Shown in pieces: positions 1 through 64,000 of a stretch of 64,000 nucleotides of DNA; within the stretch, counting starts at the first letter, position 1; every line of letters begins with the position of its first letter. The translations under genes and the position numbers were made by a program. The notes beneath the pieces are model-generated. The model was given only the letters and a program-made list of their open reading frames with translations. It ran no database searches and was not told where the DNA came from. This DNA comes from Methylacidimicrobium sp. AP8 (lineage in GTDB: Bacteria; Verrucomicrobiota; Verrucomicrobiia; Methylacidiphilales; Methylacidiphilaceae), in contig NZ_LR797830.1 in assembly GCF_903064525.1 (NCBI RefSeq), positions 1,922,001 through 1,986,000 on the forward strand, in the 5' to 3' direction.

Positions 1-515
1 AGCTGATCGACTAGCTGCTCCGCCAGCCCGATCACATCCCCGTACCGGTGGTAGGAGGCGTAGGTGCGGTGCTGCTCGATCCCCGCCAGGATGTTCTGCT
101 CGGTCTTCGACCCGAAACCGGGAAGCCGGCCCACCCGGTGATCCCGGCAGGCAGCCTCGAGCTCGGCCAGGTCGCGTATCCCCAATTTCTCCCAGAGAAT
201 CTTCGCTCTCTTGGGTCCGAGCCCAGGAATGTCGAGCAGGGCCACGACACCCGGCGGAAATGAGCGCTTGAGTTCTTCCAGGTAGGGCAGACGGCCCGTG
301 GCGACCCATTCTTCGAGCTTTCCGCGGATTCCTTCCCCGATTCCCTTGACCCCGCGCAGCTTCCCTTCCCGAACGAAGGACGCGAAATCCTCCGGAAGCG
401 AGTCGATCACCCGTGCCGCCGTCCGGTAGGCCCTGGACTTGAAGGGATTTTCGCCCCGCAGATCGAGCAGGGTCGCAATTTCCTCGAGCAGGGCAACGGC
501 ATCGTCCTTGGTCAT
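1..515 (-). CDS. polX: PolX-type DNA polymerase/PHP exonuclease, N-terminal part (cut by window edge)
   Basis: The gene starts at the ATG at 515 and runs off the left edge, so only the first 171 codons are visible. They match the N-terminal region of bacterial family X DNA polymerases (PolX). There is an 8-kDa-type helical domain beginning MTKDDAVALLEEIATLLDLR with the FKSRAYRTAARVI segment. It is followed by helix-hairpin-helix motifs (VKGIGEGIRGKLEEW near residue 57 and IPGLGPKRAKILWEKLG near 95), which bind DNA without sequence specificity. In the family these are followed by the polymerase palm and a C-terminal PHP phosphoesterase domain, which lie outside the window. PolX acts in gap-filling base-excision repair. 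The next gene to the right, hemL, is divergent. Confidence 0.85.
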   Translation of the reverse strand, partial: MTKDDAVALLEEIATLLDLRGENPFKSRAYRTAARVIDSLPEDFASFVREGKLRGVKGIGEGIRGKLEEWVATGRLPYLEELKRSFPPGVVALLDIPGLGPKRAKILWEKLGIRDLAELEAACRDHRVGRLPGFGSKTEQNILAGIEQHRTYASYHRYGDVIGLAEQLVDQ

Positions 516-662
516 GGAGGTCTCTCCCCGATAAGCATATCTTCCGGAAGGGGCCCCGCCAAGCCGCAGGAGAACGCCAGCGGACCCGGGGAGGCCGAAG
601 CGCGGCCGACCGACGACCATCGCGTTGCGCGGTGACCTCCGGTCCGATAGACTCTCGCTGAG

Positions 663-1952
663 GTGGATCCCCGCTCATCCACGAGCCTCTGGCAGGAGGC
701 CCGCACGCTTTTTCCCGGGGGAGTCAACTCCCCGGTCCGTTCTTTTCGGGCCGTCGGGGGAGAACCGTTTTTCGCCCGGCGCGCGGAAGGGGCGACCCTC
801 TGGGATGTCGACGGCCGCCCCTACATCGATTACGTCTGCTCCTGGGGAGCGCTGCCGCTCGGCCACGCGCACCCGGTCGTTGAGGCCGCCGTCCGCGAAG
901 CCCTTGCCGAGGGGACGAGCTTCGGGGTGCCGAGCCCGCGGGAAGTGCGGCTCGCCGCAAAGATCCGCGCGTCGGTCCCCTCGATCGAAAAGCTGCGGAT
1001 GACCTCGAGCGGAACCGAGGCGTGCATGACCGCGATCCGCTTGGCGCGCGGCTTCACCGGGAGGGACAAGATCCTCAAGTTCGCCGGCTGCTATCACGGA
1101 CATAGCGATTCCCTCTTGGTGAAGGCGGGCTCCGGAGCGCTCACCCACGGGGAACCCGACAGCGCCGGAGTTCCCCGGCCGCTGGCCGAGCTCACGATCG
1201 TCCTTCCCTGGAACGATGCCGCCGCCGCACAGGAACTCCTCGACCGGGAGGGCGGGCGGATCGCCGCGGTCATCCTGGAACCCGTGCCCGCCAACGCCGG
1301 CCTCCTCCCGCCCCGGCCCGGCTTCCTGGAACGGATCCGAGAGCTGTGCGATCGGCACGGCATCATCCTGATCTTCGACGAGGTGATCACCGGTTTCCGC
1401 CTAGGCATGGGCGGAGCCCAGGAGCGTTTCGGGATTCGGCCCGATCTGACCACTTTCGGGAAGATTGTCGGCGGCGGCCTGCCCGCGGCCGCCTTGGGCG
1501 GCCGGGCGGAGATCCTCGACCGGCTGGCTCCCGCGGGAGAGGTCTACCAGGCCGGAACCCTAAGCGGCAATCCTCTGGCCATGGCCGCCGGCCTCGCGCA
1601 GATCGAGGAGATGGAGAGGAGCAGGGCCTACGAGCGGCTGGAGCAGCTAGGGGCGATGCTCGAGTCGGAAGTCCGAGAACTTTTGCGGCGGCGGGCGGAG
1701 AAATCCGTACAATTTCACAGAATGGCCTCCCTCTTCTGCTTCTTCTTCACCGATCAGGCGGTTTTCTCGCTCGAAGACGCGATAGCCAGCGACCGCAAGC
1801 GATTCGCCCGCTTTTTCCATTCGCTCCTCCGCCAAGGCGTCTTCTTTCCGCCATCTCCCTTCGAAACCTGCTTTCTTTCCACCGCGCACTCGGAAAGGGA
1901 AATCGAGAAAACGGTCGCGGCCATCGGCCGGGCCCTGGAAGAGTCCCAATGA
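663..1952 (+). CDS. hemL: Glutamate-1-semialdehyde 2,1-aminomutase
   Basis: This 429-aa cytosolic PLP enzyme converts glutamate-1-semialdehyde to 5-aminolevulinate in the C5 route to haem. It shows the family's N-terminal SLWQEARTLFPGGVNSPVRSF, the substrate-loop SSGTEA near residue 116, the cofactor Asp in FDEVITGFRLG near 239, and the Schiff-base lysine in TTFGKIVGGGLP (K267). Length is normal for the family. The chosen start is GTG at 663, because the conserved N-terminus follows at once. Its TGA stop overlaps the ATG of the next gene (ATGA), so the two are probably co-translated. Haem supply fits the cytochrome-rich content of this window, but that link is only inference. Confidence 0.95.
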   Translation: MDPRSSTSLWQEARTLFPGGVNSPVRSFRAVGGEPFFARRAEGATLWDVDGRPYIDYVCSWGALPLGHAHPVVEAAVREALAEGTSFGVPSPREVRLAAKIRASVPSIEKLRMTSSGTEACMTAIRLARGFTGRDKILKFAGCYHGHSDSLLVKAGSGALTHGEPDSAGVPRPLAELTIVLPWNDAAAAQELLDREGGRIAAVILEPVPANAGLLPPRPGFLERIRELCDRHGIILIFDEVITGFRLGMGGAQERFGIRPDLTTFGKIVGGGLPAAALGGRAEILDRLAPAGEVYQAGTLSGNPLAMAAGLAQIEEMERSRAYERLEQLGAMLESEVRELLRRRAEKSVQFHRMASLFCFFFTDQAVFSLEDAIASDRKRFARFFHSLLRQGVFFPPSPFETCFLSTAHSEREIEKTVAAIGRALEESQ

Positions 1953-3715
1953 GACATCGGCTTCTCTTTGCCCTCCTTCTGCCCACTTTCTGGACCTGCC
2001 TTACGGCGGACGCGCAGGCGGCCGCTCCGTCGGAGTCGGTTTTCCCCAAGAGCCAGCTCCGTCCGGGCATGCACGGTCTTACCTACACGGTGCTGCAGGG
2101 CAACAAGATCGAGCCGATCCACACGGAAATCCTCGGCATCGCCAAGGATTTCGTCGGCCCGGGACTCGACTTGATCATCGCCAAACTCGTCGACGCCAAG
2201 ACGGCGACCACGGGAGCCGTGCACGGCATGAGCGGGAGCCCGCTCTACATCGACGGCAAGCTGGTGGGTGCCCTCTCGCGGCGGATCGCCTCTTTTGAAA
2301 AAGACGGTCATTGCGGGTTCACGCCGATCGAGGACATGCTCCGCATCGAGCAGGAGCCGTCTCCGGAGCCGATCCGGCCCTTTCCGACCGAACTGCGGGA
2401 CGCGTGGCGCTGGGGGGGGCCCGCACCCCTGCGCAGCGCGGCTCTTCGGGCTGACTACTTGGGAATTCCGCTCTCCGTCGGTGGACTCAACCCGAAGATT
2501 GTATCCCGCTTCCTGGAGGCGCTCGGCTTCCGGGGAGCGCCGATCCTCGCCGTGCCGGGCGGGGGCACCACGGCGATCGCCGGCGGAGGGTCGGCCCTGG
2601 AGCCGGGAGCTTCTCTGGCCGCCGTGATGATGACCGGAGACATCAACATCTCGGGAACCGGAACCCTGACTTGGCGCGACGGCAACCGGGTGCTCGCGTT
2701 CGGCCATCCGATGTTCGGCTTCGGGAAGAGCGACCTCCCGATGGCCGCAGCGGAGGTCGTGACGACCGTGCCCAGCTACGAGACGCCCTATAAGCTCACC
2801 AACGTCGGACCGGTCGTGGGGACGATTTTGGAGGACCGCCTCTCCGCGATCGGAGGAAAGGTCGGGCAGATGCCGAAGCTCGCCTCCTACCGCTTCGAGC
2901 GCTTCCACTGCGGCCGGCGGTTACCGACGCTGCGGGGAGAGTTCGTCTCGCATCCGCTCTTGACCCCGCTCGTGGTGAATCTGGCGATGGGCCAGATCTT
3001 TTCGGCAACCGACAGCTTCGGTCGGAGCTTCACTGTTTCCGTCGACGGCTTCGTCCATTTTCGCAACCTGCCCTCCCTCCGCCTCCGGGGCCTCTACTCG
3101 GGCGAGGACGGCGATCTGGCGACCGCCATCCTCGAGATGGTGCAGCCTCTCCAACTGCTCTTCCAACAACCTTGGGTCGAGCCGGTCGTGGAGTCTCTCG
3201 AGCTGAAGACCGTCTCCACCGAGAAGGAAGAGAACTGGACGATCGAAAGAGCGTCGGTGGACAACCCCCGGTGTCCCCCGGGCGGCACGGTCTGGGTCCG
3301 CTGCGTCCTGCAGGAGCGGCATGGCCGCCGGCTCGAGCGGAGAGTCGCGCTCCCTCTGCCGCCGGGGCTCCATGAGCAATCCGTGGCCGTCCGAATTGCT
3401 TCGGGACGCGCTCTGGACACACGCGCCCTTCAGCAAAAAATACCCTCCGCGCAAAGCGCCGAGGAGCTCATCGCCCTGCTCAATGCGCAGCATCCCAACG
3501 ACACCCTCTACATCCAGGCGGTCTCCGAAGCGCCGGGGATCGTTTCCGGGGCCAGCGACCTGCCGGCGCTCCCACCCACGATCCGGACAACCCTTTCCCC
3601 CTCCACCTCTTCCAAGCAGGCGGATTCCTGGAACGAGCTGATCTGGTCCGAAGAGGCCCTGACCGTCCCAGGGGTCGTCGGAGGCGAGCAGACGGTCCGA
3701 ATCGAAGTGCGGTGA
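1949..3715 (+). CDS. Secreted SpoIVB-type (S55) peptidase-domain protein
   Basis: The product has 588 aa and starts at the ATG overlapping the hemL stop. A signal peptide (residues 1 to about 25, ending near ADAQA) predicts export. The segment around residues 90-110 (VHGMSGSPLYIDGKLVGALS) carries the GMSGSP serine motif of the SpoIVB/S55 chymotrypsin-like peptidases, with the presumed nucleophile at S95. A further conserved stretch, LAFGHPMFGFGKSDLPMA, follows near residue 250. In endospore formers SpoIVB activates a sporulation protease. This organism is not expected to sporulate, so the target is unknown and only the fold is assigned. The C-terminal half (about 350-588) is not recognised. 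Confidence 0.8.
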   Translation: MRHRLLFALLLPTFWTCLTADAQAAAPSESVFPKSQLRPGMHGLTYTVLQGNKIEPIHTEILGIAKDFVGPGLDLIIAKLVDAKTATTGAVHGMSGSPLYIDGKLVGALSRRIASFEKDGHCGFTPIEDMLRIEQEPSPEPIRPFPTELRDAWRWGGPAPLRSAALRADYLGIPLSVGGLNPKIVSRFLEALGFRGAPILAVPGGGTTAIAGGGSALEPGASLAAVMMTGDINISGTGTLTWRDGNRVLAFGHPMFGFGKSDLPMAAAEVVTTVPSYETPYKLTNVGPVVGTILEDRLSAIGGKVGQMPKLASYRFERFHCGRRLPTLRGEFVSHPLLTPLVVNLAMGQIFSATDSFGRSFTVSVDGFVHFRNLPSLRLRGLYSGEDGDLATAILEMVQPLQLLFQQPWVEPVVESLELKTVSTEKEENWTIERASVDNPRCPPGGTVWVRCVLQERHGRRLERRVALPLPPGLHEQSVAVRIASGRALDTRALQQKIPSAQSAEELIALLNAQHPNDTLYIQAVSEAPGIVSGASDLPALPPTIRTTLSPSTSSKQADSWNELIWSEEALTVPGVVGGEQTVRIEVR

Positions 3716-3726
3716 AGGCAAGACGC

Positions 3727-3756
3727 TTGACGGTCCCCGGCGGAAGCCGCTAAATA
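3727..3756 (+). promoter_or_regulatory. Possible sigma70-type promoter upstream of the di-haem peroxidase
   Basis: TTGACG at 3727-3732 and TAAATA at 3751-3756 are separated by 18 bp. The -35 is 5/6 to consensus and the -10 is weak (3/6). The site lies in the 133-bp gap before the peroxidase gene, which also has a strong ribosome site (AGGAGG near 3836). This is a pattern match only. Confidence 0.25.
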
Positions 3757-3848
3757 GCTGCCGCAACGGGCCCAAACGTCCCCGGGCAGGGAGAACCCGC
3801 CATGGCGAAGCGTGTTCTGCTATCGATCGTTGCAGAGGAGGAGACAAC

Positions 3849-4870
3849 GTGAAACGATTGCTGCTTTGTGCGCTCGCCTTGATCCATGGCGGCCTCATCG
3901 GTTCCGCAATCGGACAGATCATCGACCCGGATCAGGCAAAGCAGATCTTCGGCGTTCTGCCGAAGGTGGCGGAGAATCCGCAGAACCCCGTGACCCCGGA
4001 AAAGGTAGCCTTGGGGAAGTCGCTCTATTTCGAGCGCCGCCTCTCCAAGAGCAGCTCGATCAGTTGCTCGAGTTGCCATGACCTGAACATGGCCGGCGTC
4101 GACGGCCTCCCCACCTCGCTCGGCTACCGCTGGCAGCTCGGGCCCCGCAACGCGCCCACCGTGCTGAACGCGGCCTTGGAGTTCGCGCAATTTTGGGACG
4201 GCCGCGCCAAGGACCTGGAGGAGCAGGCCAAAGGCCCGATCCTCAATCCGAAGGAGATGGCGTCCACCAAGGAGCTGGTCCTCCAGCGGCTCAAGAGCAT
4301 TCCGGAATACACGGCCGCCTTTCATCTAGCTTTCCCGGAAGAAAAGGAGCCCATCACGTACGACAACGTCGCGAAGGCGATCGCCGCCTTCGAGCGGACC
4401 CTGCTTACCCCCTCCCGATTCGATCAATACATAGCGGGGAATCCTTCCGCGCTCAGCGAGCAGGAAAAACAGGGGTTGAGCACCTTTGTCGCTGTGGGAT
4501 GCACCGCCTGCCACAACGGCGTCGGGGTCGGGGGAGCTTCCAGAAATTCGGCGTGTTTCACAAGCCCGATTGGCTCAAGGACTTGGGTAGATATGAGGTA
4601 ACCAAGAATCCTGCGGACAAGTACGTGTTTAAAGTCCCATCCCTCCGCAACGTCGCCTTGACCGCACCCTACTTCAACGACGGCTCCGTCTGGAGCCTGG
4701 AAGAGGCCGTCAAGACGATGGCCTACGCCCAGCTCGGCCGCACCCTTTCGGAGACGGAGGTCAAGAATATCGTCGCCTTCCTGCATGCCCTCTCGGCCGA
4801 TCCGGCCCTTGCCGTCACCCCACCCACCCTACCTCCCTCTTCCCTCTCGACTCCGAAGCCGATGCCCTGA
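3849..4870 (+). pseudogene. Di-haem cytochrome c peroxidase (CcpA/MauG family), frameshifted
   Basis: Periplasmic di-haem peroxidases reduce H2O2 with electrons from c-type cytochromes. The start is GTG at 3849 behind AGGAGG. A signal peptide (about residues 1-22) is followed by the first haem site (SCSSCHDLN) and the second (VGCTACHNG). After the second site the frame changes inside the G-run at 4531-4535. Downstream sequence continues in the -1 frame as SFQKFGVF, then KVPSLRNVALTAPYF and the C-terminal NIVAFLHALSADP. Adding one G gives an uninterrupted 340-aa protein of normal family length. It is therefore either a recent frameshift or a homopolymer miscall; both haem motifs are intact. 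The next gene follows after 10 bp. Confidence 0.8.
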
Positions 4871-4880
4871 AGGGTTTCTT

Positions 4881-7049
4881 TTGCCGCCCGTACTTTGTTG
4901 TCGCCGGATCCTCACGCTGCTCTTCCTTCCGCTGGCCTGGCTGGCGTTCCCCGGACAGGGATTCGCCGTCCATCCGCAGCGGGTCGTCCTCGATACCTAT
5001 GCCGATTTCGCCCAGGGAACGGCCGAGGGTGTGACCGTCGGCGACGGGGGGCTCCTCCAACCGGCGCCCTCGGTGGAGCTGCTGGCCCGTTTGCCCGCCG
5101 ACCAGCTGTGGGTGATTCTCCCCCAAAGCGACGGCACGGCGCTCGTCGCGGCCTCTCCGAAGGCCAAGATCTTTCGGATCGGCAAACACCAAGAGGTCAC
5201 GCTCCTGGCCTCTTTTCCCGAGCAGCAGATTCACGCGATGACCCGCAGCCCGAAGGGCGACCTGTTCGCGGCGACTTCTCCCGATGGCAAGGTCTATCTT
5301 GTGCCCGAAAAGGGGGCTCCGCTCGTCTACTTCGACCCGAAGGAGAAGTACATCTGGTCCCTCCTCTTCGATCCTAACGGCGTCCTCTATGCCGGAACCG
5401 GCACGGCCGGAAAGATCTACCGCATCGAAGGGCCGCAAAAAGGCGGCCTGTACTGCGCCACCGGAGAGACCCACGTCCGTTGCCTGACGTGGGAAAAACC
5501 GGGAGTGCTGCTTGCAGGCAGCGCGTCCCGTGGGCTTCTCCTCCGTGTTCTGCCCGGCGGACAAGCCGTAGCCCTGGTCGATACCGAAAGAGAAGAGGTT
5601 AACCAGATCACCGTCTCTTCCGACGGCACCGTCTTCTTTTCAGCCGTCGGGATGCGCCAGGCTCCCCGCGCGCCGGGACCGGCTCCGGAACCCGGCTCCG
5701 CTCTCGTCGAGATCGGTTCTGCTCCGTCGGAGCCGCCGGAGTTGGAAGAGCCGCCGCGGGAATCCGGCCGCCGGCTTCCGTTCGGCATGATCAAGCCCGC
5801 TGCGGCCTCCTCCCTCTCCCAGCTATGGGCGATCGACCGCTCGCTGGTGCCCCGGCCGATTTGGGGGACTCGCGAGCTCCTGTTCTCCCTCCTCCAATCT
5901 TCGCTGGGTCTCCTGGCCGGAACGGCCGGTGACGGTTACCTTTACCGCATCACTCCGGAAGGGAGGAGCGACCGCTTGCTCAAGATCGACGCTCCTGCCG
6001 TTCAAGTCGCGGTCGCCGCCGGTTCTCGGGGAGAAATGCTGCTCGGGGCGAGCAATCCCGCCCGAGTCTTCCTGGCCGGCGGCACGCCGCGCCGCGAAGG
6101 GCTCTACCGCTCCGCCCCCATCGACGCCGGAAATTACGCCCGCTGGGGGCGCTTGCTCATCGATAAGACCGGAGCGGTGCAGGTGCGCACGCGAACCGGG
6201 AACAGCGCGAAGCCGGATACCTCATGGTTCGAGTGGACTCCGGCCCCCGACGGGCGCTGCCACAACCCACCCGGCCGCTATTTTCAGTTCGAGCTCGGGC
6301 TGGGCCTAGGAAGCACGGTCAATCGCGTTCAGGCGGTCTTTTTGCCCTATAATCTTCCCCCTAGGATCGAGAAGCTGCAAATTCTGCCCCCCGGAGTCGC
6401 CTACTCTGAGCTGCCTCCCCCTCCCTCTCCTCTGCAGGCGCGCACGCTCGATCAACTTCTCGCCCAGGAAAACAAGCCCGAGCCCGTGGATGCCTTTCCG
6501 CCGATGCCTCCCCGATACCAGGCGAAGGAGGCCCGCGGACTCCGGACCGTCGTCTGGAAGGCGGAGGATCCCGACGGCGACGACCTCCTCTATTCGGTAC
6601 TGTATCGGAACGAGAAAGAGCAGAGATGGCATCTCCTCGTCAAGGACTGGGAGCAGGAGCTGTTCAGCTGGGACACCTCGGGATGGCCCGACGGCCGGTA
6701 TCTTCTCAAGATCGAGGCTTCCGACGCCCGGGACAACGCGCCCGGAGAGGGACTGACCAGCTCCCGGATCAGCCGTGCTTTCCTCGTTGACAACACCCCG
6801 CCGCGCATTCGCGTTCTCGCTTGCGGCGACGGAAAGCTCCGCTTCCTCGTGAGCGAAGATGCCAGCGGGATTCGGTCGGTCGAGATCTCGCGCGACGGCC
6901 GGGAGTTCCTTCCGGTCCCTCCCATCGACGGAATTCTCGATTCCGAGGAGGAGGAGTTCGAAGTTCCTTGCGCAAAGGGGGAAACCCTCTTCATCCGCGC
7001 GGAGGACGAATCCGGCAACATTGCGAGCGCCTCTTCGGCGAGCCGGTGA
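4881..7049 (+). CDS. Secreted beta-propeller protein of unknown function
   Basis: I start this gene at TTG 4881, because AAGGG sits 6 bp upstream and a good signal peptide (CCRRILTLLFLPLAWLAFPG) follows at once. The product is then 722 aa. After the leader come repeated blade-like strands of the NHL/SMP-30 type, such as SPKGDLFAATSPDGKVYLV, FDPNGVLYAGTGTAGKIYRI and SSLGLLAGTAGDGYLYRI, which suggest a beta-propeller to about residue 390. A beta-rich C-terminal region contains DPDGDDLLYSVLYR, resembling an Ig/fibronectin-like module. No catalytic motif is seen. It lies 10 bp after the di-haem peroxidase and may share its transcript; a functional link is inference. Confidence 0.7.
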   Translation: MPPVLCCRRILTLLFLPLAWLAFPGQGFAVHPQRVVLDTYADFAQGTAEGVTVGDGGLLQPAPSVELLARLPADQLWVILPQSDGTALVAASPKAKIFRIGKHQEVTLLASFPEQQIHAMTRSPKGDLFAATSPDGKVYLVPEKGAPLVYFDPKEKYIWSLLFDPNGVLYAGTGTAGKIYRIEGPQKGGLYCATGETHVRCLTWEKPGVLLAGSASRGLLLRVLPGGQAVALVDTEREEVNQITVSSDGTVFFSAVGMRQAPRAPGPAPEPGSALVEIGSAPSEPPELEEPPRESGRRLPFGMIKPAAASSLSQLWAIDRSLVPRPIWGTRELLFSLLQSSLGLLAGTAGDGYLYRITPEGRSDRLLKIDAPAVQVAVAAGSRGEMLLGASNPARVFLAGGTPRREGLYRSAPIDAGNYARWGRLLIDKTGAVQVRTRTGNSAKPDTSWFEWTPAPDGRCHNPPGRYFQFELGLGLGSTVNRVQAVFLPYNLPPRIEKLQILPPGVAYSELPPPPSPLQARTLDQLLAQENKPEPVDAFPPMPPRYQAKEARGLRTVVWKAEDPDGDDLLYSVLYRNEKEQRWHLLVKDWEQELFSWDTSGWPDGRYLLKIEASDARDNAPGEGLTSSRISRAFLVDNTPPRIRVLACGDGKLRFLVSEDASGIRSVEISRDGREFLPVPPIDGILDSEEEEFEVPCAKGETLFIRAEDESGNIASASSASR

Positions 7050-7055
7050 AGTTTC

Positions 7056-9128
7056 TCAGGCGGGCGATCCTTCCAACCCGGGTAGCAGACCTCCGGCGGC
7101 CGGAGTGCCCGCGGCCGGGGCGGAGACCTTGGTCCCGCAAACGGACGGAGCGGTGCTGCCGTCAGGATTCGGGCGCGGCGGCGGAGAAAGCAAGCGGCCG
7201 GTGCGGACAATCTCCTCGGCCTGCGCAGCATCCAAGGTTTCGTAATCCAGGAGCGCCTTCGCCAGCGCTTCCATCTGCGCACGATTGGCCAGAATCAGCT
7301 CCTTCGCCCGCTGGTAGGCGTCTTGGATCAACCGCTTGACCTCACCATCGATCGCTTCCGCCGTAGCCTCGCTGTACGCTCGCGACATGCCCAAGTCGCG
7401 CCCCAGGAAGGTCATCGTCGGATCGTCCGCATAGTGAACCATGCCCAGCTTCTCGCTCATACCCCACTCGCATACCATCCGTCGTGCATACCAGGTCGCC
7501 TGCCGTATATCGCCGCTGGCCCCGCTCGAGATGTCGCCCAGGAATACCTCCTCCGCCACTCGGCCGCCCATCGCCACGCAGAGGTTGTCGAGAAGCTCCT
7601 TCTTCCTGGTGTTGTATCGATCGGTAGCCGGCAGCATCATCGTCACCCCGAGGGCGGGCCCCCGCGGGATGATGCTGACCTTGTGCAGCGGATCGGTATG
7701 CTCCAGGAGCACGTTGAGCAGCGCATGACCGGCCTCGTGATACGCGGTGATCTTCTTCTCCTCATCGCTCATCGCCAAGCTCTTGCGCTCGCGTCCCCAC
7801 CGCACCTTGTCGCGCGCCTCTTCCAGTTCCGGCTGCCCGATCGACTCCTTGCCCCGGCTGGCGGCCAACAGAGCCGCCTCGTTGATCAAGTTGGCCAGCT
7901 CCGCGCCCGAGAAGCCGGCTGTGCCCCTGGCCAGAGCATGAAGATCGGCATCCTGCGAGAGCTTTACCTTGGAGGAATGCACCTTCAGGACTTCCTCACG
8001 TCCCCGGATATCCGGGAGGTTCACGCGCACCTCCCGGTCGAAGCGTCCCGGACGCAGAAGGGCCGTATCGAGGACATCCTTGCGGTTGGTCGCCGCGATC
8101 ACGATCACACCTTCCTGCGATTCGATGCCGTCCATTTCGACAAGCAGGGCATTAAGCGTCTGCTCGCGCTCATCGTGGCCTCCGCCGAGCCCCGTCCCGC
8201 GGCTGCGTCCGACCGCATCGATCTCATCGATGAATACGATGCAGGGAGCCTGCCGTCGGGCCTGCTCGAACATGTCCCGGACGCGCGAAGCACCGACTCC
8301 GACGAACATCTCGACAAAGTCGGATCCGCTGATGCTGAAGAAGGGCACGTCGGCCTCTCCCGCAATCGCCTTTGCGAGCAGGGTCTTTCCCGTCCCCGGA
8401 GGCCCGACCATCAGCACTCCCTTCGGGATGCGCCCTCCTAGCTTCTGGAAGCGTTTCGGGTCCCTAAGAAACTCCACGATCTCCTGCACTTCCTGCTTGG
8501 CTTCCTCAATCCCCGCCACGTCCCGAAAGGTGACCTTGGTCTTCTCGCCGGAGAGGAGCCGCACCCGGCTCTTCCCGAAGCTGAAGGCGGTCTTGCCCGC
8601 CATCCGGATCTGCTGCCGGAAAAGCAGATAGAGAGCCAGGATGAACAGGAGAAAGGGGAGAACGCTCAGCAGCGCCTGGCCCCAGAAATTGTGGACGACC
8701 CGGATGTCGACCTCGGGGAAGCCCTTAGCGGCGAGAAGATCGTGAAGATCGCGGTTGAAATCGAGATCGACAACCGTTCGGAACGGGACGAGGACCATCC
8801 CTCCCGGCGCGTCGGGCGAGGGCTTGACATAGCGTCCTTCCAGATAGGTCTGCCCATTGGAAGTGTCCCGCACGAAGGCAATCGACTTCACCTGCTTCTG
8901 ATCGAGAAGCCGGACAAGCTGCGGCAGGCTTTTGCCCTCGATCGCGGGGGACGGCCCCGCGCCCACGAAATAGAGGAGCGTCGAGAAGACAAAAGCCACC
9001 AACAGAAAAAAGACCAGCCCCTTCCATTTCCCCTCTCCCGGGCCTTTCGGATCCCGCAACGGGGAGTCGTTCCTCTTGCCTCGAGCAGGCTTGCTTCTTT
9101 CCGGAAATTGGCTCGGCGTCAGCCCCAT
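7056..9128 (-). CDS. ftsH: ATP-dependent zinc metalloprotease FtsH
   Basis: FtsH is a membrane-anchored hexameric AAA+ protease that degrades damaged membrane proteins and some regulators. With the start at 9128 (AGGAGA upstream) the protein is 690 aa. It has two membrane segments (about residues 37-57 and 152-171), Walker A GPPGTGKT at 242-249, Walker B VFIDEID near 298-304, the second region of homology around RPGRFDRE, and the zinc motif HEAGH at 464-468. A longer reading frame upstream of 9128 is rejected because its extra 102 residues are Arg-rich with no family similarity. The gene converges with the beta-propeller gene, 6 bp apart. Confidence 0.96.
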
Positions 9129-9183
9129 CGTCTTCTTTTCTCCTATTAATGCGCGTGTCGCGCTTAACCTTATCACCGCTCCC

Positions 9184-10365
9184 CTACCCTGGCAAACGGA
9201 GGCTCGGCTCCCGGTCGGGGCCCGACCCTGGTGCGGTCGCACCGCCGTTCCCGCGTTCACAGAAAGCCGGACGGTAGTAGGTATCGCGCGGAACGGGCTC
9301 GCGTCCGCTCTCGCGGATGGCCGCCGCAAGAGCGTCGGCGGTTTGCGCAACCGGGCTCTTCGATCCCGCCATGTGGAAGATCTTTTCCTCCTCGATGGTC
9401 CCGTGAAGATCATCGGCTCCGAACGAAAGAGCAACCTGACCCAGGGAAAGCCCCGAGCTGACCCAATACGAGGTGATGTGGTCGATATTATCGAGGTAGA
9501 TTCGGCTCACCGCGATGGTGCGGAGCATGTCCCAGGGGCTCGCTCGACGGAGATGGGCAAGCTTCGTGTTGGCCGGCTCGAAGGCAAATGGCACAAAGCC
9601 GCAAAAGCCCCCGGTCTCCTCTTGAAGCGCGCGCAATCGCCTCAGGTGATCGACGCGGTGCGCCAGCGTCTCCACATGCCCGAAGAGCATCGTGGCCGTG
9701 CTCTTCTTCCCCATCCGATGCCAGATCCGGTGCACCTCGAGCCACTCCTCGGCGCTTTCTTTCCCGCGGCAGATCCGGCTCCGAACCTCGGCATCGAAGA
9801 TTTCGGCTCCGCCGCCGGTGAGGGAGTCGAGTCCGGAGGCGGCCAGCGCTTCCAGCACCTCGGGGATAGAACAGCGGGCGATCCGATGCGCCAAGTGGCG
9901 GATTTCGACCGCTGTGAACGCCTTTACCATCATCCCGGGGCAGCGCTCCTTGATCGCGGAAATCAGGTCCCGATAGTAGGAAAAGGGCAGCTTGGGGTGC
10001 AGCCCTCCGACGCAATGCACCTCGACCGCCCCGCGTTTCCACGACCGCGCAGCCAGCTCGGCAAGTTCCGCCACCGAATAGAGGAAGGCCCCCGGTTGGC
10101 CCTCCCGACGATAGAACGCGCAAAAACGGCAGCTCAACACGCAGATGTTGGAATAGTTGAGGTAACGATTGATCAGGTAGGATCCGCGCGAACCGTTCTT
10201 GCGGCGGGAAACCAGATCGGCCAGAGCACCGACGGTGTTGGCGTCCGGACAAGTGAAGAGCCGCAGCGCGCTCCCCTCATCGATTCTTTCGCCGGCGGCC
10301 ACTCGCTCGGCGATGTCCGCGATCCCCGCCCTCCGAGCGGCTTCCCAAAAGGCCGTCACAGCCAT
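9184..10365 (-). CDS. mqnE: Aminodeoxyfutalosine synthase MqnE (radical SAM)
   Basis: MqnE joins 3-[(1-carboxyvinyl)oxy]benzoate to adenosine by radical SAM chemistry, making aminodeoxyfutalosine in the futalosine route to menaquinone. The 393-aa product has the cluster-binding C75-x3-C79-x2-C82 (NICVLSCRFCAF), the VHCVGGLHPKLPFSYY segment typical of MqnE, GLDSLTGGGAEIF, and the FGHVETLAHRVDHL motif. It is paralogous to MqnC at 25187-26293 but follows the MqnE pattern (CVGGLHP where MqnC has LQGGHHP). The start at 10365 overlaps the end of the UbiA-type gene by 10 bp, so mqnE is the last gene of the ubiX-mqnP-mqnE operon. Confidence 0.9.
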   Translation of the reverse strand: MAVTAFWEAARRAGIADIAERVAAGERIDEGSALRLFTCPDANTVGALADLVSRRKNGSRGSYLINRYLNYSNICVLSCRFCAFYRREGQPGAFLYSVAELAELAARSWKRGAVEVHCVGGLHPKLPFSYYRDLISAIKERCPGMMVKAFTAVEIRHLAHRIARCSIPEVLEALAASGLDSLTGGGAEIFDAEVRSRICRGKESAEEWLEVHRIWHRMGKKSTATMLFGHVETLAHRVDHLRRLRALQEETGGFCGFVPFAFEPANTKLAHLRRASPWDMLRTIAVSRIYLDNIDHITSYWVSSGLSLGQVALSFGADDLHGTIEEEKIFHMAGSKSPVAQTADALAAAIRESGREPVPRDTYYRPAFCERGNGGATAPGSGPDREPSLRLPG

Positions 10366-11216
10366 AAGCTTCCAACGACCCCCAGCAAAAGAAGCAAGCT
10401 CACCGCCACATTGATTTCGAAAAAGGCCATGTTTAGAGCGCGACCGTCCTGCTCCCGGCAGAGTCGATGTTCGTAGAGGAGAGCCACGCCGCAAATCGCG
10501 CAAGCCCACCAATACGCCGTGGAAAGACCCGCCTGCAAGCCGAAAGCGACCCAGCCGATCCATGCCGCCCCGTGGAGGAGGCGCGCGGTCCGCAGCGTGG
10601 CCGCCGATCCGAACCGGGCGGGAAAGGAGCGGAGTCCGAGCCGGCGATCGACGTCCAGATCCTGCAGCGCGTAGATGAGATCGAATCCGAAGGTCCAGGC
10701 GAGCACCGAAGCCGCAAGCAGGTAGGGAGTGAGGTCGGTCAATTCTCCTCGCACCGCCGCCCACGCACCGAGCGGGGCCAGCGCCAGAGCCAGGCCCAGG
10801 AACGCATGGCAAAAGGAAGTGAAACGCTTCGTGTAGGAATAGCCGAGGACGATCACGACGGCCAGAGGGGCGAGAAGCCGGCAGAGCCCGTTGAGGAACC
10901 AGAGCCCGAAGCCGAACACGGCAAGCCCGGCCAGGCAGAGGACCAGAGCTTCCGTCCGGCTCGCCAGTCGGCTCCTTTCCACCGTCCGGGGATTCCGCCG
11001 GTCGATCTCCCAATCGACATACCGGTTGAAGGCCATGGCGGCGGTCCGCGCGCCGACCATGCAGATCAGGATTCCCCAAAGAACCCTCGCGGAGGGCAAT
11101 CCCCGGGCGGCGACCAGCATGGCGGCCAGCGCGAAGGGAAGAGCAAAGAGCGTATGGCTGAACTTGATCAGCCGAAGCAGGTTGACTAGCCGAGCAACCG
11201 GAGGGTCGGCGCTCAT
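10356..11216 (-). CDS. mqnP: UbiA-family prenyltransferase of the futalosine pathway
   Basis: This is an integral membrane prenyltransferase of 286 aa with about 8-9 hydrophobic helices. Both Asp-rich motifs of the UbiA superfamily are present: NRYVDWEIDRRNPRT near residue 65 and YALQDLDVDRRLGLRS near 190. They bind the Mg-diphosphate of the prenyl donor. Its position between ubiX and mqnE suggests it attaches the side chain to the 1,4-dihydroxy-6-naphthoate-type intermediate (MqnP) rather than to 4-hydroxybenzoate. Its ATG overlaps the ubiX stop (ATGA) and its stop overlaps the mqnE start by 10 bp, indicating tight translational coupling. Confidence 0.85.
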   Translation of the reverse strand: MSADPPVARLVNLLRLIKFSHTLFALPFALAAMLVAARGLPSARVLWGILICMVGARTAAMAFNRYVDWEIDRRNPRTVERSRLASRTEALVLCLAGLAVFGFGLWFLNGLCRLLAPLAVVIVLGYSYTKRFTSFCHAFLGLALALAPLGAWAAVRGELTDLTPYLLAASVLAWTFGFDLIYALQDLDVDRRLGLRSFPARFGSAATLRTARLLHGAAWIGWVAFGLQAGLSTAYWWACAICGVALLYEHRLCREQDGRALNMAFFEINVAVSLLLLLGVVGSLWL

Positions 11217-11776
11217 CCGCTCTCTTTCTCCTTCCACCGGACGGCCAGATCGTGCGGTATCCGCAAGTGATCGAGCACGCGGGCGACCACGGTATCCACG
11301 AGGGCCCCAACGCTCTGGGGCTTCCCGTAAAACGAAGGACAGGCGGGAATCACGACGGCCCCGGCCTCGATCAGCGTCACCATGTTCCGCGCATGGATCA
11401 AGTTCCACGGAGTCTCGCGGGGAACCAGAAGGAGAGGCCGGCGCTCCTTGAGGAAAACGTCTGCCGCCCGTCCGATCGCCCCTTCGGAGACGCCGTGGGC
11501 GATCCGCCCTGCCGTGCCCATCGAGCAGGGGATGATCACCATCGCCGAAAACCGATTCGATCCGCTCAGGAACGGAGCCGCCATCGAGCGCTCGCTATGG
11601 ACAACGAAGCGCGGCGGAACGGCAAGCCCCTCCTTCTCCAGCTCCTCCCTAGCCACTTGGCGCGCGTAGTCGGTGACGATGACGTGAACCTCGTGATCCC
11701 CCTTCTCCAGGAAAGAGAGCAACCGCTGAGCATAGAGCGCTCCGCTGGCTCCGGTTACGGCTACGACAAGGCGCAT
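11213..11776 (-). CDS. ubiX: Flavin prenyltransferase UbiX
   Basis: UbiX makes prenylated FMN, the cofactor of UbiD-type decarboxylases. The 187-aa protein begins MRLVVAVTGASGALYAQRLL, the FMN-binding start of the family, and contains NRFSAMVIIPCSMGTAGRIAHG and RPLLLVPRETPWNLIHARNM, the phosphate- and prenyl-site segments. In futalosine-pathway bacteria UbiX supports the MqnL/MqnM-type decarboxylase; no such decarboxylase gene is in this window. It is the first gene of the ubiX-mqnP-mqnE unit. Confidence 0.92.
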   Translation of the reverse strand: MRLVVAVTGASGALYAQRLLSFLEKGDHEVHVIVTDYARQVAREELEKEGLAVPPRFVVHSERSMAAPFLSGSNRFSAMVIIPCSMGTAGRIAHGVSEGAIGRAADVFLKERRPLLLVPRETPWNLIHARNMVTLIEAGAVVIPACPSFYGKPQSVGALVDTVVARVLDHLRIPHDLAVRWKEKESG

Positions 11777-11867
11777 GGATCGTTTACCCGCAGGCGAGGC
11801 TCAACCCGCAGCCCGCCTCACGGATCCGCTCGGAAACGAACGCGCCAGGAACAGGCGCGGGCCTGGC

Positions 11868-12506
11868 TTACACCAGGTCGTAGTCACCGTCCGAATAGCC
11901 GCCGACATCGTCCGGATCGTCGGCGGCCAAGTCGGCTTCCGAATCCTCGCTTCCGTCCCCGCCGTCGCAGCAGTCCGAAGGTTCGGCTGGCGGCTCTTCC
12001 GGCGGCGCTTGTCCCCAAGATCCTTCCCGCGGCTTTCCCGGCTCGACAATCACTTCGACCGGCTGCTGCGGGTGCGGGCCGAAGACCCGATCGATCATTC
12101 CACCCATGAGAGCGCCCAAGCCCAGGAAGCCCGCCGCCTTAGCCACTTCCCCCGCGGGGTTGCCCGCCGGCGCCCCCGGAGCCGCAGGCCGTTCCTCGCG
12201 CCGCGGTGCCTGATCGAACCGGGTCGTGACGCCATGCCCGGATCCGGCTGGAGCGGCAGCCCCGGGGAGCCGAGCGGCGATCACCTCCCGCAACCCTTCT
12301 ACCGTGGGGGCGGGGATCGGATACGGAAAAACCAGAGAAGTGGGCGCGGCGGGGTCGACACCTTGCTCCTTTCGGAGCGCACCGGCCAGCCATTCGCGTT
12401 CCTCAGGAGAGAGAAGCGCGGGGTTCACTTCGAGAACGACGCTTTCGGGCGCGTCGATGCCTCGCCGCAGCGCTTCCACCGGGTCGACAGAGCAACGAAT
12501 TTTCAT
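11868..12506 (-). CDS. Hypothetical protein with glycine-rich hydrophobic segment and acidic tail
   Basis: The family is not recognised. The 212-aa product starts MKIRCSVDPVEALRRGIDAP. It has an N-terminal region rich in Glu/Leu (VVLEVNPALLSPEEREWLAG), a Pro/Ala-rich middle, one short glycine-rich hydrophobic stretch (AAGFLGLGALMGGMIDRVFG, about residues 124-143) and a C-terminal 40 residues very rich in Asp/Glu/Ser (DGGDGSEDSEADLAADDPDD). It lies directly downstream, on the same strand, of the decayed immunity/HNH remnant. It may belong to that accessory locus, or be an independent gene. Codon use is GC-rich and even along its length, supporting a real gene. Confidence 0.55.
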   Translation of the reverse strand: MKIRCSVDPVEALRRGIDAPESVVLEVNPALLSPEEREWLAGALRKEQGVDPAAPTSLVFPYPIPAPTVEGLREVIAARLPGAAAPAGSGHGVTTRFDQAPRREERPAAPGAPAGNPAGEVAKAAGFLGLGALMGGMIDRVFGPHPQQPVEVIVEPGKPREGSWGQAPPEEPPAEPSDCCDGGDGSEDSEADLAADDPDDVGGYSDGDYDLV

Positions 12507-12599
12507 GTTGTCCTCTCAAAAATCTAATTTCTAGCGTAACCGGTACCCTCCTTGGAGGCAAGCCGGCGTCTCCCGTGTCGCAGGCAACGGGGCAAGCGA

Positions 12600-13025
12600 T
12601 GCGACCGCTGCTCATCGGTCCACCCCCCCCGCCCAGGGGCCTGGCACCCGGTGATGGAGGTTGTAGGAGCTTCCCGGAGGGCTGAGAGACCCGCGCGGGC
12701 TTCTCGTCCCTTTGGTGGATTCTTGATCCGCTGCTCCACCCGGTCCAAAAGGCCTCCGCCAGCCGGTCCTTGTGGTGGTCCCGGACCTCCGCCCAAATTG
12801 CAGCGTCCGCTTTGCGCTCGTTGCAGCGGTCGCGCCAGTGCTCCGGCTTTCCCTCCCCCTTGCGCTTGCCGCGGCCCGGCTCCCGCCTCTCCAGTTCCTG
12901 CCGACGTAATCTTGTGAACGGAAGGAGGATCCTGGGCTTACTTTTTTGCCTCCCCTTCTTCCGGCGCGAGAAGCGGCAGACGATAGCGCAGATCCCGGAC
13001 GAAGGTCTGGAAGTCGGGCAAGCAC
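12600..13025 (-). pseudogene. Decayed copy of the SUKH-immunity/HNH-nuclease gene pair
   Basis: Read right to left, this stretch first gives the last 28 codons of an immunity gene (CLPDFQTFVRDLRY, then LAPEEGEAKK and a stop near 12940). These match the end of the intact SUKH gene at 41216-42403 (SPDFETFIRDMHDD, PEEEGEGKE). Next come pieces of the HNH gene in shifting frames: RRQELERREPG, then AAIWAEVRDHHKDRLAEA, then YNLHHRVPGPWAG, matching RWQELERRDPN, PQFWAELRDYHKDRLEEA and YSLHHRVPGSLAG of the gene at 40289-41212. There is no start codon, and several frameshifts are present. Similarity ends near 12600 (GATGAGCAGC) and near 13025. The rest of 12507-13254 shows nothing else I can assign. Confidence 0.75.
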
Positions 13026-13254
13026 TTGGCTGTCCCATGCCATAGCGCTCAGTGCGACATGTCTGGGAGAGCCGAACGTCTCCCATGCCGCAACGCTTTT
13101 GTAAGATGATCTCCATTTTCCGCTCGCGTCTCCGCCGGTGCATACTGATCGTGATGGCCGGACGTAGTCCAAGCCGGCAAGGACCTCTTCGAGGCTTCGA
13201 GGGCCGCGCCTCCCGGAGACTCCGGATCGGAAACACCCGGCGCCGGCTTTCCCC

Positions 13255-13995
13255 TCACCCTCCGGCCAACCCGAGCACGTCTTCCATCGAGTAGATTCCC
13301 GGAGGCTTTCCCACCACCCACCGCGCGGCCCGAAGGGAGCCGAGGGCAAAGGTATCGCGCGACTCGGCCCGATGGGTCAGCTCCAAGATTTCTCCGCGCC
13401 CCGCGAAAAGGACGGTGTGGACTCCCACGATCCCTCCGGCGCGGATCGCGTGGATCCCGATCTCTCCCGCCTCCCGAGGTCCGGGCTCTCCTTGCCTTCC
13501 ATAACGGGCGGCTTTTTCCAGCGGAACCCCGCGCATCTCCGCCACGATTTCCGCCAGGCGGCGCGCGGTTCCGCTGGGCGCGTCCCGCTTGCCGCGATGG
13601 TGGGCTTCCACAATCTCCGGATCGAACTCCTCCCCCAGCACCGCCGCCGCTTTCCGGACGAGGTAGAAGAGGAGATTTACCCCCGTGGAGAAGTTAGGCG
13701 CCCACACTATCGGGATCTTCGCGGCTGCCCGGCGCACCCGCAATCCCTCCTCGGCCAGATGGCCCGTCGTCCCGATCACCAGCGCCTTGCCGGCTTCCGC
13801 GCTCGCTTCAGCGAGTTCGGCGGAAAAGCCGTGCTCGCTGAAGTCGATGATGACATCGCTCCGGCGGAGAGCGGGCTCGAGCGGATCCCCTCGATCGACG
13901 GCTCCGACGATCTCCCACCCGCCGGCCGAGCGCGCCCGCTCCAGAACCGCCGTCCCCATGCGCCCCTTGGCGCCGACCACCGTCAGGCGGATCAT
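13255..13995 (-). CDS. dapB: 4-hydroxy-tetrahydrodipicolinate reductase
   Basis: DapB uses NAD(P)H to reduce hydroxy-tetrahydrodipicolinate in lysine/meso-diaminopimelate synthesis. The 246-aa protein has the N-terminal nucleotide-binding loop VVGAKGRMGTAVL (residues 4-16), VIGTTGHLAEEGL near 92, the substrate segment VEAHHRGKRDAPSGTARRLA (catalytic HHR and K-x-DAPSGTA) and the closing HRAESRDTFALGSLRAARW. Its ATG overlaps the dapA stop (ATGA). It is the last gene of dapF-dapA-dapB. Confidence 0.95.
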   Translation of the reverse strand: MIRLTVVGAKGRMGTAVLERARSAGGWEIVGAVDRGDPLEPALRRSDVIIDFSEHGFSAELAEASAEAGKALVIGTTGHLAEEGLRVRRAAAKIPIVWAPNFSTGVNLLFYLVRKAAAVLGEEFDPEIVEAHHRGKRDAPSGTARRLAEIVAEMRGVPLEKAARYGRQGEPGPREAGEIGIHAIRAGGIVGVHTVLFAGRGEILELTHRAESRDTFALGSLRAARWVVGKPPGIYSMEDVLGLAGG

Positions 13996-14882
13996 GCCTC
14001 CTCCGGAGCCGTTCCCACCAAGGCCAGCGTCTTTTCGAGCCGGGCCCGGCTGCTCGGTTGGAGCGGAACCAGGGGAAGGCGAACCTCGGGCGAGATCCAG
14101 CCGCGCAGCGCGAGCGCCGTCTTGATGGGCACCGGATTGGTCTCCACGAAGAGATCGCGGAAAAGCGGGTAGAGGCGCCGATGGAGCCGTTCGGCTTTCG
14201 CAACCTTCCCCGAGAGAAACGATTCCACCAGATTGACGACCGCCTTCGGCACCAGATTGGAGGCGACGCTGATGACCCCGACGGCACCAACGCTCAAAAA
14301 AGGGAGGGTGAGCGAATCATCCCCGCTGAGCAGGGCGAAGTCCTCGGGGAGGAGCTGACGGAGCTGGCTGAGCCGGTCGACAGAGCCGCCGGCCTCCTTG
14401 AGCCCGATGATGCTCTTATGCTCCCGGGCGAGCGCCTGCACGGTCTCCGCCGCGATCTCGACGCCGCACCGGCCCGGGATGTTGTAGAGCACCAGAGGGA
14501 GCCGGGTGCTCTGGGCGATCGCGGCGAAATGGGCGTAGAGCCCGGCTTGGCTCGGCTTGTTGTAATAAGGGGCGACGAGCAGAGCCGCGTCGGCTCCCGC
14601 ATCCTCGGCGGCCCGGGTCAGGTCGATCGCCTCGGCCGTGCTGTTGGATCCGGTTCCCGCCACAACGGCAACCCGCCCGGCGGCGAACTCGACGGTCTTG
14701 GCAATGACCCGGATATGCTCCTCATGCGTCAATGTGGGGGACTCCCCCGTGGTTCCCACCGGAACCACGCCAGCCACTCCGCCTTCGATTTGCGCCTCCA
14801 CCAGCCGCCGCAAGGCCTCCTCGTCCACCGCTCCTCCGCGAAACGGAGTCACCAGCGCGGTATACGTTCCCGAAAGCTTCAT
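13992..14882 (-). CDS. dapA: 4-hydroxy-tetrahydrodipicolinate synthase
   Basis: DapA condenses pyruvate with aspartate semialdehyde, the first committed step to lysine and diaminopimelate. The 296-aa TIM-barrel protein shows GTTGESPTLTHEEH near residue 43, the catalytic tyrosine in VLYNIPGRCG (Y133) and the Schiff-base lysine in IIGLKEAGG (K162). The start at 14882 is chosen because MKLSGTYTALVTPF is the conserved N-terminus, and it overlaps the dapF stop (ATGA). Longer in-frame upstream sequence lies inside dapF and is not used. Confidence 0.96.
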   Translation of the reverse strand: MKLSGTYTALVTPFRGGAVDEEALRRLVEAQIEGGVAGVVPVGTTGESPTLTHEEHIRVIAKTVEFAAGRVAVVAGTGSNSTAEAIDLTRAAEDAGADAALLVAPYYNKPSQAGLYAHFAAIAQSTRLPLVLYNIPGRCGVEIAAETVQALAREHKSIIGLKEAGGSVDRLSQLRQLLPEDFALLSGDDSLTLPFLSVGAVGVISVASNLVPKAVVNLVESFLSGKVAKAERLHRRLYPLFRDLFVETNPVPIKTALALRGWISPEVRLPLVPLQPSSRARLEKTLALVGTAPEEA

Positions 14883-15697
14883 TCCTCCACCTCTACTTCT
14901 CCCGTGAAGATCACTGTTGCCGGTCCTTCGAGCCGGACTCCCTGAATGCGATCGTCCGTGCGTTCGAATCCTACACGCAGCCAATCCCCGCTTCGCACCA
15001 GCACCGACACTGGAGGGGAAACGCCCTTGACGAGGTGAGCGACGACCGCGGCGGCCGTCACACCGGTTCCGCAGGCGAGCGTCTCCGCTTCCACTCCCCG
15101 TTCGTACGTTCGAACCGAAATCCGATCGGGACCCAGCAGCTCGACGAAATCGGCGTTCACCCCGTCGGGCGCGAAATCCGCCAGCCACCGGAGCTCCCTG
15201 CCGAGCTCCTCCACATCGATACCGTCGACGCTCCGGACGAAGACCACCAGGTGCGGCACTCCGGTATGGATCCAGTGCACCTCCAGTGGTCCATGCCGGG
15301 TGGACACCAGCTGCCGCAGGCGCGCCGCGCTGGGATCGGGCATTGTGATGGAGACCCCTTCCCCCTCGAAGGTGGCTTGGATGAGCCCGGCACCCGTGAG
15401 GAAGGAGACCGTTCCCCCGTCTTCTTCCTTTAGCAAGGGCTGCAAAAAGCGGGCGAAGCAGCGGGCGCCGTTCCCGCAAAGAGAGGCCTCTCCCCCGTCC
15501 GCGTTGTAGTATCGCATCCGGATGCGGTCTTGCTCCCCGTCGGTTTCGGCGACGAGCATCCCGTCGGCGCCGATGCCGTAATGGCGATTGCAGAGCCGGG
15601 CGATCTGCTCGGGACGGAATCGGAGGCGGCCGTCTCGGTTGTCGACGAGGACAAAGTCGTTGCCCGCACCCGTCATTTTCGTAAATTGAACCTTCAT
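14879..15697 (-). CDS. dapF: Diaminopimelate epimerase
   Basis: DapF is a cofactor-free epimerase that converts LL- to meso-diaminopimelate for peptidoglycan and lysine. The 272-aa product has both catalytic cysteines in their motifs: C74 in LCGNGARC and C209 in ACGTGVTAAAV. It also has the N-terminal FTKMTGAGNDFVLVDN. It is the first gene of a three-gene unit dapF-dapA-dapB joined by two 4-bp overlaps, and it is divergent from hisH across 59 bp. Confidence 0.96.
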   Translation of the reverse strand: MKVQFTKMTGAGNDFVLVDNRDGRLRFRPEQIARLCNRHYGIGADGMLVAETDGEQDRIRMRYYNADGGEASLCGNGARCFARFLQPLLKEEDGGTVSFLTGAGLIQATFEGEGVSITMPDPSAARLRQLVSTRHGPLEVHWIHTGVPHLVVFVRSVDGIDVEELGRELRWLADFAPDGVNADFVELLGPDRISVRTYERGVEAETLACGTGVTAAAVVAHLVKGVSPPVSVLVRSGDWLRVGFERTDDRIQGVRLEGPATVIFTGEVEVEE

Positions 15698-15756
15698 GTG
15701 TGATCGCTAAGTTTCGATCGAATTAGACCTTTTGCCAACGATATACAAAACAAACC
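15698..15756. promoter_or_regulatory. AT-rich divergent promoter region between dapF and hisH
   Basis: This 59-bp gap separates two divergent operons and is clearly more AT-rich than its surroundings. On the minus strand TCTAAT (15722-15727) is a 5/6 match to a -10 box, placed to give a short dapF leader. On the plus strand TATACA (15742-15747) is a -10-like box so close to the hisH TTG that the message would be nearly leaderless. No convincing -35 box is seen for either. Confidence 0.35.
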
Positions 15757-16440
15757 TTGGACTCCCCAGCCGCTGAATCCGCCCCGGAAGCTCTCCGGCC
15801 CCGCATCGGTGTAATCGATTGCGGCATGGGCAATCTACGGAGTGTCGAGAAAGCGCTCGCCTCCGTCGGTGCCGATCCGCGACGCGTCACGGCACCCGAA
15901 TCTCTGGCCGATTTGTCGGCGGTCCTTCTTCCGGGAGTCGGCTCCTTCGGGGACTGCGCCGCCCGGCTGACGCAAGCCGGATTGTGGGGCCCCCTCCGCG
16001 AATGGATCGCCGGGGGCAACCCCTTCCTCGGCATCTGCCTGGGCTATCAGCTCCTCTTCGAAGGAAGCGCCGAAAGCCCGGGAGCGACCGGGCTCGGGAT
16101 CATTCCGGGTGAAGTCGTCCGATTCCCCGCGCGGGTCGGCAAGGTCCCCCAGATCGGCTGGAACACCGTCCGCATCCTTCGCCCGAGCCCGTTCACCCAG
16201 GGGATCCGGTCGGGGGATTTCGTCTATTTCGTCCATAGCTACTTCCCCGTTCCTGAGGATCCGGAATGGGTCGCTCTGGAAACCGACTACGGGGTCCCCT
16301 TCGCCAGCGGAGTCTGCCGCGGAATGCTCTTCGCGGTCCAATTCCACCCGGAGAAAAGCCAGCGGGTTGGGTTGCGCCTTTTGGCCAACTTCGTCGACGT
16401 CGCCGCGCGCCGGGAAACAGCGGCTCCGGCCAATCCGTGA
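15757..16440 (+). CDS. hisH: Imidazole glycerol phosphate synthase, glutaminase subunit HisH
   Basis: HisH releases ammonia from glutamine for HisF in histidine synthesis. The 227-aa class I amidotransferase has the P-loop-like IDCGMGNLRSVEKAL near residue 20, VLLPGVGSFGDC, the nucleophile C94 in FLGICLGYQLLF, and the His-Glu pair in VQFHPEKSQRVG. The start is TTG at 15757; no Shine-Dalgarno is visible, and the conserved RIGVIDCGMGN begins only at residue 16, so the true start could be a few codons later. It overlaps hisA by 4 bp (GTGA). Confidence 0.92.
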   Translation: MDSPAAESAPEALRPRIGVIDCGMGNLRSVEKALASVGADPRRVTAPESLADLSAVLLPGVGSFGDCAARLTQAGLWGPLREWIAGGNPFLGICLGYQLLFEGSAESPGATGLGIIPGEVVRFPARVGKVPQIGWNTVRILRPSPFTQGIRSGDFVYFVHSYFPVPEDPEWVALETDYGVPFASGVCRGMLFAVQFHPEKSQRVGLRLLANFVDVAARRETAAPANP

Positions 16441-17168
16441 AGCTCTTCGCCGCCATCGACATCCTGGGAGGCAAGGTGGTGCGCCTCCGGCAAGGGAAGA
16501 GGGAATCCGCCACGATCTACTCGGAGGATCCGCTGGCCACCGCCCTCCGCTGGGAAGAGGAAGGGGCGGACGGCCTGCACATCGTCGACCTGGAGGGAGC
16601 GTTCTCCGGCGTCTCTTCCGTCCTGTCCTGGGTGGAAGCGATCGCCGGCAAGGTCCGCATCCCCATTCAGCTCGGCGGCGGCCTCCGCACGACGGCGGCC
16701 GTCGCGGAGGCGCTTCGTTGCGGCGCTTCGCGCGCCGTGATCGGAACACGCGCATGGGAGCAGCCGGAATTACTTCCGGAGCTTGCCGCCCGGTTCGGTT
16801 CCGAGTGTATTGTGGTCGCCCTCGACGCGCGCAACGGGGAAGTCCAAATCGGCGGCTGGGAACAGGGCACGGGGAAGAACGTGATCGAGGCGGCTTGGGA
16901 AGCTCGGCAGAACGGCGCGGGCTTCCTCCTCTACACCGATGTTTCCGCCGACGGGATGCTTTCCGGCCCGGATCTCGTTCGGACCCGGCGGCTCGTGGAA
17001 GCCGTCCGCATTCCCGTCTTCGCCTCGGGAGGGATCGGGAAACCCGCGGATCTGGAGGCTCTGCGGCGAATTCCCGGCCTCTACGGAGCCGTCCTGGGCC
17101 GGGCGATCTACGAGAAGAAAATCTCCCTGCGGGATTGGCGCCGGCGGGAAGGACGGGAGCGCTCGTAG
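16437..17168 (+). CDS. hisA: 1-(5-phosphoribosyl)-5-[(5-phosphoribosylamino)methylideneamino]imidazole-4-carboxamide isomerase
   Basis: HisA catalyses the Amadori rearrangement of ProFAR to PRFAR in histidine synthesis. The 243-aa (beta/alpha)8 protein begins with GTG at 16437, overlapping the hisH stop. The catalytic Asp lies in FAAIDILGGKVVRLRQG (D8) and the second Asp in LLYTDVSADGMLSGPD near residue 165. The phosphate-binding loops IQLGGGLRT and VFASGGIGKPADL are present. A longer frame beginning within hisH is rejected, because the family N-terminus is exactly at VKLFAAIDI. hisF is not seen; the sequence after the stop is a mobile-element stack. Confidence 0.93.
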   Translation: MKLFAAIDILGGKVVRLRQGKRESATIYSEDPLATALRWEEEGADGLHIVDLEGAFSGVSSVLSWVEAIAGKVRIPIQLGGGLRTTAAVAEALRCGASRAVIGTRAWEQPELLPELAARFGSECIVVALDARNGEVQIGGWEQGTGKNVIEAAWEARQNGAGFLLYTDVSADGMLSGPDLVRTRRLVEAVRIPVFASGGIGKPADLEALRRIPGLYGAVLGRAIYEKKISLRDWRRREGRERS

Positions 17169-17215
17169 AGGCCGAGCGCTTCGGAAGCCGAACCTCCTCC
17201 GCCACTCTCGCCTAG

Positions 17216-17392
17216 CGGCCATTTCTCACAAATTTCGTAGCCGAGGCGCCGCAAATGGGCTTGGGTGCGAGGCGGGCGCAGGTTTTCCACCGGAGCTGTA
17301 TGAAGACATACTGCGAGGATGGAAAACCAAGCCCAACGAAGCAGACGAGCCCGTTTTGCAAGCCGTAGGAGAAAGCTTGTGAGAAATGGCCG
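17216..17392. mobile_element. MITE-like element, copy 1 (177 bp)
   Basis: This is a non-autonomous element with perfect 16-bp terminal inverted repeats, CGGCCATTTCTCACAA and its complement. It is bounded by CTAG at 17212-17215 and 17393-17396. No transposase is encoded. Its ends match those of the adjacent IS1380-family element (CCGCCATATCTCACCA) at 13 of 16 positions, so that transposase type probably moves it. A second copy lies inverted at 44358-44540. One frame is open through both copies, ending in QAxGESL followed by a stop inside the terminal repeat. Confidence 0.8.
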
Positions 17393-17396
17393 CTAG

Positions 17397-19106
17397 CCCC
17401 CATTTCTCACCAGTACGAGCTTTCGGGCGAGAGAGGTGCCGGTTGAGTCGCTTGCGAGCAGTTCCGCCCGCGCAGAGCTCTTCGTGAGGCGGGATCGAGC
17501 AAGATTTTCATTCGATTTGCCTTAACGCGAGCACTGCAAAGCGCAAAAAGCCGGTTGTGGAGCAAGACTCCGCCTGGTCGTAGGCTTTGCCGAAGGAACA
17601 GATCTGCGGTTTTGGCAGATGCTCAGCAACGCAGCACTCGGAAGACGTGGGTAAAGAGGCTCTTCCAAGGATAGGCGCTGCTCATCGAGAGGAAGACGCG
17701 GCGGACGCTGACGCGGACCAGCGTGCCGATCTTAAAGAGCTTGATCCGGAGGGTGTCGACCTGGGCCTCGGCCCAGTCCGTTCCTCGCAGAGCCAGCCGT
17801 CGCAGCGCTTCCACCAGCGTGTAAGCGAGAGCCGAGAAGTAGAGGCGAAGTTGGTTGCTGGCCATTTGCGCGGTCGAGAGCCGGTCGGCAAAGAGGTGGA
17901 GTTGTTCCTTGATCCGATTCTCCATGTCGCCACGAGCACAGTAGAGCTTCTCGTAAAGGTTTTGGGCGGGCCACTCCTCGGTGGAGAGAGAGGTCACGAC
18001 AAAGCGCGGATTCTCCCCTCTTTCCAGGTACTCGGCTTTGGCGACCACCCGGCGCTCCCTCGACCAGCTGCTCAAGGTGCGGTAGGCAAACTCGGTAAAG
18101 AAGCGGGCCGGCTTGCCACTCGACTCGTGCAGACGACGGGCTTGCTCCATCGACCCCTGAATGGTCCGGCACAAGCGCTCGTTGCGCGCCAAGCCGAAGA
18201 GGTAGTCGACTTGATTGGCTTCGCACCAAGCCATGATCTCTTCCCGGCAGAAGCCCGAATCGGCCCGGAGCACGATCCGGACTCCGGGCCAACGGGTACG
18301 GAGTTGTTCCACGATCCGGCTCACCTCCGTAAGGGAGCCCGCCGACGCATCCTGGTTCGATGGCCGAAGCCGGACGCCAAGGAGTTGATCGCCAGCAAAG
18401 ATGTAGAGCGGCAAATAGCAGTAGGAGTCGTAGTAACCATGGAAGAAGCGCTCCGGCTGATGTCCGTAAAGGGGGATGTCGGTCGCATCCAGATCGAGCA
18501 CCACCTCCTCAGGGGGCTGGGGATGCGATTGGAGGTAGAGATCGACCAGAAGACGGTCGATCGCTTCGGCCGAGTAGTCGATCTTGTGGTAGCGCTCGCT
18601 TCGACCCACCAGCTCCAGCCGGTTGAGCGTGCTCTTGCCCGCCAGATCCTCTTCCAGATCGCTTTTCCCGCTCAGGAGAGCAACCAACGGATCGGTCCGC
18701 AACTGCTCATGGTCGTTGAGGTCTTCGTAGCCCATCGCAATCCCGAAGATGCGCTGGGCAAGCATCTCCCGTACCCGATGCACAATGCGTTTCGGATGGC
18801 GTCGATCCACGAAGCAACCCTCTAACCGTCTTAACAAACCGATCTTCCGATCCGCTTCCCGCAACAGAATTGCGCCCCCATCGCTGGAGATCCGACCCGC
18901 GGTAAATCCCGCTTCCACCCGTCGCGAAAAATGCGCTGTAAACGCAAAAGTCTCTTGGCTACACTCTGTCATGGAAGGCCGTTTCTTTTTTCTGGTTGTA
19001 GTAACGTCTTCTTAACGCACTTATACCAGGGAAAGACGGCCTTTCCTATGCCCTTTTGTCGGCTTTTTTGCCCTCCGCTATGCCCGCTATTGGTGAGATA
19101 TGGCGG
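17397..19106. mobile_element. IS1380-family insertion sequence (1710 bp)
   Basis: The left end CCCCCATTTCTCACCA and the right end (read inward on the other strand) CCGCCATATCTCACCA match at 14 of 16 positions. Both are flanked by CTAG (17393-17396 and 19107-19110), consistent with a 4-bp target duplication as known for this family. The length and the single transposase gene on the minus strand also fit. About 220 bp between the left end and the transposase stop holds no gene that I can see. The element appears intact and potentially active. Confidence 0.85.
17623..18972 (-). CDS. IS1380-family transposase
   Basis: This 449-aa DDE transposase is uninterrupted and of normal length. The likely catalytic residues sit in VLDLDATDIPLYG (first Asp region), IVLRADSGFCREE (second Asp) and CARGDMENRIKEQ (Glu), in the order and spacing of the DDE_Tnp_1/IS1380 group. 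The N-terminus FTAHFSRRVEAGFTAGRISSDGGA and the C-terminal FSALAYTLVEALRRLAL are also typical. It is the only gene of the surrounding IS and may also act in trans on the MITE copies, whose ends resemble the IS ends. Confidence 0.92.
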   Translation of the reverse strand: MTECSQETFAFTAHFSRRVEAGFTAGRISSDGGAILLREADRKIGLLRRLEGCFVDRRHPKRIVHRVREMLAQRIFGIAMGYEDLNDHEQLRTDPLVALLSGKSDLEEDLAGKSTLNRLELVGRSERYHKIDYSAEAIDRLLVDLYLQSHPQPPEEVVLDLDATDIPLYGHQPERFFHGYYDSYCYLPLYIFAGDQLLGVRLRPSNQDASAGSLTEVSRIVEQLRTRWPGVRIVLRADSGFCREEIMAWCEANQVDYLFGLARNERLCRTIQGSMEQARRLHESSGKPARFFTEFAYRTLSSWSRERRVVAKAEYLERGENPRFVVTSLSTEEWPAQNLYEKLYCARGDMENRIKEQLHLFADRLSTAQMASNQLRLYFSALAYTLVEALRRLALRGTDWAEAQVDTLRIKLFKIGTLVRVSVRRVFLSMSSAYPWKSLFTHVFRVLRC

Positions 19107-19110
19107 CTAG

Positions 19111-20681
19111 CAGCCTGTCGGACTTTCCTTTTCCTTCTGGAATATGGTAAAAGAGGGCATGGCTGAGCGATTTGTGACGGTGGATCGGCTGACGCCGATG
19201 CTTTTGCCCGAGGACCTGCGAGATTGGGTGGAGGAGGACGACTTGGTGCATTTTGTCATCGAGGCGGTGGAGAGGATGGATCTGCGGGGATTTCGGGTGA
19301 ACGTACGCGGGACTGGGGACGCACAGTATCCGCCGTCGATGATGCTCTCGCTTTTGATTTATTGCTACGCCAACGGAATCTTTTCGAGTCGGAGGATTGA
19401 GGCAGCGACGCGGCGGGACGTGGCGGTGCGTTATCTTTGTGCGAACACCCATCCGGATCACGACACGATCTGCCGGTTTCGGCGGGAGAACTTTGCTGCG
19501 GTGGCGGACTGCTTTTTGAAGGTCTTGGAGTTGGCCCGGGAGATGAAGCTTTTGAAGGTCGGGGTGGTGAGTGTCGACGGGACCAAGATTCGGGCCAAGG
19601 CGAGCAAGCATCGGAATGTGACCTACGAGCGGGCCGGAGAACTGGTGGAGCTTTTGCGGGCGGATGTGGCAGATCTCTTGAAGAGGGCGGAGGAAGCGGA
19701 CCGGAGAGAGGAAGCGGATCCGGGCAAGCTACCTGAGGAGATTGGTCGGCGGGAGCGGCTCCAGGCAAAGCTAGAGGAAGCGCAACGCCGGCTGGAGGAA
19801 CGGGCCAAGGAGCGAGCGGAGCGGGAGCGTGCGGATTACGAGCGGAAGGGAAAAGAACGGGAAGCTCGCAAGGGGAGTGCCAAAGGGCGGCATATCCACC
19901 CTCCGGAGGAGAAGCCTGGGGCGGAGGAGCAAAGCAACCTGACCGATCCCGAGAGCCGGCTGATGCGCAAGAGCCGCAACGAAGCCTTTGAATAGAGCTA
20001 CAATGCGCAGGCGGCCGTGGATGCGGAAGGGAGTGCCTTGGTGCTTTCGGCTCGGGTGAGCGTCTGCGCCAACGATGCCGGCGAGTTGGAAGCCGACGTG
20101 CGGGCCATTCCTACGGAAGCCGGTCGGGTCCGTGCGGTGCTGGTAGACACGGGGTATGCCAATGGCGAACAGGTCGAGGCTCTGCAGGCGGAGGGAATCG
20201 AAGTCTACTGTCCGATGAGGGCTGAAGCTCTGGAATGCCGCCGGCGATACGAGTTCCGGCCCACCGATCGTCGACGGGAGAAGCCCGTGGAATATACCGC
20301 CCCGTGGAGACGCAAGATGGTTGAGAAGCTCGCCAGTCCGGAAGGCCGCCGCCTCTATGCTCGACGCAAGCAGACGGTCGAACCGGTCTTCGGCATCATC
20401 AAATCGGTAATGGGCTTCCGGGCGTTTCGGCTCCGCGGGCAAGCCAAAGTCCAGGGCGAATGGTCCTTGGTCTGCTTGGCGTACAACTTCAAGCGACTTT
20501 GGAAGCTTGGGGGAGCCCGCAAGCCCGGTTCCCTTCCGATTGGATCCCTATGGTCGCTCTCCGCCGGAAAAACGGTCGTCGCATTGTCTTGGTTTTTAGG
20601 ATTCCCGAGACAATCGCTCCCCATGCCGCATCGGACCGTCGCCGCATCGTGGCAAACTCTCGTACTAAGGCCGACAGGCTG
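19111..20681. mobile_element. IS1182-like insertion sequence (1571 bp)
   Basis: The ends are exact 11-bp inverted repeats, CAGCCTGTCGG and CCGACAGGCTG. CTAG flanks both sides (19107-19110, shared with the previous IS, and 20682-20685). Because CTAG is its own complement, it could be a 4-bp target duplication or part of 15-bp inverted repeats. The transposase gene has a premature stop (next entry), so this copy is probably inactive. A deleted relative lies at 42576-43638. Confidence 0.85.
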
Positions 20682-20685
20682 CTAG
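19159..20685 (+). pseudogene. IS1182-like transposase interrupted by an amber stop
   Basis: The reading frame is about 509 codons from ATG 19159 (AAGAGGG upstream) to the TAG at 20683-20685, which lies in the flanking CTAG. It is intact except for TAG at 19993-19995, where the deleted copy at 43 kb has CAG (Gln, in NEALEQSYHAQ). The N-terminal part carries YCYANGIFSSRRIEAATRRD and HPDHDTICRFRRENF, typical of IS1182-type transposases. The C-terminal part carries the conserved RRKQTVEPVFGIIKSVMGFR with the last catalytic Glu. A long Lys/Arg/Glu-rich helix occupies the middle. The stop splits the DDE domain, so a functional enzyme is unlikely without suppression. Confidence 0.85.
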
Positions 20686-21854
20686 CCCTCCGCTTCCCCG
20701 GAAGGGAAGCGGAGGGTGATCCGGACGATTTCCGAGCAATGGCCCACGCGCACCGGAGGACCCCAGGTGCCCGCGCCGCGGGTGACGACGATATGGGTCT
20801 TTCCCCGGCGCTCGTAGCCGTAGGCCAGGGGAAAAAGCCGGGAGACGATGTGGTTGATCGGCCAGAACTGGCCTTCATGGGTATGGCCGCAAACGAGCAG
20901 GCTCGCCCCGCAATCGATCGCCTCCCCGAGCGCGGAAGGCCGGTGGTCAAGGAGAAGGAGGGGCAAGCGCGGGTCGGACTTCTCCAGGATCCGCCGGAGC
21001 GGGAGGCGGGGCCGGCCGTCGCCCAGCACCGCTTTGACGCGGTCCTCCCTGCCGGCGATCCGCAGGAAACCGCCCACCTCGACGCACCGGTCCCGCAGCA
21101 CGGAGATCCCGTTTTTTTCCAGAAAAGCGGCGGCTCCGTCCGCCCCGCAATAATACTCGTGGTTTCCCAAGCAGGCGAAGACACCCAGCGGGGCGCGCAA
21201 CGCGCGGAAGAGAGCCCCCACTCCCATCCTCTCGAGGGCCTCCGCGGGGGCATCGACCAGGTCCCCCGGCAGAAGGACCAGATCGGGCTCCGTCGCCCGG
21301 ATCGCCCGGGAGACCCGCGCCAGAGTCCCGGCCCACAAGGGACCCGCGATGTGGAGATCCGAAGCGACCGCGATCGTTATCCGGGGAGGGCCGGGAAAGG
21401 GGGCAGGCGGCGACTCGCAGAGAAGATCGAGCCTCCGGATCTCCAACCGTCGGGCGTTGGCAATTCCCTTGAGCAGCACAAGGCAGACTAAGCCCACCAG
21501 GACAAGAGCCCACGCCCCGCGGGGAAGCAGGCTTTCCTCCCACCGGGCGAAGGCGGGCAGCAGCCGCAGCAGATCCCACAGGCTGACTCCCAGGAAGAGG
21601 TAAAGAACCGAGGGAATCCAGAGCGAGGAGAAGAGCACCGCCCAATCGGCGGCTACTGAAGGCCTCCGCTCCTGCCAACGCCGGGCGGCCGGATAGCCGA
21701 AGACAGAGACTAGGGCGAGCGCAAGGTAGGCGACGCGCAGGACGGGGTACGGAGGGATGATCGGCCACCCGCGCAGGAAGACGTAGAGGCCAAGGGACAG
21801 ATATCCGCTGACCAGGAGAGTCGAGAGGGAAATCCCCGGGATCCTCCTCGCCAC
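20682..21854 (-). CDS. Membrane-anchored metallophosphoesterase (YkuE-type)
   Basis: The 390-aa product has an N-terminal membrane part of about four helices (residues 1-125) followed by a calcineurin-like phosphoesterase domain. Metal-binding motifs appear in order: ASDLHIAG, LLPGDLVDAP, CLGNHEYYCG and VCGHTHEGQF. In this family the domain hydrolyses phosphoesters, in some members UDP-sugar or lipid-linked substrates; the substrate here is unknown. Its TAG stop lies within the CTAG sequence bounding the neighbouring IS, so the insertion has not changed the protein's end. It is the last gene of the long minus-strand run and starts 9 bp after carB. Confidence 0.85.
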   Translation of the reverse strand: MARRIPGISLSTLLVSGYLSLGLYVFLRGWPIIPPYPVLRVAYLALALVSVFGYPAARRWQERRPSVAADWAVLFSSLWIPSVLYLFLGVSLWDLLRLLPAFARWEESLLPRGAWALVLVGLVCLVLLKGIANARRLEIRRLDLLCESPPAPFPGPPRITIAVASDLHIAGPLWAGTLARVSRAIRATEPDLVLLPGDLVDAPAEALERMGVGALFRALRAPLGVFACLGNHEYYCGADGAAAFLEKNGISVLRDRCVEVGGFLRIAGREDRVKAVLGDGRPRLPLRRILEKSDPRLPLLLLDHRPSALGEAIDCGASLLVCGHTHEGQFWPINHIVSRLFPLAYGYERRGKTHIVVTRGAGTWGPPVRVGHCSEIVRITLRFPSGEAEG

Positions 21855-21863
21855 GACATGCTC

Positions 21864-24800
21864 CTAGCGGCGCGAAGCCAGCGTCGCGTGATACTCCTGC
21901 AGCGCCTTGACGCGGAATTCCTTGTGCTGGAGCGACCGGATCGCCTCCACCGTAGCCCACGCGGCCGCCATCGTGGTCATCACCGGGACTCCCGCGTAGA
22001 GCGCCCGAGTCCGGATCTGGATCTCGTCCTGCCGCGCTGTTCGCCCGCCCGGACAGTTGATCACCAGAGCAATCTCCCCGTTCTTCAGCATGTCGAGGAC
22101 GTTCGGGCGCCCTTCGGAAAGCTTATGGAGCCGCCGACAGGGGACGCCCGCCTGCTCAAGCGCGCGACCGGTCCCCACCGTGGTATAGAGGGTGAAGCCG
22201 AGCTCGTGCAGGGCGCGAGCGATCCGGGCCGCCTCCTCCTTATCCTGATCCCGGACGCTCACGAAGACGTTGCCGCCGAGCGGGAGGCGCGGCGAGGCCG
22301 CCGACTGCGTCTTAGCGTAGGCGAGCCCCAGGTCCTCATCAATCCCCATGACCTCCCCAGTCGACTTCATCTCGGGGCCTAGGAGGATATCGACGCCGGG
22401 GAAACGAAGAAAGGGAAAGACGGCTTCCTTGACGCAATAGTAGCCCGGGATCACCTCCCGCGTGAAGCCGAGCTCGGCGAGCGTCCGCCCGGCCATCACT
22501 TTGGCCGCCAGCTTGGCCAGCGGCACTCCGATGGCCTTGCTGACAAAGGGTATCGTCCGGGATGCCCGGGGGTTGACCTCGAGGACGAAGAGGTCGTCTC
22601 CCTTGACGGCGAATTGCACGTTCATTAGCCCGCGCACCTCAAGCTCGAGCGCAAGGGAGCGCGCCGCCTGCCGGATCTCTTCTTGGATGGCGGCCGGAAG
22701 CGTAGGGGCGGGGATCACGCAGGCGCTGTCGCCCGAATGGACTCCTGCCTGCTCGATATGCTCCATGATCGCTCCGACGACAACGGTCCGGCCGTCGCAC
22801 AGGCAATCGACATCCACCTCGGTCGCCTCTTCCAGGAAGCGATCGATGAGGACCGGCCTCTCCGGGCTGACGAGCAGCGCTTCCCGGATATAGCGCCGCA
22901 GGTCTTCCTCGGTGTAGACGATCTGCATCGCTCTGCCGCCGAGCACGAAGGAGGGACGGACGAGGACCGGATATCCCACCTGCGCGGCTCCGGCCACCGC
23001 CTCCGCCTCGCTCCGGCCGATCACATGGAGAGGCTGGCGCAGACCGAGCTTGGAGACGAGCGCGGTGAAGAGTTCCCGATCTTCCGCCCGCTCGATCGAG
23101 CGCACCGCGGTCCCCAAGATCCGCACCCCCGAGCGCTCCAGGCCCGCGGCAAGATTGAGCGGCGTCTGCCCGCCGAACTGGACGATGGCTCCAGAGGCCT
23201 GTGTCGCCTCGTAGATATTGAGGACATCCTCGAGGGTGAGCGGCTCGAAAAAGAGCAGATCGCTGCAGTCATAGTCGGTGGAGACGGTTTCGGGGTTGGA
23301 GTTCACCATGACGGCTTCCATCCCGAGTTCCCGGAGGGCTTGCGCCGCGTGGACGCAGCAGTAGTCGAACTCGATCCCTTGCCCGATCCGATTCGGTCCG
23401 CCGCCGAGGACAAGAATCCGCTCCTTTCTTCCGGGCGGGGGCAGCTCCCGGCATCCGCTCTCATAGCTGGAGTAGTAGTAGGGGGTAAAAGCAGTGAATT
23501 CGCCGGCGCACGTGTCGACAAGCCGGTAGGAAGGCCGAATGCCGTGCCGGGCTCGTAGAGAGCGCACCTCTTCTTCCGACATCCCCCAGAGGTGGCCGAT
23601 TTGCCGGTCGGAGAAGCCCTTGCGCTTGGCTCGGGCGAGCTCCTCCGCATCCTTCGCTCCGCGGGAAAGGCGCTCTTCTTCCTGGACCAGGTCCCGAATC
23701 TGCTCCAGGAACCAGTGGTCGATGCCGGTCAGCTCGGCGATTTCCTCGACGCCCATTCCCGCCCGGAAGGCGTGGCGGATGTAGAAGATCCTTTCCGCGC
23801 GCGGGGTCACTAGGTAGTGACGGATCTCCTCCATCGAGGGGACGGGATCGGACCGCGCCCCGCCCGCTCCCAGACCCCAGGCCCCCACCTCCAGGGAGCG
23901 GAGACCCTTTTGGAGAGACTCCTGGAAGGTGCGTCCCATCGCCATCGCTTCTCCGACGCTCTTCATGGATGAGGTGAGCGTTGGATCGGAGGTCGGGAAC
24001 TTTTCGAAGGTGAAGCGCGGCAGCTTCGTCACGACATAGTCGATCGCCGGCTCGAAGCTGGCGGGTGTCTCCCGAGTGATGTCGTTGCGCAGCTCGTCAA
24101 GCGTGTAGCCGACCGCCAATTTCGCTGCAATCTTGGCGATTGGATAGCCGGTTGCCTTCGACGCGAGGGCCGAGGAGCGGGAAACCCGGGGGTTCATTTC
24201 GATGACGAGCTGCCGCCCGCTCTTCGGATCGACCGCGAATTGGATGTTGGAGCCTCCGGTTTCCACGCCGATCTCCCGGATCACAGCGAAGGCCGCATCG
24301 CGCATCCTCTGGAACTCCCGATCGGAAAGGGTCTGGATGGGCGCGACGGTAATGCTGTCCCCGGTATGCACCCCCATCGGGTCGACGTTCTCGATCGAGC
24401 AGATGACAACGCAATTGTCCATCGAGTCGCGCACGACCTCGATCTCGTATTCCTTCCAGCCGAGCAGGCACTCCTCGATCAAGACCTCACCGATCGGCGA
24501 GGTGGCCAAGCCGCCCGCCACGATTCCCTCGAACTCTTCCCGGTTATAGGCGATTCCCCTCCCATCCCTCCCAGCGTGAAGGCCGGTCGGATGATCAAGG
24601 GGAACCTCCCGATCGCCTCCGCGATATTGCGCGCTTCCTCGAAGTTCCGCGCGGTCCCCGAATCGGGCACGGCCAGGCCGATCCGCATCATCGCTTCCTT
24701 GAACAATTGCCGGTCTTCGGCTTTCTTGATGGCCTCCGCCTGGGCCCCGATCATCCGCACACCATACCGCTCCAAGAGCCCGCGGTCGGCGGCTGCGATC

Positions 24801-25096
24801 GCCACGTTGAGCGCGGTCTGCCCGCCCAGAGTGGGGAGAATCGCATCCGGCCTCTCCCTTTCCAGGATTTTCTCGAGCACCTCGACCGAGATCGGTTCCA
24901 GATAGGTACGATCGGCAAACTCCGGATCGGTCATGATGGTCGCCGGATTGCTATTGAGAAGGATGACTCGATAGCCCTCCTCTTTGAGCGCCTTGCACGC
25001 CTGCACTCCGGAATAATCGAACTCACAAGCCTGCCCGATCACGATTGGCCCGCTGCCGATCAGCAAAATCGAATGGAGATCATCCCGCTTGGGCAT
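21864..25096 (-). pseudogene. carB: Carbamoyl-phosphate synthase large subunit, single-base frameshift
   Basis: CarB makes carbamoyl phosphate for arginine and pyrimidine synthesis. The N-terminal 205 codons from ATG 25096 ([34 protein letters not shown]) run in frame to [11 protein letters not shown]. The remaining 885 codons continue in another frame from [16 protein letters not shown] onward, with both ATP-grasp halves (second start [20 protein letters not shown]) and the C-terminal regulatory domain. The shift lies in the C-run at 24556-24559 on the plus strand. One extra G in the gene restores [12 protein letters not shown] and gives 1077 aa, the normal length. CarB is usually essential, so a sequencing or assembly miscall is likely. 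carA is not in the window. Confidence 0.9.
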
Positions 25097-25186
25097 AGGC
25101 TGCAGACATTTCCGCTTCCCGCCGCGCGCATGGCCGCGGAGAGGACCGCTCCGCAGCCGGGCGGCCCGCCGCGGCGGAGGCTGCGG

Positions 25187-26293
25187 TCATGACAATAGCT
25201 CGTACCAATTGTTCCGGCGCTTGGGCACGAATCCGGCGTCGCGGATGCAGTCCTCGATGTCTGCCGCCGTCATGCGGAAGGTCGTGCCCGCCGCCGAGAC
25301 GACATTCTCTTCCATCATGACGCTTCCGAAGTCATTGGCGCCGAAACGGAGAGCGACCTGCCCGATCTCCGGGCCCTGGGTCACCCAGGAGGATTGGATG
25401 TTGTCGATGTTGTCCAAAAAGATCCGCGAGAGGGCTTGCATCCGCAGGTACTCGGAGGGCCCGAGCTTCGGGACCCGCAACGCCGTATGATCGGGCTGGA
25501 AAGTCCAGCAGATGAAGGCCGTAAAACCTCCGGTCTCGTCCTGGAGCTCGCGCAGACGGCGGAGGTGCTCGATCCGATCCTCGAGGGTCTCGACATGCCC
25601 GAACATCATGGTCGCAGTCGACCGCAATCCGAGCCGGTGAGCGGTCCGCATCACCTCGAGCCACTGACCCGCAGTGCATTTGAGAGGAGCGATGCGCCGG
25701 CGCACCTCGTCGACAAGGATTTCGGCGCCTCCGCCGGGTATCGAGCCCAAGCCCGCGTCGCGGAAGCGGCGGAGCACCTCCTCGAGCGGCATGGCGAAAG
25801 TCCGGGAGAAGTGGACGAATTCCGGCGGGGAGAATCCGTGGACATTGATCCTCGGATGCTTTTCTTTCAAGTAGTGGAGAAGCTCCAAATAGTAGTCGAT
25901 CCCCAGGTCCGGATGGTGGCCGCCCTGGAGCAGGATCTGCGTCCCGCCGATCGCCTCCAGCTCGGCAACCTTCTGGCCGATCTGCTCCGGACGGAGCACG
26001 TATTGGTCCGGGTCTCTCTGCCTCCGGTAGAAGGCGCAGAAGCGGCAACCAACGTTGCAGACATTGGTATAGTTAATGTTGCGATCGACGATGTAGGTAA
26101 CGATCCGCTCGCCGTCCCCTCCGTAGGCCTCCTTCTTCTTCCAGCGGCGCCGGGCGTCTGCCAGAATCCCCAGCTCGGGCAAAGGAAGGGAATAGAGATC
26201 CCGAGCCTCTTCCGGAGAGATCCTCTCGCCGCTTAAAATCTTCGCCTCCGCTCGTTTTGCCAGGCCGTTACGGCTGCCTACCGTCACACCCAT
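25187..26293 (-). CDS. mqnC: Cyclic dehypoxanthinyl futalosine synthase MqnC (radical SAM)
   Basis: MqnC cyclises dehypoxanthine futalosine in the menaquinone futalosine pathway. The 368-aa protein has the radical SAM triad C79-x3-C83-x2-C86 (TNVCNVGCRFCAFYR), the MqnC signature ILLQGGHHPDLGIDYY, SIPGGGAEIL, and a long C-terminal region FICWTFQPDHT typical of this enzyme. It overlaps mqnA by 10 bp, so mqnA-mqnC form a coupled pair that is separate from the ubiX-mqnP-mqnE unit at 9-12 kb. Confidence 0.93.
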   Translation of the reverse strand: MGVTVGSRNGLAKRAEAKILSGERISPEEARDLYSLPLPELGILADARRRWKKKEAYGGDGERIVTYIVDRNINYTNVCNVGCRFCAFYRRQRDPDQYVLRPEQIGQKVAELEAIGGTQILLQGGHHPDLGIDYYLELLHYLKEKHPRINVHGFSPPEFVHFSRTFAMPLEEVLRRFRDAGLGSIPGGGAEILVDEVRRRIAPLKCTAGQWLEVMRTAHRLGLRSTATMMFGHVETLEDRIEHLRRLRELQDETGGFTAFICWTFQPDHTALRVPKLGPSEYLRMQALSRIFLDNIDNIQSSWVTQGPEIGQVALRFGANDFGSVMMEENVVSAAGTTFRMTAADIEDCIRDAGFVPKRRNNWYELLS

Positions 26294-27015
26294 AACAGAT
26301 CCCTCTCGTCGGTCGCACGCTCTCCCAGGATCCGCAGCTCCCGGACAAAGCGGCGGATCCCCTCTTTTTCCCGCGCCTCTACGTCATACCGGATGTACCG
26401 CGTCAAATACTCGAGCTCGCTCTCATCCTTCGCGATCGAACTCCGCGCCGCAAGGCCCCGCCGCTTCGCCTCGCGCAGGAGCGCGGCGAGCTCCGCAGCC
26501 CTCGCCGCTCCGCGCGGGATCGCCCAGGCCGCGAAGACGAACGGAAGCCCGGTCTTCTCGCGCCAGCCCTGCCCCAAATCGAGGAGTTGGGCCCCAGGAT
26601 CGGCCCTCCGGAACGCCAGCGCCCGATCTCCGATCATCAGGCGGGCATCGGCCCGCTCCGTAAAAGGGACGTACTCGGGACGAAAGCCAAGAAAATTTTC
26701 CAAAAGCACGCGCAGGAGAAGGAAAGACGACCGCGTATCGGGATCAAGGGCGATCGAGCGCACCTCAGAAAGAGGAAGATCATGAACGAGGATGACGCTC
26801 TTGACAGGACCGTCGGCCACGATCCCCACGCCGTCGACCAGGGCAAATTCTTCCGTAAGGCAGGCGCCCAGCGGGGCTAGGCCGGCGTCAAGCAGGCCCT
26901 TCCGAAGCCGGTCGGGCAATTCGGCGGGCGCGCAGAACAATACAGACTCCTCCAGGCCGTAAAGGAGCGGCTTGGCGTTGAGGTAGGGAGCGCAGCCGAT
27001 TCGGAAGGGACTCAT
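26284..27015 (-). CDS. mqnA: Chorismate dehydratase MqnA
   Basis: MqnA dehydrates chorismate to 3-[(1-carboxyvinyl)oxy]benzoate, the entry step of the futalosine pathway. The 243-aa product starts MSPFRIGCAPYLNAKPLLYG, the family N-terminus, and has the periplasmic-binding-protein-like fold segments LAPLGACLTEEFALVDGVGI and LMIGDRALAFRR. I use ATG 27015; a GTG 18 bp upstream is also possible. It is followed by mqnC with a 10-bp overlap and preceded by recJ. Confidence 0.9.
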   Translation of the reverse strand: MSPFRIGCAPYLNAKPLLYGLEESVLFCAPAELPDRLRKGLLDAGLAPLGACLTEEFALVDGVGIVADGPVKSVILVHDLPLSEVRSIALDPDTRSSFLLLRVLLENFLGFRPEYVPFTERADARLMIGDRALAFRRADPGAQLLDLGQGWREKTGLPFVFAAWAIPRGAARAAELAALLREAKRRGLAARSSIAKDESELEYLTRYIRYDVEAREKEGIRRFVRELRILGERATDERDLLWV

Positions 27016-27051
27016 GTGCGGCTTAGTTCCCACCTTCTATATGATCCGCCC

Positions 27052-28827
27052 TCAGCGTTCAATCGTTCCGGCACCGCCCCCGCCGGGTTCGGGTCTCCAG
27101 TCGACGATCCGCAGGCGGACCCGTTTCCCCACCGTGTCCCAGTCGAGATGGCCCGCAACCTGGAATCTCCCGGAAATCACGCGGCCGTCCGGCGGGTCGA
27201 AAGAGAACGCCTCGCACCGGGCATCGCCAGAGCGGAGAAGCATCCGCGTCAGCCGTCCCGCCTGGACCGGAGGCCCTTCGAGACAGAGTGTCGGGAAGGC
27301 GAAGAGCGGCCGGGTGTTTCCCGCCCCGAAGGGTGCCAACCGCTCCAGCTCCTCGTAAAGCGGCAGGCTCGCGGCGGAGAGAGGGAGCAGCCGCACGATC
27401 TGGAGACGCTTGCAAAAGAGCTCAGGAGCTCCGTTCCGCGCCGCCCATCGGTTCAACTCCTCCCGGAAGGCGGCTAGGTTCGCCTCCCGGAGAGAAAAGC
27501 CCGCGGCCAGATCGTGTCCGCCGAACTTGTCCAAGTGGGCCGCGCTCGCCCGCAGCCCCTCGACGATCGACATCCCCGGGATCCCCCGCGCGCTCCCCTT
27601 TCCGTTCCCGGATTCGTCGAATGCAACGACAGCCACCAGTCGGTGAAATCGGCTTAGAAGACGCGAGGCAACGACACCCGCTACACCCGCGTGCCATCCC
27701 CTCTTGCCCACCACGATCGCTCGGCCTATCCGGGCCGGAGGCTCTTTCCGGACCATCTGGAGCGCCTCCTCGAGCATCTCGTGCTCGACCAGCCGTCGCT
27801 GCCGGTTCTTTTGGTGGAGAGCCAGCGCCCCCCGCTCCGCCTCGGATGCCGAATCGGCCAGGAGGAGGCGGAGCGATTCCATGGCGTCGTCGAGCCGCCC
27901 GCTCGCGTTGAGGCGCGGAGCCAGCCGAAAGGCGACGTCCTCCACCGTCGGCTTCTCCCCCACATTCGATACGCCGGCCAGCGCGCGCAACCCGGGCAAG
28001 CGGCGGCGGCCGAGCTGCTCCAATCCACGCGCAACAAGAATGCGATTGTCGCCGGTCAAAGGGACGACGTCCGCAATAGTCCCCAGGGCGACCAGATCAA
28101 GCTCTTCCCGCAGCACCAATCGTTCCCGATAAGCCGGCTCCAGCTTGAGCAGACCGTGGAGCAGCTTGAAGACGAGCCCGGCGCTCGCAAGCCGGCTGCC
28201 GCGGCCGTCGCGATGCGGATTGACGATGGCGCAAGCCTGCGGCCAAAAGCCGGCGGGCTGATGATGGTCGACCACGAGCGCGTCGACTCCTTCCGCGGCG
28301 AGCCAGGCCAGCTCGTCGATCGAGGTCGTGCCGCAGTCGACGGCGATCAGCAGCTCGGGCTTCTCCTTACCGTCCGGATCGTGCCGCCCTCGCTCCCGGC
28401 GGAACAGGCGAAAGGCCCGCTCCAAGCCCTTGCGAGTGAGGCCGTAGCCTTCCGAAGCCCTCTCCGGAATAAAGGCCGAGACGGGCGCCCCCAGCAGGCG
28501 CATGGCCCGCACCAGAAGAGCCGTGGCGCTCACCCCATCGACGTCGTAATCTCCATACACGAGCGTGCATTGCCTCCGGACGATCGCCTCCTTCAGCCGT
28601 TCGGCCGCTTGCCGCAAGCCGGTCAAGGCGAAAGGATCCTCCAGATCCGAAAGCCGGGGCTCGAGAAAACGGGCCGCCTCCGCCGGATCGCGATAACCGC
28701 GCGCTACCAGCAGCCCGGCAAGGAGGGAGGAGACGCCTAGATCCCGAGCCAGGGCTTCGGCCTCTTCCTCCGAAGCGCCGATCTCCCAAATCGTCTCGAC
28801 CTTGTCTCCCGTGGCGGCTTCATCCAT
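27052..28827 (-). CDS. recJ: Single-stranded-DNA-specific exonuclease RecJ
   Basis: RecJ degrades single-stranded DNA 5' to 3' in recombination and mismatch repair. The 591-aa protein has the DHH phosphoesterase motifs: VYGDYDVDGVSATALL (metal Asp residues at 93, 95 and 97), LLIAVDCGTTS, and VVDHHQPAGFWP, then the DHHA1 region with KFGGHDLAAGFSL. I place the start at ATG 28827, because the nine codons before it (from 28854) have no family similarity. Confidence 0.93.
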   Translation of the reverse strand: MDEAATGDKVETIWEIGASEEEAEALARDLGVSSLLAGLLVARGYRDPAEAARFLEPRLSDLEDPFALTGLRQAAERLKEAIVRRQCTLVYGDYDVDGVSATALLVRAMRLLGAPVSAFIPERASEGYGLTRKGLERAFRLFRRERGRHDPDGKEKPELLIAVDCGTTSIDELAWLAAEGVDALVVDHHQPAGFWPQACAIVNPHRDGRGSRLASAGLVFKLLHGLLKLEPAYRERLVLREELDLVALGTIADVVPLTGDNRILVARGLEQLGRRRLPGLRALAGVSNVGEKPTVEDVAFRLAPRLNASGRLDDAMESLRLLLADSASEAERGALALHQKNRQRRLVEHEMLEEALQMVRKEPPARIGRAIVVGKRGWHAGVAGVVASRLLSRFHRLVAVVAFDESGNGKGSARGIPGMSIVEGLRASAAHLDKFGGHDLAAGFSLREANLAAFREELNRWAARNGAPELFCKRLQIVRLLPLSAASLPLYEELERLAPFGAGNTRPLFAFPTLCLEGPPVQAGRLTRMLLRSGDARCEAFSFDPPDGRVISGRFQVAGHLDWDTVGKRVRLRIVDWRPEPGGGGAGTIER

Positions 28828-28926
28828 GGCAGACGTCCCCCTCCCGACCCACAACCGACCTCTCCCCCGCTTTCCGGCTCGAAGGCCGCGCAGCCGAGGG
28901 GCGTGCGAGCGGAACGTCTTCGGAGC

Positions 28927-31227
28927 TCACGCGCTCTGGGCGGCCGGGCGCCCGGCCGCGGGCTGGCCGCCGCCTTTCCCGCGCAGCTCGTGAAACCAGT
29001 ACATGAGCCCGGGGGTAAGGAAGTGGGAGGAGAACATGCCGCCGAGCACACCGATGAGGATCGCCAGCGCAAACGGGGAAATGACCGGGCCCCCAAGCAG
29101 CAGCATGGAGAGGGTGGCCAGCAGCACGGTGCCGCCCGTGATCAGCGTCCGGGCGAGGGTCAAATTGACGCCGCTGTTGACGTGATCCGCGAATGTGCCC
29201 GCCAAACGCAGCCGGGCCGCTTCCCGGACCCGGTCGGAAATCACGATCTTCTCGTTGATCGAATAGCCGAGAATCGTCAGGAAAGCGCCGACCAGCGGCA
29301 TGGTGAACTCCTGCCCCAGGATCGCCATAAAGCCTATGGCCAGGAAAACGTCATGGAGCTGTCCGAGCGCCGCCGCGGCAGCAAAGGACCACTCGTAGCG
29401 GATCGTGACATAGAAGAGGATCGCCGCCAGCCCCAGCGAAAGGGCCAGCAGGGCGCGCCCTTTGAGCTCCTCCCCCACTACAGGGCCGACACTATCAAGC
29501 CTGGCATTGGCAAATCCGGCCGCCGGGAGCTTGCTCTGCAGGACCTGCAAGGCACGCTCTCCTTCGCCGTAGCGGGTCTGCAAGGAGAGCTGCCGGTACT
29601 CGTGCGCATATTGCACCATGCTGGGATGGATGCCCGCCGCTTCCAGCGCCGCCCGGACCTCCTGGAGGGGTGCCGCCTGCCGGTATCCGACGGTTAGGGA
29701 ATCCCCACCGACGAAATCGACTCCCAGGAGCTTATCGCTCCGGAGGAAAAACGCGGCCATCCCGGCTGCCAGCAGCGCGAGGGCCAGCCCACCGGCTGTC
29801 CGCCGCCAGGCCAGGAACGGAAAGTTCGGGCGCGTCAGAATCCGCATCATCGAAAGGCGCCGGAGCCAGCCACTCGCCAGGAGCCACTCGAAGGCATTCC
29901 GCGTCACCACCAGAGCCGCGAAGAGATTCGCCGCAATGCCGAGAACGAGCGTGACGGCGAAGCCTTGCAGAGGTCCGCTCCCCAGCCACATCAAGATCAA
30001 GGCGACCAGGATCACCGTGAGGTTCGAATCGAAGATCGCGCTGAAGGCGCGTTCGAAGCCGGCGGTCACGGCTTGGCGGAGCGGCTTTCCCGCGTCGAGC
30101 TCATCCCGCATTCGTTCATAGACCAGGACGTTGGCGTCGACGGCCATGCCGATCGTCAAAATGACTCCGGCCAGTCCGGGAAGGGTGAGCGTGAAGTGGA
30201 ATTGCGCCAGGAACCCGAAGAGCAAAAAGAGGTTGACGGCCAGGGCGAGGACGGCAACCAGGCCGGCTAGTCGATAATAGGCCACCATGAAGAGGACGAC
30301 GAGCGCCAAGGCCGTCAATCCCGCTCGCGCGCCGCTCAGGATCGAGTCGCGCCCCAGCGACGGGTCGACCCCCCGCTCCTCGAGGAGCCTGACCGGAGTT
30401 TCCAGGGGGTTTTCCAGAACGCTCGCCAAATTCTCCGCCTCCTTGGGGCTCATATTGCCCCCCGAGATCACCGCGCTGCGGAAGATCGCCGATTGGATCA
30501 CGGGGGCGCTTTTCACCTCACCGTCCAGCACGATGGCCAGCTGCTTTCCGATGTTGCTGCTCGTGATCGCTCCGAAGCGACGGGAGCCCTCATCGGTGAA
30601 CTCGATCACAACGGTGGGGCGGCCGACCTCGTCGAACCCGCGATACGCCCTCCGCACGAACTTCCCTCCCATCTCCGCTCTGCGCTTCACAAGGATCTGC
30701 CGCTGGCCGGAGGCCTTTCCTTCCTCGGCCGCCAAGGGAAGCAGCTCGTAGTCGGGCGGGATCCGTGCCCGACCCGCCTGGATCTCCGCAACCAGCTGCC
30801 CGGACTGCGGATGCACTAACTTGAACTCGAGCTTGGCCACCTTAGAAAGCTGCTGACGCGCCGCATTCTTTTCGGCTTCCGCCAACCCGGGGATCTGGAC
30901 GCTGATCCGGTTTCGGCCCACCGGCTGGATGATCGGCTCGGACAAGCCGAACTTGTCCACCCGTTTCCGGATCACCGCCGTAGCCTGCTCCAACGCGCCG
31001 GGAGAAGGCTGACCTTCCAGCTCGAGAAGAAAGGCGGTTCCCCCTTTGAGATCGAGGCCGAGCCGGATCGATTTATCGAGCGGGAAAAGGGAAAGCCCCG
31101 CGTTCGCCAGAAGCATGACGATGGATACGAGCCCCACCCACCGGCGCGTTCGCTCCTCGGTCGAGGTGAAATACCCGATCAAGGCGATGAGAAAAAAGAG
31201 CGCTGTGGCGAAGGACCAGAGCAGCAT
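28927..31227 (-). CDS. secDF: Protein translocase SecD/SecF fusion
   Basis: SecDF uses the proton-motive force to complete Sec-dependent export. The 766-aa protein fuses SecD (residues 1 to about 465) and SecF (about 475-766), with roughly 12 membrane helices in total. The SecD half shows IRLGLDLKGGTAFLLELEG, the periplasmic domain, and GMAVDANVLVYERMRDE. The SecF half shows LLGVDFVGGDSLTVGY and GYSINEKIVISDRVRE. The last motif usually has Asp where this protein has Glu (SINE), a conservative change at a site linked to proton transport. It follows yajC, as is common, and precedes recJ. Confidence 0.95.
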   Translation of the reverse strand: MLLWSFATALFFLIALIGYFTSTEERTRRWVGLVSIVMLLANAGLSLFPLDKSIRLGLDLKGGTAFLLELEGQPSPGALEQATAVIRKRVDKFGLSEPIIQPVGRNRISVQIPGLAEAEKNAARQQLSKVAKLEFKLVHPQSGQLVAEIQAGRARIPPDYELLPLAAEEGKASGQRQILVKRRAEMGGKFVRRAYRGFDEVGRPTVVIEFTDEGSRRFGAITSSNIGKQLAIVLDGEVKSAPVIQSAIFRSAVISGGNMSPKEAENLASVLENPLETPVRLLEERGVDPSLGRDSILSGARAGLTALALVVLFMVAYYRLAGLVAVLALAVNLFLLFGFLAQFHFTLTLPGLAGVILTIGMAVDANVLVYERMRDELDAGKPLRQAVTAGFERAFSAIFDSNLTVILVALILMWLGSGPLQGFAVTLVLGIAANLFAALVVTRNAFEWLLASGWLRRLSMMRILTRPNFPFLAWRRTAGGLALALLAAGMAAFFLRSDKLLGVDFVGGDSLTVGYRQAAPLQEVRAALEAAGIHPSMVQYAHEYRQLSLQTRYGEGERALQVLQSKLPAAGFANARLDSVGPVVGEELKGRALLALSLGLAAILFYVTIRYEWSFAAAAALGQLHDVFLAIGFMAILGQEFTMPLVGAFLTILGYSINEKIVISDRVREAARLRLAGTFADHVNSGVNLTLARTLITGGTVLLATLSMLLLGGPVISPFALAILIGVLGGMFSSHFLTPGLMYWFHELRGKGGGQPAAGRPAAQSA

Positions 31228-31263
31228 GGTGTTTTTCTCTCGTTCCTCAAGCCGATCGGAGCG

Positions 31264-31617
31264 CTATTTGGCTTCCGCTTCCCCCTTCGTGACCGAAGTA
31301 AGGCTCGATTTGAGCACTTCGACCTTGACGTTCTCCGCCACCCGGATCAGCACGGTCTTATCCTTGACGTTTGTCACCGTTCCCAGCAGCCCGCCGCTGG
31401 TGACTACCCGGTCTCCGGTCTTCACGCTGGCGATGAGGCGCTCTTGCTCCTTCCGGGCCTTCTGCTGGGGCCGAATCAAGAGGAAATAGAAAACCCCAAA
31501 GATGAGCGCGAGCGTAATCAGCGACGAAAAAGCCGGCACCTCCGGCGGCGGGCCGGCGGCTTGGCCCCCCTCCGCTCCCGCCTGCGCCGCGGCCATCCAG
31601 AAAAGTTCTATGCCCAT
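31264..31617 (-). CDS. yajC: Preprotein translocase subunit YajC
   Basis: YajC is a small single-pass inner-membrane partner of SecDF. The 117-aa protein has one hydrophobic helix (about residues 30-48) followed by YFLLIRPQQKARKEQERLIA and KTGDRVVTSGGLLGTVTNVK, the two signature segments. It sits between tgt (3-bp gap) and secDF, the usual order tgt-yajC-secDF. Confidence 0.95.
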   Translation of the reverse strand: MGIELFWMAAAQAGAEGGQAAGPPPEVPAFSSLITLALIFGVFYFLLIRPQQKARKEQERLIASVKTGDRVVTSGGLLGTVTNVKDKTVLIRVAENVKVEVLKSSLTSVTKGEAEAK

Positions 31618-31620
31618 GAT

Positions 31621-33054
<1,434 letters not shown>

Positions 33055-33056
33055 TT

Positions 33057-34082
33057 ATGCCGCAACTTCGCCGAGAACCCCTTTTTCCCAAGCGATGGGT
33101 TGTGTTTGCTCCCGAACGCAAGCAGCGTCCGATCGACTATCCGCCCCCGCCCGAGCCGTCGCATACAGCCTCTCCGTTCGTGGCCGGCAAGGAAAGCTTG
33201 ACCCCGCACGAAGTCTTCGCGATCCGGCCGGGCGGAGGACCGCCGAACTCCCCGGGCTGGACGGTCCGGGTGGTCCCCAACCGGTTCCCGGCCCTCCGCA
33301 TCGAAGGGGAGCTGCTGCCCGAGGGGATCGGTATCTACGACCAGATGAATGGGATCGGAGCCCATGAAGTCATCATCGAGACGCCGAACCCGGATCAGGA
33401 GCTCGAAGACCAGTCCGTAGAAGGGGTGACCGACGTGCTCCGGGCCTACCGGGCGCGGATCATCGATCTGATTCAGGACGTCCGCTTCCGCTACATCCTC
33501 CTTTTCAAGAACGTCGGCCTGCTCGCCGGAGCCTCCCTGCGGCATCCCCATTCCCAGCTGATCGCCCTCCCGGTCGTTCCGCGAGTCGTCGAGGAGCTGC
33601 TGGCGACCTCCCGGTCCCATTTCGAGCTTAAGGAACGCAGCCTCTTCGCCGACGTCCTGCAAGCCGAGCTGAAATCGCGCGAGCGGTTGGTCTACGAGAA
33701 TTCGGCGTTCGTCTCTTTTTGTCCCTGGGCCAGCCGGTTTCCTTTCGAAACGTGGATTCTGCCGAAGTTTCCCGCCGCCCACTTCCATGCGCTCGATGAC
33801 TTCCATCTCGGTCTGCTGGCCGAAGTGCTCCGCCACGTGCTACGCCGCATTCGGAAAGGCTTGCAGAACCCGGCTTACAACATGATCCTGCAGACAGCAC
33901 CCTTTCATCCCTCCCGCTGGCGGGAGGCCATCCCTCCCGAAGTCGAGTTCCGCTGGCATATCGAGATTCTTCCACGCTTGGCGCAGACCGCGGGATTCGA
34001 ATACGGCACCGGATTTTACATCAACACGACCTTTCCGGAAGAGGCGGCGGACTTTCTCCGGCGGGTCTGCGTGGAATCATAG
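33057..34082 (+). CDS. galT: Galactose-1-phosphate uridylyltransferase-like protein
   Basis: This 341-aa HIT-superfamily nucleotidyltransferase has RREPLFPKRWVVFAPERKQR at the start, RVVPNRFPAL, the family GAHEVIIETPNPDQEL, and the catalytic His motif LRHPHSQLIALP near residue 162. Zinc-ligand cysteines seen in some GalT proteins are not evident near the N-terminus. GalT transfers UMP between UDP-glucose and galactose-1-phosphate. In bacteria with glycogen clusters, homologues may act on ADP-glucose. The two GH57 genes just downstream suggest a role in glycogen metabolism, but this is inference. Confidence 0.85.
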   Translation: MPQLRREPLFPKRWVVFAPERKQRPIDYPPPPEPSHTASPFVAGKESLTPHEVFAIRPGGGPPNSPGWTVRVVPNRFPALRIEGELLPEGIGIYDQMNGIGAHEVIIETPNPDQELEDQSVEGVTDVLRAYRARIIDLIQDVRFRYILLFKNVGLLAGASLRHPHSQLIALPVVPRVVEELLATSRSHFELKERSLFADVLQAELKSRERLVYENSAFVSFCPWASRFPFETWILPKFPAAHFHALDDFHLGLLAEVLRHVLRRIRKGLQNPAYNMILQTAPFHPSRWREAIPPEVEFRWHIEILPRLAQTAGFEYGTGFYINTTFPEEAADFLRRVCVES

Positions 34083-34163
34083 GATGGGGCTTCCCTCGGA
34101 TCCGAAAGTCAGCCACACTACCTTCCGGAAAGTTCCGCGAGAGCGGGCCATAGGTGCTTCTCG

Positions 34164-36323
34164 ATGAATATCATCCTCCTTTGGCACATGCACCAGCCGG
34201 ACTACGTCGACCGGCTGAGCGGCAGAGCCCGCATGCCCTGGGTCCGGCTCCACTCGGTCCATAGCTACTTCGATATGATCGAGATGGTCGACCGCTTCCC
34301 CAGCCTTCGAGTCGCTTTCAACTTCACTCCGGTTTTGCTCGAGCAGCTCGTCGAGCTGGGCGAGGGCAAAGTCATCGACGACTGCGAGGCATGGAGCCGC
34401 ATACGGGCGGAGGACCTGACGCAGGGCCAGAAGGAGAAGATCCTCGAGCACTTCTTCCGCGCCAATTTCGATACGCTCATTCGCCCCTTTCCTCGCTATT
34501 GGGAGCTGCTCAACCGGCGCGGCCGCATCGTCAATTTCAACAACCTGGCGGAATTGACCGGCCTCTTCTCGGCTCAGGACTATCGCGACCTGCAGACGCT
34601 CTACAACCTGGCCTGGTGCGGCTTTGCGGCCTGCCGGGCCTACCCATTCCTCCAGGAGCTGCGGGCGCAGGGACGCGGCTTCACCGAAGAACAAAAAAAC
34701 CGGCTTCTCGATCTCCACCGCCAGATCGTTCGCTCGGTGCTCTCGCGCTACCGGTCGGCCGCCGAACGGGGCCAGATCGAGATTACGACCTCCCCCTATT
34801 GCCATCCGATCCTCCCGCTTCTCTTGGACACCAACCTGGCTCGCCGCTCGATGCCGCACGTCAACCTTCCACCGCAATTTTCCGCCCCGGAAGACGTGCG
34901 GAGCCAGCTCGCGCTCGCCCAGGAGAAGATGCGGGAGCTTTTCGGAGCCCCGGCGCGCGGAATCTGGCCCTCGGAGGGATCGGTGGCTCCCGAGCTAATT
35001 CCCTTCTTTCGCGAGGCGGGCTTCGACTATTTTTTCACCGACGAGGCCATCCTCTTCCGCAGCTTGGAGCTCGATCCGTACTGGAGGGGAAAAGGAGTCG
35101 ATCACATGGTCCTCTTCCAAGGATGGGCAGTGAGCTGGGGCGGAGCCGCGCTATCGGCCCTCTTCCGCGAAAGGCCGTTGTCGGATTTCATCGGCTTCCG
35201 CGCCTCGCAAAACCCCCCCGACCAAGCGGCCAACTATCTTCTGCATCATTTCGAGCATATTTGCGACGTGGCAGGCTCGCCGGAGGCGGCGCTCTTGATC
35301 GCCCTCGACGGCGAGAACGCGTGGGAGGCATTCCCGGACGGCGGCGAGCGGTTTCTCTCGTCTCTCTACGGAGGGCTCACGACGCACAGCCGGCTCCGCA
35401 CCACCCGGCCGACCGACTATTTCGACCATTTTGCTCCCAAGGCCGAGCTGCGGGCGCTCCATACCGGCTCCTGGATCAATGCCGATTTCGACATCTGGAT
35501 CGGCGATGCCGAGGAGAACCGCGCCTGGGAGTGGCTTGGTCGGACCCGCCAATTCCTGCGCCGCTTGGGCGAGGAGGGAGCGCTGCCTGCGGACCGGACC
35601 GCGGCGGCGATGCGGTCGCTCTATGCGGCCGAGGGCAGCGACTGGTTCTGGTGGTATGGGCCCGACTTCTCTACCGACGCCGACCTTCTTTTCGATGAGA
35701 TCTTCCGGACCCATCTGCAGAACGTCTATCGTGTCCTCGGATTTTCTCCGCCGCCCTATCTCGAGTTTCCCATCTGCGCGCCGGCCGCTCCCACGCCTTA
35801 TACGGCTCCCAGGCTGTACATCCACCCTCAACTGACCGGCCGATTGGATAATTTCTTCGACTGGGTGGGGGCGGGCACCGTCGATGTTGGGGTCCAACAG
35901 AGTGCGATGTTCCAAATGAACCGGCTGGCCCAGAAGCTGTATTTTGGCTTCGACGAGGAGCGCTTCTATTTGCGGCTCGATTTGACGGCCTGCCCGGAGG
36001 AAATCGAAGTCGAGTTCCTGGCCCCCCAAATCCGCCGGGTGACGGCCGCGCTGCAACCGTCCGGCTCCTGGAAGGTTCGCACGGAGCGCTCCGAAGACGC
36101 CGTGCGTTTCACTCCCGTCGATGAACGGGGCATTGCCGCGTGGAGGGATTTTTTCGTCCTCATGGTGCCGACAGCCTCTCTCGGATGGAAAGCAAACGAC
36201 TCGGTCAGCTTTTTTGTCCGCCTGCTGCGCGAACGGCTCGTTTTGGAACGCTACCCGGAACGGGGGACGATCGATTTTACTTTTCCGTCCAAGGACTTCG
36301 AAGCCCGCCAATGGTTCGTCTAA
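34164..36323 (+). CDS. Glycoside hydrolase family 57 protein (alpha-glucan acting)
   Basis: The 719-aa product shows the five GH57 regions: LLWHMHQPDYVD at the N-terminus, GQIEITTSPYCHPILPLL near residue 205, GIWPSEGSVAPEL near 270 with the presumed nucleophile Glu, DYFFTDEAIL near 290 with the acid/base Asp, and ALDGENAWEAF near 377. The C-terminal third (about 530-719) looks like a beta-rich accessory domain. GH57 enzymes include alpha-amylases, pullulanases and transferases, so the exact activity cannot be named. No signal peptide is seen, so it is probably cytosolic. It overlaps the next GH57 gene by 13 bp. Confidence 0.88.
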   Translation: MNIILLWHMHQPDYVDRLSGRARMPWVRLHSVHSYFDMIEMVDRFPSLRVAFNFTPVLLEQLVELGEGKVIDDCEAWSRIRAEDLTQGQKEKILEHFFRANFDTLIRPFPRYWELLNRRGRIVNFNNLAELTGLFSAQDYRDLQTLYNLAWCGFAACRAYPFLQELRAQGRGFTEEQKNRLLDLHRQIVRSVLSRYRSAAERGQIEITTSPYCHPILPLLLDTNLARRSMPHVNLPPQFSAPEDVRSQLALAQEKMRELFGAPARGIWPSEGSVAPELIPFFREAGFDYFFTDEAILFRSLELDPYWRGKGVDHMVLFQGWAVSWGGAALSALFRERPLSDFIGFRASQNPPDQAANYLLHHFEHICDVAGSPEAALLIALDGENAWEAFPDGGERFLSSLYGGLTTHSRLRTTRPTDYFDHFAPKAELRALHTGSWINADFDIWIGDAEENRAWEWLGRTRQFLRRLGEEGALPADRTAAAMRSLYAAEGSDWFWWYGPDFSTDADLLFDEIFRTHLQNVYRVLGFSPPPYLEFPICAPAAPTPYTAPRLYIHPQLTGRLDNFFDWVGAGTVDVGVQQSAMFQMNRLAQKLYFGFDEERFYLRLDLTACPEEIEVEFLAPQIRRVTAALQPSGSWKVRTERSEDAVRFTPVDERGIAAWRDFFVLMVPTASLGWKANDSVSFFVRLLRERLVLERYPERGTIDFTFPSKDFEARQWFV

Positions 36324-38350
36324 ACCCGCTGCGGCTGGTTTGGGTCGTCCACTTTCACCAGCCCTTGGACAACTTCCCCGAAACTTTCCGTCGCTTTCTC
36401 GACCGGGTCTGCCGCCCCTTTTTGGATGCCCTGGAGCGCCATCCGCGGATCCGGATGGGCCTCCACTTTTCCGGCGGATTTCTCCTTTATCTGGAACGGG
36501 AAGAGCCCGAGCTGCTGGTAAAGCTGGGCGGAATCATCTCCCGCAATCAAGTCGAGCTGCTGGGCGGCGGCTTCTACGAGCCGATCTGGAGCATGATTCC
36601 GGTTTCGGACGCCAAGGCGCAACTACGCAAAATGGCCGAATGGATCCAAAGCCGTTTTCAGGTCGTGCCCAGGGGCGCGTGGCTCCCCGAATCCGTCTGG
36701 GAGCCTTGGTTCCCCAAGCTTCTTTGCGAAACAGGCTACGATTATGTTCTGCTCGAAGACCGTTTGCTGCAGCGGGCGGGCCTCGAGCCGGCGGAACTTT
36801 GCCACCCGTTTCTGACCAGCCACCTCTCCTCCACCGTCGTTGTCCTCCCGTTCGCTTCCCGCCTTTCGGCGGAGATCCCCTTTCGGTCCATTCCCGAGAT
36901 TCACGCCGCGCTCGTTCAGCTCTGCCACCGTCCGGAGCCGCAGACGCTGGTTCTCGCCCAGAGCGCGGAAGCCTTCGGGTTCTGGCCTTCCACTTTTCAG
37001 AGATTTTACGAAGACGCCGTTCTCGAGCAGTGGCTGGTTTATCTGGAAAACCAGTCGGAGCGCTTGTCCACGGAGACTCCGGGCGAGGCGGCCGCGGGAA
37101 GATGGCCAGCCGTCTTCTTAGCGTCCGGCGCGCGAACCGATCTCGAAGGCTACGCGCTGCCCGCAGCGGCGAGTCGAGCGTACTTCGCCGTGCAAGAAGA
37201 CCTCTCCCACCGATTCGATGCCGATCGCTTCTTCCGCTTCCTGCACGGCGGGGCCTGGCAGCAATTTCTGGCCAAATATTCCGAGGCGAACTGGATGCAC
37301 AACAAGATGCTGTCGGTCAGCCGCCGCCTTCGCAGCCTTCCGGACGGGCAAAACGCGCCAGCCTACGACAGCCTCCTTGCCGCGCAGGAGCATACCCCCT
37401 ATTGGCATGCCCTGAGCGGCGGGCTCTTCGCCAACTATCTGCGGGATGCGGTCTACCGGCGGCTGATCGGGATCGAACAGGATCTCGAAGAAGCTTCCTC
37501 CTGCCCGGCGACGGAGCAGGCGGACCTCGACGCCGACCGCGAACCCGAGGTGATCCTGCGCACGCGGACCTGCCGGGCGGTCGTCGATCCGGACTACGGC
37601 GGGTCGCTGGTGGAGCTGGCGTTCCTTCCCACCCGGTACAACGTGGCCAACACCTTGCGTCGCTACGCCAAAGTCTTTCCGGAGCCCCCCCCGTCGGAGC
37701 CGATCGTCGACTGGCACCGGCGCCACCTATTCCAGGAGCACTTCGTCCCCGAGCAAACATCCTTCCCTGATTTCGGAAACGAGTCCTACATCGAACGCGG
37801 CGATTTCATCAATCTTCCCTACAGGATCCTCTCGCTCGTGGAGGAGGGGCCGGCACGGCGGCTGCTGCTGGAGCGGGAGGGCGGGGTGTATTTCGACCAG
37901 GAGCGGAGGCCGCTGCGCTGTCGGAAGCTTTTTGAGCTCGAAGAGCCCGATTGCCTCCGGGTGCAGTATACGATCACCAACGAGAGCGAACTCCCGCTCG
38001 ATCTTCACTTCGTCTGCGAGGCGAATTATACCCTTCTCGCTCCGGAAGGACCGCAGCGGTTCATCGCGATGGGCGAAGATCGGCTCCCCTGCGGTCTCCT
38101 TTTCGAGCGCGGCGGGATTCAGTCGTGGGAGCTCGTCGACCAGACCCGATCGCTGCGCTGGGAGTGGGTGCTCCCCGAAGGACCGTCGACTCTTTGGCAC
38201 TATCCCGTTTACACGATCGGATACGCCAACGGGCAGTTCGAATACAATTATCAGGGATCGGCTCTCGGGATCGTCTGGCCCCTCCATCTGCCATCGGGGG
38301 AAAAGCAAGTGTTTACAATTTTCACTCGCTTTCACCATCTCCATGATTGA
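36311..38350 (+). CDS. GH57 4-alpha-glucanotransferase/alpha-amylase
   Basis: The 679-aa product starts at ATG 36311 inside the end of the previous GH57 gene. It has the GH57 N-terminal [30 protein letters not shown], and [18 protein letters not shown] carrying the nucleophile Glu. DUF1925- and DUF1926-type domains follow (for example [17 protein letters not shown] and [18 protein letters not shown]). This layout matches the 4-alpha-glucanotransferases of thermophiles, which rearrange alpha-1,4-glucans. Together with the adjacent GH57 and GalT-like proteins it suggests intracellular glycogen turnover. Confidence 0.88.
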
Positions 38351-38388
38351 TCTCGGAATGCCTTCCCACTACTCTCCTGCCCAAAGAG

Positions 38389-38811
38389 ATGAAAAAAATC
38401 TTTCTGGTTTCACTGAGCTTCAGCTTCTTCGTGTTCGGTTGCGCCTCCCATTCCAAGAAGATAAAGAGCGGCGAGGCTTCCGGTGCCAGCTCGGGGTCGA
38501 TGCCGCAGCCAGCGAACCAGCCCGAATCGACCGCCGCCAATCCGCCAAGCAGCGCCGGCTCTTCTTCCGGAACTTCTTCGAGCCAAACACCGGCCACTGG
38601 GCAATATAAGCCATGGGGTCAGGAGGGCCAGGCCCCGGCAGGGTCATCTGCGACCGCTACACGCTATCCTAAAGGCCTTCCTATCGAAGGAAAGCCCGGG
38701 TACGTGAAGAGTCCTTATGCGCCGGACGCTGGGCTTGTCGACGTTCGTGGCTTCCCTCCGGGGACCGAGGTGCGCTGCCCCTACACCGGCAAGATCTTCG
38801 TGGTTCCCTGA
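38389..38811 (+). CDS. Small lipoprotein of unknown function
   Basis: The 140-aa product begins [20 protein letters not shown], a lipoprotein signal peptide with Cys at position 18 as the probable lipidation site. A Ser/Gly/Pro/Gln-rich linker follows to about residue 95. A short conserved-looking tail, [20 protein letters not shown], contains a second cysteine. The start is ATG 38389 rather than the upstream 38347, because only the former gives a lipobox. The family is not recognised, and the linker suggests a periplasmic tether. Confidence 0.75.
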
Positions 38812-38844
38812 TCTGGGGGGTCGCAGTCGGCTGACTTCCTGTTA

Positions 38845-38904
38845 TGGGATCAGACCTGCCCGTGCGAGCGGGTCAGGTTGGCTATCCCACCAGGTTCGAC
38901 CCGC
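38845..38904. other. Structured intergenic element with two mutually exclusive hairpins
   Basis: Hairpin A pairs TGGGAT (38845-38850) with ATCCCA (38884-38889), and GACCTGCCCG (38853-38862) with CGGG-T-CAGGTT (38869-38879), around a TGCGAG loop. Hairpin B pairs GCGGGTC (38868-38874) with GACCCGC (38898-38904), with an inner GGTTGG/CCACC helix. The arms of A and B share bases, so only one can form. It lies 33 bp after the lipoprotein gene and before the aminotransferase remnant. No T-run follows, and I could match it to no known RNA family. Confidence 0.4.
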
Positions 38905-38989
38905 AACGCCATGCCATGCTTGCGCTTCTGTCGCCGGGCAGCCAACACAAGGCGGCCGAAAAAAGCGCTTCGCATCCCCCCCGCTTGAG

Positions 38990-39233
38990 ATGCCGGCACC
39001 CGTCTCGGGCGAACCGCTCTCCCTGTGGCACAAGCCGCCTTCGCCGGAAGTCCGCTGGCTCCAGCAGCAGCTTCTCTCGCGGGGAGTCTATCTTTTTTGC
39101 CAGCATAACGTGCTTGCTCGTCGCCCCCCCGCTCACGATCACGGAGGACGAGCTTCAGGCGGGAATCGAACAGCTCGGAGAGACGCTCCGAAGGCTATGC
39201 CAAGAGCCATCGTTCGGTCTTCAAGGAAGTTGA
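38990..39233 (+). pseudogene. C-terminal remnant of a class III (PLP) aminotransferase
   Basis: The stretch encodes SLWHKPPSPEVRWLQQQL and GVYLFCQHNVL. After a shift of one base near 39105-39115 (one extra T in GTGCTTGCTCGTC), it continues as LLVAPPLTITEDELQAGIEQ. The combined sequence resembles the last 70 residues of class III aminotransferases. No N-terminal part is found upstream, so this is a truncated, frameshifted relic. The remaining 38812-38989 holds only the hairpin element, and 39234-39305 shows nothing. Confidence 0.5.
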
Positions 39234-39305
39234 TCCGGTCCCGCTCCCGGGTGGCCGAGCCGCGCGGCAGCGGACGGATTGGCTTTTGTTCCCCGGAGAA
39301 GCGGC

Positions 39306-40496
39306 CTACCGCTCCTGCCCGCGCGAAGTTGGTGGGCGCTCCCGGCAGAAGGAATAAACCGGGTTGACCGAGGGAGAAGGGCTCGGACTGCTCTTGGGCT
39401 TCTCTTCCCTCTCCGGCGGAAGCTCACCCTTGCGCCGCTTTTCCTCCATGATGGGATAGACGAAGCGGCAGAGGTCCTCCCGCATCTTCTGGAGCTCCGG
39501 AGTGTCCTTAACCCAAGGGTGGAGTCGGAAGCTTGCGACCATCTGCTGGATGGCGCGCTCCCTTGCTTCCTCGGGAGAGACCGGAGTCGGCTCTTGGGCG
39601 GCCTTTCCCTTGGCCCTCTGGTTCCCCCGATCGGGAGCGGCCATCCCGAAAGCGGGGCCCACCCGGCCCGGCTCCGAGCTCTGCGGCAGCTTCGGAGCGA
39701 CCCTTGCGCCCGGAACGGAAGCCGAATCCGCTATGGCTTCCTCCTCCTCGGCAAGCGCCCGCGATGGTCGCGGCGCCCAGCGGCCGGGCGCCTCTCCGAA
39801 GAATCCTCTTGCGGACGGCTCCTCCGGTTTCCCGTTGTTCAAGGACTCGACCGAATGCCCCGAATCCGGAGACTTCCCGATCTCCCGCTCTTTGGCCGGG
39901 GACACCTCCTCTCCCCCCTTCCGGCTCCTTCCCTCCTCCCCGCAAGCCTCGATCCCCCGAATGCGGCCGCTTTCCTCGACGCCATCCTTGGCCATTGCAG
40001 ACATCCGCTCGATCCCGGCCGCCTCCCGCTCGGTGAGGGCCGAAACGGCGAAGGCGCCCGCCATCCCCATGGTCCGGCCGCCGATAGGGCCAAGTTGCCC
40101 GCGGCTCCCGCTCCCCGCCAGAGAGCCTGCCGCAGCCGGACGCCCGCTTCCTCTCCCTTCCCGAGGGGCACACCGGAGCGCCTGGTAAGCGTCGTAGCCC
40201 GCCTCGGCAAAACCGGCGACGGCCCCGATCACCGGAAGCCGCTTGAACACCATCATCGCGGACGTGCGGAAAAGCGCCACCGCCGGTGTCAAGGCGTAGG
40301 CCGCCGAGCCCACCGCCCGGAGCCCGTCCCGCCCGGCTTCGGCAAGCTTCCCCTCCCGGAACTCCCGCCCCGCCTCCTTCGCCTCCTGGAAAGCGGCCAT
40401 CCCCGATTCGAGGGCACTTCCCCGGCCAAAGATCCCCGGAGGAGCGCCCCCGCCCTTCCCAGCAGGCTCTCCCGCTCCGGAAGAAGATGGCGCCAA
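39306..40496 (-). CDS. Hypothetical protein, probably the C-terminal part of the HNH gene product
   Basis: The 396-aa frame has a helical, Ala/Glu-rich part with GMAAFQEAKEAGREFREG, one hydrophobic stretch (YALTPAVALFRTSAMMVFKR then LPVIGAVAGFAEAGYDAYQA, about residues 68-105), a long Pro/Ser/Glu-rich linker, and a basic end (ASFRLHPWVKDTPELQKMRE). It overlaps the HNH gene by 208 bp in another frame. The overlapping tail of the HNH frame is Arg/Gly/Pro-rich and looks out of frame, while this frame looks coding from about 40470. Adding one G in the C-runs at 40434-40450 (plus strand) would fuse the two into a single 635-aa protein. If separate, its function is unknown. Confidence 0.5.
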   Translation of the reverse strand: MAPSSSGAGEPAGKGGGAPPGIFGRGSALESGMAAFQEAKEAGREFREGKLAEAGRDGLRAVGSAAYALTPAVALFRTSAMMVFKRLPVIGAVAGFAEAGYDAYQALRCAPREGRGSGRPAAAGSLAGSGSRGQLGPIGGRTMGMAGAFAVSALTEREAAGIERMSAMAKDGVEESGRIRGIEACGEEGRSRKGGEEVSPAKEREIGKSPDSGHSVESLNNGKPEEPSARGFFGEAPGRWAPRPSRALAEEEEAIADSASVPGARVAPKLPQSSEPGRVGPAFGMAAPDRGNQRAKGKAAQEPTPVSPEEARERAIQQMVASFRLHPWVKDTPELQKMREDLCRFVYPIMEEKRRKGELPPEREEKPKSSPSPSPSVNPVYSFCRERPPTSRGQER

Positions 40497-41212
40497 GCCT
40501 CCCCCGTGAGACTCTTAAACTGCTCCGCGGTGCGAGATATGAGCTTGTTAAGCTCGCCGGGAGCCTTGCGACCCATCTCGCGCAGCTTGGGATACCTCGG
40601 GTTCTCCTTGGCCACCCCCGGCAACTCCCGGGCCTTGAGCCCCGTGGTGGCTAGCCTTGGGGCGGGATTCTTGGTTATGGCCTCCAAGGGACGGAGCTCC
40701 TCTTCGAGGCTTAGGATCCTGCCGTTGAACCGATCATAGAACGACAGGGACTCCCGCTCCGCGGTCGGCACCCATATCTTTTGGCCCGGCTTGAGGATCT
40801 CCGTCACCGGGGCGTAGATCGCATCGTCGAAGGCGCTGTGCGCCCTGCCCGGAATTACGAGGAGGTTCCCGACATGGTTGATCTGCTCATGCTTCCACTC
40901 GCCCGCCAAGGAACCCGGCACCCGGTGATGGAGGCTGTAGGGGATTCCCTGAGGGTTGATGAGACCCGGGCCGTATTTCTTTCCTTTGGATCGATGCCTG
41001 GCCAACCGCTCCACTTGCTCCAGGAGCCCCGCCTCCTCGAGCCGGTCCTTGTGGTAGTCCCGGAGCTCGGCCCAGAATTGCGGCGTCTGCTGGCGCTCGA
41101 GGAAGTGCTTGCGCCAGCTCACGGGCCTTCCCTCCGCGTTAGGTTCGACCCGGTTTGGATCCCGCCTTTCCAGTTCCTGCCACCGAAATCCGGTAAGCGG
41201 AGTAAGGTTCAT
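40289..41212 (-). CDS. HNH-nuclease-like protein (toxin candidate), possibly frameshifted
   Basis: The 307-aa frame opens with NLTPLTGFRWQELERRDPN, a signature shared with the neighbouring SUKH protein. It then has AELRDYHKDRLEEAGLLEQV and an HNH-like motif: H95/H96 in SLHHRVPG, N116 in HVGNLLVI and H125 in GRAHSAFDDAIY. Many polymorphic-toxin nucleases carry such domains, but normally at the C-terminus; here it is N-terminal. The SUKH gene ends 3 bp upstream, so the two are co-transcribed with the candidate immunity gene first. The last 60 residues (Arg/Gly-rich) are probably a frameshift artefact, as explained for 39306-40496. Activity is inferred from the motif only. Confidence 0.6.
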   Translation of the reverse strand: MNLTPLTGFRWQELERRDPNRVEPNAEGRPVSWRKHFLERQQTPQFWAELRDYHKDRLEEAGLLEQVERLARHRSKGKKYGPGLINPQGIPYSLHHRVPGSLAGEWKHEQINHVGNLLVIPGRAHSAFDDAIYAPVTEILKPGQKIWVPTAERESLSFYDRFNGRILSLEEELRPLEAITKNPAPRLATTGLKARELPGVAKENPRYPKLREMGRKAPGELNKLISRTAEQFKSLTGEAWRHLLPERESLLGRAGALLRGSLAGEVPSNRGWPLSRRRRRRGGSSGRGSLPKPGGTGSGRWARRPTP

Positions 41213-41215
41213 GGC

Positions 41216-42403
41216 CTACTCCTTTCCCTCTCCCTCTTCCTCCGGCACGGGGAGCTGCATATCGTCGTGCATGTCCCGGATGAAGGTCTCGAAGTCGGGC
41301 GAGCTTACCGATGCCCCTGCGATGCTGGAGAGATCGTCATCGTTATAAAACATGTGAAAGGTCGCCGTGCGGGGATCGTAGATCCAATATTCGACCCATT
41401 CGTCCGCCACGCCTCCCCCAAAGCAGAAGAACTCGGGGTTGACCCCCCTCTTATCCATGCTGAGAGAGCCGCGTCCGTAGTCGGCGTGATCGAGCTCATG
41501 GAGGTTGTCATTCCAGGAGAAGAGGAAGCAGGTGTGGTAGTACCGAGGGCGCTTGGTCCCCGTTCGTATCCACTCGACCGGAGAGCGCTTGTCCTGGATG
41601 CAGTAGATGAGCCCACCGAACAGATCCAACCCATTGTAATAGGGGAGGAGATCCCGGTAGAAGAGCGGGAGGGGATAACCGTTAAGCCGGCGGGGAGCCT
41701 CCGCGATCGCCTCCTCAATCGCCTCAGGACTCGCTGGGATGGGAGGCCAGTCATCTGCGTCCGCCATCGCCGCTTGCAAAACCGGCAGGCTGGTCGGATC
41801 GAAGCGGGCTTGCGGGCGCCGCTCGGCCAGAAGCCGGCGCTCGATCTCCGGATCGAGGCTCATGGCTAGCTTATGGACCGGATCCCCCTCCCTCCGAGGT
41901 CTCGGCACGATGCGCTCGATGAAGGAGCCCGGATCGGGAAAGCTGACCAGCGCCGTCGAGGCGTCCTCAAGGGCAAAGAGCGGGGAAAAGAGATGAATGC
42001 TCCCCTTCCGGGTATCGTAGGCGAGGTAGTTTTCTTTCCAAAAGCGGCCGAAGACAAAGAAGTGGGAAGCGATCCGCCAGGGCCTCCGCCTTGTCCGAAA
42101 ACGCCGGTTTTGGCGCACAACGCTCTCCCACTCCAAAAACCCCGGATGGCCGGGCTCGGGATAGAGCAAAAATTTCCCGCCCCAGAACGGATAGCCGTTG
42201 GATTGCTTTAAAGCCTCGACATAGAAGTCGGGGAGCGGAAAGCCCAGCTCCCGGGCGCACCACTCCTTGGCCGCCTCAATCGTCTCGGGCTTGGCCGGCG
42301 GAAAGAACCGGGGATGGTCCCAATCCCGCTTCTCCAGTTCCACCCACTTGAATCCTTCAAGCGGGGGAAGGTTCAGCGGGTCTGTGGGGTCGATGGGGTG
42401 CAT
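41216..42403 (-). CDS. Tandem SUKH (SMI1/KNR4-like) domain protein, candidate immunity protein
   Basis: The 395-aa product contains two SUKH-like units. The first spans about residues 37-165 (AAKEWCARELGFPLPDFYVE, SNGYPFWGGKFLLYP). The second spans about 225-385 (IEEAIAEAPRRLNGYPLPLF, YYNGLDLFGGLIYCI, DEWVEYWIYDPRT). SUKH proteins are known as immunity proteins against secreted nuclease toxins. Residues 11-27 (NLPPLEGFKWVELEKRD) repeat the N-terminal signature of the adjacent HNH protein, which is unusual for an immunity protein. It is the first gene of the pair. The 172 bp upstream to the IS remnant hold no gene. Confidence 0.7.
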   Translation of the reverse strand: MHPIDPTDPLNLPPLEGFKWVELEKRDWDHPRFFPPAKPETIEAAKEWCARELGFPLPDFYVEALKQSNGYPFWGGKFLLYPEPGHPGFLEWESVVRQNRRFRTRRRPWRIASHFFVFGRFWKENYLAYDTRKGSIHLFSPLFALEDASTALVSFPDPGSFIERIVPRPRREGDPVHKLAMSLDPEIERRLLAERRPQARFDPTSLPVLQAAMADADDWPPIPASPEAIEEAIAEAPRRLNGYPLPLFYRDLLPYYNGLDLFGGLIYCIQDKRSPVEWIRTGTKRPRYYHTCFLFSWNDNLHELDHADYGRGSLSMDKRGVNPEFFCFGGGVADEWVEYWIYDPRTATFHMFYNDDDLSSIAGASVSSPDFETFIRDMHDDMQLPVPEEEGEGKE

Positions 42404-42575
42404 CGTCTACTCCTTTCCTTTTCTTTCTATCCCTACGCGGAAATCCGCTCCTCATCGCTCCGGCGTTCAAGGATAAAGGAGGCCCGGTTCAGCTCCAGTA
42501 TTTCTTACTTTCTCCGGCCAAATCTCCCAAGCGGAGGAAGAGGTATCGTCCGCTTCCTTGGTTTCAGCTCCTTAG

Positions 42576-43638
42576 CCGCCTGTCGGACTTTCCTTTTCCC
42601 TCTGGAATAGGGGAAAAGAGGGCATGGCTGAGCGATTTGTGCCGGTGGATCGGATGACGCCGATGCTTTTGCCCGAGGACCTGCGGAATTGGGTGGATGA
42701 GGACGACTTGGTGCATTTTGTCATCGAGGCGGTGGAGAGGATGGATCTGCGGGGATTTCGAGTGAACGTGCGCGGGACCGGGGACGCGCAGTATCCGCCC
42801 TCGATGAGGCTCTCGCTTTTGATTTACTGCTACGCCAACGGGATCTTTGAAGGTAGAAGAACGGGAAGCGCGCAAGGGGAGCGCCAAAGGCCGGCACCTC
42901 CACCTTCCGGAGGAGAAGCCTGGGGCGGAGGAGCAAGCCAACCTGACCGATCGCGAGAGCCGGCTGATGCGCAAGAGTCGGAACGAAGCCTTGGAACAGA
43001 GCTACCATGCGCAGGCGGCTGTCGATGCGGACGGGAATGCCTTGGTGCTTTCGGCTCGGGTGAGCGTCTGCGCCAACGACATCGGCGAGTTGGAAGCCGA
43101 CGGGCGGGCCATTCCTACGGAAGCCGGTCGGCTCCGTGCGGTGCTGGTGGACACCGGTTATGCCAATGGCGAACAGGCGATACGAGTTCCGACCCGCCGA
43201 TCGTCGTCGGGAGAACCCCGTGGCGTATACTGCTCCGTCGAGACAGAAGATGACCGAGAAGCTCGCCAGCCCGGAAGGCCGCCGCCTTTATGCTCGACGC
43301 AAGCAGACCGTCGAACCGGTCTTCGGCCTCATTAAATCGGTGATCGGCTTCCGAGCCTTTCGGCTCCGCGGGCAAGCCAAAGTCCAGGGCCAATGGTCGT
43401 TGGTCTGCTTGGCGTACAACTTCAAGCGCCTTTGGAAGCTTATGGGAGGACGCCGAATCGGGCCTAGCCAAGGAGGGATTACCGGATCTCCCAGCATCGC
43501 CTCGCTCTCCACCCTCCTCGGCGCGCCGCTTGGGGTCTCGACTTCCGCCCTTTTGGGCTTCGGCAGGAAAATTCTTGCCACCCCGGAAGGGAGGTTTCGC
43601 AACCATTGCGGCTCTCTCGCATTAACCCCGACAGGCGG
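42576..43638. mobile_element. Internally deleted IS1182-like element (1063 bp)
   Basis: Ends CCGCCTGTCGG and CCGACAGGCGG are exact 11-bp inverted repeats, differing by one base from those of the copy at 19111-20681. The flanks are TTAG (42572-42575) and CTAG (43639-43642). The element is about 508 bp shorter than the full copy because of internal deletions, and cannot encode a transposase. It could still be moved in trans. Confidence 0.8.
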
Positions 43639-43642
43639 CTAG
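42624..43642 (+). pseudogene. IS1182-like transposase remnant with internal deletions
   Basis: The start MAERFVPVDRMTPMLLPEDL matches the other copy up to YCYANGIF. The DDE-domain start and most of the coiled middle are then missing, and the match resumes at EREARKGSAKGRHLHLPEEK. A second, short deletion removes about 25 codons after VLVDTGYANGEQ, and the sequence continues in another frame with YEFRPADRRRENP to the end (RRKQTVEPVFGLIKSVIGF). Unlike the 19-kb copy it keeps the Gln codon in NEALEQSYHAQ. The TAG at the end lies in the flanking CTAG. Confidence 0.85.
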
Positions 43643-43656
43643 CCAAGGAGAGCGGA

Positions 43657-44142
43657 TCAGGCGATCTTCTCGAGCTGCTCGTTCCGGAGACGGAAGCGGA
43701 GGGCGGCCTTCCCGAGTTGGATCGTGTCGAGACGAAGGGCGGCGATTCCCCCTTTATCGAGGGAAAAGTTCTCGGGTGAGGTCGCGCCGAGTAGGGCGGC
43801 CAGATGCTCCGAGAGGCTCGGCATGTGCCCGACGAGGATTACCTCGGAATCGGACGGCAAGGGTTTGAGCAGCGCAAGGAGTTCCGCCGTCGGCGTATCG
43901 TTCTCGAGCTCCCCCTTGACTTCCACAGCGGGCGGGTGGCTAAAACCTTCTGCGGCGATCTCCGCCGTCTGACGCCCGCGCAGTAAGGGGCTAGACCAGA
44001 GGAAGTCCGGGTCGGTGCCGAGTCGATGGAGCGCTTTTCCCGCAATACGGGCTTCGTGGTGCCCTTCCTTGGTCAGCGGACGCTCGGCATCGGTCGGCGC
44101 TTCGCGAGAAGCCGTCGCATGACGGAGAAAGTAAAGAGTCAT
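43657..44142 (-). CDS. sixA: Phosphohistidine phosphatase SixA
   Basis: SixA is a small histidine phosphatase that removes phosphate from protein histidines. The 161-aa product begins MTLYFLRHATASREAPTDAE with the catalytic RHA motif. It also has RPLTKEGHHEARIAGKAL, LWSSPLLRGRQTAEI and the second catalytic His in VILVGHMPSLSEHLAALLG. The start at 44142 is chosen because it gives the family N-terminus; no good Shine-Dalgarno is seen, and an in-frame ATG lies 63 bp upstream. The 215 bp between it and the MITE hold nothing I can assign. Confidence 0.85.
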   Translation of the reverse strand: MTLYFLRHATASREAPTDAERPLTKEGHHEARIAGKALHRLGTDPDFLWSSPLLRGRQTAEIAAEGFSHPPAVEVKGELENDTPTAELLALLKPLPSDSEVILVGHMPSLSEHLAALLGATSPENFSLDKGGIAALRLDTIQLGKAALRFRLRNEQLEKIA

Positions 44143-44357
44143 GAGCAGAGCGTAACGCGGCGAGCGCACGGAAGAAAGCATCGGTCGATCCTTCACCGCT
44201 CCATTATCTCTAGCCCGGGAACGAGATTGGGGAGCATGTTGGGGATTCAGCCAGGGCAGCGGCTTTGGAGAGCGGATACGGCCTGGTTCGGAGAAACCGG
44301 GAGGAAGCGTCGGTACATTCCCATCCGCCGCATGGATGTGGGCTGGATCACATCTAG

Positions 44358-44540
44358 CCGCCATTTCTCACAAGCTTTCTCCTGCGGCTTGCACGATGGG
44401 CTTGTCTGCTTCGCTCTCGCTTGGGTTTTTGGCCATCCTCGCCGTATGTCGTCCTACAGCTCCGGGGGAAAACCTGCGCCACGTCTCGCATCCAAGCCCA
44501 TCTGCGGCGCCTCGGCTACGAAATTTGTGAGAAATGGCTG
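44358..44540. mobile_element. MITE-like element, copy 2 (183 bp), inverted relative to copy 1
   Basis: The terminal repeats are CCGCCATTTCTCACAA and CAGCCATTTCTCACAA (15 of 16 alike), with flanks CTAG (44354-44357) and TTAG (44541-44544). The inside matches copy 1 at 17216-17392 when read on the other strand, including GTAGCCGAGGCGCCGC and the GAAAGCTTGTGAG end. The same peptide frame is open on the minus strand, ending QAAGESL. It lies just downstream of coxB. Confidence 0.8.
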
Positions 44541-44605
44541 TTAGGCAGTGAAGATAGAAATGGCTCTTCGCGGAATGGAATGGGCGGAGGGAGCAGATTC
44601 TCGGG

Positions 44606-45397
44606 CTAACGTCGCGCCACGGCCGTGTCGCCGACGGGAGGCTTGGTCCGGGAAAGCTGCCCCATCTGCTTGAGCCAAGCCTCGTAGTCGTCGGCCGTGT
44701 CAACAACGAGGAAACCCTTCATGGCGAAATGTCCAACGCCGCAAAGCTGGCCGCATGCGATCTCAAAGCGCCCGGTATGCGTCGGGGTGAACCACATCGG
44801 GATCGTCAGGCCCGGGATCGCGTCCCGTTGGATCCGCATCTGGATCACATAGTAGTTGTGCACCACGTCGCGGGAGCCGAGATAGATGAGCACCGGCTTG
44901 CCCACAGGGACATGCATCTCGTTCATGGTGATGATGTCGTCCTTGGCAGCCGGATCGCTCTTGTCAAGGCCGATGGGATTCATCGCGTCCGCCAGCCGCA
45001 TGTCCCGCCGCCCTAGCCTTCCGTCAGGCCCCGGATAGTGAAAGATCCAACCGAACTGCTGGGCCACCGCCTCCAGAGTAACCGCTTCTCCCGGCCCCGG
45101 CGGGTTGAGCACCCGATTTCCCCACAAAGGAACGGAAAACCCGAAGAGCAGCACCATTTCCGCAAAGATGATGGTCCACTCAAGGTGCTTGGGCCATGAG
45201 GCCTTGAGCCCCTCGTAGCTCGCATGGGGGTTTTTCGCCGCCCCAAAGCGCGCCAGCGAGTAGACAAAGAAGCTGAACCAGATGACGAAGAGGATCAGCG
45301 AAAACCAGAGAATGATCTCCATGAATTCGTCGATCTGCCTGCCATGCTCGGACATGCAGCGGGAAATGCCCGTCAGCTCAAGAAGAAGTGCGAACAC
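44606..45397 (-). CDS. coxB: Cytochrome c oxidase subunit II
   Basis: Subunit II accepts electrons at the CuA centre of the aa3 oxidase. The 263-aa protein has two membrane helices (about residues 28-48 and 75-92), the aromatic electron-entry stretch QQFGWIFHYPG, H180 in RDVVHNYYV, and the CuA ligands C215, C219, H223 and M226 in CGQLCGVGHFAM. No C-terminal cytochrome c domain is present, so this is not a caa3 type. Unusually, coxB is the last gene of the block, separated from coxA-coxC-coxD by three small genes. Confidence 0.94.
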   Translation of the reverse strand: MFALLLELTGISRCMSEHGRQIDEFMEIILWFSLILFVIWFSFFVYSLARFGAAKNPHASYEGLKASWPKHLEWTIIFAEMVLLFGFSVPLWGNRVLNPPGPGEAVTLEAVAQQFGWIFHYPGPDGRLGRRDMRLADAMNPIGLDKSDPAAKDDIITMNEMHVPVGKPVLIYLGSRDVVHNYYVIQMRIQRDAIPGLTIPMWFTPTHTGRFEIACGQLCGVGHFAMKGFLVVDTADDYEAWLKQMGQLSRTKPPVGDTAVARR

Positions 45398-45632
45398 GAT
45401 TCAACCCCTCCGATTGATTTTTGGACCTCCCGGCCCGGATAAAGAAACGGAGAAAAGCCCCGAAGACCAGCCCAAGGAGGACCAGCATAAGCAGCACGGC
45501 GGGCAAGATGCCCCTGGTCGCCTGGGATTTGGGGAGGCCGCACACGGCGCACGCCCGGCCCACGGCCGGGTAGGCGTTCATAACTCCGAGAACAAGGATG
45601 GGAAGCGCCCCAACGTTTCTGCGTGTGCTCAC
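45378..45632 (-). CDS. Small membrane protein with CxxC motif
   Basis: From GTG 45632 (GGGAGAA about 8 bp upstream) this gene encodes 84 aa. It has an N-terminal hydrophobic stretch (VGALPILVLGVMNAYPA), the sequence RACAVCGLPKSQ with a CxxC pair, and one strong membrane helix (ILPAVLLMLVLLGLVFGAFL). It overlaps the coxB start by 20 bp, so it is co-translated. Its place in the oxidase block suggests an assembly or structural role, but no family is recognised. Confidence 0.55.
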   Translation of the reverse strand: MSTRRNVGALPILVLGVMNAYPAVGRACAVCGLPKSQATRGILPAVLLMLVLLGLVFGAFLRFFIRAGRSKNQSEGLNRVRTSS

Positions 45633-45652
45633 CGGCGTGTTCTCCCTTTTTT

Positions 45653-45985
45653 TTACCACCGCAGGGCACCCCCTGTTCCGCGGTGAGGCGTCCTCACGCG
45701 GGACCCGCAATCTTCCCACCCTGCTCCTTCGAGAAATTCCGCATACGCGGGAGGAGGCTTTTGCGAGCGGCGGTAGAGGCTCCATACAAAGAACAGCAGG
45801 CTTCCGATCGGGATGAGCGCGATCCCGACCAAGGCCCAGGCCGCAGCGTCTCCAGGCTCGTGTCCCTGTGCAGGAATGTCGGCGATCGAAGAAAACGAAC
45901 GCTCCGCGATCGCGATCAAGCCGAGCGCACCCAGGAAGAGGAGCCCCCCTCCTACGGATAACAAGACACTCAGGAGTTTCTTCAT
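45653..45985 (-). CDS. Small two-helix membrane protein in the oxidase operon
   Basis: The 110-aa product starts MKKLLSVLLSVGGGLLFLGA. It has a second hydrophobic helix (AWALVGIALIPIGSLLFFVW, about residues 49-68), and a soluble tail follows. Its ATG overlaps the stop of the 71-aa gene by 4 bp. The family is not recognised; position between coxD and coxB suggests a role with the aa3 oxidase. Confidence 0.6.
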   Translation of the reverse strand: MKKLLSVLLSVGGGLLFLGALGLIAIAERSFSSIADIPAQGHEPGDAAAWALVGIALIPIGSLLFFVWSLYRRSQKPPPAYAEFLEGAGWEDCGSRVRTPHRGTGGALRW

Positions 45986-46197
45986 TCGATCAATCCCAGC
46001 CGCCGCGTTTTCCGCAAGAACCAGACACCGTAAATGACCACGCCGACCGCCGTCGCCAACGACGCTACCCCCAGCCAGACCAAGATGCTTCCCTGACTTT
46101 CCTGCTGGTGGTATTCGACCAGCGCCCAGCCGCCCAACCCCAGGAAGAGGCAGGTGACGATGCTCACGAAGAGCAGATGGAATTGGCGAAGGGACAC
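45982..46197 (-). CDS. Small two-helix membrane protein in the oxidase operon
   Basis: The 71-aa product has two membrane helices: LLFVSIVTCLFLGLGGWALV (about residues 8-27) and ILVWLGVASLATAVGVVIYG (about 38-57), joined by a short polar loop. It begins 9 bp after coxD and overlaps the next small gene by 4 bp. Its size and layout resemble accessory subunits of haem-copper oxidases, but no family can be named. Confidence 0.6.
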   Translation of the reverse strand: MSLRQFHLLFVSIVTCLFLGLGGWALVEYHQQESQGSILVWLGVASLATAVGVVIYGVWFLRKTRRLGLIE

Positions 46198-46206
46198 GGC
46201 AGCCTC

Positions 46207-46518
46207 CTATTTTGCAGAGTTCAACTGATCTAAGTAACACCAAAAGAAGACGACAAGCAACATGACGACGGTGCCGACGGCTATCCCCATGAGCTGATGC
46301 ACCGTCTTCTTTTCAAAAAAGAAGTGCATCAGGATTCCCACGGCCAAGACCGCCTGGGTTCCCGCGATCAGCAGGCCTACGCCCAAGTTGCCCGCGCCTA
46401 AGGGGAGGTAGGAGGCGGCGACGTTGATCACCGCAAGAAACAGGAGGAGGCCGAAGACTTTGACGTACGCAGCAATCTGCTTCCGGGGATCGTGCGATTC
46501 TTCGCTCATAAAGGACAT
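46207..46518 (-). CDS. coxD: Cytochrome c oxidase subunit IV-like protein
   Basis: The 103-aa protein has three hydrophobic helices. It carries the pattern of the prokaryotic subunit IV family: YVKVFGLLLFLAVINVAASY, then AGTQAVLAVGILMHFFFEKK, then VGTVVMLLVVFFWCYLD. The HFFFEKK turn is typical. It lies 18 bp after coxC and 9 bp before the next small gene. Confidence 0.85.
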   Translation of the reverse strand: MSFMSEESHDPRKQIAAYVKVFGLLLFLAVINVAASYLPLGAGNLGVGLLIAGTQAVLAVGILMHFFFEKKTVHQLMGIAVGTVVMLLVVFFWCYLDQLNSAK

Positions 46519-46536
46519 CCTATGGGATTGCTTCTT

Positions 46537-47340
46537 CTAAAGAAGATAGAGGGTGGGGAAGAGAAAGATCCAGACCAGATCCACGAAATGCCAAAAGAGC
46601 CCCGCCACCTCCACGCGGTTGGCCAGATGCTCGGGATTGGTACGATAGAGACTAGCACCCGGTCCCCAGAAATAGCCGAGCACCAGCAATCCGCCGATGA
46701 TGTGCAGGCCGTGAAGCCCCGTCATCGTAAAATAGGTGGCAAGGTACGTACTGTAGCGAGGAGTGAAGTTCGACCACCATTGGATCTCGCTCTTGGGAAT
46801 CTCGAGGACCTTCTCCTCTGCGCCGGAGGCCGGGCGGCCGAACACCGATTGGAGCTGATAACCGAAGCTGCCGGCATTCTCCGGATCCGGGAGAATGCGA
46901 AGCACGCTGCTCTTTTGCGCCTCCTCCGGAGTCATTTCTAAGTGCCCGGTGATCTCCTGACCGTTATTGAGGATAACCCCGTAGTGGTGGAACTTGTCCT
47001 TATATTCCATCGTCTTTACGCAGAGGAAGAGGACCCCGCAGGCCAACGTCGCCCCCAGCCAGCGGCGATAGCTCTGGAACTGGCGCATCTTGAGAGCCGT
47101 CCAGGCCATCACCATGGTGATGCTCGAGGTGATCAGAACGAAGGTGTTGAAAAGCCCCATCGGCACGTTCAGCAGGTGGTGAGGCCAATGGGTCGACCCC
47201 ATCCGCAGAAAGATGTAGGCGGAGAAGAGGCCGCCGAACAGCATCACTTCCGAGGCCAGAAAGAGCCAGATGCCGATTTTTGCGTTGTAGGCGCCGGTAT
47301 CCGGCCGGGCCGTAACGGTATAAGGAATCTCCATTTCCAT
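46537..47340 (-). CDS. coxC: Cytochrome c oxidase subunit III
   Basis: Subunit III stabilises proton uptake in aa3 oxidases. The 267-aa protein has about seven helices with LFLASEVMLFGGLFSAYIFL, MTGLHGLHIIGGLLVLGYFW and VAGLFWHFVDLVWIFLFPTL, the family signatures. An unusual soluble insert of roughly 70 residues (about 123-190, including ITGHLEMTPEEAQKS) lies between the central helices. The start is ATG 47340 with AGGAAG upstream; a longer in-frame extension to 47409 overlaps the end of coxA and is rejected. Confidence 0.93.
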   Translation of the reverse strand: MEMEIPYTVTARPDTGAYNAKIGIWLFLASEVMLFGGLFSAYIFLRMGSTHWPHHLLNVPMGLFNTFVLITSSITMVMAWTALKMRQFQSYRRWLGATLACGVLFLCVKTMEYKDKFHHYGVILNNGQEITGHLEMTPEEAQKSSVLRILPDPENAGSFGYQLQSVFGRPASGAEEKVLEIPKSEIQWWSNFTPRYSTYLATYFTMTGLHGLHIIGGLLVLGYFWGPGASLYRTNPEHLANRVEVAGLFWHFVDLVWIFLFPTLYLL

Positions 47341-47357
47341 CGCTGCTTCCTCTGCGA

Positions 47358-49229
47358 CTAGACGGTGGATGGCTTCGCTTCGGGCCGCCCGCTTTCTTCC
47401 TTCACCCACTGGGGCAGGTAATCGCTAGCAGCGCCCGGAACACTGTATTCGTAAGGCCCGCGATAGACAACCATCGGATGGGGGAAGTTGCCATGGCCGG
47501 GAGGCGTCGGCGCCGCCCACTCCAGGGTGTTCGCCTGCCAGGGGTTGTCCGAATTCACCTTCCTGCCGTGCCAAATGCTCCAGAAGAAATTGATGATGAA
47601 CGGAATTTGGCCTAACGCGAGAATCCAGGCCGAAAAGGACATCACTTGATTGAGCCAGAGCACGTTGTGGGCCATCTGCCAGCCGGCCCCGCCGTCGTAC
47701 CAGCGACGGTGGACTCCGGCAAATCCTTGGATGAGCATCGGGAAGAAGACGCCGTTGAAGAAGATGATCGTCATCCAGAAGTGCACCTTGCCCCAGAATT
47801 CGTTCATCATCCGGCCGGTCGCCTTCGGGAACCAGTAGTAGATTCCGGCAAAAAGGCCCAGGATGGAGGCCGGCGCCATCATGTAGTGGAAGTGGCCGAT
47901 CACGTAGTAGGTGTCGTGCAGGACCATGTCCGAGGCGGTCCAGCCGAGGGGTAATCCGGTCAACCCCCCGATGCCGAACATCGGCAGCCACCCGAGGGCA
48001 AAGAGCATGGGGACGGAAAACCGGATCGACCCGCCCCACAGGGAAAGCAGGAGCACCGTTCCCAGCAAAACCGACGGGATCGAAATGATCGTGGTGAAAA
48101 TCTGGAAGAAGGTGCTGATGCTTTGGCCCATGCCGGTCATGTACATGTGGTGGGCCCAGACGACCATCGAAAGGAATCCGATCGCCAGCATCGAGTAGAC
48201 GAAGGTCTTATAGCTCCAAAGGGGCTTCCGCGTGTTGTTCGCAAACACTTCTCCGACGATTCCCATCGTGGGCAAAATTTGGACGTAAACCTCCGGGTGC
48301 CCTAGGAACCAGAAGAGATGCTGCCAGAGTAGCGCGGAGCCGCCTCCGCTGACCGGCCAGCGGCGCCCTCCGACGATCAGGCCGTCGGGCGAGAAGAAGC
48401 TCGTGCCGAAGAGCCGGTCCATGAGCTGCATGAACGCGGCGGATTCCAGCGGCGGAAACGCGAGGAGCAAGAGAAACGCGGTCACGAGCTCCGACCAGAC
48501 GAAGACCGGAAGGCGCATCCAGTGGAGGCCCGGCGCGCGCAGTTGGATGATCGTGGCGATGATATTGATGGAACCGAGCAGCGACCCCGTAATGTTGAAG
48601 GCCATGCCGATCAGCCAGAGAGTCTGGCCGTTGAGGATCGGATGGAAGCCCATTCCCGTATCCACGATGTCGGCCAGGGGCGGGTAGGAGGTCCAGCCCG
48701 ACTTCGCCGCCCCTCCGGGCACTAGGAAGCTCACCAGCATGATCAGCACACCCGCAAAGAAGGTCCAGAAGCTCGCCATGTTCAACCGCGGAAACGCCAT
48801 GTCGGGAGCGCCGATCTGCAGGGGAACGACGAAATTGCCAAAGCCGGCAAAGAGCGCAGGGACGATCGCCATGAAGATCATCATCGTCCCGTGGATGGCT
48901 CCGAAGGAGTTGTAGAGGTTCGGAGTCATCACCCCGCCCGGAGCAAGGTTGGCCCCGAAAACGGAGGTCAGCAGCGGACCGATCACGGGGACGGGCTTGC
49001 CAGGGAAAGAAAGCTGCCAGCGCATCACGATCATCAGACCGAAAGCGAAAAGGGCCACCAGCAGGGAGGTGATCATGTATTGGATGCCGATCACCTTGTG
49101 GTCCGTGGAAAAGACATACCGTCTCCACCAAGACAACTCCGGATGGTGCCCGGAATGATCGTGCCCGTGGGAGACCCCCCCGCCCTTGCCGCCTTCCGAC
49201 TGTGCCGTCTTGTGCTTCACCTCGTCCAT
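47358..49229 (-). CDS. coxA: Cytochrome c oxidase subunit I (aa3 type)
   Basis: The catalytic subunit reduces O2 at haem a3/CuB. The 623-aa protein has the low-spin haem His in FGAIHGTMMIF (H113), the D-channel entry APDMAFPRLN (D143, N150), E313 and the cross-link Tyr in GHPEVYVQILP, CuB histidines in WAHHMYMTG (H360, H361), and haem ligands in YYVIGHFHYMMAP. These mark an A1-type enzyme. However, the ungapped alignment after HHM puts Leu (L389, in ISIPSVLLG) where the K-channel Lys normally sits (PTGIK). The N-terminus is His-rich (HGHDHSGHH). A 265-bp gap with no gene precedes it. Confidence 0.96.
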   Translation of the reverse strand: MDEVKHKTAQSEGGKGGGVSHGHDHSGHHPELSWWRRYVFSTDHKVIGIQYMITSLLVALFAFGLMIVMRWQLSFPGKPVPVIGPLLTSVFGANLAPGGVMTPNLYNSFGAIHGTMMIFMAIVPALFAGFGNFVVPLQIGAPDMAFPRLNMASFWTFFAGVLIMLVSFLVPGGAAKSGWTSYPPLADIVDTGMGFHPILNGQTLWLIGMAFNITGSLLGSINIIATIIQLRAPGLHWMRLPVFVWSELVTAFLLLLAFPPLESAAFMQLMDRLFGTSFFSPDGLIVGGRRWPVSGGGSALLWQHLFWFLGHPEVYVQILPTMGIVGEVFANNTRKPLWSYKTFVYSMLAIGFLSMVVWAHHMYMTGMGQSISTFFQIFTTIISIPSVLLGTVLLLSLWGGSIRFSVPMLFALGWLPMFGIGGLTGLPLGWTASDMVLHDTYYVIGHFHYMMAPASILGLFAGIYYWFPKATGRMMNEFWGKVHFWMTIIFFNGVFFPMLIQGFAGVHRRWYDGGAGWQMAHNVLWLNQVMSFSAWILALGQIPFIINFFWSIWHGRKVNSDNPWQANTLEWAAPTPPGHGNFPHPMVVYRGPYEYSVPGAASDYLPQWVKEESGRPEAKPSTV

Positions 49230-49494
49230 ATCAACCGCACTCCGTTTTGCGCTTCTCAGAAATTTTGGGGCGCCAGCGTACTCTCGATGCCCCCTCCCGC
49301 TACAAGTGAATTCTTTTCTTCCTGGCTGACAAGCATTTTCTTTCCAGCTTGTCTTAACAAGTTAGCAGCCATGCGGATGCCGCTCTCATCCGCCTTCGGC
49401 ATTCCGACAGGGCGTTTGGAAAGATCTCTCCTAGGAGATTTGCCGGAGGCCGACCTTCCGGACCCGGATATCTTCGCGCCCGCTCAGCCGGGCT

Positions 49495-50157
49495 CTACGG
49501 GCCTTTCTTTTCCGCCTTCCCCGCCGATAGATCCCGAAGCTCTTCGACCTTCCACGGCCCGGAATGCCCGCCCAATTGGGCGCGCACCGCTTTTACCTCC
49601 TGTTCGCCGACAGGGGAGGCATGGTTCCCCCACGATTGGCGCAGGAAGGTCAAGATGGCGGCGATCTTCTCATCGGTCAACACCGTCTTCCAGGCGGGCA
49701 TCATCCCGTTGTATTCAGCCCCCGCGACCTTGACCGGCCCCTGGAGCCCTCCGAGCACGATAGCCGCCAACACCCGGGCATCGCCATCGACCCATTCCGA
49801 GCCGGCGACCGGGGGAAACTGGCCGGTCATTCCCTGCCCGTTGGGTTGATGGCAGGCGGCGCAATTCGCTTGGTACTGCTCCCGGCCGAGGGCGACGGGA
49901 TCGACGGCCGCCGGCTTCGGCTCCTCCCCCCCCGGAGCATTGGCCGTCCGTGCGGCGGATCCCGGGGCCGTGGGCGTCCAGCCTGCCAGCAGCCCGCTCG
50001 CATCGTAGACGTCGCAGCGGAAGCCGCCGTTGTACCGGAGGAAATAGGCGATCGCGAGGAGAATGATCCACGATGCGAACACGATAAAGGAACACGGGAT
50101 TCTCTCCCGCGGCGAATCCGTCGGCGGAAGCTTTTGCGGATCGGATTCGTGGTTCAT
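49495..50157 (-). CDS. Membrane-anchored monohaem cytochrome c
   Basis: The 220-aa protein has one membrane anchor (about residues 23-41) and a class I cytochrome c domain with the haem site CAACH at 99-103 (ANCAACHQPNGQGM) and a probable Met ligand in NGMMPAWKTVL. It overlaps the CcoO-like gene by 4 bp and is followed, after a 265-bp gap, by coxA. It could replace CcoP of a cbb3-type module or carry electrons to CuA. The gap to coxA (49230-49494) holds no gene; a 12-bp palindrome at 49428-49439 is probably chance. Confidence 0.85.
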   Translation of the reverse strand: MNHESDPQKLPPTDSPRERIPCSFIVFASWIILLAIAYFLRYNGGFRCDVYDASGLLAGWTPTAPGSAARTANAPGGEEPKPAAVDPVALGREQYQANCAACHQPNGQGMTGQFPPVAGSEWVDGDARVLAAIVLGGLQGPVKVAGAEYNGMMPAWKTVLTDEKIAAILTFLRQSWGNHASPVGEQEVKAVRAQLGGHSGPWKVEELRDLSAGKAEKKGP

Positions 50158-50741
50158 TGGGTGTTGTGCGTGCCGGCTGGCGGTGTTCTCTTAAGGGAGA
50201 GCAGGTACGTCACCAGCGCCCGCGCCTCCGGCCTCGGCACCACCTGAAATCCCGGCGCAGGGGCATTCCGTCCGGAAAGGGGCAAGGCATCGGGCAGTGG
50301 GGTCCCCAGCAGGGGCACACGCGCGTACAGGTACCGGTAGGACGGCATGAGTGAGCCCGGGAAGATCGTCCGCGGATCGTACAAAAGCCGGTAATACCAG
50401 CGGGCATCGGTCCGGCGCTCTCCCACGTCGGCCAGGTCCGGTCCGAGACGGAGCACCCCCAGCGGGACGATGTGATCCTCCCGGTAATCCGAGGGGATCG
50501 TCCGGCGGGAGCCCCAGCCGCGGGCGATATCGGATCCGAGGTTCGCCGGCCGAACCACCTGGGTATGGCAGGAGGCGCACCCGTTGGCCGCGTAGATCCG
50601 CCCGCCCACAGCGGCCCGCCCGAAGGGCGCGCCGCCCGGGGAGGCCCCTCCGAGCTTCGTCAGGGGCAGCCAAACAAAAAGCAGCCACCCCATTCCTGTC
50701 GCCAGGAGGATCCCTAAGAGCACCCCTTTGGCTCCCCTCAC
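50154..50741 (-). CDS. CcoO/FixO-like monohaem cytochrome c
   Basis: From GTG 50741, which overlaps the stop of the CcoN-like gene (GTGA), the product is 195 aa. It has one N-terminal membrane helix (residues 7-28) and the haem site CASCH at 55-59. The CcoO pattern follows: TQVVRPANLG, then RLGPDLADVGERRTDARWYY, then DPRTIFPGSLMPSYRYL with the Met ligand. These are signatures of cbb3-oxidase subunit II, not of generic cytochromes. Its partner gene encodes a CcoN-like protein without haem ligands, so this cytochrome probably serves the ACIII-aa3 chain rather than a working cbb3 oxidase. Confidence 0.8.
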   Translation of the reverse strand: MRGAKGVLLGILLATGMGWLLFVWLPLTKLGGASPGGAPFGRAAVGGRIYAANGCASCHTQVVRPANLGSDIARGWGSRRTIPSDYREDHIVPLGVLRLGPDLADVGERRTDARWYYRLLYDPRTIFPGSLMPSYRYLYARVPLLGTPLPDALPLSGRNAPAPGFQVVPRPEARALVTYLLSLKRTPPAGTHNTQ

Positions 50742-52198
50742 GGCATTCGCGCTCCTTCGATCGCCGCGCCGGAAAAGCCCGCGGGATTTTCCGGGCTCGG
50801 ATTCGCTCCACTTTCGACAAGGAGCCACAGGAGATGGAGGCCGAAGACCGCATGGGCCGCCAGCAACGCGAGCGCCGGAGCCGCTGCGCTCCGCAGGAAG
50901 GGAAGAAGGGAAAGGATCACCTCATGGATGGGAAGCTCGGCGTCATCGAGGGCAAACCCTTGAAAGAGCCCGCCGACGGCCAATAAGCCGACCAGAAAGC
51001 TGATCCCGTAGCTGCTCAACAAAAAATGCGCCTTCGCCAGTCCCGGGGAAGGCCAGGGCCTGCCGAGCACCCGCGGCAAGACGGCGTAGAGCAGAGCAAA
51101 AAAGGTCATGCCCAAAAAACCGTAAAGGAAGAGTGTCAGCTGCGCTTCTTCCAGGACAGTATAGTGGACGTAGCGGCTCCAAGTCGGAAGGGCAAGCAGC
51201 GCCCCGAGCCCCGAAGCCGCCAGGAAAGCCACCATGCCGAATCTCAGGAAATCCCAGCCGGCCCTCCCCTGCCCTTTCTTCGGGGACGGCGCCCGGCGTG
51301 CCGCCTCCCAAAAGCCTAAGCCAATCGCGACCGCCGCCACCCACAGCAGAAAACGGGAAGAGACCCCCGATGACACTATCCAGAGTGGAAACGGCCCCCC
51401 CACCAGATGAGCCATGCCGGCCAGATTCGCGAGAACCGCCCAAGCCCAGAAGGCGCAGCGGCCCAGCCCCGCGAATGCCACCGGTCGACCGAGATAGTCC
51501 GGGACGAGCAGATAGACCGCCCCGAGCGCAAAGGCTCCCAGACCCGCATAGAGCAGCCCGTCGTTAAACCACCACTCGAGCGATCCCATCGCCACCCCGC
51601 GCGCCGCCGGCTCGTGCAGCACGAGCACCGCCGCGCCTCCCGCCCACGGAATCCAGACCAGACCTAGGAGCAGAAATCGGGACGCGAGCGAGGTTTCCTC
51701 CCACCGGCACACCAAGGTGGCGACCAGCCAGCCCGCGGAAAGCAGATAGGCCATCCCGAGCGAAGGCAGGGAAAATGCCGGCAATCCGAGCCAGGAGAGA
51801 GAGCGGCTCTCTCCGGCCAATACTCCGGTGATCCCGCTCCACAATCCGAAATTCCAGAGGAAAGACGAGGCAAGGAACCATCGCTCGCCCAGGAGGGGAA
51901 GCTTCCCGCCCTTCGTGACGGCCCAGAGCGCCGCAGAGAGTCCCATGGGGACGCCGAATCCGTAGACGAAGCCTAAGAAAGCTGCCGGGCTGATCCTCCC
52001 GAAGCTGAGCCAACCCCAGGTGCCCAGAAAGCGGGGATCGACGAGCTTGAGGCTGCCGAGCAGCGCTAGGACGCTGGCCGCCCAGAGCCAGACGGCGGCC
52101 GGAATCATCAGTCCCAGGATAGGGACGCGCAAGGACGATGCCCCGTCCCCGCGCAGAGACTTCACCGGCGTTTCGCCCGATTCCGAAGATTCCGCCAT
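50738..52198 (-). CDS. CcoN-like multi-helix membrane protein lacking haem-copper ligands
   Basis: The 486-aa product from ATG 52198 (AAGGAA upstream) has about 12 membrane helices. It keeps the outline of cbb3 oxidase subunit I: WGWLSFGRISPAA near residue 61, LEWWFNDGLLYAGLGAFALG near 208, VYLLVPDYLGRP, and LLYAVLPRVLGRP near 369. At the places where CcoN has PLHTN, WWYGHN, GPHHLHY and GHVHSG, this protein reads PAAFL, WWFND, GMAHLVG and LEEAQL, so almost all haem and CuB histidines are lost. It cannot be a normal oxidase. Its genes lie between ActF and the aa3 oxidase. A structural or quinone-binding role is inference. Confidence 0.75.
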   Translation of the reverse strand: MAESSESGETPVKSLRGDGASSLRVPILGLMIPAAVWLWAASVLALLGSLKLVDPRFLGTWGWLSFGRISPAAFLGFVYGFGVPMGLSAALWAVTKGGKLPLLGERWFLASSFLWNFGLWSGITGVLAGESRSLSWLGLPAFSLPSLGMAYLLSAGWLVATLVCRWEETSLASRFLLLGLVWIPWAGGAAVLVLHEPAARGVAMGSLEWWFNDGLLYAGLGAFALGAVYLLVPDYLGRPVAFAGLGRCAFWAWAVLANLAGMAHLVGGPFPLWIVSSGVSSRFLLWVAAVAIGLGFWEAARRAPSPKKGQGRAGWDFLRFGMVAFLAASGLGALLALPTWSRYVHYTVLEEAQLTLFLYGFLGMTFFALLYAVLPRVLGRPWPSPGLAKAHFLLSSYGISFLVGLLAVGGLFQGFALDDAELPIHEVILSLLPFLRSAAAPALALLAAHAVFGLHLLWLLVESGANPSPENPAGFSGAAIEGARMP

Positions 52199-52217
52199 GG
52201 TTGCCGTTCCTTCGCCC

Positions 52218-52640
52218 TCAGCCTGCCGGTTGGGGTTTTGGCGCCGGCGGAGGCGGCTGCCGCAAAAGCGCACCCGGCAGCAGAACGGACGACGGCCCTA
52301 CCTTCTTGCTCTTCAACCGCTCCTCCTCCAGCTCCATGGCCCGCGCGATGGGAATTGCGACCACCCCTTTCTCCCGATCGATCCAACGGTAGCGGCCCAG
52401 CGTCTCGCGATCCGCTTTGCGCAGGGCCTCGAGCCGGCTGACCCGCTCGGCCTGAGCCCGCTTCTCTGCCGCCTCCTCCGCTTGTGTCAAGCTGCGGGTC
52501 ATGAGAAAAACACCGACGACCGGCCAGACGAGCAGAAACACGGCCCACAGGTAGCTCGTCATGCCCGGGAAGCCGCTCCCGCCGCCGGGCCCTCCCGCCT
52601 CCTTTTCGCGCACTCCGCTTCCCGCTGCTGCCTCCGACAT
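52218..52640 (-). CDS. Small membrane protein of the ACIII operon
   Basis: The 140-aa product has a disordered N-terminus, one membrane helix (SYLWAVFLLVWPVVGVFLMT, about residues 29-48), a charged coiled-coil-like part, and a short motif RYRWIDREKGVVAIPIARAM. A similar WVDxxxGVVRIPIxRAM motif occurs in small proteins next to respiratory complexes in PVC bacteria (recalled, not searched). A Pro-rich tail ends the protein. It lies between actF and the CcoN-like gene with short gaps. Confidence 0.65.
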   Translation of the reverse strand: MSEAAAGSGVREKEAGGPGGGSGFPGMTSYLWAVFLLVWPVVGVFLMTRSLTQAEEAAEKRAQAERVSRLEALRKADRETLGRYRWIDREKGVVAIPIARAMELEEERLKSKKVGPSSVLLPGALLRQPPPPAPKPQPAG

Positions 52641-52652
52641 GCAGATCCTCCT

Positions 52653-53861
52653 CTAGCCGATCACGTCCAACGACTCCTGCAACCGGGGGTCACGCCTGGG
52701 GAAAATCTCGCAGGAGACCAATCGCCGGAGGAAGGCGCCCGCCAAAAGGCACCCCATCCCCGCCCAAATGGAGAACTCAAGAACTCCCACGGAGACCCCG
52801 TTTGCGAATACTCCCGGAAGAACAAGCCAATAGAGCTCGGCCGCTTGCATCAACACCACCCACCCGGCCGCCAGCGCGAGCGTCTTCGGATTGCGCTTGG
52901 TCCCCTGCGGAAGAAGCAAGAGAAAGGGGACGAAGAACCGGCCAACCACCAGACCGATGGCGAAGCCGTTCCAGCTCCCCATATTGCGGCGGATGAAAAA
53001 GTAGGTCTCCTCCGGAATGTTTCCGTACCAGATCAGCATGTATTGGCTGAAGGCGAAATAGGCCCACAGGGCCGTGAAGGCGAAGAGCAGCCGGCCGAGG
53101 AGGTGAAGATGCTCTTCGGTCATCTGCGGGAGATAGCCCCTCCCCCGTAGCCAGAGGAGGATGAGAATCCAGAGAGCCAGGCTCGCCCCGGCAGCCCCTA
53201 CGAAGATGTAGCCTCCCCAAATCGTCGAGCCCCAGCGGAAGTCGAGGCCCATCAGCCAGTCGATAGCCGCGAAGGTCATGCAGGCGCCGTAGATGACGAG
53301 GAGGCCGTAGGAGAGCTTCTGCATCCGCACCGTATGCCAGGGATCCCCGTCGCCGTCCTGGCTGCAGGAGCCGTTCCAGAAGAACCAGGCGGCGGCAATC
53401 CAAAAGACGAAGAAAAATACCGCCCGGATCGTGAAAAACGGGAGATTAAGATAGGCGGATTTTGCATGAAGCGCCGGATCACGAGCGAGAGCCGGACTCG
53501 TCCACTCGTAGAGGTGATGTCCCCAAAACACATCCCAGAGGATCGGCAGAAAGAGGAAAGCGACCCATGGGAAGAGGGTGGCGAGGTTTTCTACCTGCCG
53601 TCGCAGGAGCACGCCCCATCCCGCGTTGGTGACATAGTGGAGCAGCACCCAAAAGAGCGCTCCGGCACAAAGGCTGAAGAAGAAGAAGAACGAAAAGAGC
53701 CAGCTATGAAAAAACTCCTTGGGCTGCCACCAGGCACCGCCGAACGATGCGGCCAAGAGGAGCACGCCGGCTCCTTGCAACCACCCGCCGACGGCTTTCA
53801 GGCGGCCCGCCGGAAGGCGAACGGCCCCGCGAAGCTCGGGAGCGCACTCCTTATGTCTCAT
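52653..53861 (-). CDS. actF: Alternative complex III subunit ActF
   Basis: ActF is an integral membrane subunit of ACIII, a quinol:cytochrome c/oxidase oxidoreductase. The 402-aa protein has about ten helices and family segments such as FFHSWLFSFFFFFSLCAGAL, HYVTNAGWGVLLRRQVENLA, WDVFWGHHLYEWTSPAL, TFAAIDWLMGLDFRW, and FSQYMLIWYGNIPEETYFF. It follows actE by 2 bp. Confidence 0.9.
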   Translation of the reverse strand: MRHKECAPELRGAVRLPAGRLKAVGGWLQGAGVLLLAASFGGAWWQPKEFFHSWLFSFFFFFSLCAGALFWVLLHYVTNAGWGVLLRRQVENLATLFPWVAFLFLPILWDVFWGHHLYEWTSPALARDPALHAKSAYLNLPFFTIRAVFFFVFWIAAAWFFWNGSCSQDGDGDPWHTVRMQKLSYGLLVIYGACMTFAAIDWLMGLDFRWGSTIWGGYIFVGAAGASLALWILILLWLRGRGYLPQMTEEHLHLLGRLLFAFTALWAYFAFSQYMLIWYGNIPEETYFFIRRNMGSWNGFAIGLVVGRFFVPFLLLLPQGTKRNPKTLALAAGWVVLMQAAELYWLVLPGVFANGVSVGVLEFSIWAGMGCLLAGAFLRRLVSCEIFPRRDPRLQESLDVIG

Positions 53862-53863
53862 CG

Positions 53864-54475
53864 CTATTTCCCCTCGAGAGCCGGCCGTTCCGCGATAGGA
53901 ACATCGGCAAGCGTTGCATTCTGACTGAGTTGCAAGGCTCGGATATAGGCGACGATAGCCCAGCGCTCTTCCACGCTCAGGTTGGCACCGTACCCCAGCA
54001 TCAGCCCCTGGCCATGGGTGATGACATAGAAGATCTGGCCGTCAGGCATCTGCCGGGTGTGGTCGGAATGATAGTTCGGCACTCCGACAAGCCCGTACTG
54101 GGTCGCAATGCCGTTTCCCATTCCGGTCGCCCCGTGGCAGGCGCTGCAAAAGATCTCGAAGCGTTCCTTCCCCTTCTTCATGGTTTCGGCGTTCACGGGA
54201 ATGGGGATGCCATCGCCCCAGTAATCGCCAATCATTCCGGTGCTCAGGTAAGGACGATCGACCGGATCAACGGTCGGCACCGTGCCCGCGACGGGATACC
54301 GGCTCGCCCGGCCGTCCGGGAAGAAGAGGCTCGGGGCCTGCTCCTTTACTTTGGCCTGTCGCACCATGTCGGGAAAGATCTCGATCGGGCTCCGCGTCGT
54401 CTTGGTGCCGCGGAACCCGGTCACGCTGACGACCGCAAAGACCAGGCAGGCGATGAACAAGAGGAAGGTGCGCAT
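53864..54475 (-). CDS. actE: Alternative complex III monohaem cytochrome c subunit ActE
   Basis: ActE is a monohaem cytochrome c that passes electrons from ACIII to the oxidase. The 203-aa protein has an N-terminal anchor (residues 2-20), the segment PIPVNAETMKKGKERFEIFC leading to the haem site C110-H114 (CSACHGATGMGNG), and a probable Met ligand in QGLMLGYG. It sits between actCD and actF. Confidence 0.92.
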   Translation of the reverse strand: MRTFLLFIACLVFAVVSVTGFRGTKTTRSPIEIFPDMVRQAKVKEQAPSLFFPDGRASRYPVAGTVPTVDPVDRPYLSTGMIGDYWGDGIPIPVNAETMKKGKERFEIFCSACHGATGMGNGIATQYGLVGVPNYHSDHTRQMPDGQIFYVITHGQGLMLGYGANLSVEERWAIVAYIRALQLSQNATLADVPIAERPALEGK

Positions 54476-54488
54476 GATCCCGAACGGC

Positions 54489-56507
54489 CTATCGCGGAAT
54501 ATAGGTGATTTGTTTCCCTCCCAAGCGCTCCAGGAATTGCCAGCTCTCCAGCGGTGAGAAAGCGGGATCCCGGGCTTCGATCACCAGAAAAAATCCATCG
54601 TCGGTCGCCCGCCGAGAGAGTTCCTGCCAATTCCACACCGGATGATGCGGTCGCGGGAGACGGGAGAGAAGTACGGCCGCCAAAAAGGCGCTGAACGCGG
54701 CAAAAAGAATGGTCATCTCCAACAATATGGGGACGAAGGCGGGGAGGCTGAAATAGGGCTTTCCTTGGACGACGGTCGCGTAAAAGAGGCCCTGCAGCTG
54801 GCTCGTCGTCCGGCTGTGGAGGAATGCCGGCCGCGGAATCGAGGTGGCCGTCACCATGGCCAGACCGATCAAAAGACCGAGCAAACCTCCCATAAGCACG
54901 AAGAAGGAAACGCGGGACTTGGGAAGGTGCATGGCCCGATCCATTCCGTGAATCGGATGGGGCGCATAGGCGTCCCACCAGACGTATCCCTTCCGCCGGG
55001 TCTCCTCGCTCGCTCTCCGCAGCTCCTCTTCGGAAGAAAACTCGGCTCCCAATCCGTAGATCTCGCCTCGCGGGGGTCGCATCGCCTGCCGAGGCTCCGG
55101 CTCGGGTATCCGCCGGCGCCGCGGCCCGCTCAGCAGGGTCTTGATCTCGGCGATCGAAATCGCAGGCAAGACCCGAAGAAAGAGCAGGAAAAGGAAGAAA
55201 AAGAGGCCGACGCTTCCGAAGAAGAGCCCCCAATCCACCCAGGTCGGCAGATAGTGGCGCCAGGAGGAGGGCAGAAAGTCCCGCTCGAGGCTGACGATGA
55301 TGATCGAGTAGCGCTCGAACCACATGCCCACGTTGATGAGTATCGAAGCCGTCCAGAGAATCCAAGGTTGGATTCGGCAGCGTCGAAACCAGAAGATTTG
55401 CGGAAGGACGACATTGAAACCGAACATGAAGAAGTACGTGGACGCATCCGGGCCGGTAATCCGATTCCAAAATGTGTATCGTTCGAAGGGATTGGCTCCA
55501 TACCAGGCCATGAAGAGCTCGATGAGATAGGAGTAGCCGACAAGCGATCCTGTCGCCAAGAGGATCTTCGCCATGTTGTCCAGGTGCTTCTCCGTGATCA
55601 TATCCTTGAGCTGAGGATAAGCGGCCCGGAGCGGCACCATGAGCGTCACGATCATCGCAAATCCGCTGAAGATCGCTCCGGTAATGAAATCGGGCGGGAA
55701 GATGGTGGTGTGCCATCCGGGCACAAGGGTGGTGGCGAAGTCGGTCGAGACCACCGAGGCGACGGAGATCACCAGCACGCTCACCACGCCGGCCAGGCAG
55801 AGATATCCCGCTTCATAGTGGTGCCACGCGCGGAGGGAACCAGTCCATCCCCAGCAGAGCACGTGATAGAGGCGCTTCTTCCATAGGGTGGTCGCCCGAT
55901 CCCGAAGGGAGGCGATGTCGGGAAGCAGCCCGAAATACCAGAACAGGCAAGAGACCGTAAAATAGGTGCCCACGGCGAATTCGTCCCAAAGAAGCGGAGC
56001 ACGAAAGTTCTGCCAGACCGCGTAGGACTCCGGGACCGGAACCATGTACCAGAACATCCATTGGCGGCCGATGTGGAAAAGTGGGAAGACCGCCGCGCAG
56101 AGCACCGCGAAGATGGTCATCGCCTCCGCAGCCCGGTTCACGGAGTTCCGCCACCGTTGGCGGGTGAAGAGCAGGATCGCCGAGATCAAGGTGCCGGCAT
56201 GCCCGATCTCGATCCAGAAAACGAAATTGAGGATCGCGATGCCCCAGAAGACCGGGCTCTGCAGCCCCCAAACGCCCAGACCCGTGCTGATGAAATAGAC
56301 GACAACCAGCGGGACCGCCCCCGCCAGCAGTCCGAAGGCCACCGCTCCCAGCCACCACCAGAGAGGAGCCGGCTTTTCCAGCACGGAGCAGACCGCGTCG
56401 TTCACCCAGGAGGCGTCCCGACCGTTGAGCACGAGCTCGGGACGCGCGAGCATGGCCCGCCCGCTTTCCGCCCGATCGATCGTGTTCTCCACCTTCGGCA
56501 TCTTCAT
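54489..56507 (-). CDS. actC: Alternative complex III ActC-ActD fusion
   Basis: The 672-aa protein joins two ACIII subunits. Residues 1 to about 470 are ActC, an NrfD-like ten-helix quinone-binding subunit (IEIGHAGTLISAILLFTRQR, FHIGRQWMFWYMVPVP, NVGMWFERYSIIIVSLERDF). After a basic linker (SGPRRRRIPEPEPRQ) residues from about 490 on match ActD (DUF3341): EIYGLGAEFSSEEELRRASE, VWWDAYAPHPIHGMDRAMHL, two helices, and FFLVIEARDPAF. ActD is usually a separate gene. The frame is continuous, so the fusion is real in this sequence. ATG 56501 is an alternative start. Confidence 0.9.
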   Translation of the reverse strand: MKMPKVENTIDRAESGRAMLARPELVLNGRDASWVNDAVCSVLEKPAPLWWWLGAVAFGLLAGAVPLVVVYFISTGLGVWGLQSPVFWGIAILNFVFWIEIGHAGTLISAILLFTRQRWRNSVNRAAEAMTIFAVLCAAVFPLFHIGRQWMFWYMVPVPESYAVWQNFRAPLLWDEFAVGTYFTVSCLFWYFGLLPDIASLRDRATTLWKKRLYHVLCWGWTGSLRAWHHYEAGYLCLAGVVSVLVISVASVVSTDFATTLVPGWHTTIFPPDFITGAIFSGFAMIVTLMVPLRAAYPQLKDMITEKHLDNMAKILLATGSLVGYSYLIELFMAWYGANPFERYTFWNRITGPDASTYFFMFGFNVVLPQIFWFRRCRIQPWILWTASILINVGMWFERYSIIIVSLERDFLPSSWRHYLPTWVDWGLFFGSVGLFFFLFLLFLRVLPAISIAEIKTLLSGPRRRRIPEPEPRQAMRPPRGEIYGLGAEFSSEEELRRASEETRRKGYVWWDAYAPHPIHGMDRAMHLPKSRVSFFVLMGGLLGLLIGLAMVTATSIPRPAFLHSRTTSQLQGLFYATVVQGKPYFSLPAFVPILLEMTILFAAFSAFLAAVLLSRLPRPHHPVWNWQELSRRATDDGFFLVIEARDPAFSPLESWQFLERLGGKQITYIPR

Positions 56508-56528
56508 TCCTTCCTTCCGCGCGCCCTT

Positions 56529-59500
56529 TTAGCCGGCGCGCTCGCCGGCTGTCCCGCTCGGGCCCTTCTCCGGCTCACCCGCCTTCGGGAACGACTCGGT
56601 TCCGCCCAGATCGGGATTGGGATTGTAGATGCGCGCTAGGTAGGAAACCCGCGGGCGCACATTGAGGTATTCCAGCACGCGGTAGGCTCGGGAGTCGGCC
56701 TTCCAGCGGGAAACTCGGCTCTCCGGATCGGCCAGATCTCCGAACACGATCGCGTCGGCCGGACATGCCTCCTGGCACGCAGTCCGCACGCTGTCGCGGG
56801 GGATGCGTTGCGGGACGCCGTCGCGCGCCTGAACCAGAGTAGCGATCTTGGCTTGCTCGATCCGCTGTACGCAAAAGGTGCACTTTTCCATCACCCCGCG
56901 CATCCGTACGGTCACGTTCGGATTGCGCTGCATCTGCACGGTCAGCGGGCTTCCCAGCGCCCCGAAGGGGCCCAAGTAGAGATTCCCCACCGACCATGGG
57001 CCTATCTTCTTGGTCTTCAACACGTCGCGCTTGTTGAAATCGAAAAAGTTGAACCGGCGGACCTTGTAGGGGCAATTCGCCGCGCAGGCCCGTGTGCCGA
57101 TGCAGCGGTTATAGACCATGACGTTGAGCCCCTCCTCGCTGTGCACCGTGGCGTTAACCGGACAGACCGCTTCGCAGGGAGCATTCTCGCACTGTTGGCA
57201 AAGCATCGGCTCGGGTATTGTGCGCGGATCGGCTTCGGGACCCGTAAAATACCGGTCGATGCGGATCCACTGCATGATCCGGCCCCGGATCACCTGCCCC
57301 TTGCCTACGATCGGAATGTTGTTTTCGCTCTGGCAGGCGATCACGCATGCATTGCAACCGACGCAGCTACCTAGGTCGATGACCATCCCCCACTGGTAGG
57401 CGCCTTTGGTCACGCCTTGGGTGTAGGCCGGCCCGGGCTCTTTGGCCCCGTATGGGTTGGGATAGATAGAAACTTCCGGGACCGAACGGGCTTCCGCATC
57501 CTCCCGCCTGGCGAAATCGGGCACGGCACGGTATTCCGCCAGACTGCCCTCCCGCACCACTCCCCGATCTCCCGGGTCCGCGTGGGTTTGCGACTGCGCG
57601 ACGGGGTAGCTCCTCCCGGTCCGGATCACGGAAACCCCGGAGGCATAACGCATCGTATCCCGAGTCCGGAGCCGGTAGGCGTTGAACCCGTGGCCTTGTG
57701 CCACCCTCCCACCGAAGGAGCGTCCGTACCCGAGGGCAATCGAAAGGGAGCCCTCCGCGTGGCCCGGAACGGCCAGCGCCGCGGCCTCCAGCCGACGGCC
57801 TCCGCATTCCAGCACCACGAGCTCCGCCCGGCGGAGGTCTCCGCCTCCGGGGGGGAGCCCCAGCTCCCGGGCCGTCCGCGGCCCCATGAGGACCGCATTA
57901 TCCCAGGTGAGCTTCGTGATGAAATCGGGCAGCTCCTGCAGCCAAGCGTTGTTGGCCTGACGCCCGTCGCCGATTTTGGCGCAGGGGTAGAAAGAGAGCT
58001 CGAGGCCCCGCGCGGCGGGCCTGCGCGCCAGCTCTTCGGCAACCATCCGCACCGCCTGCTCCCAGCGTGGCTCCGGAGAAAGCGGGCTAGGGGCGCTTCC
58101 CGCCCAAAAGCCGTCGTGGAGGCACCGCCGCCATGCTTCCGCCCGATCCTTTTCCTCGATGCGGCAGAGTCGGATGAAGCTCTCCTGGACCTTTCTCGCC
58201 GCAACGGGCAACGGCAACAAAGGAGGTCCTCCCGCAAGCGGAGGCTGCGAAAGCTGCGTCGGGCTCGGGCTTTCCGGCGGCCGCAAGGCCTCCGCTTCTC
58301 CGCACAGGGCGGCCAGGACGTCGATCTCCGAAAGCGCACCGTAAAAGGGCAGGATCATGGGCTGGGCGCTTAGGTAGGTCCCATCGGGCGCGAAGGCGTC
58401 CCCCCAGCTTTCCAAGTAGTGAGCCATGGGTGCATGCCAGTGGCTCGCCTGCGCCGTCTCGTCGGCTAACAAGCCGAGATGGATCACCTGCGGCACGCTC
58501 CGCTGCAGTCGCAGCCAATCGAGATCCACAGGCGCGGTGTAGACGGGGTTGGCTCCGAGAATCAGAAGAGCCTGAACATTTTCCTTCCGAATCTCTTCCG
58601 CAACCGCCTCCAGAGGCAGTGCCTCGTCCTCCAATGGAGGAATGAGAGCGAGTGCCGACCTCCTTCCGAAAGCCATGTTCATCGCCAAGGCGAGCAGCGC
58701 CACGGAAGCGGGAGCGTCCCGACCCGCCATAATCAGCGGCCGCTTGGCTTGGACCAGATCCCGGGCGACCAGTTTCGCCCACTTTTGCACCGGCTCTCCC
58801 CAACCCTCTTCCGCCAACCGGCCGAAAGGCTCCAGCTGCCAGAGGCCGCCGGCCGCGAGCTCGCGTGCCACCATGGCCAGAAATGCCGCGTGATCTCCCA
58901 CCCGCAAGGCCAAGCGATGATCCGCGAAAGCGCCCGCGGACGTCAGCCGCTCCTCGACAACGTAGATCCGGTTCATCTCGTCCTCCGGGTTCCGCAACCG
59001 GCGCCGCGCGGCAATTCCCCGGATAGCCGAAGGCCCTTCCTGGTCTCCCGAAGCGAAGTCGCACCCGACGGAAAGAATCACATCGGCTTCCCCCCATCGG
59101 GGAAGCAGAGTGAGCCGTTCGCCGAAAAGCCCGCGGGCGGCGGCCGAACGTCCTCCGCTCCCCAATGGCGAATAGGTGGAGAGGAGGGCTTCCGGATAGC
59201 GCTTTTGCAACTCCCCGCGCAGCCCGGCGAGCGTCGGAGAGACGGTCGGTTCGACGATCACGGCAAGCCCCGCCCCTTTCTTTTCCCGCCAAGATCCGAT
59301 CGCCTTGCCGAGGAACTCGGTGAACCTCTGGCGGCCGGCGGGATAGCCATTCTCCAGAAACCCGACGGCGCGATCCGGATCGTAAAGATCGAGGATCGAA
59401 GCTTGGATCTGGGGGGTCAGTCCCGCATCGGAAAAGAGCCGGTTGGCCTCCAAGTGCGTAGGCCGTCCCTCATAGGTGGTCACGAAGAGAGGGACGCCGC

Positions 59501-59789
59501 CGAAGGCTGCGGGGGCCGCCGTGGCGTAGATCAGCGGCTTTCCCGGCACCACCCATTCGGGGCTCGCCGTGTACGGAACCAAGTGCCCTTCCGGACGGCG
59601 GCAGCCGGTCAAGCCGATTCCGCCGAGGGCGAAGGACGCCCCCATCAGCCGGAGGAAGGTCCGACGGTTGATCGAATCCCAGGAAAAATCCGGTGGCGGT
59701 TCGTTCGCCTTCAAAGAGGAGGGCCGCCCGGCGAGGGGAGGAACATCGCTCCCACGGGTCGCCCGCCGCGTGTTCTTGGTGTCCATCAA
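56529..59789 (-). CDS. actB: Alternative complex III iron-sulfur subunit ActB
   Basis: ActB is the large periplasm-facing subunit of ACIII. The 1086-aa protein has a Tat motif NRRTFLRLMGAS (residues 41-52) and a lipobox-like LTGC ending at C63. A molybdopterin-oxidoreductase-like domain follows to about residue 780; such ActB domains lack the cofactor. A ferredoxin-type domain comes last, with four Cys clusters: CVGCNACVIACQSEN, CQQCENAPCEAVCP, CIGTRACAANCPYKVRR, and CTFCVQRI with CQEACPADA. It lies between actA and actCD. Confidence 0.94.
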   Translation of the reverse strand: MMDTKNTRRATRGSDVPPLAGRPSSLKANEPPPDFSWDSINRRTFLRLMGASFALGGIGLTGCRRPEGHLVPYTASPEWVVPGKPLIYATAAPAAFGGVPLFVTTYEGRPTHLEANRLFSDAGLTPQIQASILDLYDPDRAVGFLENGYPAGRQRFTEFLGKAIGSWREKKGAGLAVIVEPTVSPTLAGLRGELQKRYPEALLSTYSPLGSGGRSAAARGLFGERLTLLPRWGEADVILSVGCDFASGDQEGPSAIRGIAARRRLRNPEDEMNRIYVVEERLTSAGAFADHRLALRVGDHAAFLAMVARELAAGGLWQLEPFGRLAEEGWGEPVQKWAKLVARDLVQAKRPLIMAGRDAPASVALLALAMNMAFGRRSALALIPPLEDEALPLEAVAEEIRKENVQALLILGANPVYTAPVDLDWLRLQRSVPQVIHLGLLADETAQASHWHAPMAHYLESWGDAFAPDGTYLSAQPMILPFYGALSEIDVLAALCGEAEALRPPESPSPTQLSQPPLAGGPPLLPLPVAARKVQESFIRLCRIEEKDRAEAWRRCLHDGFWAGSAPSPLSPEPRWEQAVRMVAEELARRPAARGLELSFYPCAKIGDGRQANNAWLQELPDFITKLTWDNAVLMGPRTARELGLPPGGGDLRRAELVVLECGGRRLEAAALAVPGHAEGSLSIALGYGRSFGGRVAQGHGFNAYRLRTRDTMRYASGVSVIRTGRSYPVAQSQTHADPGDRGVVREGSLAEYRAVPDFARREDAEARSVPEVSIYPNPYGAKEPGPAYTQGVTKGAYQWGMVIDLGSCVGCNACVIACQSENNIPIVGKGQVIRGRIMQWIRIDRYFTGPEADPRTIPEPMLCQQCENAPCEAVCPVNATVHSEEGLNVMVYNRCIGTRACAANCPYKVRRFNFFDFNKRDVLKTKKIGPWSVGNLYLGPFGALGSPLTVQMQRNPNVTVRMRGVMEKCTFCVQRIEQAKIATLVQARDGVPQRIPRDSVRTACQEACPADAIVFGDLADPESRVSRWKADSRAYRVLEYLNVRPRVSYLARIYNPNPDLGGTESFPKAGEPEKGPSGTAGERAG

Positions 59790-59811
59790 CGCATCCTCTT
59801 CCTAGCCCCGC

Positions 59812-60465
59812 CTACCGGTGGCAGGCCGCGCAGTTGTCCGACGGCTGGATCTTCGCCGCTTCGATCAGCCGCTTGGCCATATCGACCTGCTGCGACCCGG
59901 CCGGAGGTGTCCAGGCAAGATCGAAAACCTTTTCCTGCGGCCGGACGAAATATTCCGGATTCCGGTGGCAATCCAAGCACCAGCTCATGCTCAAAGGGGT
60001 CTTGTGATAAATAGTCCTCATCAAGTTCACCTCCCCATGGCAGCTGAAGCAGCTCACACCTCGGTTCACGTGAGCGGAGTGATCGAAGTAGACGTAATCC
60101 GGCAACTGGTAGACCCGGGTCCACCGGACCGGCTCCCCGCTTTCCCAACTCTCCCGCAACGCAGCCAGCTTCGGGCTGTCGGCTTTGACCATGCGATGGC
60201 AGGACATGCAGGTCTGCGTCGTCGGCACGTTAGAGAAGCCGCTCTTTTCCACAAAACTATGGCAGAAGCGGCAATCGAGTCCCAGACCCGTTACGTGCAG
60301 GGAATGGTCGAAAGGAATCGGCTGCTCGGGCATGTAGCCGACCCGCGTGTATTTGGGAGTAAAGTAGTAGGCGACCCCGGCAACTGTCAGGGCGGCAATG
60401 ATGAGAATCCCCACGACGATCTTCCCGGGAAGCTCATTGGCCGCTTTCCCGAAGAGATTCGCCAT
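59812..60465 (-). CDS. actA: Alternative complex III pentahaem cytochrome c ActA
   Basis: ActA is the multihaem cytochrome of ACIII. The 217-aa protein has one N-terminal helix (about residues 15-34) and five CxxCH motifs: CRFCH, CMSCH, CFSCH, CLDCH and CAACH. It also has FDHSLHVTGLGLDC and FDHSAHVNRGVSC, which supply distal His ligands. It starts at ATG 60465 with GAGGA upstream and is the first gene of the 16-gene respiratory block. The 172 bp before it reach the tRNA-Met gene and presumably hold the promoter, but no clear box is seen. Confidence 0.95.
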   Translation of the reverse strand: MANLFGKAANELPGKIVVGILIIAALTVAGVAYYFTPKYTRVGYMPEQPIPFDHSLHVTGLGLDCRFCHSFVEKSGFSNVPTTQTCMSCHRMVKADSPKLAALRESWESGEPVRWTRVYQLPDYVYFDHSAHVNRGVSCFSCHGEVNLMRTIYHKTPLSMSWCLDCHRNPEYFVRPQEKVFDLAWTPPAGSQQVDMAKRLIEAAKIQPSDNCAACHR

Positions 60466-60637
60466 TCGTTATTCCTCAACGCTCCGAAAAATTCTTCCCG
60501 GCACGAGGAACCCGTCGCCGGATACCGCTACCTCCTCCCGTACTGAAAACCGGCTAGCACACCGGTGCCCGAGGAACAAGCCTTTTGGCCGGCAAGACGC
60601 CGAGGAAAAGAACACGCCGGCTCGCATTCCCTGTGCG

Positions 60638-60709
60638 TGGCAGGGGAGAGAATCGAACTCTCGACCAAGGGCTTATGAAACCCCTGCTCTGCCGCTGAGC
60701 TACCCTGCC
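60638..60709 (-). tRNA. tRNA-Met (CAT anticodon)
   Basis: The cloverleaf folds fully: acceptor GGCAGGG/CCCTGCC, D-arm GCTC-AGCGGCA-GAGC, anticodon stem GGGGT/GCCCT with loop TTCATAA (anticodon CAT), T-arm GAGAG-TTCGATT-CTCTC, and discriminator A. It is 72 nt without an encoded CCA. The first pair G1-C72 makes an elongator more likely than the initiator; a CAT tRNA-Ile modified to lysidine cannot be excluded. Confidence 0.9.
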
Positions 60710-60863
60710 CGACGAATTCGGCCCGACCTCTCCGCGGCCACGACCCGATTGCCGCTATTGTTTTGGGAACTCGGGGAAGGTCAACCAAATTCCAGACCCC
60801 CCCAAGCCCAGAAAGAACTTTGCCTTTGGCTGAATCCCTCTACAATCTCCTCATCCGCTTGAG

Positions 60864-60938
60864 CGGGCTGTAGCGCAGTCTGGCTAGCGCGCTTGGTTCG
60901 GGACCAAGAGGTCCAGGGTTCAAATCCCTGCAGCCCGA
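60864..60938 (+). tRNA. tRNA-Pro (CGG anticodon)
   Basis: The acceptor CGGGCTG/CAGCCCG has the C1-G72 pair usual for tRNA-Pro. The anticodon stem CTTGG/CCAAG closes loop TTCGGGA (anticodon CGG). The T-arm is CAGGG-TTCAAAT-CCCTG and the discriminator is A. It is 75 nt with no encoded CCA. It lies between tRNA-Met (other strand) and pgeF. Confidence 0.92.
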
Positions 60939-61005
60939 TCGGGGTTGAACGTGGGAGCGGGTTTTTCGCGCACCGCAGGCGGCTCGCTCCGGGCTTATTT
61001 CGCCC

Positions 61006-61641
61006 ATGAAGCCGTGGAATGCGCCCCCGGGCACCGGTCCTCGATCCTGGGAGTTTTTTCCCTCCCTGACCGCGAAGAAGCTCCCGCACGGCTTTTCGCT
61101 CCGCACCAGCGTGATCGACCGTGCCCCTCCGCTTGCCGATTTGGGCATCGATCCCGACCGCGTCGTTGAAGCCGAGCAGCCTCACGGTGACCGAATCGCT
61201 TTCGTCGAGGACGCCGCCTGCCGGTTGTACTCGGGCGTCGACGGTCTCCTCACCGAATGCCGCGGAGTCGCCCTCAAAATCCGCGTAGCCGACTGCGCCG
61301 CCGTCTACCTCTTCGATCCGGAGATTCCCGCGATCGGCCTCGTCCATTCCGGCCGCAGGGGGAGCGAAGCGCGGATCGTCGTCAAGGCGATCGAAGGCTT
61401 TCGCAAGCGCTGGTCCACTCCGGCCGAACGGCTCATCGTCCAAATCAGCCCGTGCATTCGTCCTCCGCATTATGAAGTTGATTTTGCGCGCCAGATCCGA
61501 GAGCAAGCTCGGAGCTTGGGAGTCCGGTCTCTCTTCGACTGCGGAACGTGCACGGCGTGCCACTTGGACCGGTACTTTTCCTATCGGGCGGAAAAGGGAA
61601 AAACTGGACGGATGTGGGCGGTAGCCATGCTGGCGCCATGA
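61006..61641 (+). CDS. pgeF: Peptidoglycan editing factor PgeF/YfiH family (laccase domain)
   Basis: Members of this family cleave or edit wrong muropeptides, and some show purine nucleoside phosphorylase or laccase-like activity. The 211-aa protein has the metal-site residues H60 (AEQPHGDRIA), C97 (RVADCAAVYLFD) and H114 (IGLVHSGRRG), matching the usual His-Cys-His set, and a C-terminal FDCGTCTACHLDRYFSYRAE. The start is ATG 61006; the conserved region begins near HGFSLRTS. It is convergent with the next minus-strand gene, 21 bp apart. Confidence 0.82.
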   Translation: MKPWNAPPGTGPRSWEFFPSLTAKKLPHGFSLRTSVIDRAPPLADLGIDPDRVVEAEQPHGDRIAFVEDAACRLYSGVDGLLTECRGVALKIRVADCAAVYLFDPEIPAIGLVHSGRRGSEARIVVKAIEGFRKRWSTPAERLIVQISPCIRPPHYEVDFARQIREQARSLGVRSLFDCGTCTACHLDRYFSYRAEKGKTGRMWAVAMLAP

Positions 61642-61662
61642 GAGCACCGCCGCCGCATCCGT

Positions 61663-62025
61663 TCAAAGCAGCCCTTGTCGGCGCATCTCGGAGGCGACCC
61701 GTTCCGCCTCCTGTTTTCGCTCCGCCTTCTTCTTCGCCTTCCAAGCCTCGTAGGATTTTCCGTCGGCGGCATCGGCGCCGCTCAGCACGATTTCCTCAAT
61801 TTCGCGATAGGGAATGCTTAGCGAGCTGGCGCCGTCCGGCAGCATGAGCTCGACAAAGGCTTCCTCCCCCTCCCCGGCCCGGTTGAAGAGATAACCTGTC
61901 AGCGACCGCCCTCCGGAAAGCCGCAGGGTGACATCTCCGCGATAGTGAAATGCGTTTTCGATCTGCTGCGCCAAACTTGCAGGCGCGGACGGGGCGCCGC
62001 CGGCGCTCTTCAGCTTCTCTTCCAT
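61663..62025 (-). CDS. Conserved hypothetical protein downstream of hpnH
   Basis: The 120-aa product starts MEEKLKSAGGAPSAPASLAQ with GAGG upstream. It has a predicted small beta-rich middle (NAFHYRGDVTLRLSGGRSLT, GYLFNRAGEGEEAFVELMLP, SIPYREIEEIVLSG), resembling an Sm-like or regulatory beta barrel. It ends in a Lys/Glu-rich helix (YEAWKAKKKAERKQEAERVA). No family is recognised. It begins 44 bp after hpnH and is probably co-transcribed with it. Confidence 0.65.
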   Translation of the reverse strand: MEEKLKSAGGAPSAPASLAQQIENAFHYRGDVTLRLSGGRSLTGYLFNRAGEGEEAFVELMLPDGASSLSIPYREIEEIVLSGADAADGKSYEAWKAKKKAERKQEAERVASEMRRQGLL

Positions 62026-62069
62026 CGCCTCGGCCTGGCCTTCGCGCCGCTCATCACCCACCCTATCGC

Positions 62070-63155
62070 CTAGGCGGATACAGGTTCCTCCTGGTTTTCC
62101 GGATGTCGCACGGACGTTCCCGGCATTCCCGACGACGAGGAACCTCCACCCTTGCCCAGGCTCGCGCGAATCGTGCGCAGCAAACCGGAGAAGGACCCAA
62201 AGGTGTCGTTGACGGCACTCGCCTCGTAGCCGGAATGGACCATGCAGTCGGCGCACCGCGGATTCCCGCTGCGCCAGCCGTACGCTTCCCAACGGGTCTT
62301 CTGCATGAGCTCCTCGAAGCTCTTCGCGTAGCCATCCTGCAGGAGATAGCACGGCCGCTGCCAGCCGAAGATATTATAGGTGGGATTGCCCCAGGGAGTA
62401 CAATCGTACTCGATGTTCCCTTGCAGAAACTCAAGGAAGAGAGGCGAGAGATTGAACTTCCAGCTCTTCTTCCGATCGCGGAAAACCTCCCGGAAAAGCG
62501 CGCGTGTCTTCTCCCTCTTTAGAAAATGTCCCTGGTCCGGAGCCTTCTCGTAGCTGTAGCCCGGAGAAAACATGATCCCCTCGATCCCCAGCTTCATCGC
62601 CTCATCGAAAAACCGGCGGATCCTCTCGGGATCGGCTCCGTCGAAAAAGGTTGCGTTCACCGTCACCCGAAAGCCGCGGCGGACGGCTTCCTGTATCCCG
62701 GCGACCGCCGTCTTATAAACGCCGTCCCGGCAGACGGACTCGTCGTGGTCTTCCTCGAGTCCGTCAAGATGAACGCTGAAGGTAAGATACTTCGACGGGC
62801 GGAAGAGATCGATCTTCTTCTTGAGGAGCAGCGCATTGGTGCAAAGGTAAACGTACTTCTTGCGAGCAATCAGCCCTTCTACGATCCGATCGATCTCCTG
62901 GTGAATCAGCGGCTCCCCTCCCGGGATGCTCACGATGGGAGCGCCGCATTCCTCCGCTGCAGCCCAGCATTGTTCGGGGGTGAGCCGGCGGTTCAAAATG
63001 TGATCCGGGTACTGGACCTTGCCGCAGCCCGCGCAGGCGAGGTTGCAGCGGAAAAGCGGCTCGAGCATCAGAACGAGCGGATACCTCTTCCGGCCGGTGA
63101 GCCTTTGCTTGAGGATATAAGAGGAAACCGTCCAAATTTGCGAGAAGGGCACCAT
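62070..63155 (-). CDS. hpnH: Adenosyl-hopene transferase HpnH (radical SAM)
   Basis: HpnH adds a 5'-deoxyadenosyl group to diploptene, the first step to extended hopanoids. The 361-aa protein has the radical SAM triad C37-x3-C41-x2-C44 (FRCNLACAGCGK), APIVSIPGGEPL, LTFSVHLDGLEEDHDESVC, and the C-terminal WQRPCYLLQDGYAKSFEEL with CADCMVHSGYEASAV, all typical of HpnH. The last 30 residues (Gly/Ser/Pro-rich) look like a species-specific tail. Hopanoids fit an acid-tolerant lifestyle; no other hopanoid gene is in the window. Confidence 0.93.
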   Translation of the reverse strand: MVPFSQIWTVSSYILKQRLTGRKRYPLVLMLEPLFRCNLACAGCGKVQYPDHILNRRLTPEQCWAAAEECGAPIVSIPGGEPLIHQEIDRIVEGLIARKKYVYLCTNALLLKKKIDLFRPSKYLTFSVHLDGLEEDHDESVCRDGVYKTAVAGIQEAVRRGFRVTVNATFFDGADPERIRRFFDEAMKLGIEGIMFSPGYSYEKAPDQGHFLKREKTRALFREVFRDRKKSWKFNLSPLFLEFLQGNIEYDCTPWGNPTYNIFGWQRPCYLLQDGYAKSFEELMQKTRWEAYGWRSGNPRCADCMVHSGYEASAVNDTFGSFSGLLRTIRASLGKGGGSSSSGMPGTSVRHPENQEEPVSA

Positions 63156-63208
63156 AGGTCCTCCAGGCTACGCCAGGATAGCCGACTGTCAATCCCGCAA
63201 GACCTCGA

Positions 63209-63505
63209 TCAGGCCGATTTCTTCTCTTCCCGGGGCACGGCACCCTCGGGGGCCGGTGCGGAAGCCGGGGAAGCCGAGGAGGCTTGCGTTGTTTGGGGTG
63301 CGGGCTTGCTCACGGGTTCTTGCAACGAATGGTGGATCTCCCGTTCGAACTCCTCGCGAGCCTTGTGGAACTCGCCCAACGCCCTGCCGACCCCTCGGGC
63401 CAGCTCAGGGAGCTTCTTCGCGCCGAAAAGCAGGAAGACGACGACGAAAATCCAAAACCATTCCGAACCCGACGGCAACCCGAATGCCAACCAGAGCATG
63501 CCCAA
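63209..63505 (-). CDS. tatA: Twin-arginine translocase subunit TatA/TatE
   Basis: TatA forms the pore of the twin-arginine export system. The 98-aa protein has an N-terminal helix (WFWIFVVVFLLFGAKKLPEL) with the family FGxKKLPEL turn. An amphipathic helix (GVGRALGEFHKAREEFEREI) and a disordered Ala/Pro/Ser tail follow. ActB in this window carries a Tat motif and would be a substrate. tatC is not seen. Confidence 0.92.
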   Translation of the reverse strand: MGMLWLAFGLPSGSEWFWIFVVVFLLFGAKKLPELARGVGRALGEFHKAREEFEREIHHSLQEPVSKPAPQTTQASSASPASAPAPEGAVPREEKKSA

Positions 63506-63607
63506 CTGTAAGCCCTCCTTGAGATTTTGCCAATGCCATCGATCCCAAGCCCGGCAACCGGCCGGAGACTTTCGCCCCGTTGCAGGATGTCCTCGGGAAA
63601 AAGCGGG

Positions 63608-64000
63608 TCAGGACCGCGGAGGATCGATCCATTTCCCCTCCTCGGCGATGAGCGCAATCAGAGAATCGACCGCCTGCTCCTGCGGGATATTAAAGCGCAC
63701 CGCCTTTTTTCCGACGTAGAGGTTGACCTTGCCGGGAGCGCCGCCGACGTAGCCAAAGTCCGCGTCCGCCATTTCCCCAGGGCCGTTGACGATGCAGCCC
63801 ATGACCGCGATCTTCACCCCTTTGAGATGCCCCGTCGCCGCCCGGATCCGGGCCGTGGTCTCCTGCAGGTTAAACAGAGTCCTGCCGCACGAGGGGCAGG
63901 CAACAAAATCGGCCTTGAAGCTCCGATTCCCTGTCGCTTGGAGAATGTTGTACGAAAGCTCGAGCGCTTTCTTTGGATCGGCTTCCCGCCGCAGCAGAAC
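63608..64000 (-). CDS. ispG: 4-hydroxy-3-methylbut-2-enyl diphosphate synthase, C-terminal part (cut by window edge)
   Basis: IspG (GcpE) is the iron-sulfur enzyme of the MEP isoprenoid pathway. Only the last 130 codons are visible; the gene continues beyond 64000. They contain the cluster-binding cysteines in [14 protein letters not shown] and [20 protein letters not shown], and the C-terminal [20 protein letters not shown]. The stretch [20 protein letters not shown] before the first cysteines resembles the larger, plant/chlamydia-like form of IspG. The MEP product feeds menaquinone and hopanoid synthesis, both represented here. Confidence 0.93.

Follow-up and report, generated by a model that had tools for sequence, protein, structure and literature searches.

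Haem-copper oxidases are usually recognised by their conserved ligands. In the verrucomicrobial methanotrophs, all isolates but one are stated to have a cbb3-type oxidase with the genes of alternative complex III (ACIII) directly beside it (Schmitz et al. 2021, PMC8498564); for an ACIII-cbb3 context in other organisms, Opitutaceae among them, the review cites Refojo 2010. The Kam1 genome paper (PMC6688271) ties a gene set to low-oxygen growth via a high-affinity cbb3 oxidase, and the Pantelleria MAG is described as lacking cbb3 (PMC8170126). In other organisms ACIII is known to form supercomplexes with aa3 oxidases (PMC5928083, PMC8552683). The locus described here resembles the ACIII-aa3/caa3 supercomplexes known from Flavobacterium johnsoniae and Rhodothermus marinus in two respects: an aa3-type oxidase is encoded after ACIII, and a mono-haem cytochrome is proposed as the electron exit. 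Between ACIII and the oxidase, however, lies a CcoN-, CcoO- and CcoP-like module that goes unmentioned in those portions of the accounts of these complexes that we consulted. It consists of the same genes as the "cbb3 oxidase next to ACIII" of the methanotroph papers; those papers treat them as a functional C-type oxidase, whereas the encoded sequence is without an oxidase active site.

The window, by which we mean the whole 64,000-nucleotide stretch of DNA that was analysed, comes from a 2.30 Mb genome in one contig that belongs to Methylacidimicrobium and is congeneric with Methylacidimicrobium tartarophylax and M. cyclopophantes. Its minus strand carries a single respiratory cluster in the order actA, actB, actC-actD, actE, actF, orf140, ccoN-like, ccoO, ccoP-like, coxA, coxC and, further on, coxB (Table 1), so that actABCDEF are all present in the operon. 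The original prediction had named a CcoN/CcoO-like pair at 50154-52198, and both genes are indeed there; it had missed a third gene, however, and the module is properly a trio that ends in a one-haem CcoP-like protein. The open reading frame of the CcoO-like gene runs for 224 aa from 50828, but the probable GTG start at 50741 gives a protein of 195 aa. With that start the ccoN stop and ccoO start overlap as GTGA, and ccoO and the ccoP-like gene overlap as ATGA; these junctions suggest that translation of the three genes may be coupled. In this genus a single ORF (54489-56507) encodes ActC and ActD as a fusion; other genera have a separate ORF for each. The small orf140 is kept in most loci, including that of genome G008, where ccoN is gone.

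Table 1. Genes of the ACIII, CcoNOP-like and aa3 cluster, in window coordinates.
Feature	Position	Strand	Evidence and remarks
CcoN-like subunit without haem-copper centre, 486 aa, columns A-D-A-A-H-Q-T vs H-H-Y-H-H-H-H	50738..52198	-	alignment, Pfam, AlphaFold, omega
CcoO/FixO-like mono-haem cytochrome (CASCH, PGSLMPSY)	50154..50741	-	Pfam FixO, haem motif; likely start GTG at 50741
CcoP-like cytochrome, one N-terminal helix, one haem (CAACH)	49495..50157	-	start overlaps ccoO stop (ATGA)
orf140, small one-helix protein, conserved between actF and ccoN	52218..52640	-	synteny
actF	52653..53861	-	homology and synteny; no Pfam match
actE, mono-haem cytochrome of ACIII	53864..54475	-	Pfam, synteny, haem motif
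actC-actD fusion (NrfD-like and ActD domain)	54489..56507	-	PF03916 at 82-406, PF11821 at 485-668
actB	56529..59789	-	Pfam, homology, synteny
actA, multihaem cytochrome	59812..60465	-	profile match, homology, synteny
coxA, aa3-type oxidase subunit I, downstream of module	47358..49229	-	Pfam/profile matches
coxC, oxidase subunit III	46537..47409	-	Pfam/profile matches
coxB, subunit II with CuA-type motif (CGQLCGVGH)	44606..45397	-	homology, motif

The 486-aa CcoN-like protein matches Pfam COX1 at 68.7 bits, above the curated cut-off, and falls far below the NCBIfam ccoN model TIGR00780 (29.4 bits; cut-off 583). We compared seven alignment columns, namely a haem b His, CuB His 1, the active-site Tyr, CuB His 2, CuB His 3, the haem b3 His and the other haem b His; genuine CcoN of the same order reads HHYHHHH in these columns and the window protein reads ADAAHQT. 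The low-spin haem b pair is thus A and T, the haem b3 ligand is Q, the CuB histidines have become D, A and H, and the helix VII Tyr is A. PAAFL, WWFND, GMAHLVG and LEEAQL, the stretches on which the loss was originally proposed, all occur in the translation and fall within the ligand columns. One histidine, H264 (the former third CuB ligand), is retained, so the claim that no haem-copper ligands are left is true of five of the six ligand His and of the Tyr. In congeners the columns are ADAAHQ with T, I or V in the last place; in Methylacidiphilum they are SESSHFV. Because the COX1 and FixO (below) scores pass their cut-offs and the same loss is found in the congeneric sequences and in five Methylacidiphilum genomes, it is not a product of chance or sequencing error. 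Histidines at shifted positions, which would have spoken against the prediction, did not appear; H195, H264 and H345 are the only invariant His in the family alignment, and therefore no shifted ligand set is apparent. An AlphaFold2 model made from an 18-row alignment (pLDDT 83.6, pTM 0.86) finds its best solved-structure matches in cbb3 subunit I chains, with a TM score of 0.85 to the CcoN of 3mk7 and 8smr (for 8smr_E, 0.85 with an rmsd of 2.3 A at 19% identity), and the twelve-helix haem-copper oxidase scaffold is therefore predicted to be retained.

The CcoO-like protein matches Pfam FixO at 67.1 bits, above the curated cut-off and under that of NCBIfam ccoO, and it retains both the haem site (a single CxxCH, CASCH) and the Met ligand (PGSLMPSY) that had been read from its sequence. 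In the CcoP-like protein there is one CxxCH and not the two of a two-haem CcoP. Among decayed operons, the CcoO CxxCH is present in 45/45, and the P gene has its CxxCH and its Met ligand in 44/44 each; the aligned CcoO Met is found in 31/45 and is hence not universal. Three CcoO positions that are fixed in 36/36 intact operons are relaxed in the decayed ones (the Tyr of CxYCH, 19/45; a Thr, 5/45; a His, 19/45), which fits the loss of a contact that would have fed electrons into haem b. In family f44 (L140, L141, L142) an extra cytochrome gene matching the P profile precedes the usual one, and its best-scoring copy has two CxxCH motifs. The module thus resembles cbb3 CcoNOP in its subunit I fold, CcoO homology, CcoP-like cytochrome and gene order N-O-P, but differs from it in the missing ligands and in a P subunit with one haem where cbb3 has two; intact relatives in the same slot keep every ligand.

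Profile searching found relatives in 308 of the 384 genomes of the class, a number that may include canonical CcoN. We classed 147 genes (80 loci with context, 60 short loci, six earlier loci and the window) by the number of columns kept, and the result was sharply divided: 59 keep 7/7, one keeps 6/7, 87 keep three or fewer, and none keeps four or five. Across the 81 loci with context, actF is present in 79 and ccoO in all 81, and the gene order is act-orf140-ccoN-ccoO-ccoP. The decayed copies are full length, without stops, and occupy the same operon place in many genera and families; many relatives hold an intact CcoN in that slot. Superposition on cbb3 structures, inspection of the ligand columns and a survey of ACIII operons had been suggested as checks; the results support a scaffold that derives from an oxidase, has lost the active site while retaining its cytochromes, and is linked to ACIII through its place in the operon. 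No replacement metal site common to the decayed lineages was found in the ligand columns, and the residues of the former metal pocket vary among these lineages.

Several individual loci deserve mention. Nine decayed CcoN of family f17 (L106, L107, L109, L193, L195, L196, L201, L203, L211) keep both low-spin haem b His, with the pattern HN[SA]QRYH, and have lost the CuB and haem b3 ligands; low-spin haem b may survive in these proteins. The one gene with 6/7 positions, in G155 (L243:7536-9050), has NWWFARN with a CuB His changed to Arg, possibly a first step of decay or else a sequence error. Genome G373 has an intact CcoN/CcoO pair without nearby ACIII genes (L242, C78) and a decayed ACIII-linked copy on another contig. 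Finally, a contig filed under a Sericytochromatia MAG (L171) encodes an intact CcoN of verrucomicrobial type, and its placement there is probably a binning error.

How often the ligands were lost was approached with two trees, both of "quick" quality, and with change counts that carry no direction between intact and decayed. An ActB tree of 75 operons requires 15 changes between the two states, at least ten of them forced by well-supported branches; a CcoN tree made with the ligand columns left out, and flagged for long branches meeting, needs four, of which at least three are forced. It is implausible that six ligands were regained; we regard three independent losses as a safe minimum and ten or more as likely. 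A Dollo count on collapsed trees gave 17 at collapse thresholds of 80 and 95 alike; it was distrusted because it did not change, and was not used. The contrary history, a single ancient loss after which modules of both kinds, intact and decayed, were exchanged horizontally, draws on the CcoN tree, where most decayed CcoN belong to a basal grade and so few changes suffice. Yet even on that tree, long branches notwithstanding, the forced changes stand, with decayed f20 and G207 nested within intact relatives, and the ActB tree asks for many more; we consider a single loss rather doubtful.

Within the genus, omega is about 0.19-0.24 for decayed ccoN and 0.18-0.26 for actF, compared with 0.03-0.08 (about 0.07) for coxA; the one intact ccoN pair gave 0.02, with dS saturated. 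Decayed ccoN is under purifying selection, and less so than the active enzyme.

The COX1 proteins of the window genome comprise two of aa3 type, one that is ba3-like in look, one that is NorB-like in look (with a weak ccoN match and an HHYFWI motif) and the decayed CcoN. Of the two aa3-type subunits I, the one outside the cluster is at G000:C1:1811535-1813001 (L002). Canonical cbb3 was found in neither the window genome nor the Methylacidiphilum genomes searched, and no genome of the family reaches the ccoN cut-off. All decayed genomes searched hold another COX1 (minimum two matches), and in two intact ones, G062 and G066, the ACIII-linked CcoN is the sole COX1; this comparison (2/36 intact vs 0/36 decayed) serves as a consistency check only. 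By raw count, coxA adjoins 26/44 decayed and 6/35 intact copies, but the association is unsupported after phylogenetic pairing (of 10 independent pairs, 9.4 on average were the same in coxA), and a bridge specifically to the adjacent aa3 oxidase is therefore not demonstrated. Decayed copies in f20, f16, f35, f3 and other families have no adjoining coxA, and in G171, G181 and G281 the sole other COX1 is the one directly downstream. In G008, of a third genus of the family, the operon reads actABCDEF-orf140-coxC; ccoN, ccoO, the P gene and coxA are jointly absent, its genome gave no FixO match, and it fits the description of the Pantelleria MAG (PMC8170126).

We favour, as a reasonably probable reading, that the CcoN-like protein is a pseudoenzyme, derived from a cbb3 oxygen reductase of the ACIII operon, that now serves as a membrane anchor for cytochromes carrying electrons out of ACIII. 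It would keep the twelve-helix fold, and since haem b, haem b3 and CuB would no longer be bound in the known way, it would not reduce O2 as cbb3 does. We infer that it docks with ACIII, and that it would persist by holding the CcoO- and CcoP-like haem-c proteins physically beside that complex. Electrons from menaquinol would then reach these two cytochromes by way of ActB, ActA and ActE and go on to an oxidase outside the module, most plausibly, in this genome, at the CuA of the adjoining aa3 enzyme and elsewhere possibly through a soluble carrier. The overall pattern is best accounted for if it is the c-type haems that are still required. Extended to the whole class, the idea is that cbb3 was repeatedly turned into a non-catalytic electron outlet belonging to the ACIII subunit set of Verrucomicrobiota, with the haem-copper centre lost and the c-type haems kept; to this we give a little less than an even chance.

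Other explanations account for parts of the same evidence. A membrane fold kept at low sequence identity, around a former metal pocket whose residues differ from one decayed lineage to the next, is what might be seen if the CcoN-like protein served ACIII as a membrane subunit for structure or ion translocation, a shell for stability or proton transfer with the CcoO- and CcoP-like proteins as assembly or docking parts. A purely structural role would need no haem, however, and the haem-c motifs of both cytochromes are present in every decayed operon in which these were found, so that we think this unlikely. That the protein works as an enzyme through a rebuilt metal centre is very improbable. 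Such a centre could, for instance, be a carboxylate-histidine site of E208, D/E213, H264, H345 and E350, and the six aligned members of Methylacidiphilaceae keep these residues or replace them conservatively; but other decayed lineages, whose ligand columns are highly varied, do not share them, no residue pair substitutes for the low-spin haem b ligands, and the genome has other oxidases. Least credible of all is a decaying pseudogene kept only through its place in the operon. Genes of full length without stops, at an omega of about 0.2, in one and the same place in many genera and families and with intact haem-c sites are hardly what such decay would leave, even though the catalytic residues have disappeared, ccoN is less constrained than coxA or the intact pair, and the genes have been lost in the genus of G008.

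In the open-access literature searched we found no description of a ligandless CcoN under selection; the pair is described there as a functional cbb3 oxidase, and not as a characterised ACIII component. The genome that matches Kam1 (G011) carries the decayed module. Judged by the encoded proteins, the cbb3 statements of PMC8498564 and PMC6688271 fail in their present wording for Methylacidiphilum and Methylacidimicrobium; as some other lineages do have the intact form, the statements may be correct there. The presence in ACIII operons of a cbb3-derived module without oxidase ligands is confirmed and is broader than first noted, and the original suggestion of an electron bridge or supercomplex organiser is plausible and only partly supported. 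What emerges is a catalytic subunit that has been kept under selection after losing its metal centre, probably many times over. This bears on the unsettled question of how electrons get from ACIII to its oxidase (F. johnsoniae can do without ActE, PMC8552683), and it corrects physiology that was based on annotation, both for low-oxygen growth of Kam1 via cbb3 and for the presence of cbb3 in almost all verrucomicrobial methanotroph isolates. Sister lineages, some with the intact and some with the decayed form, provide a natural comparison.
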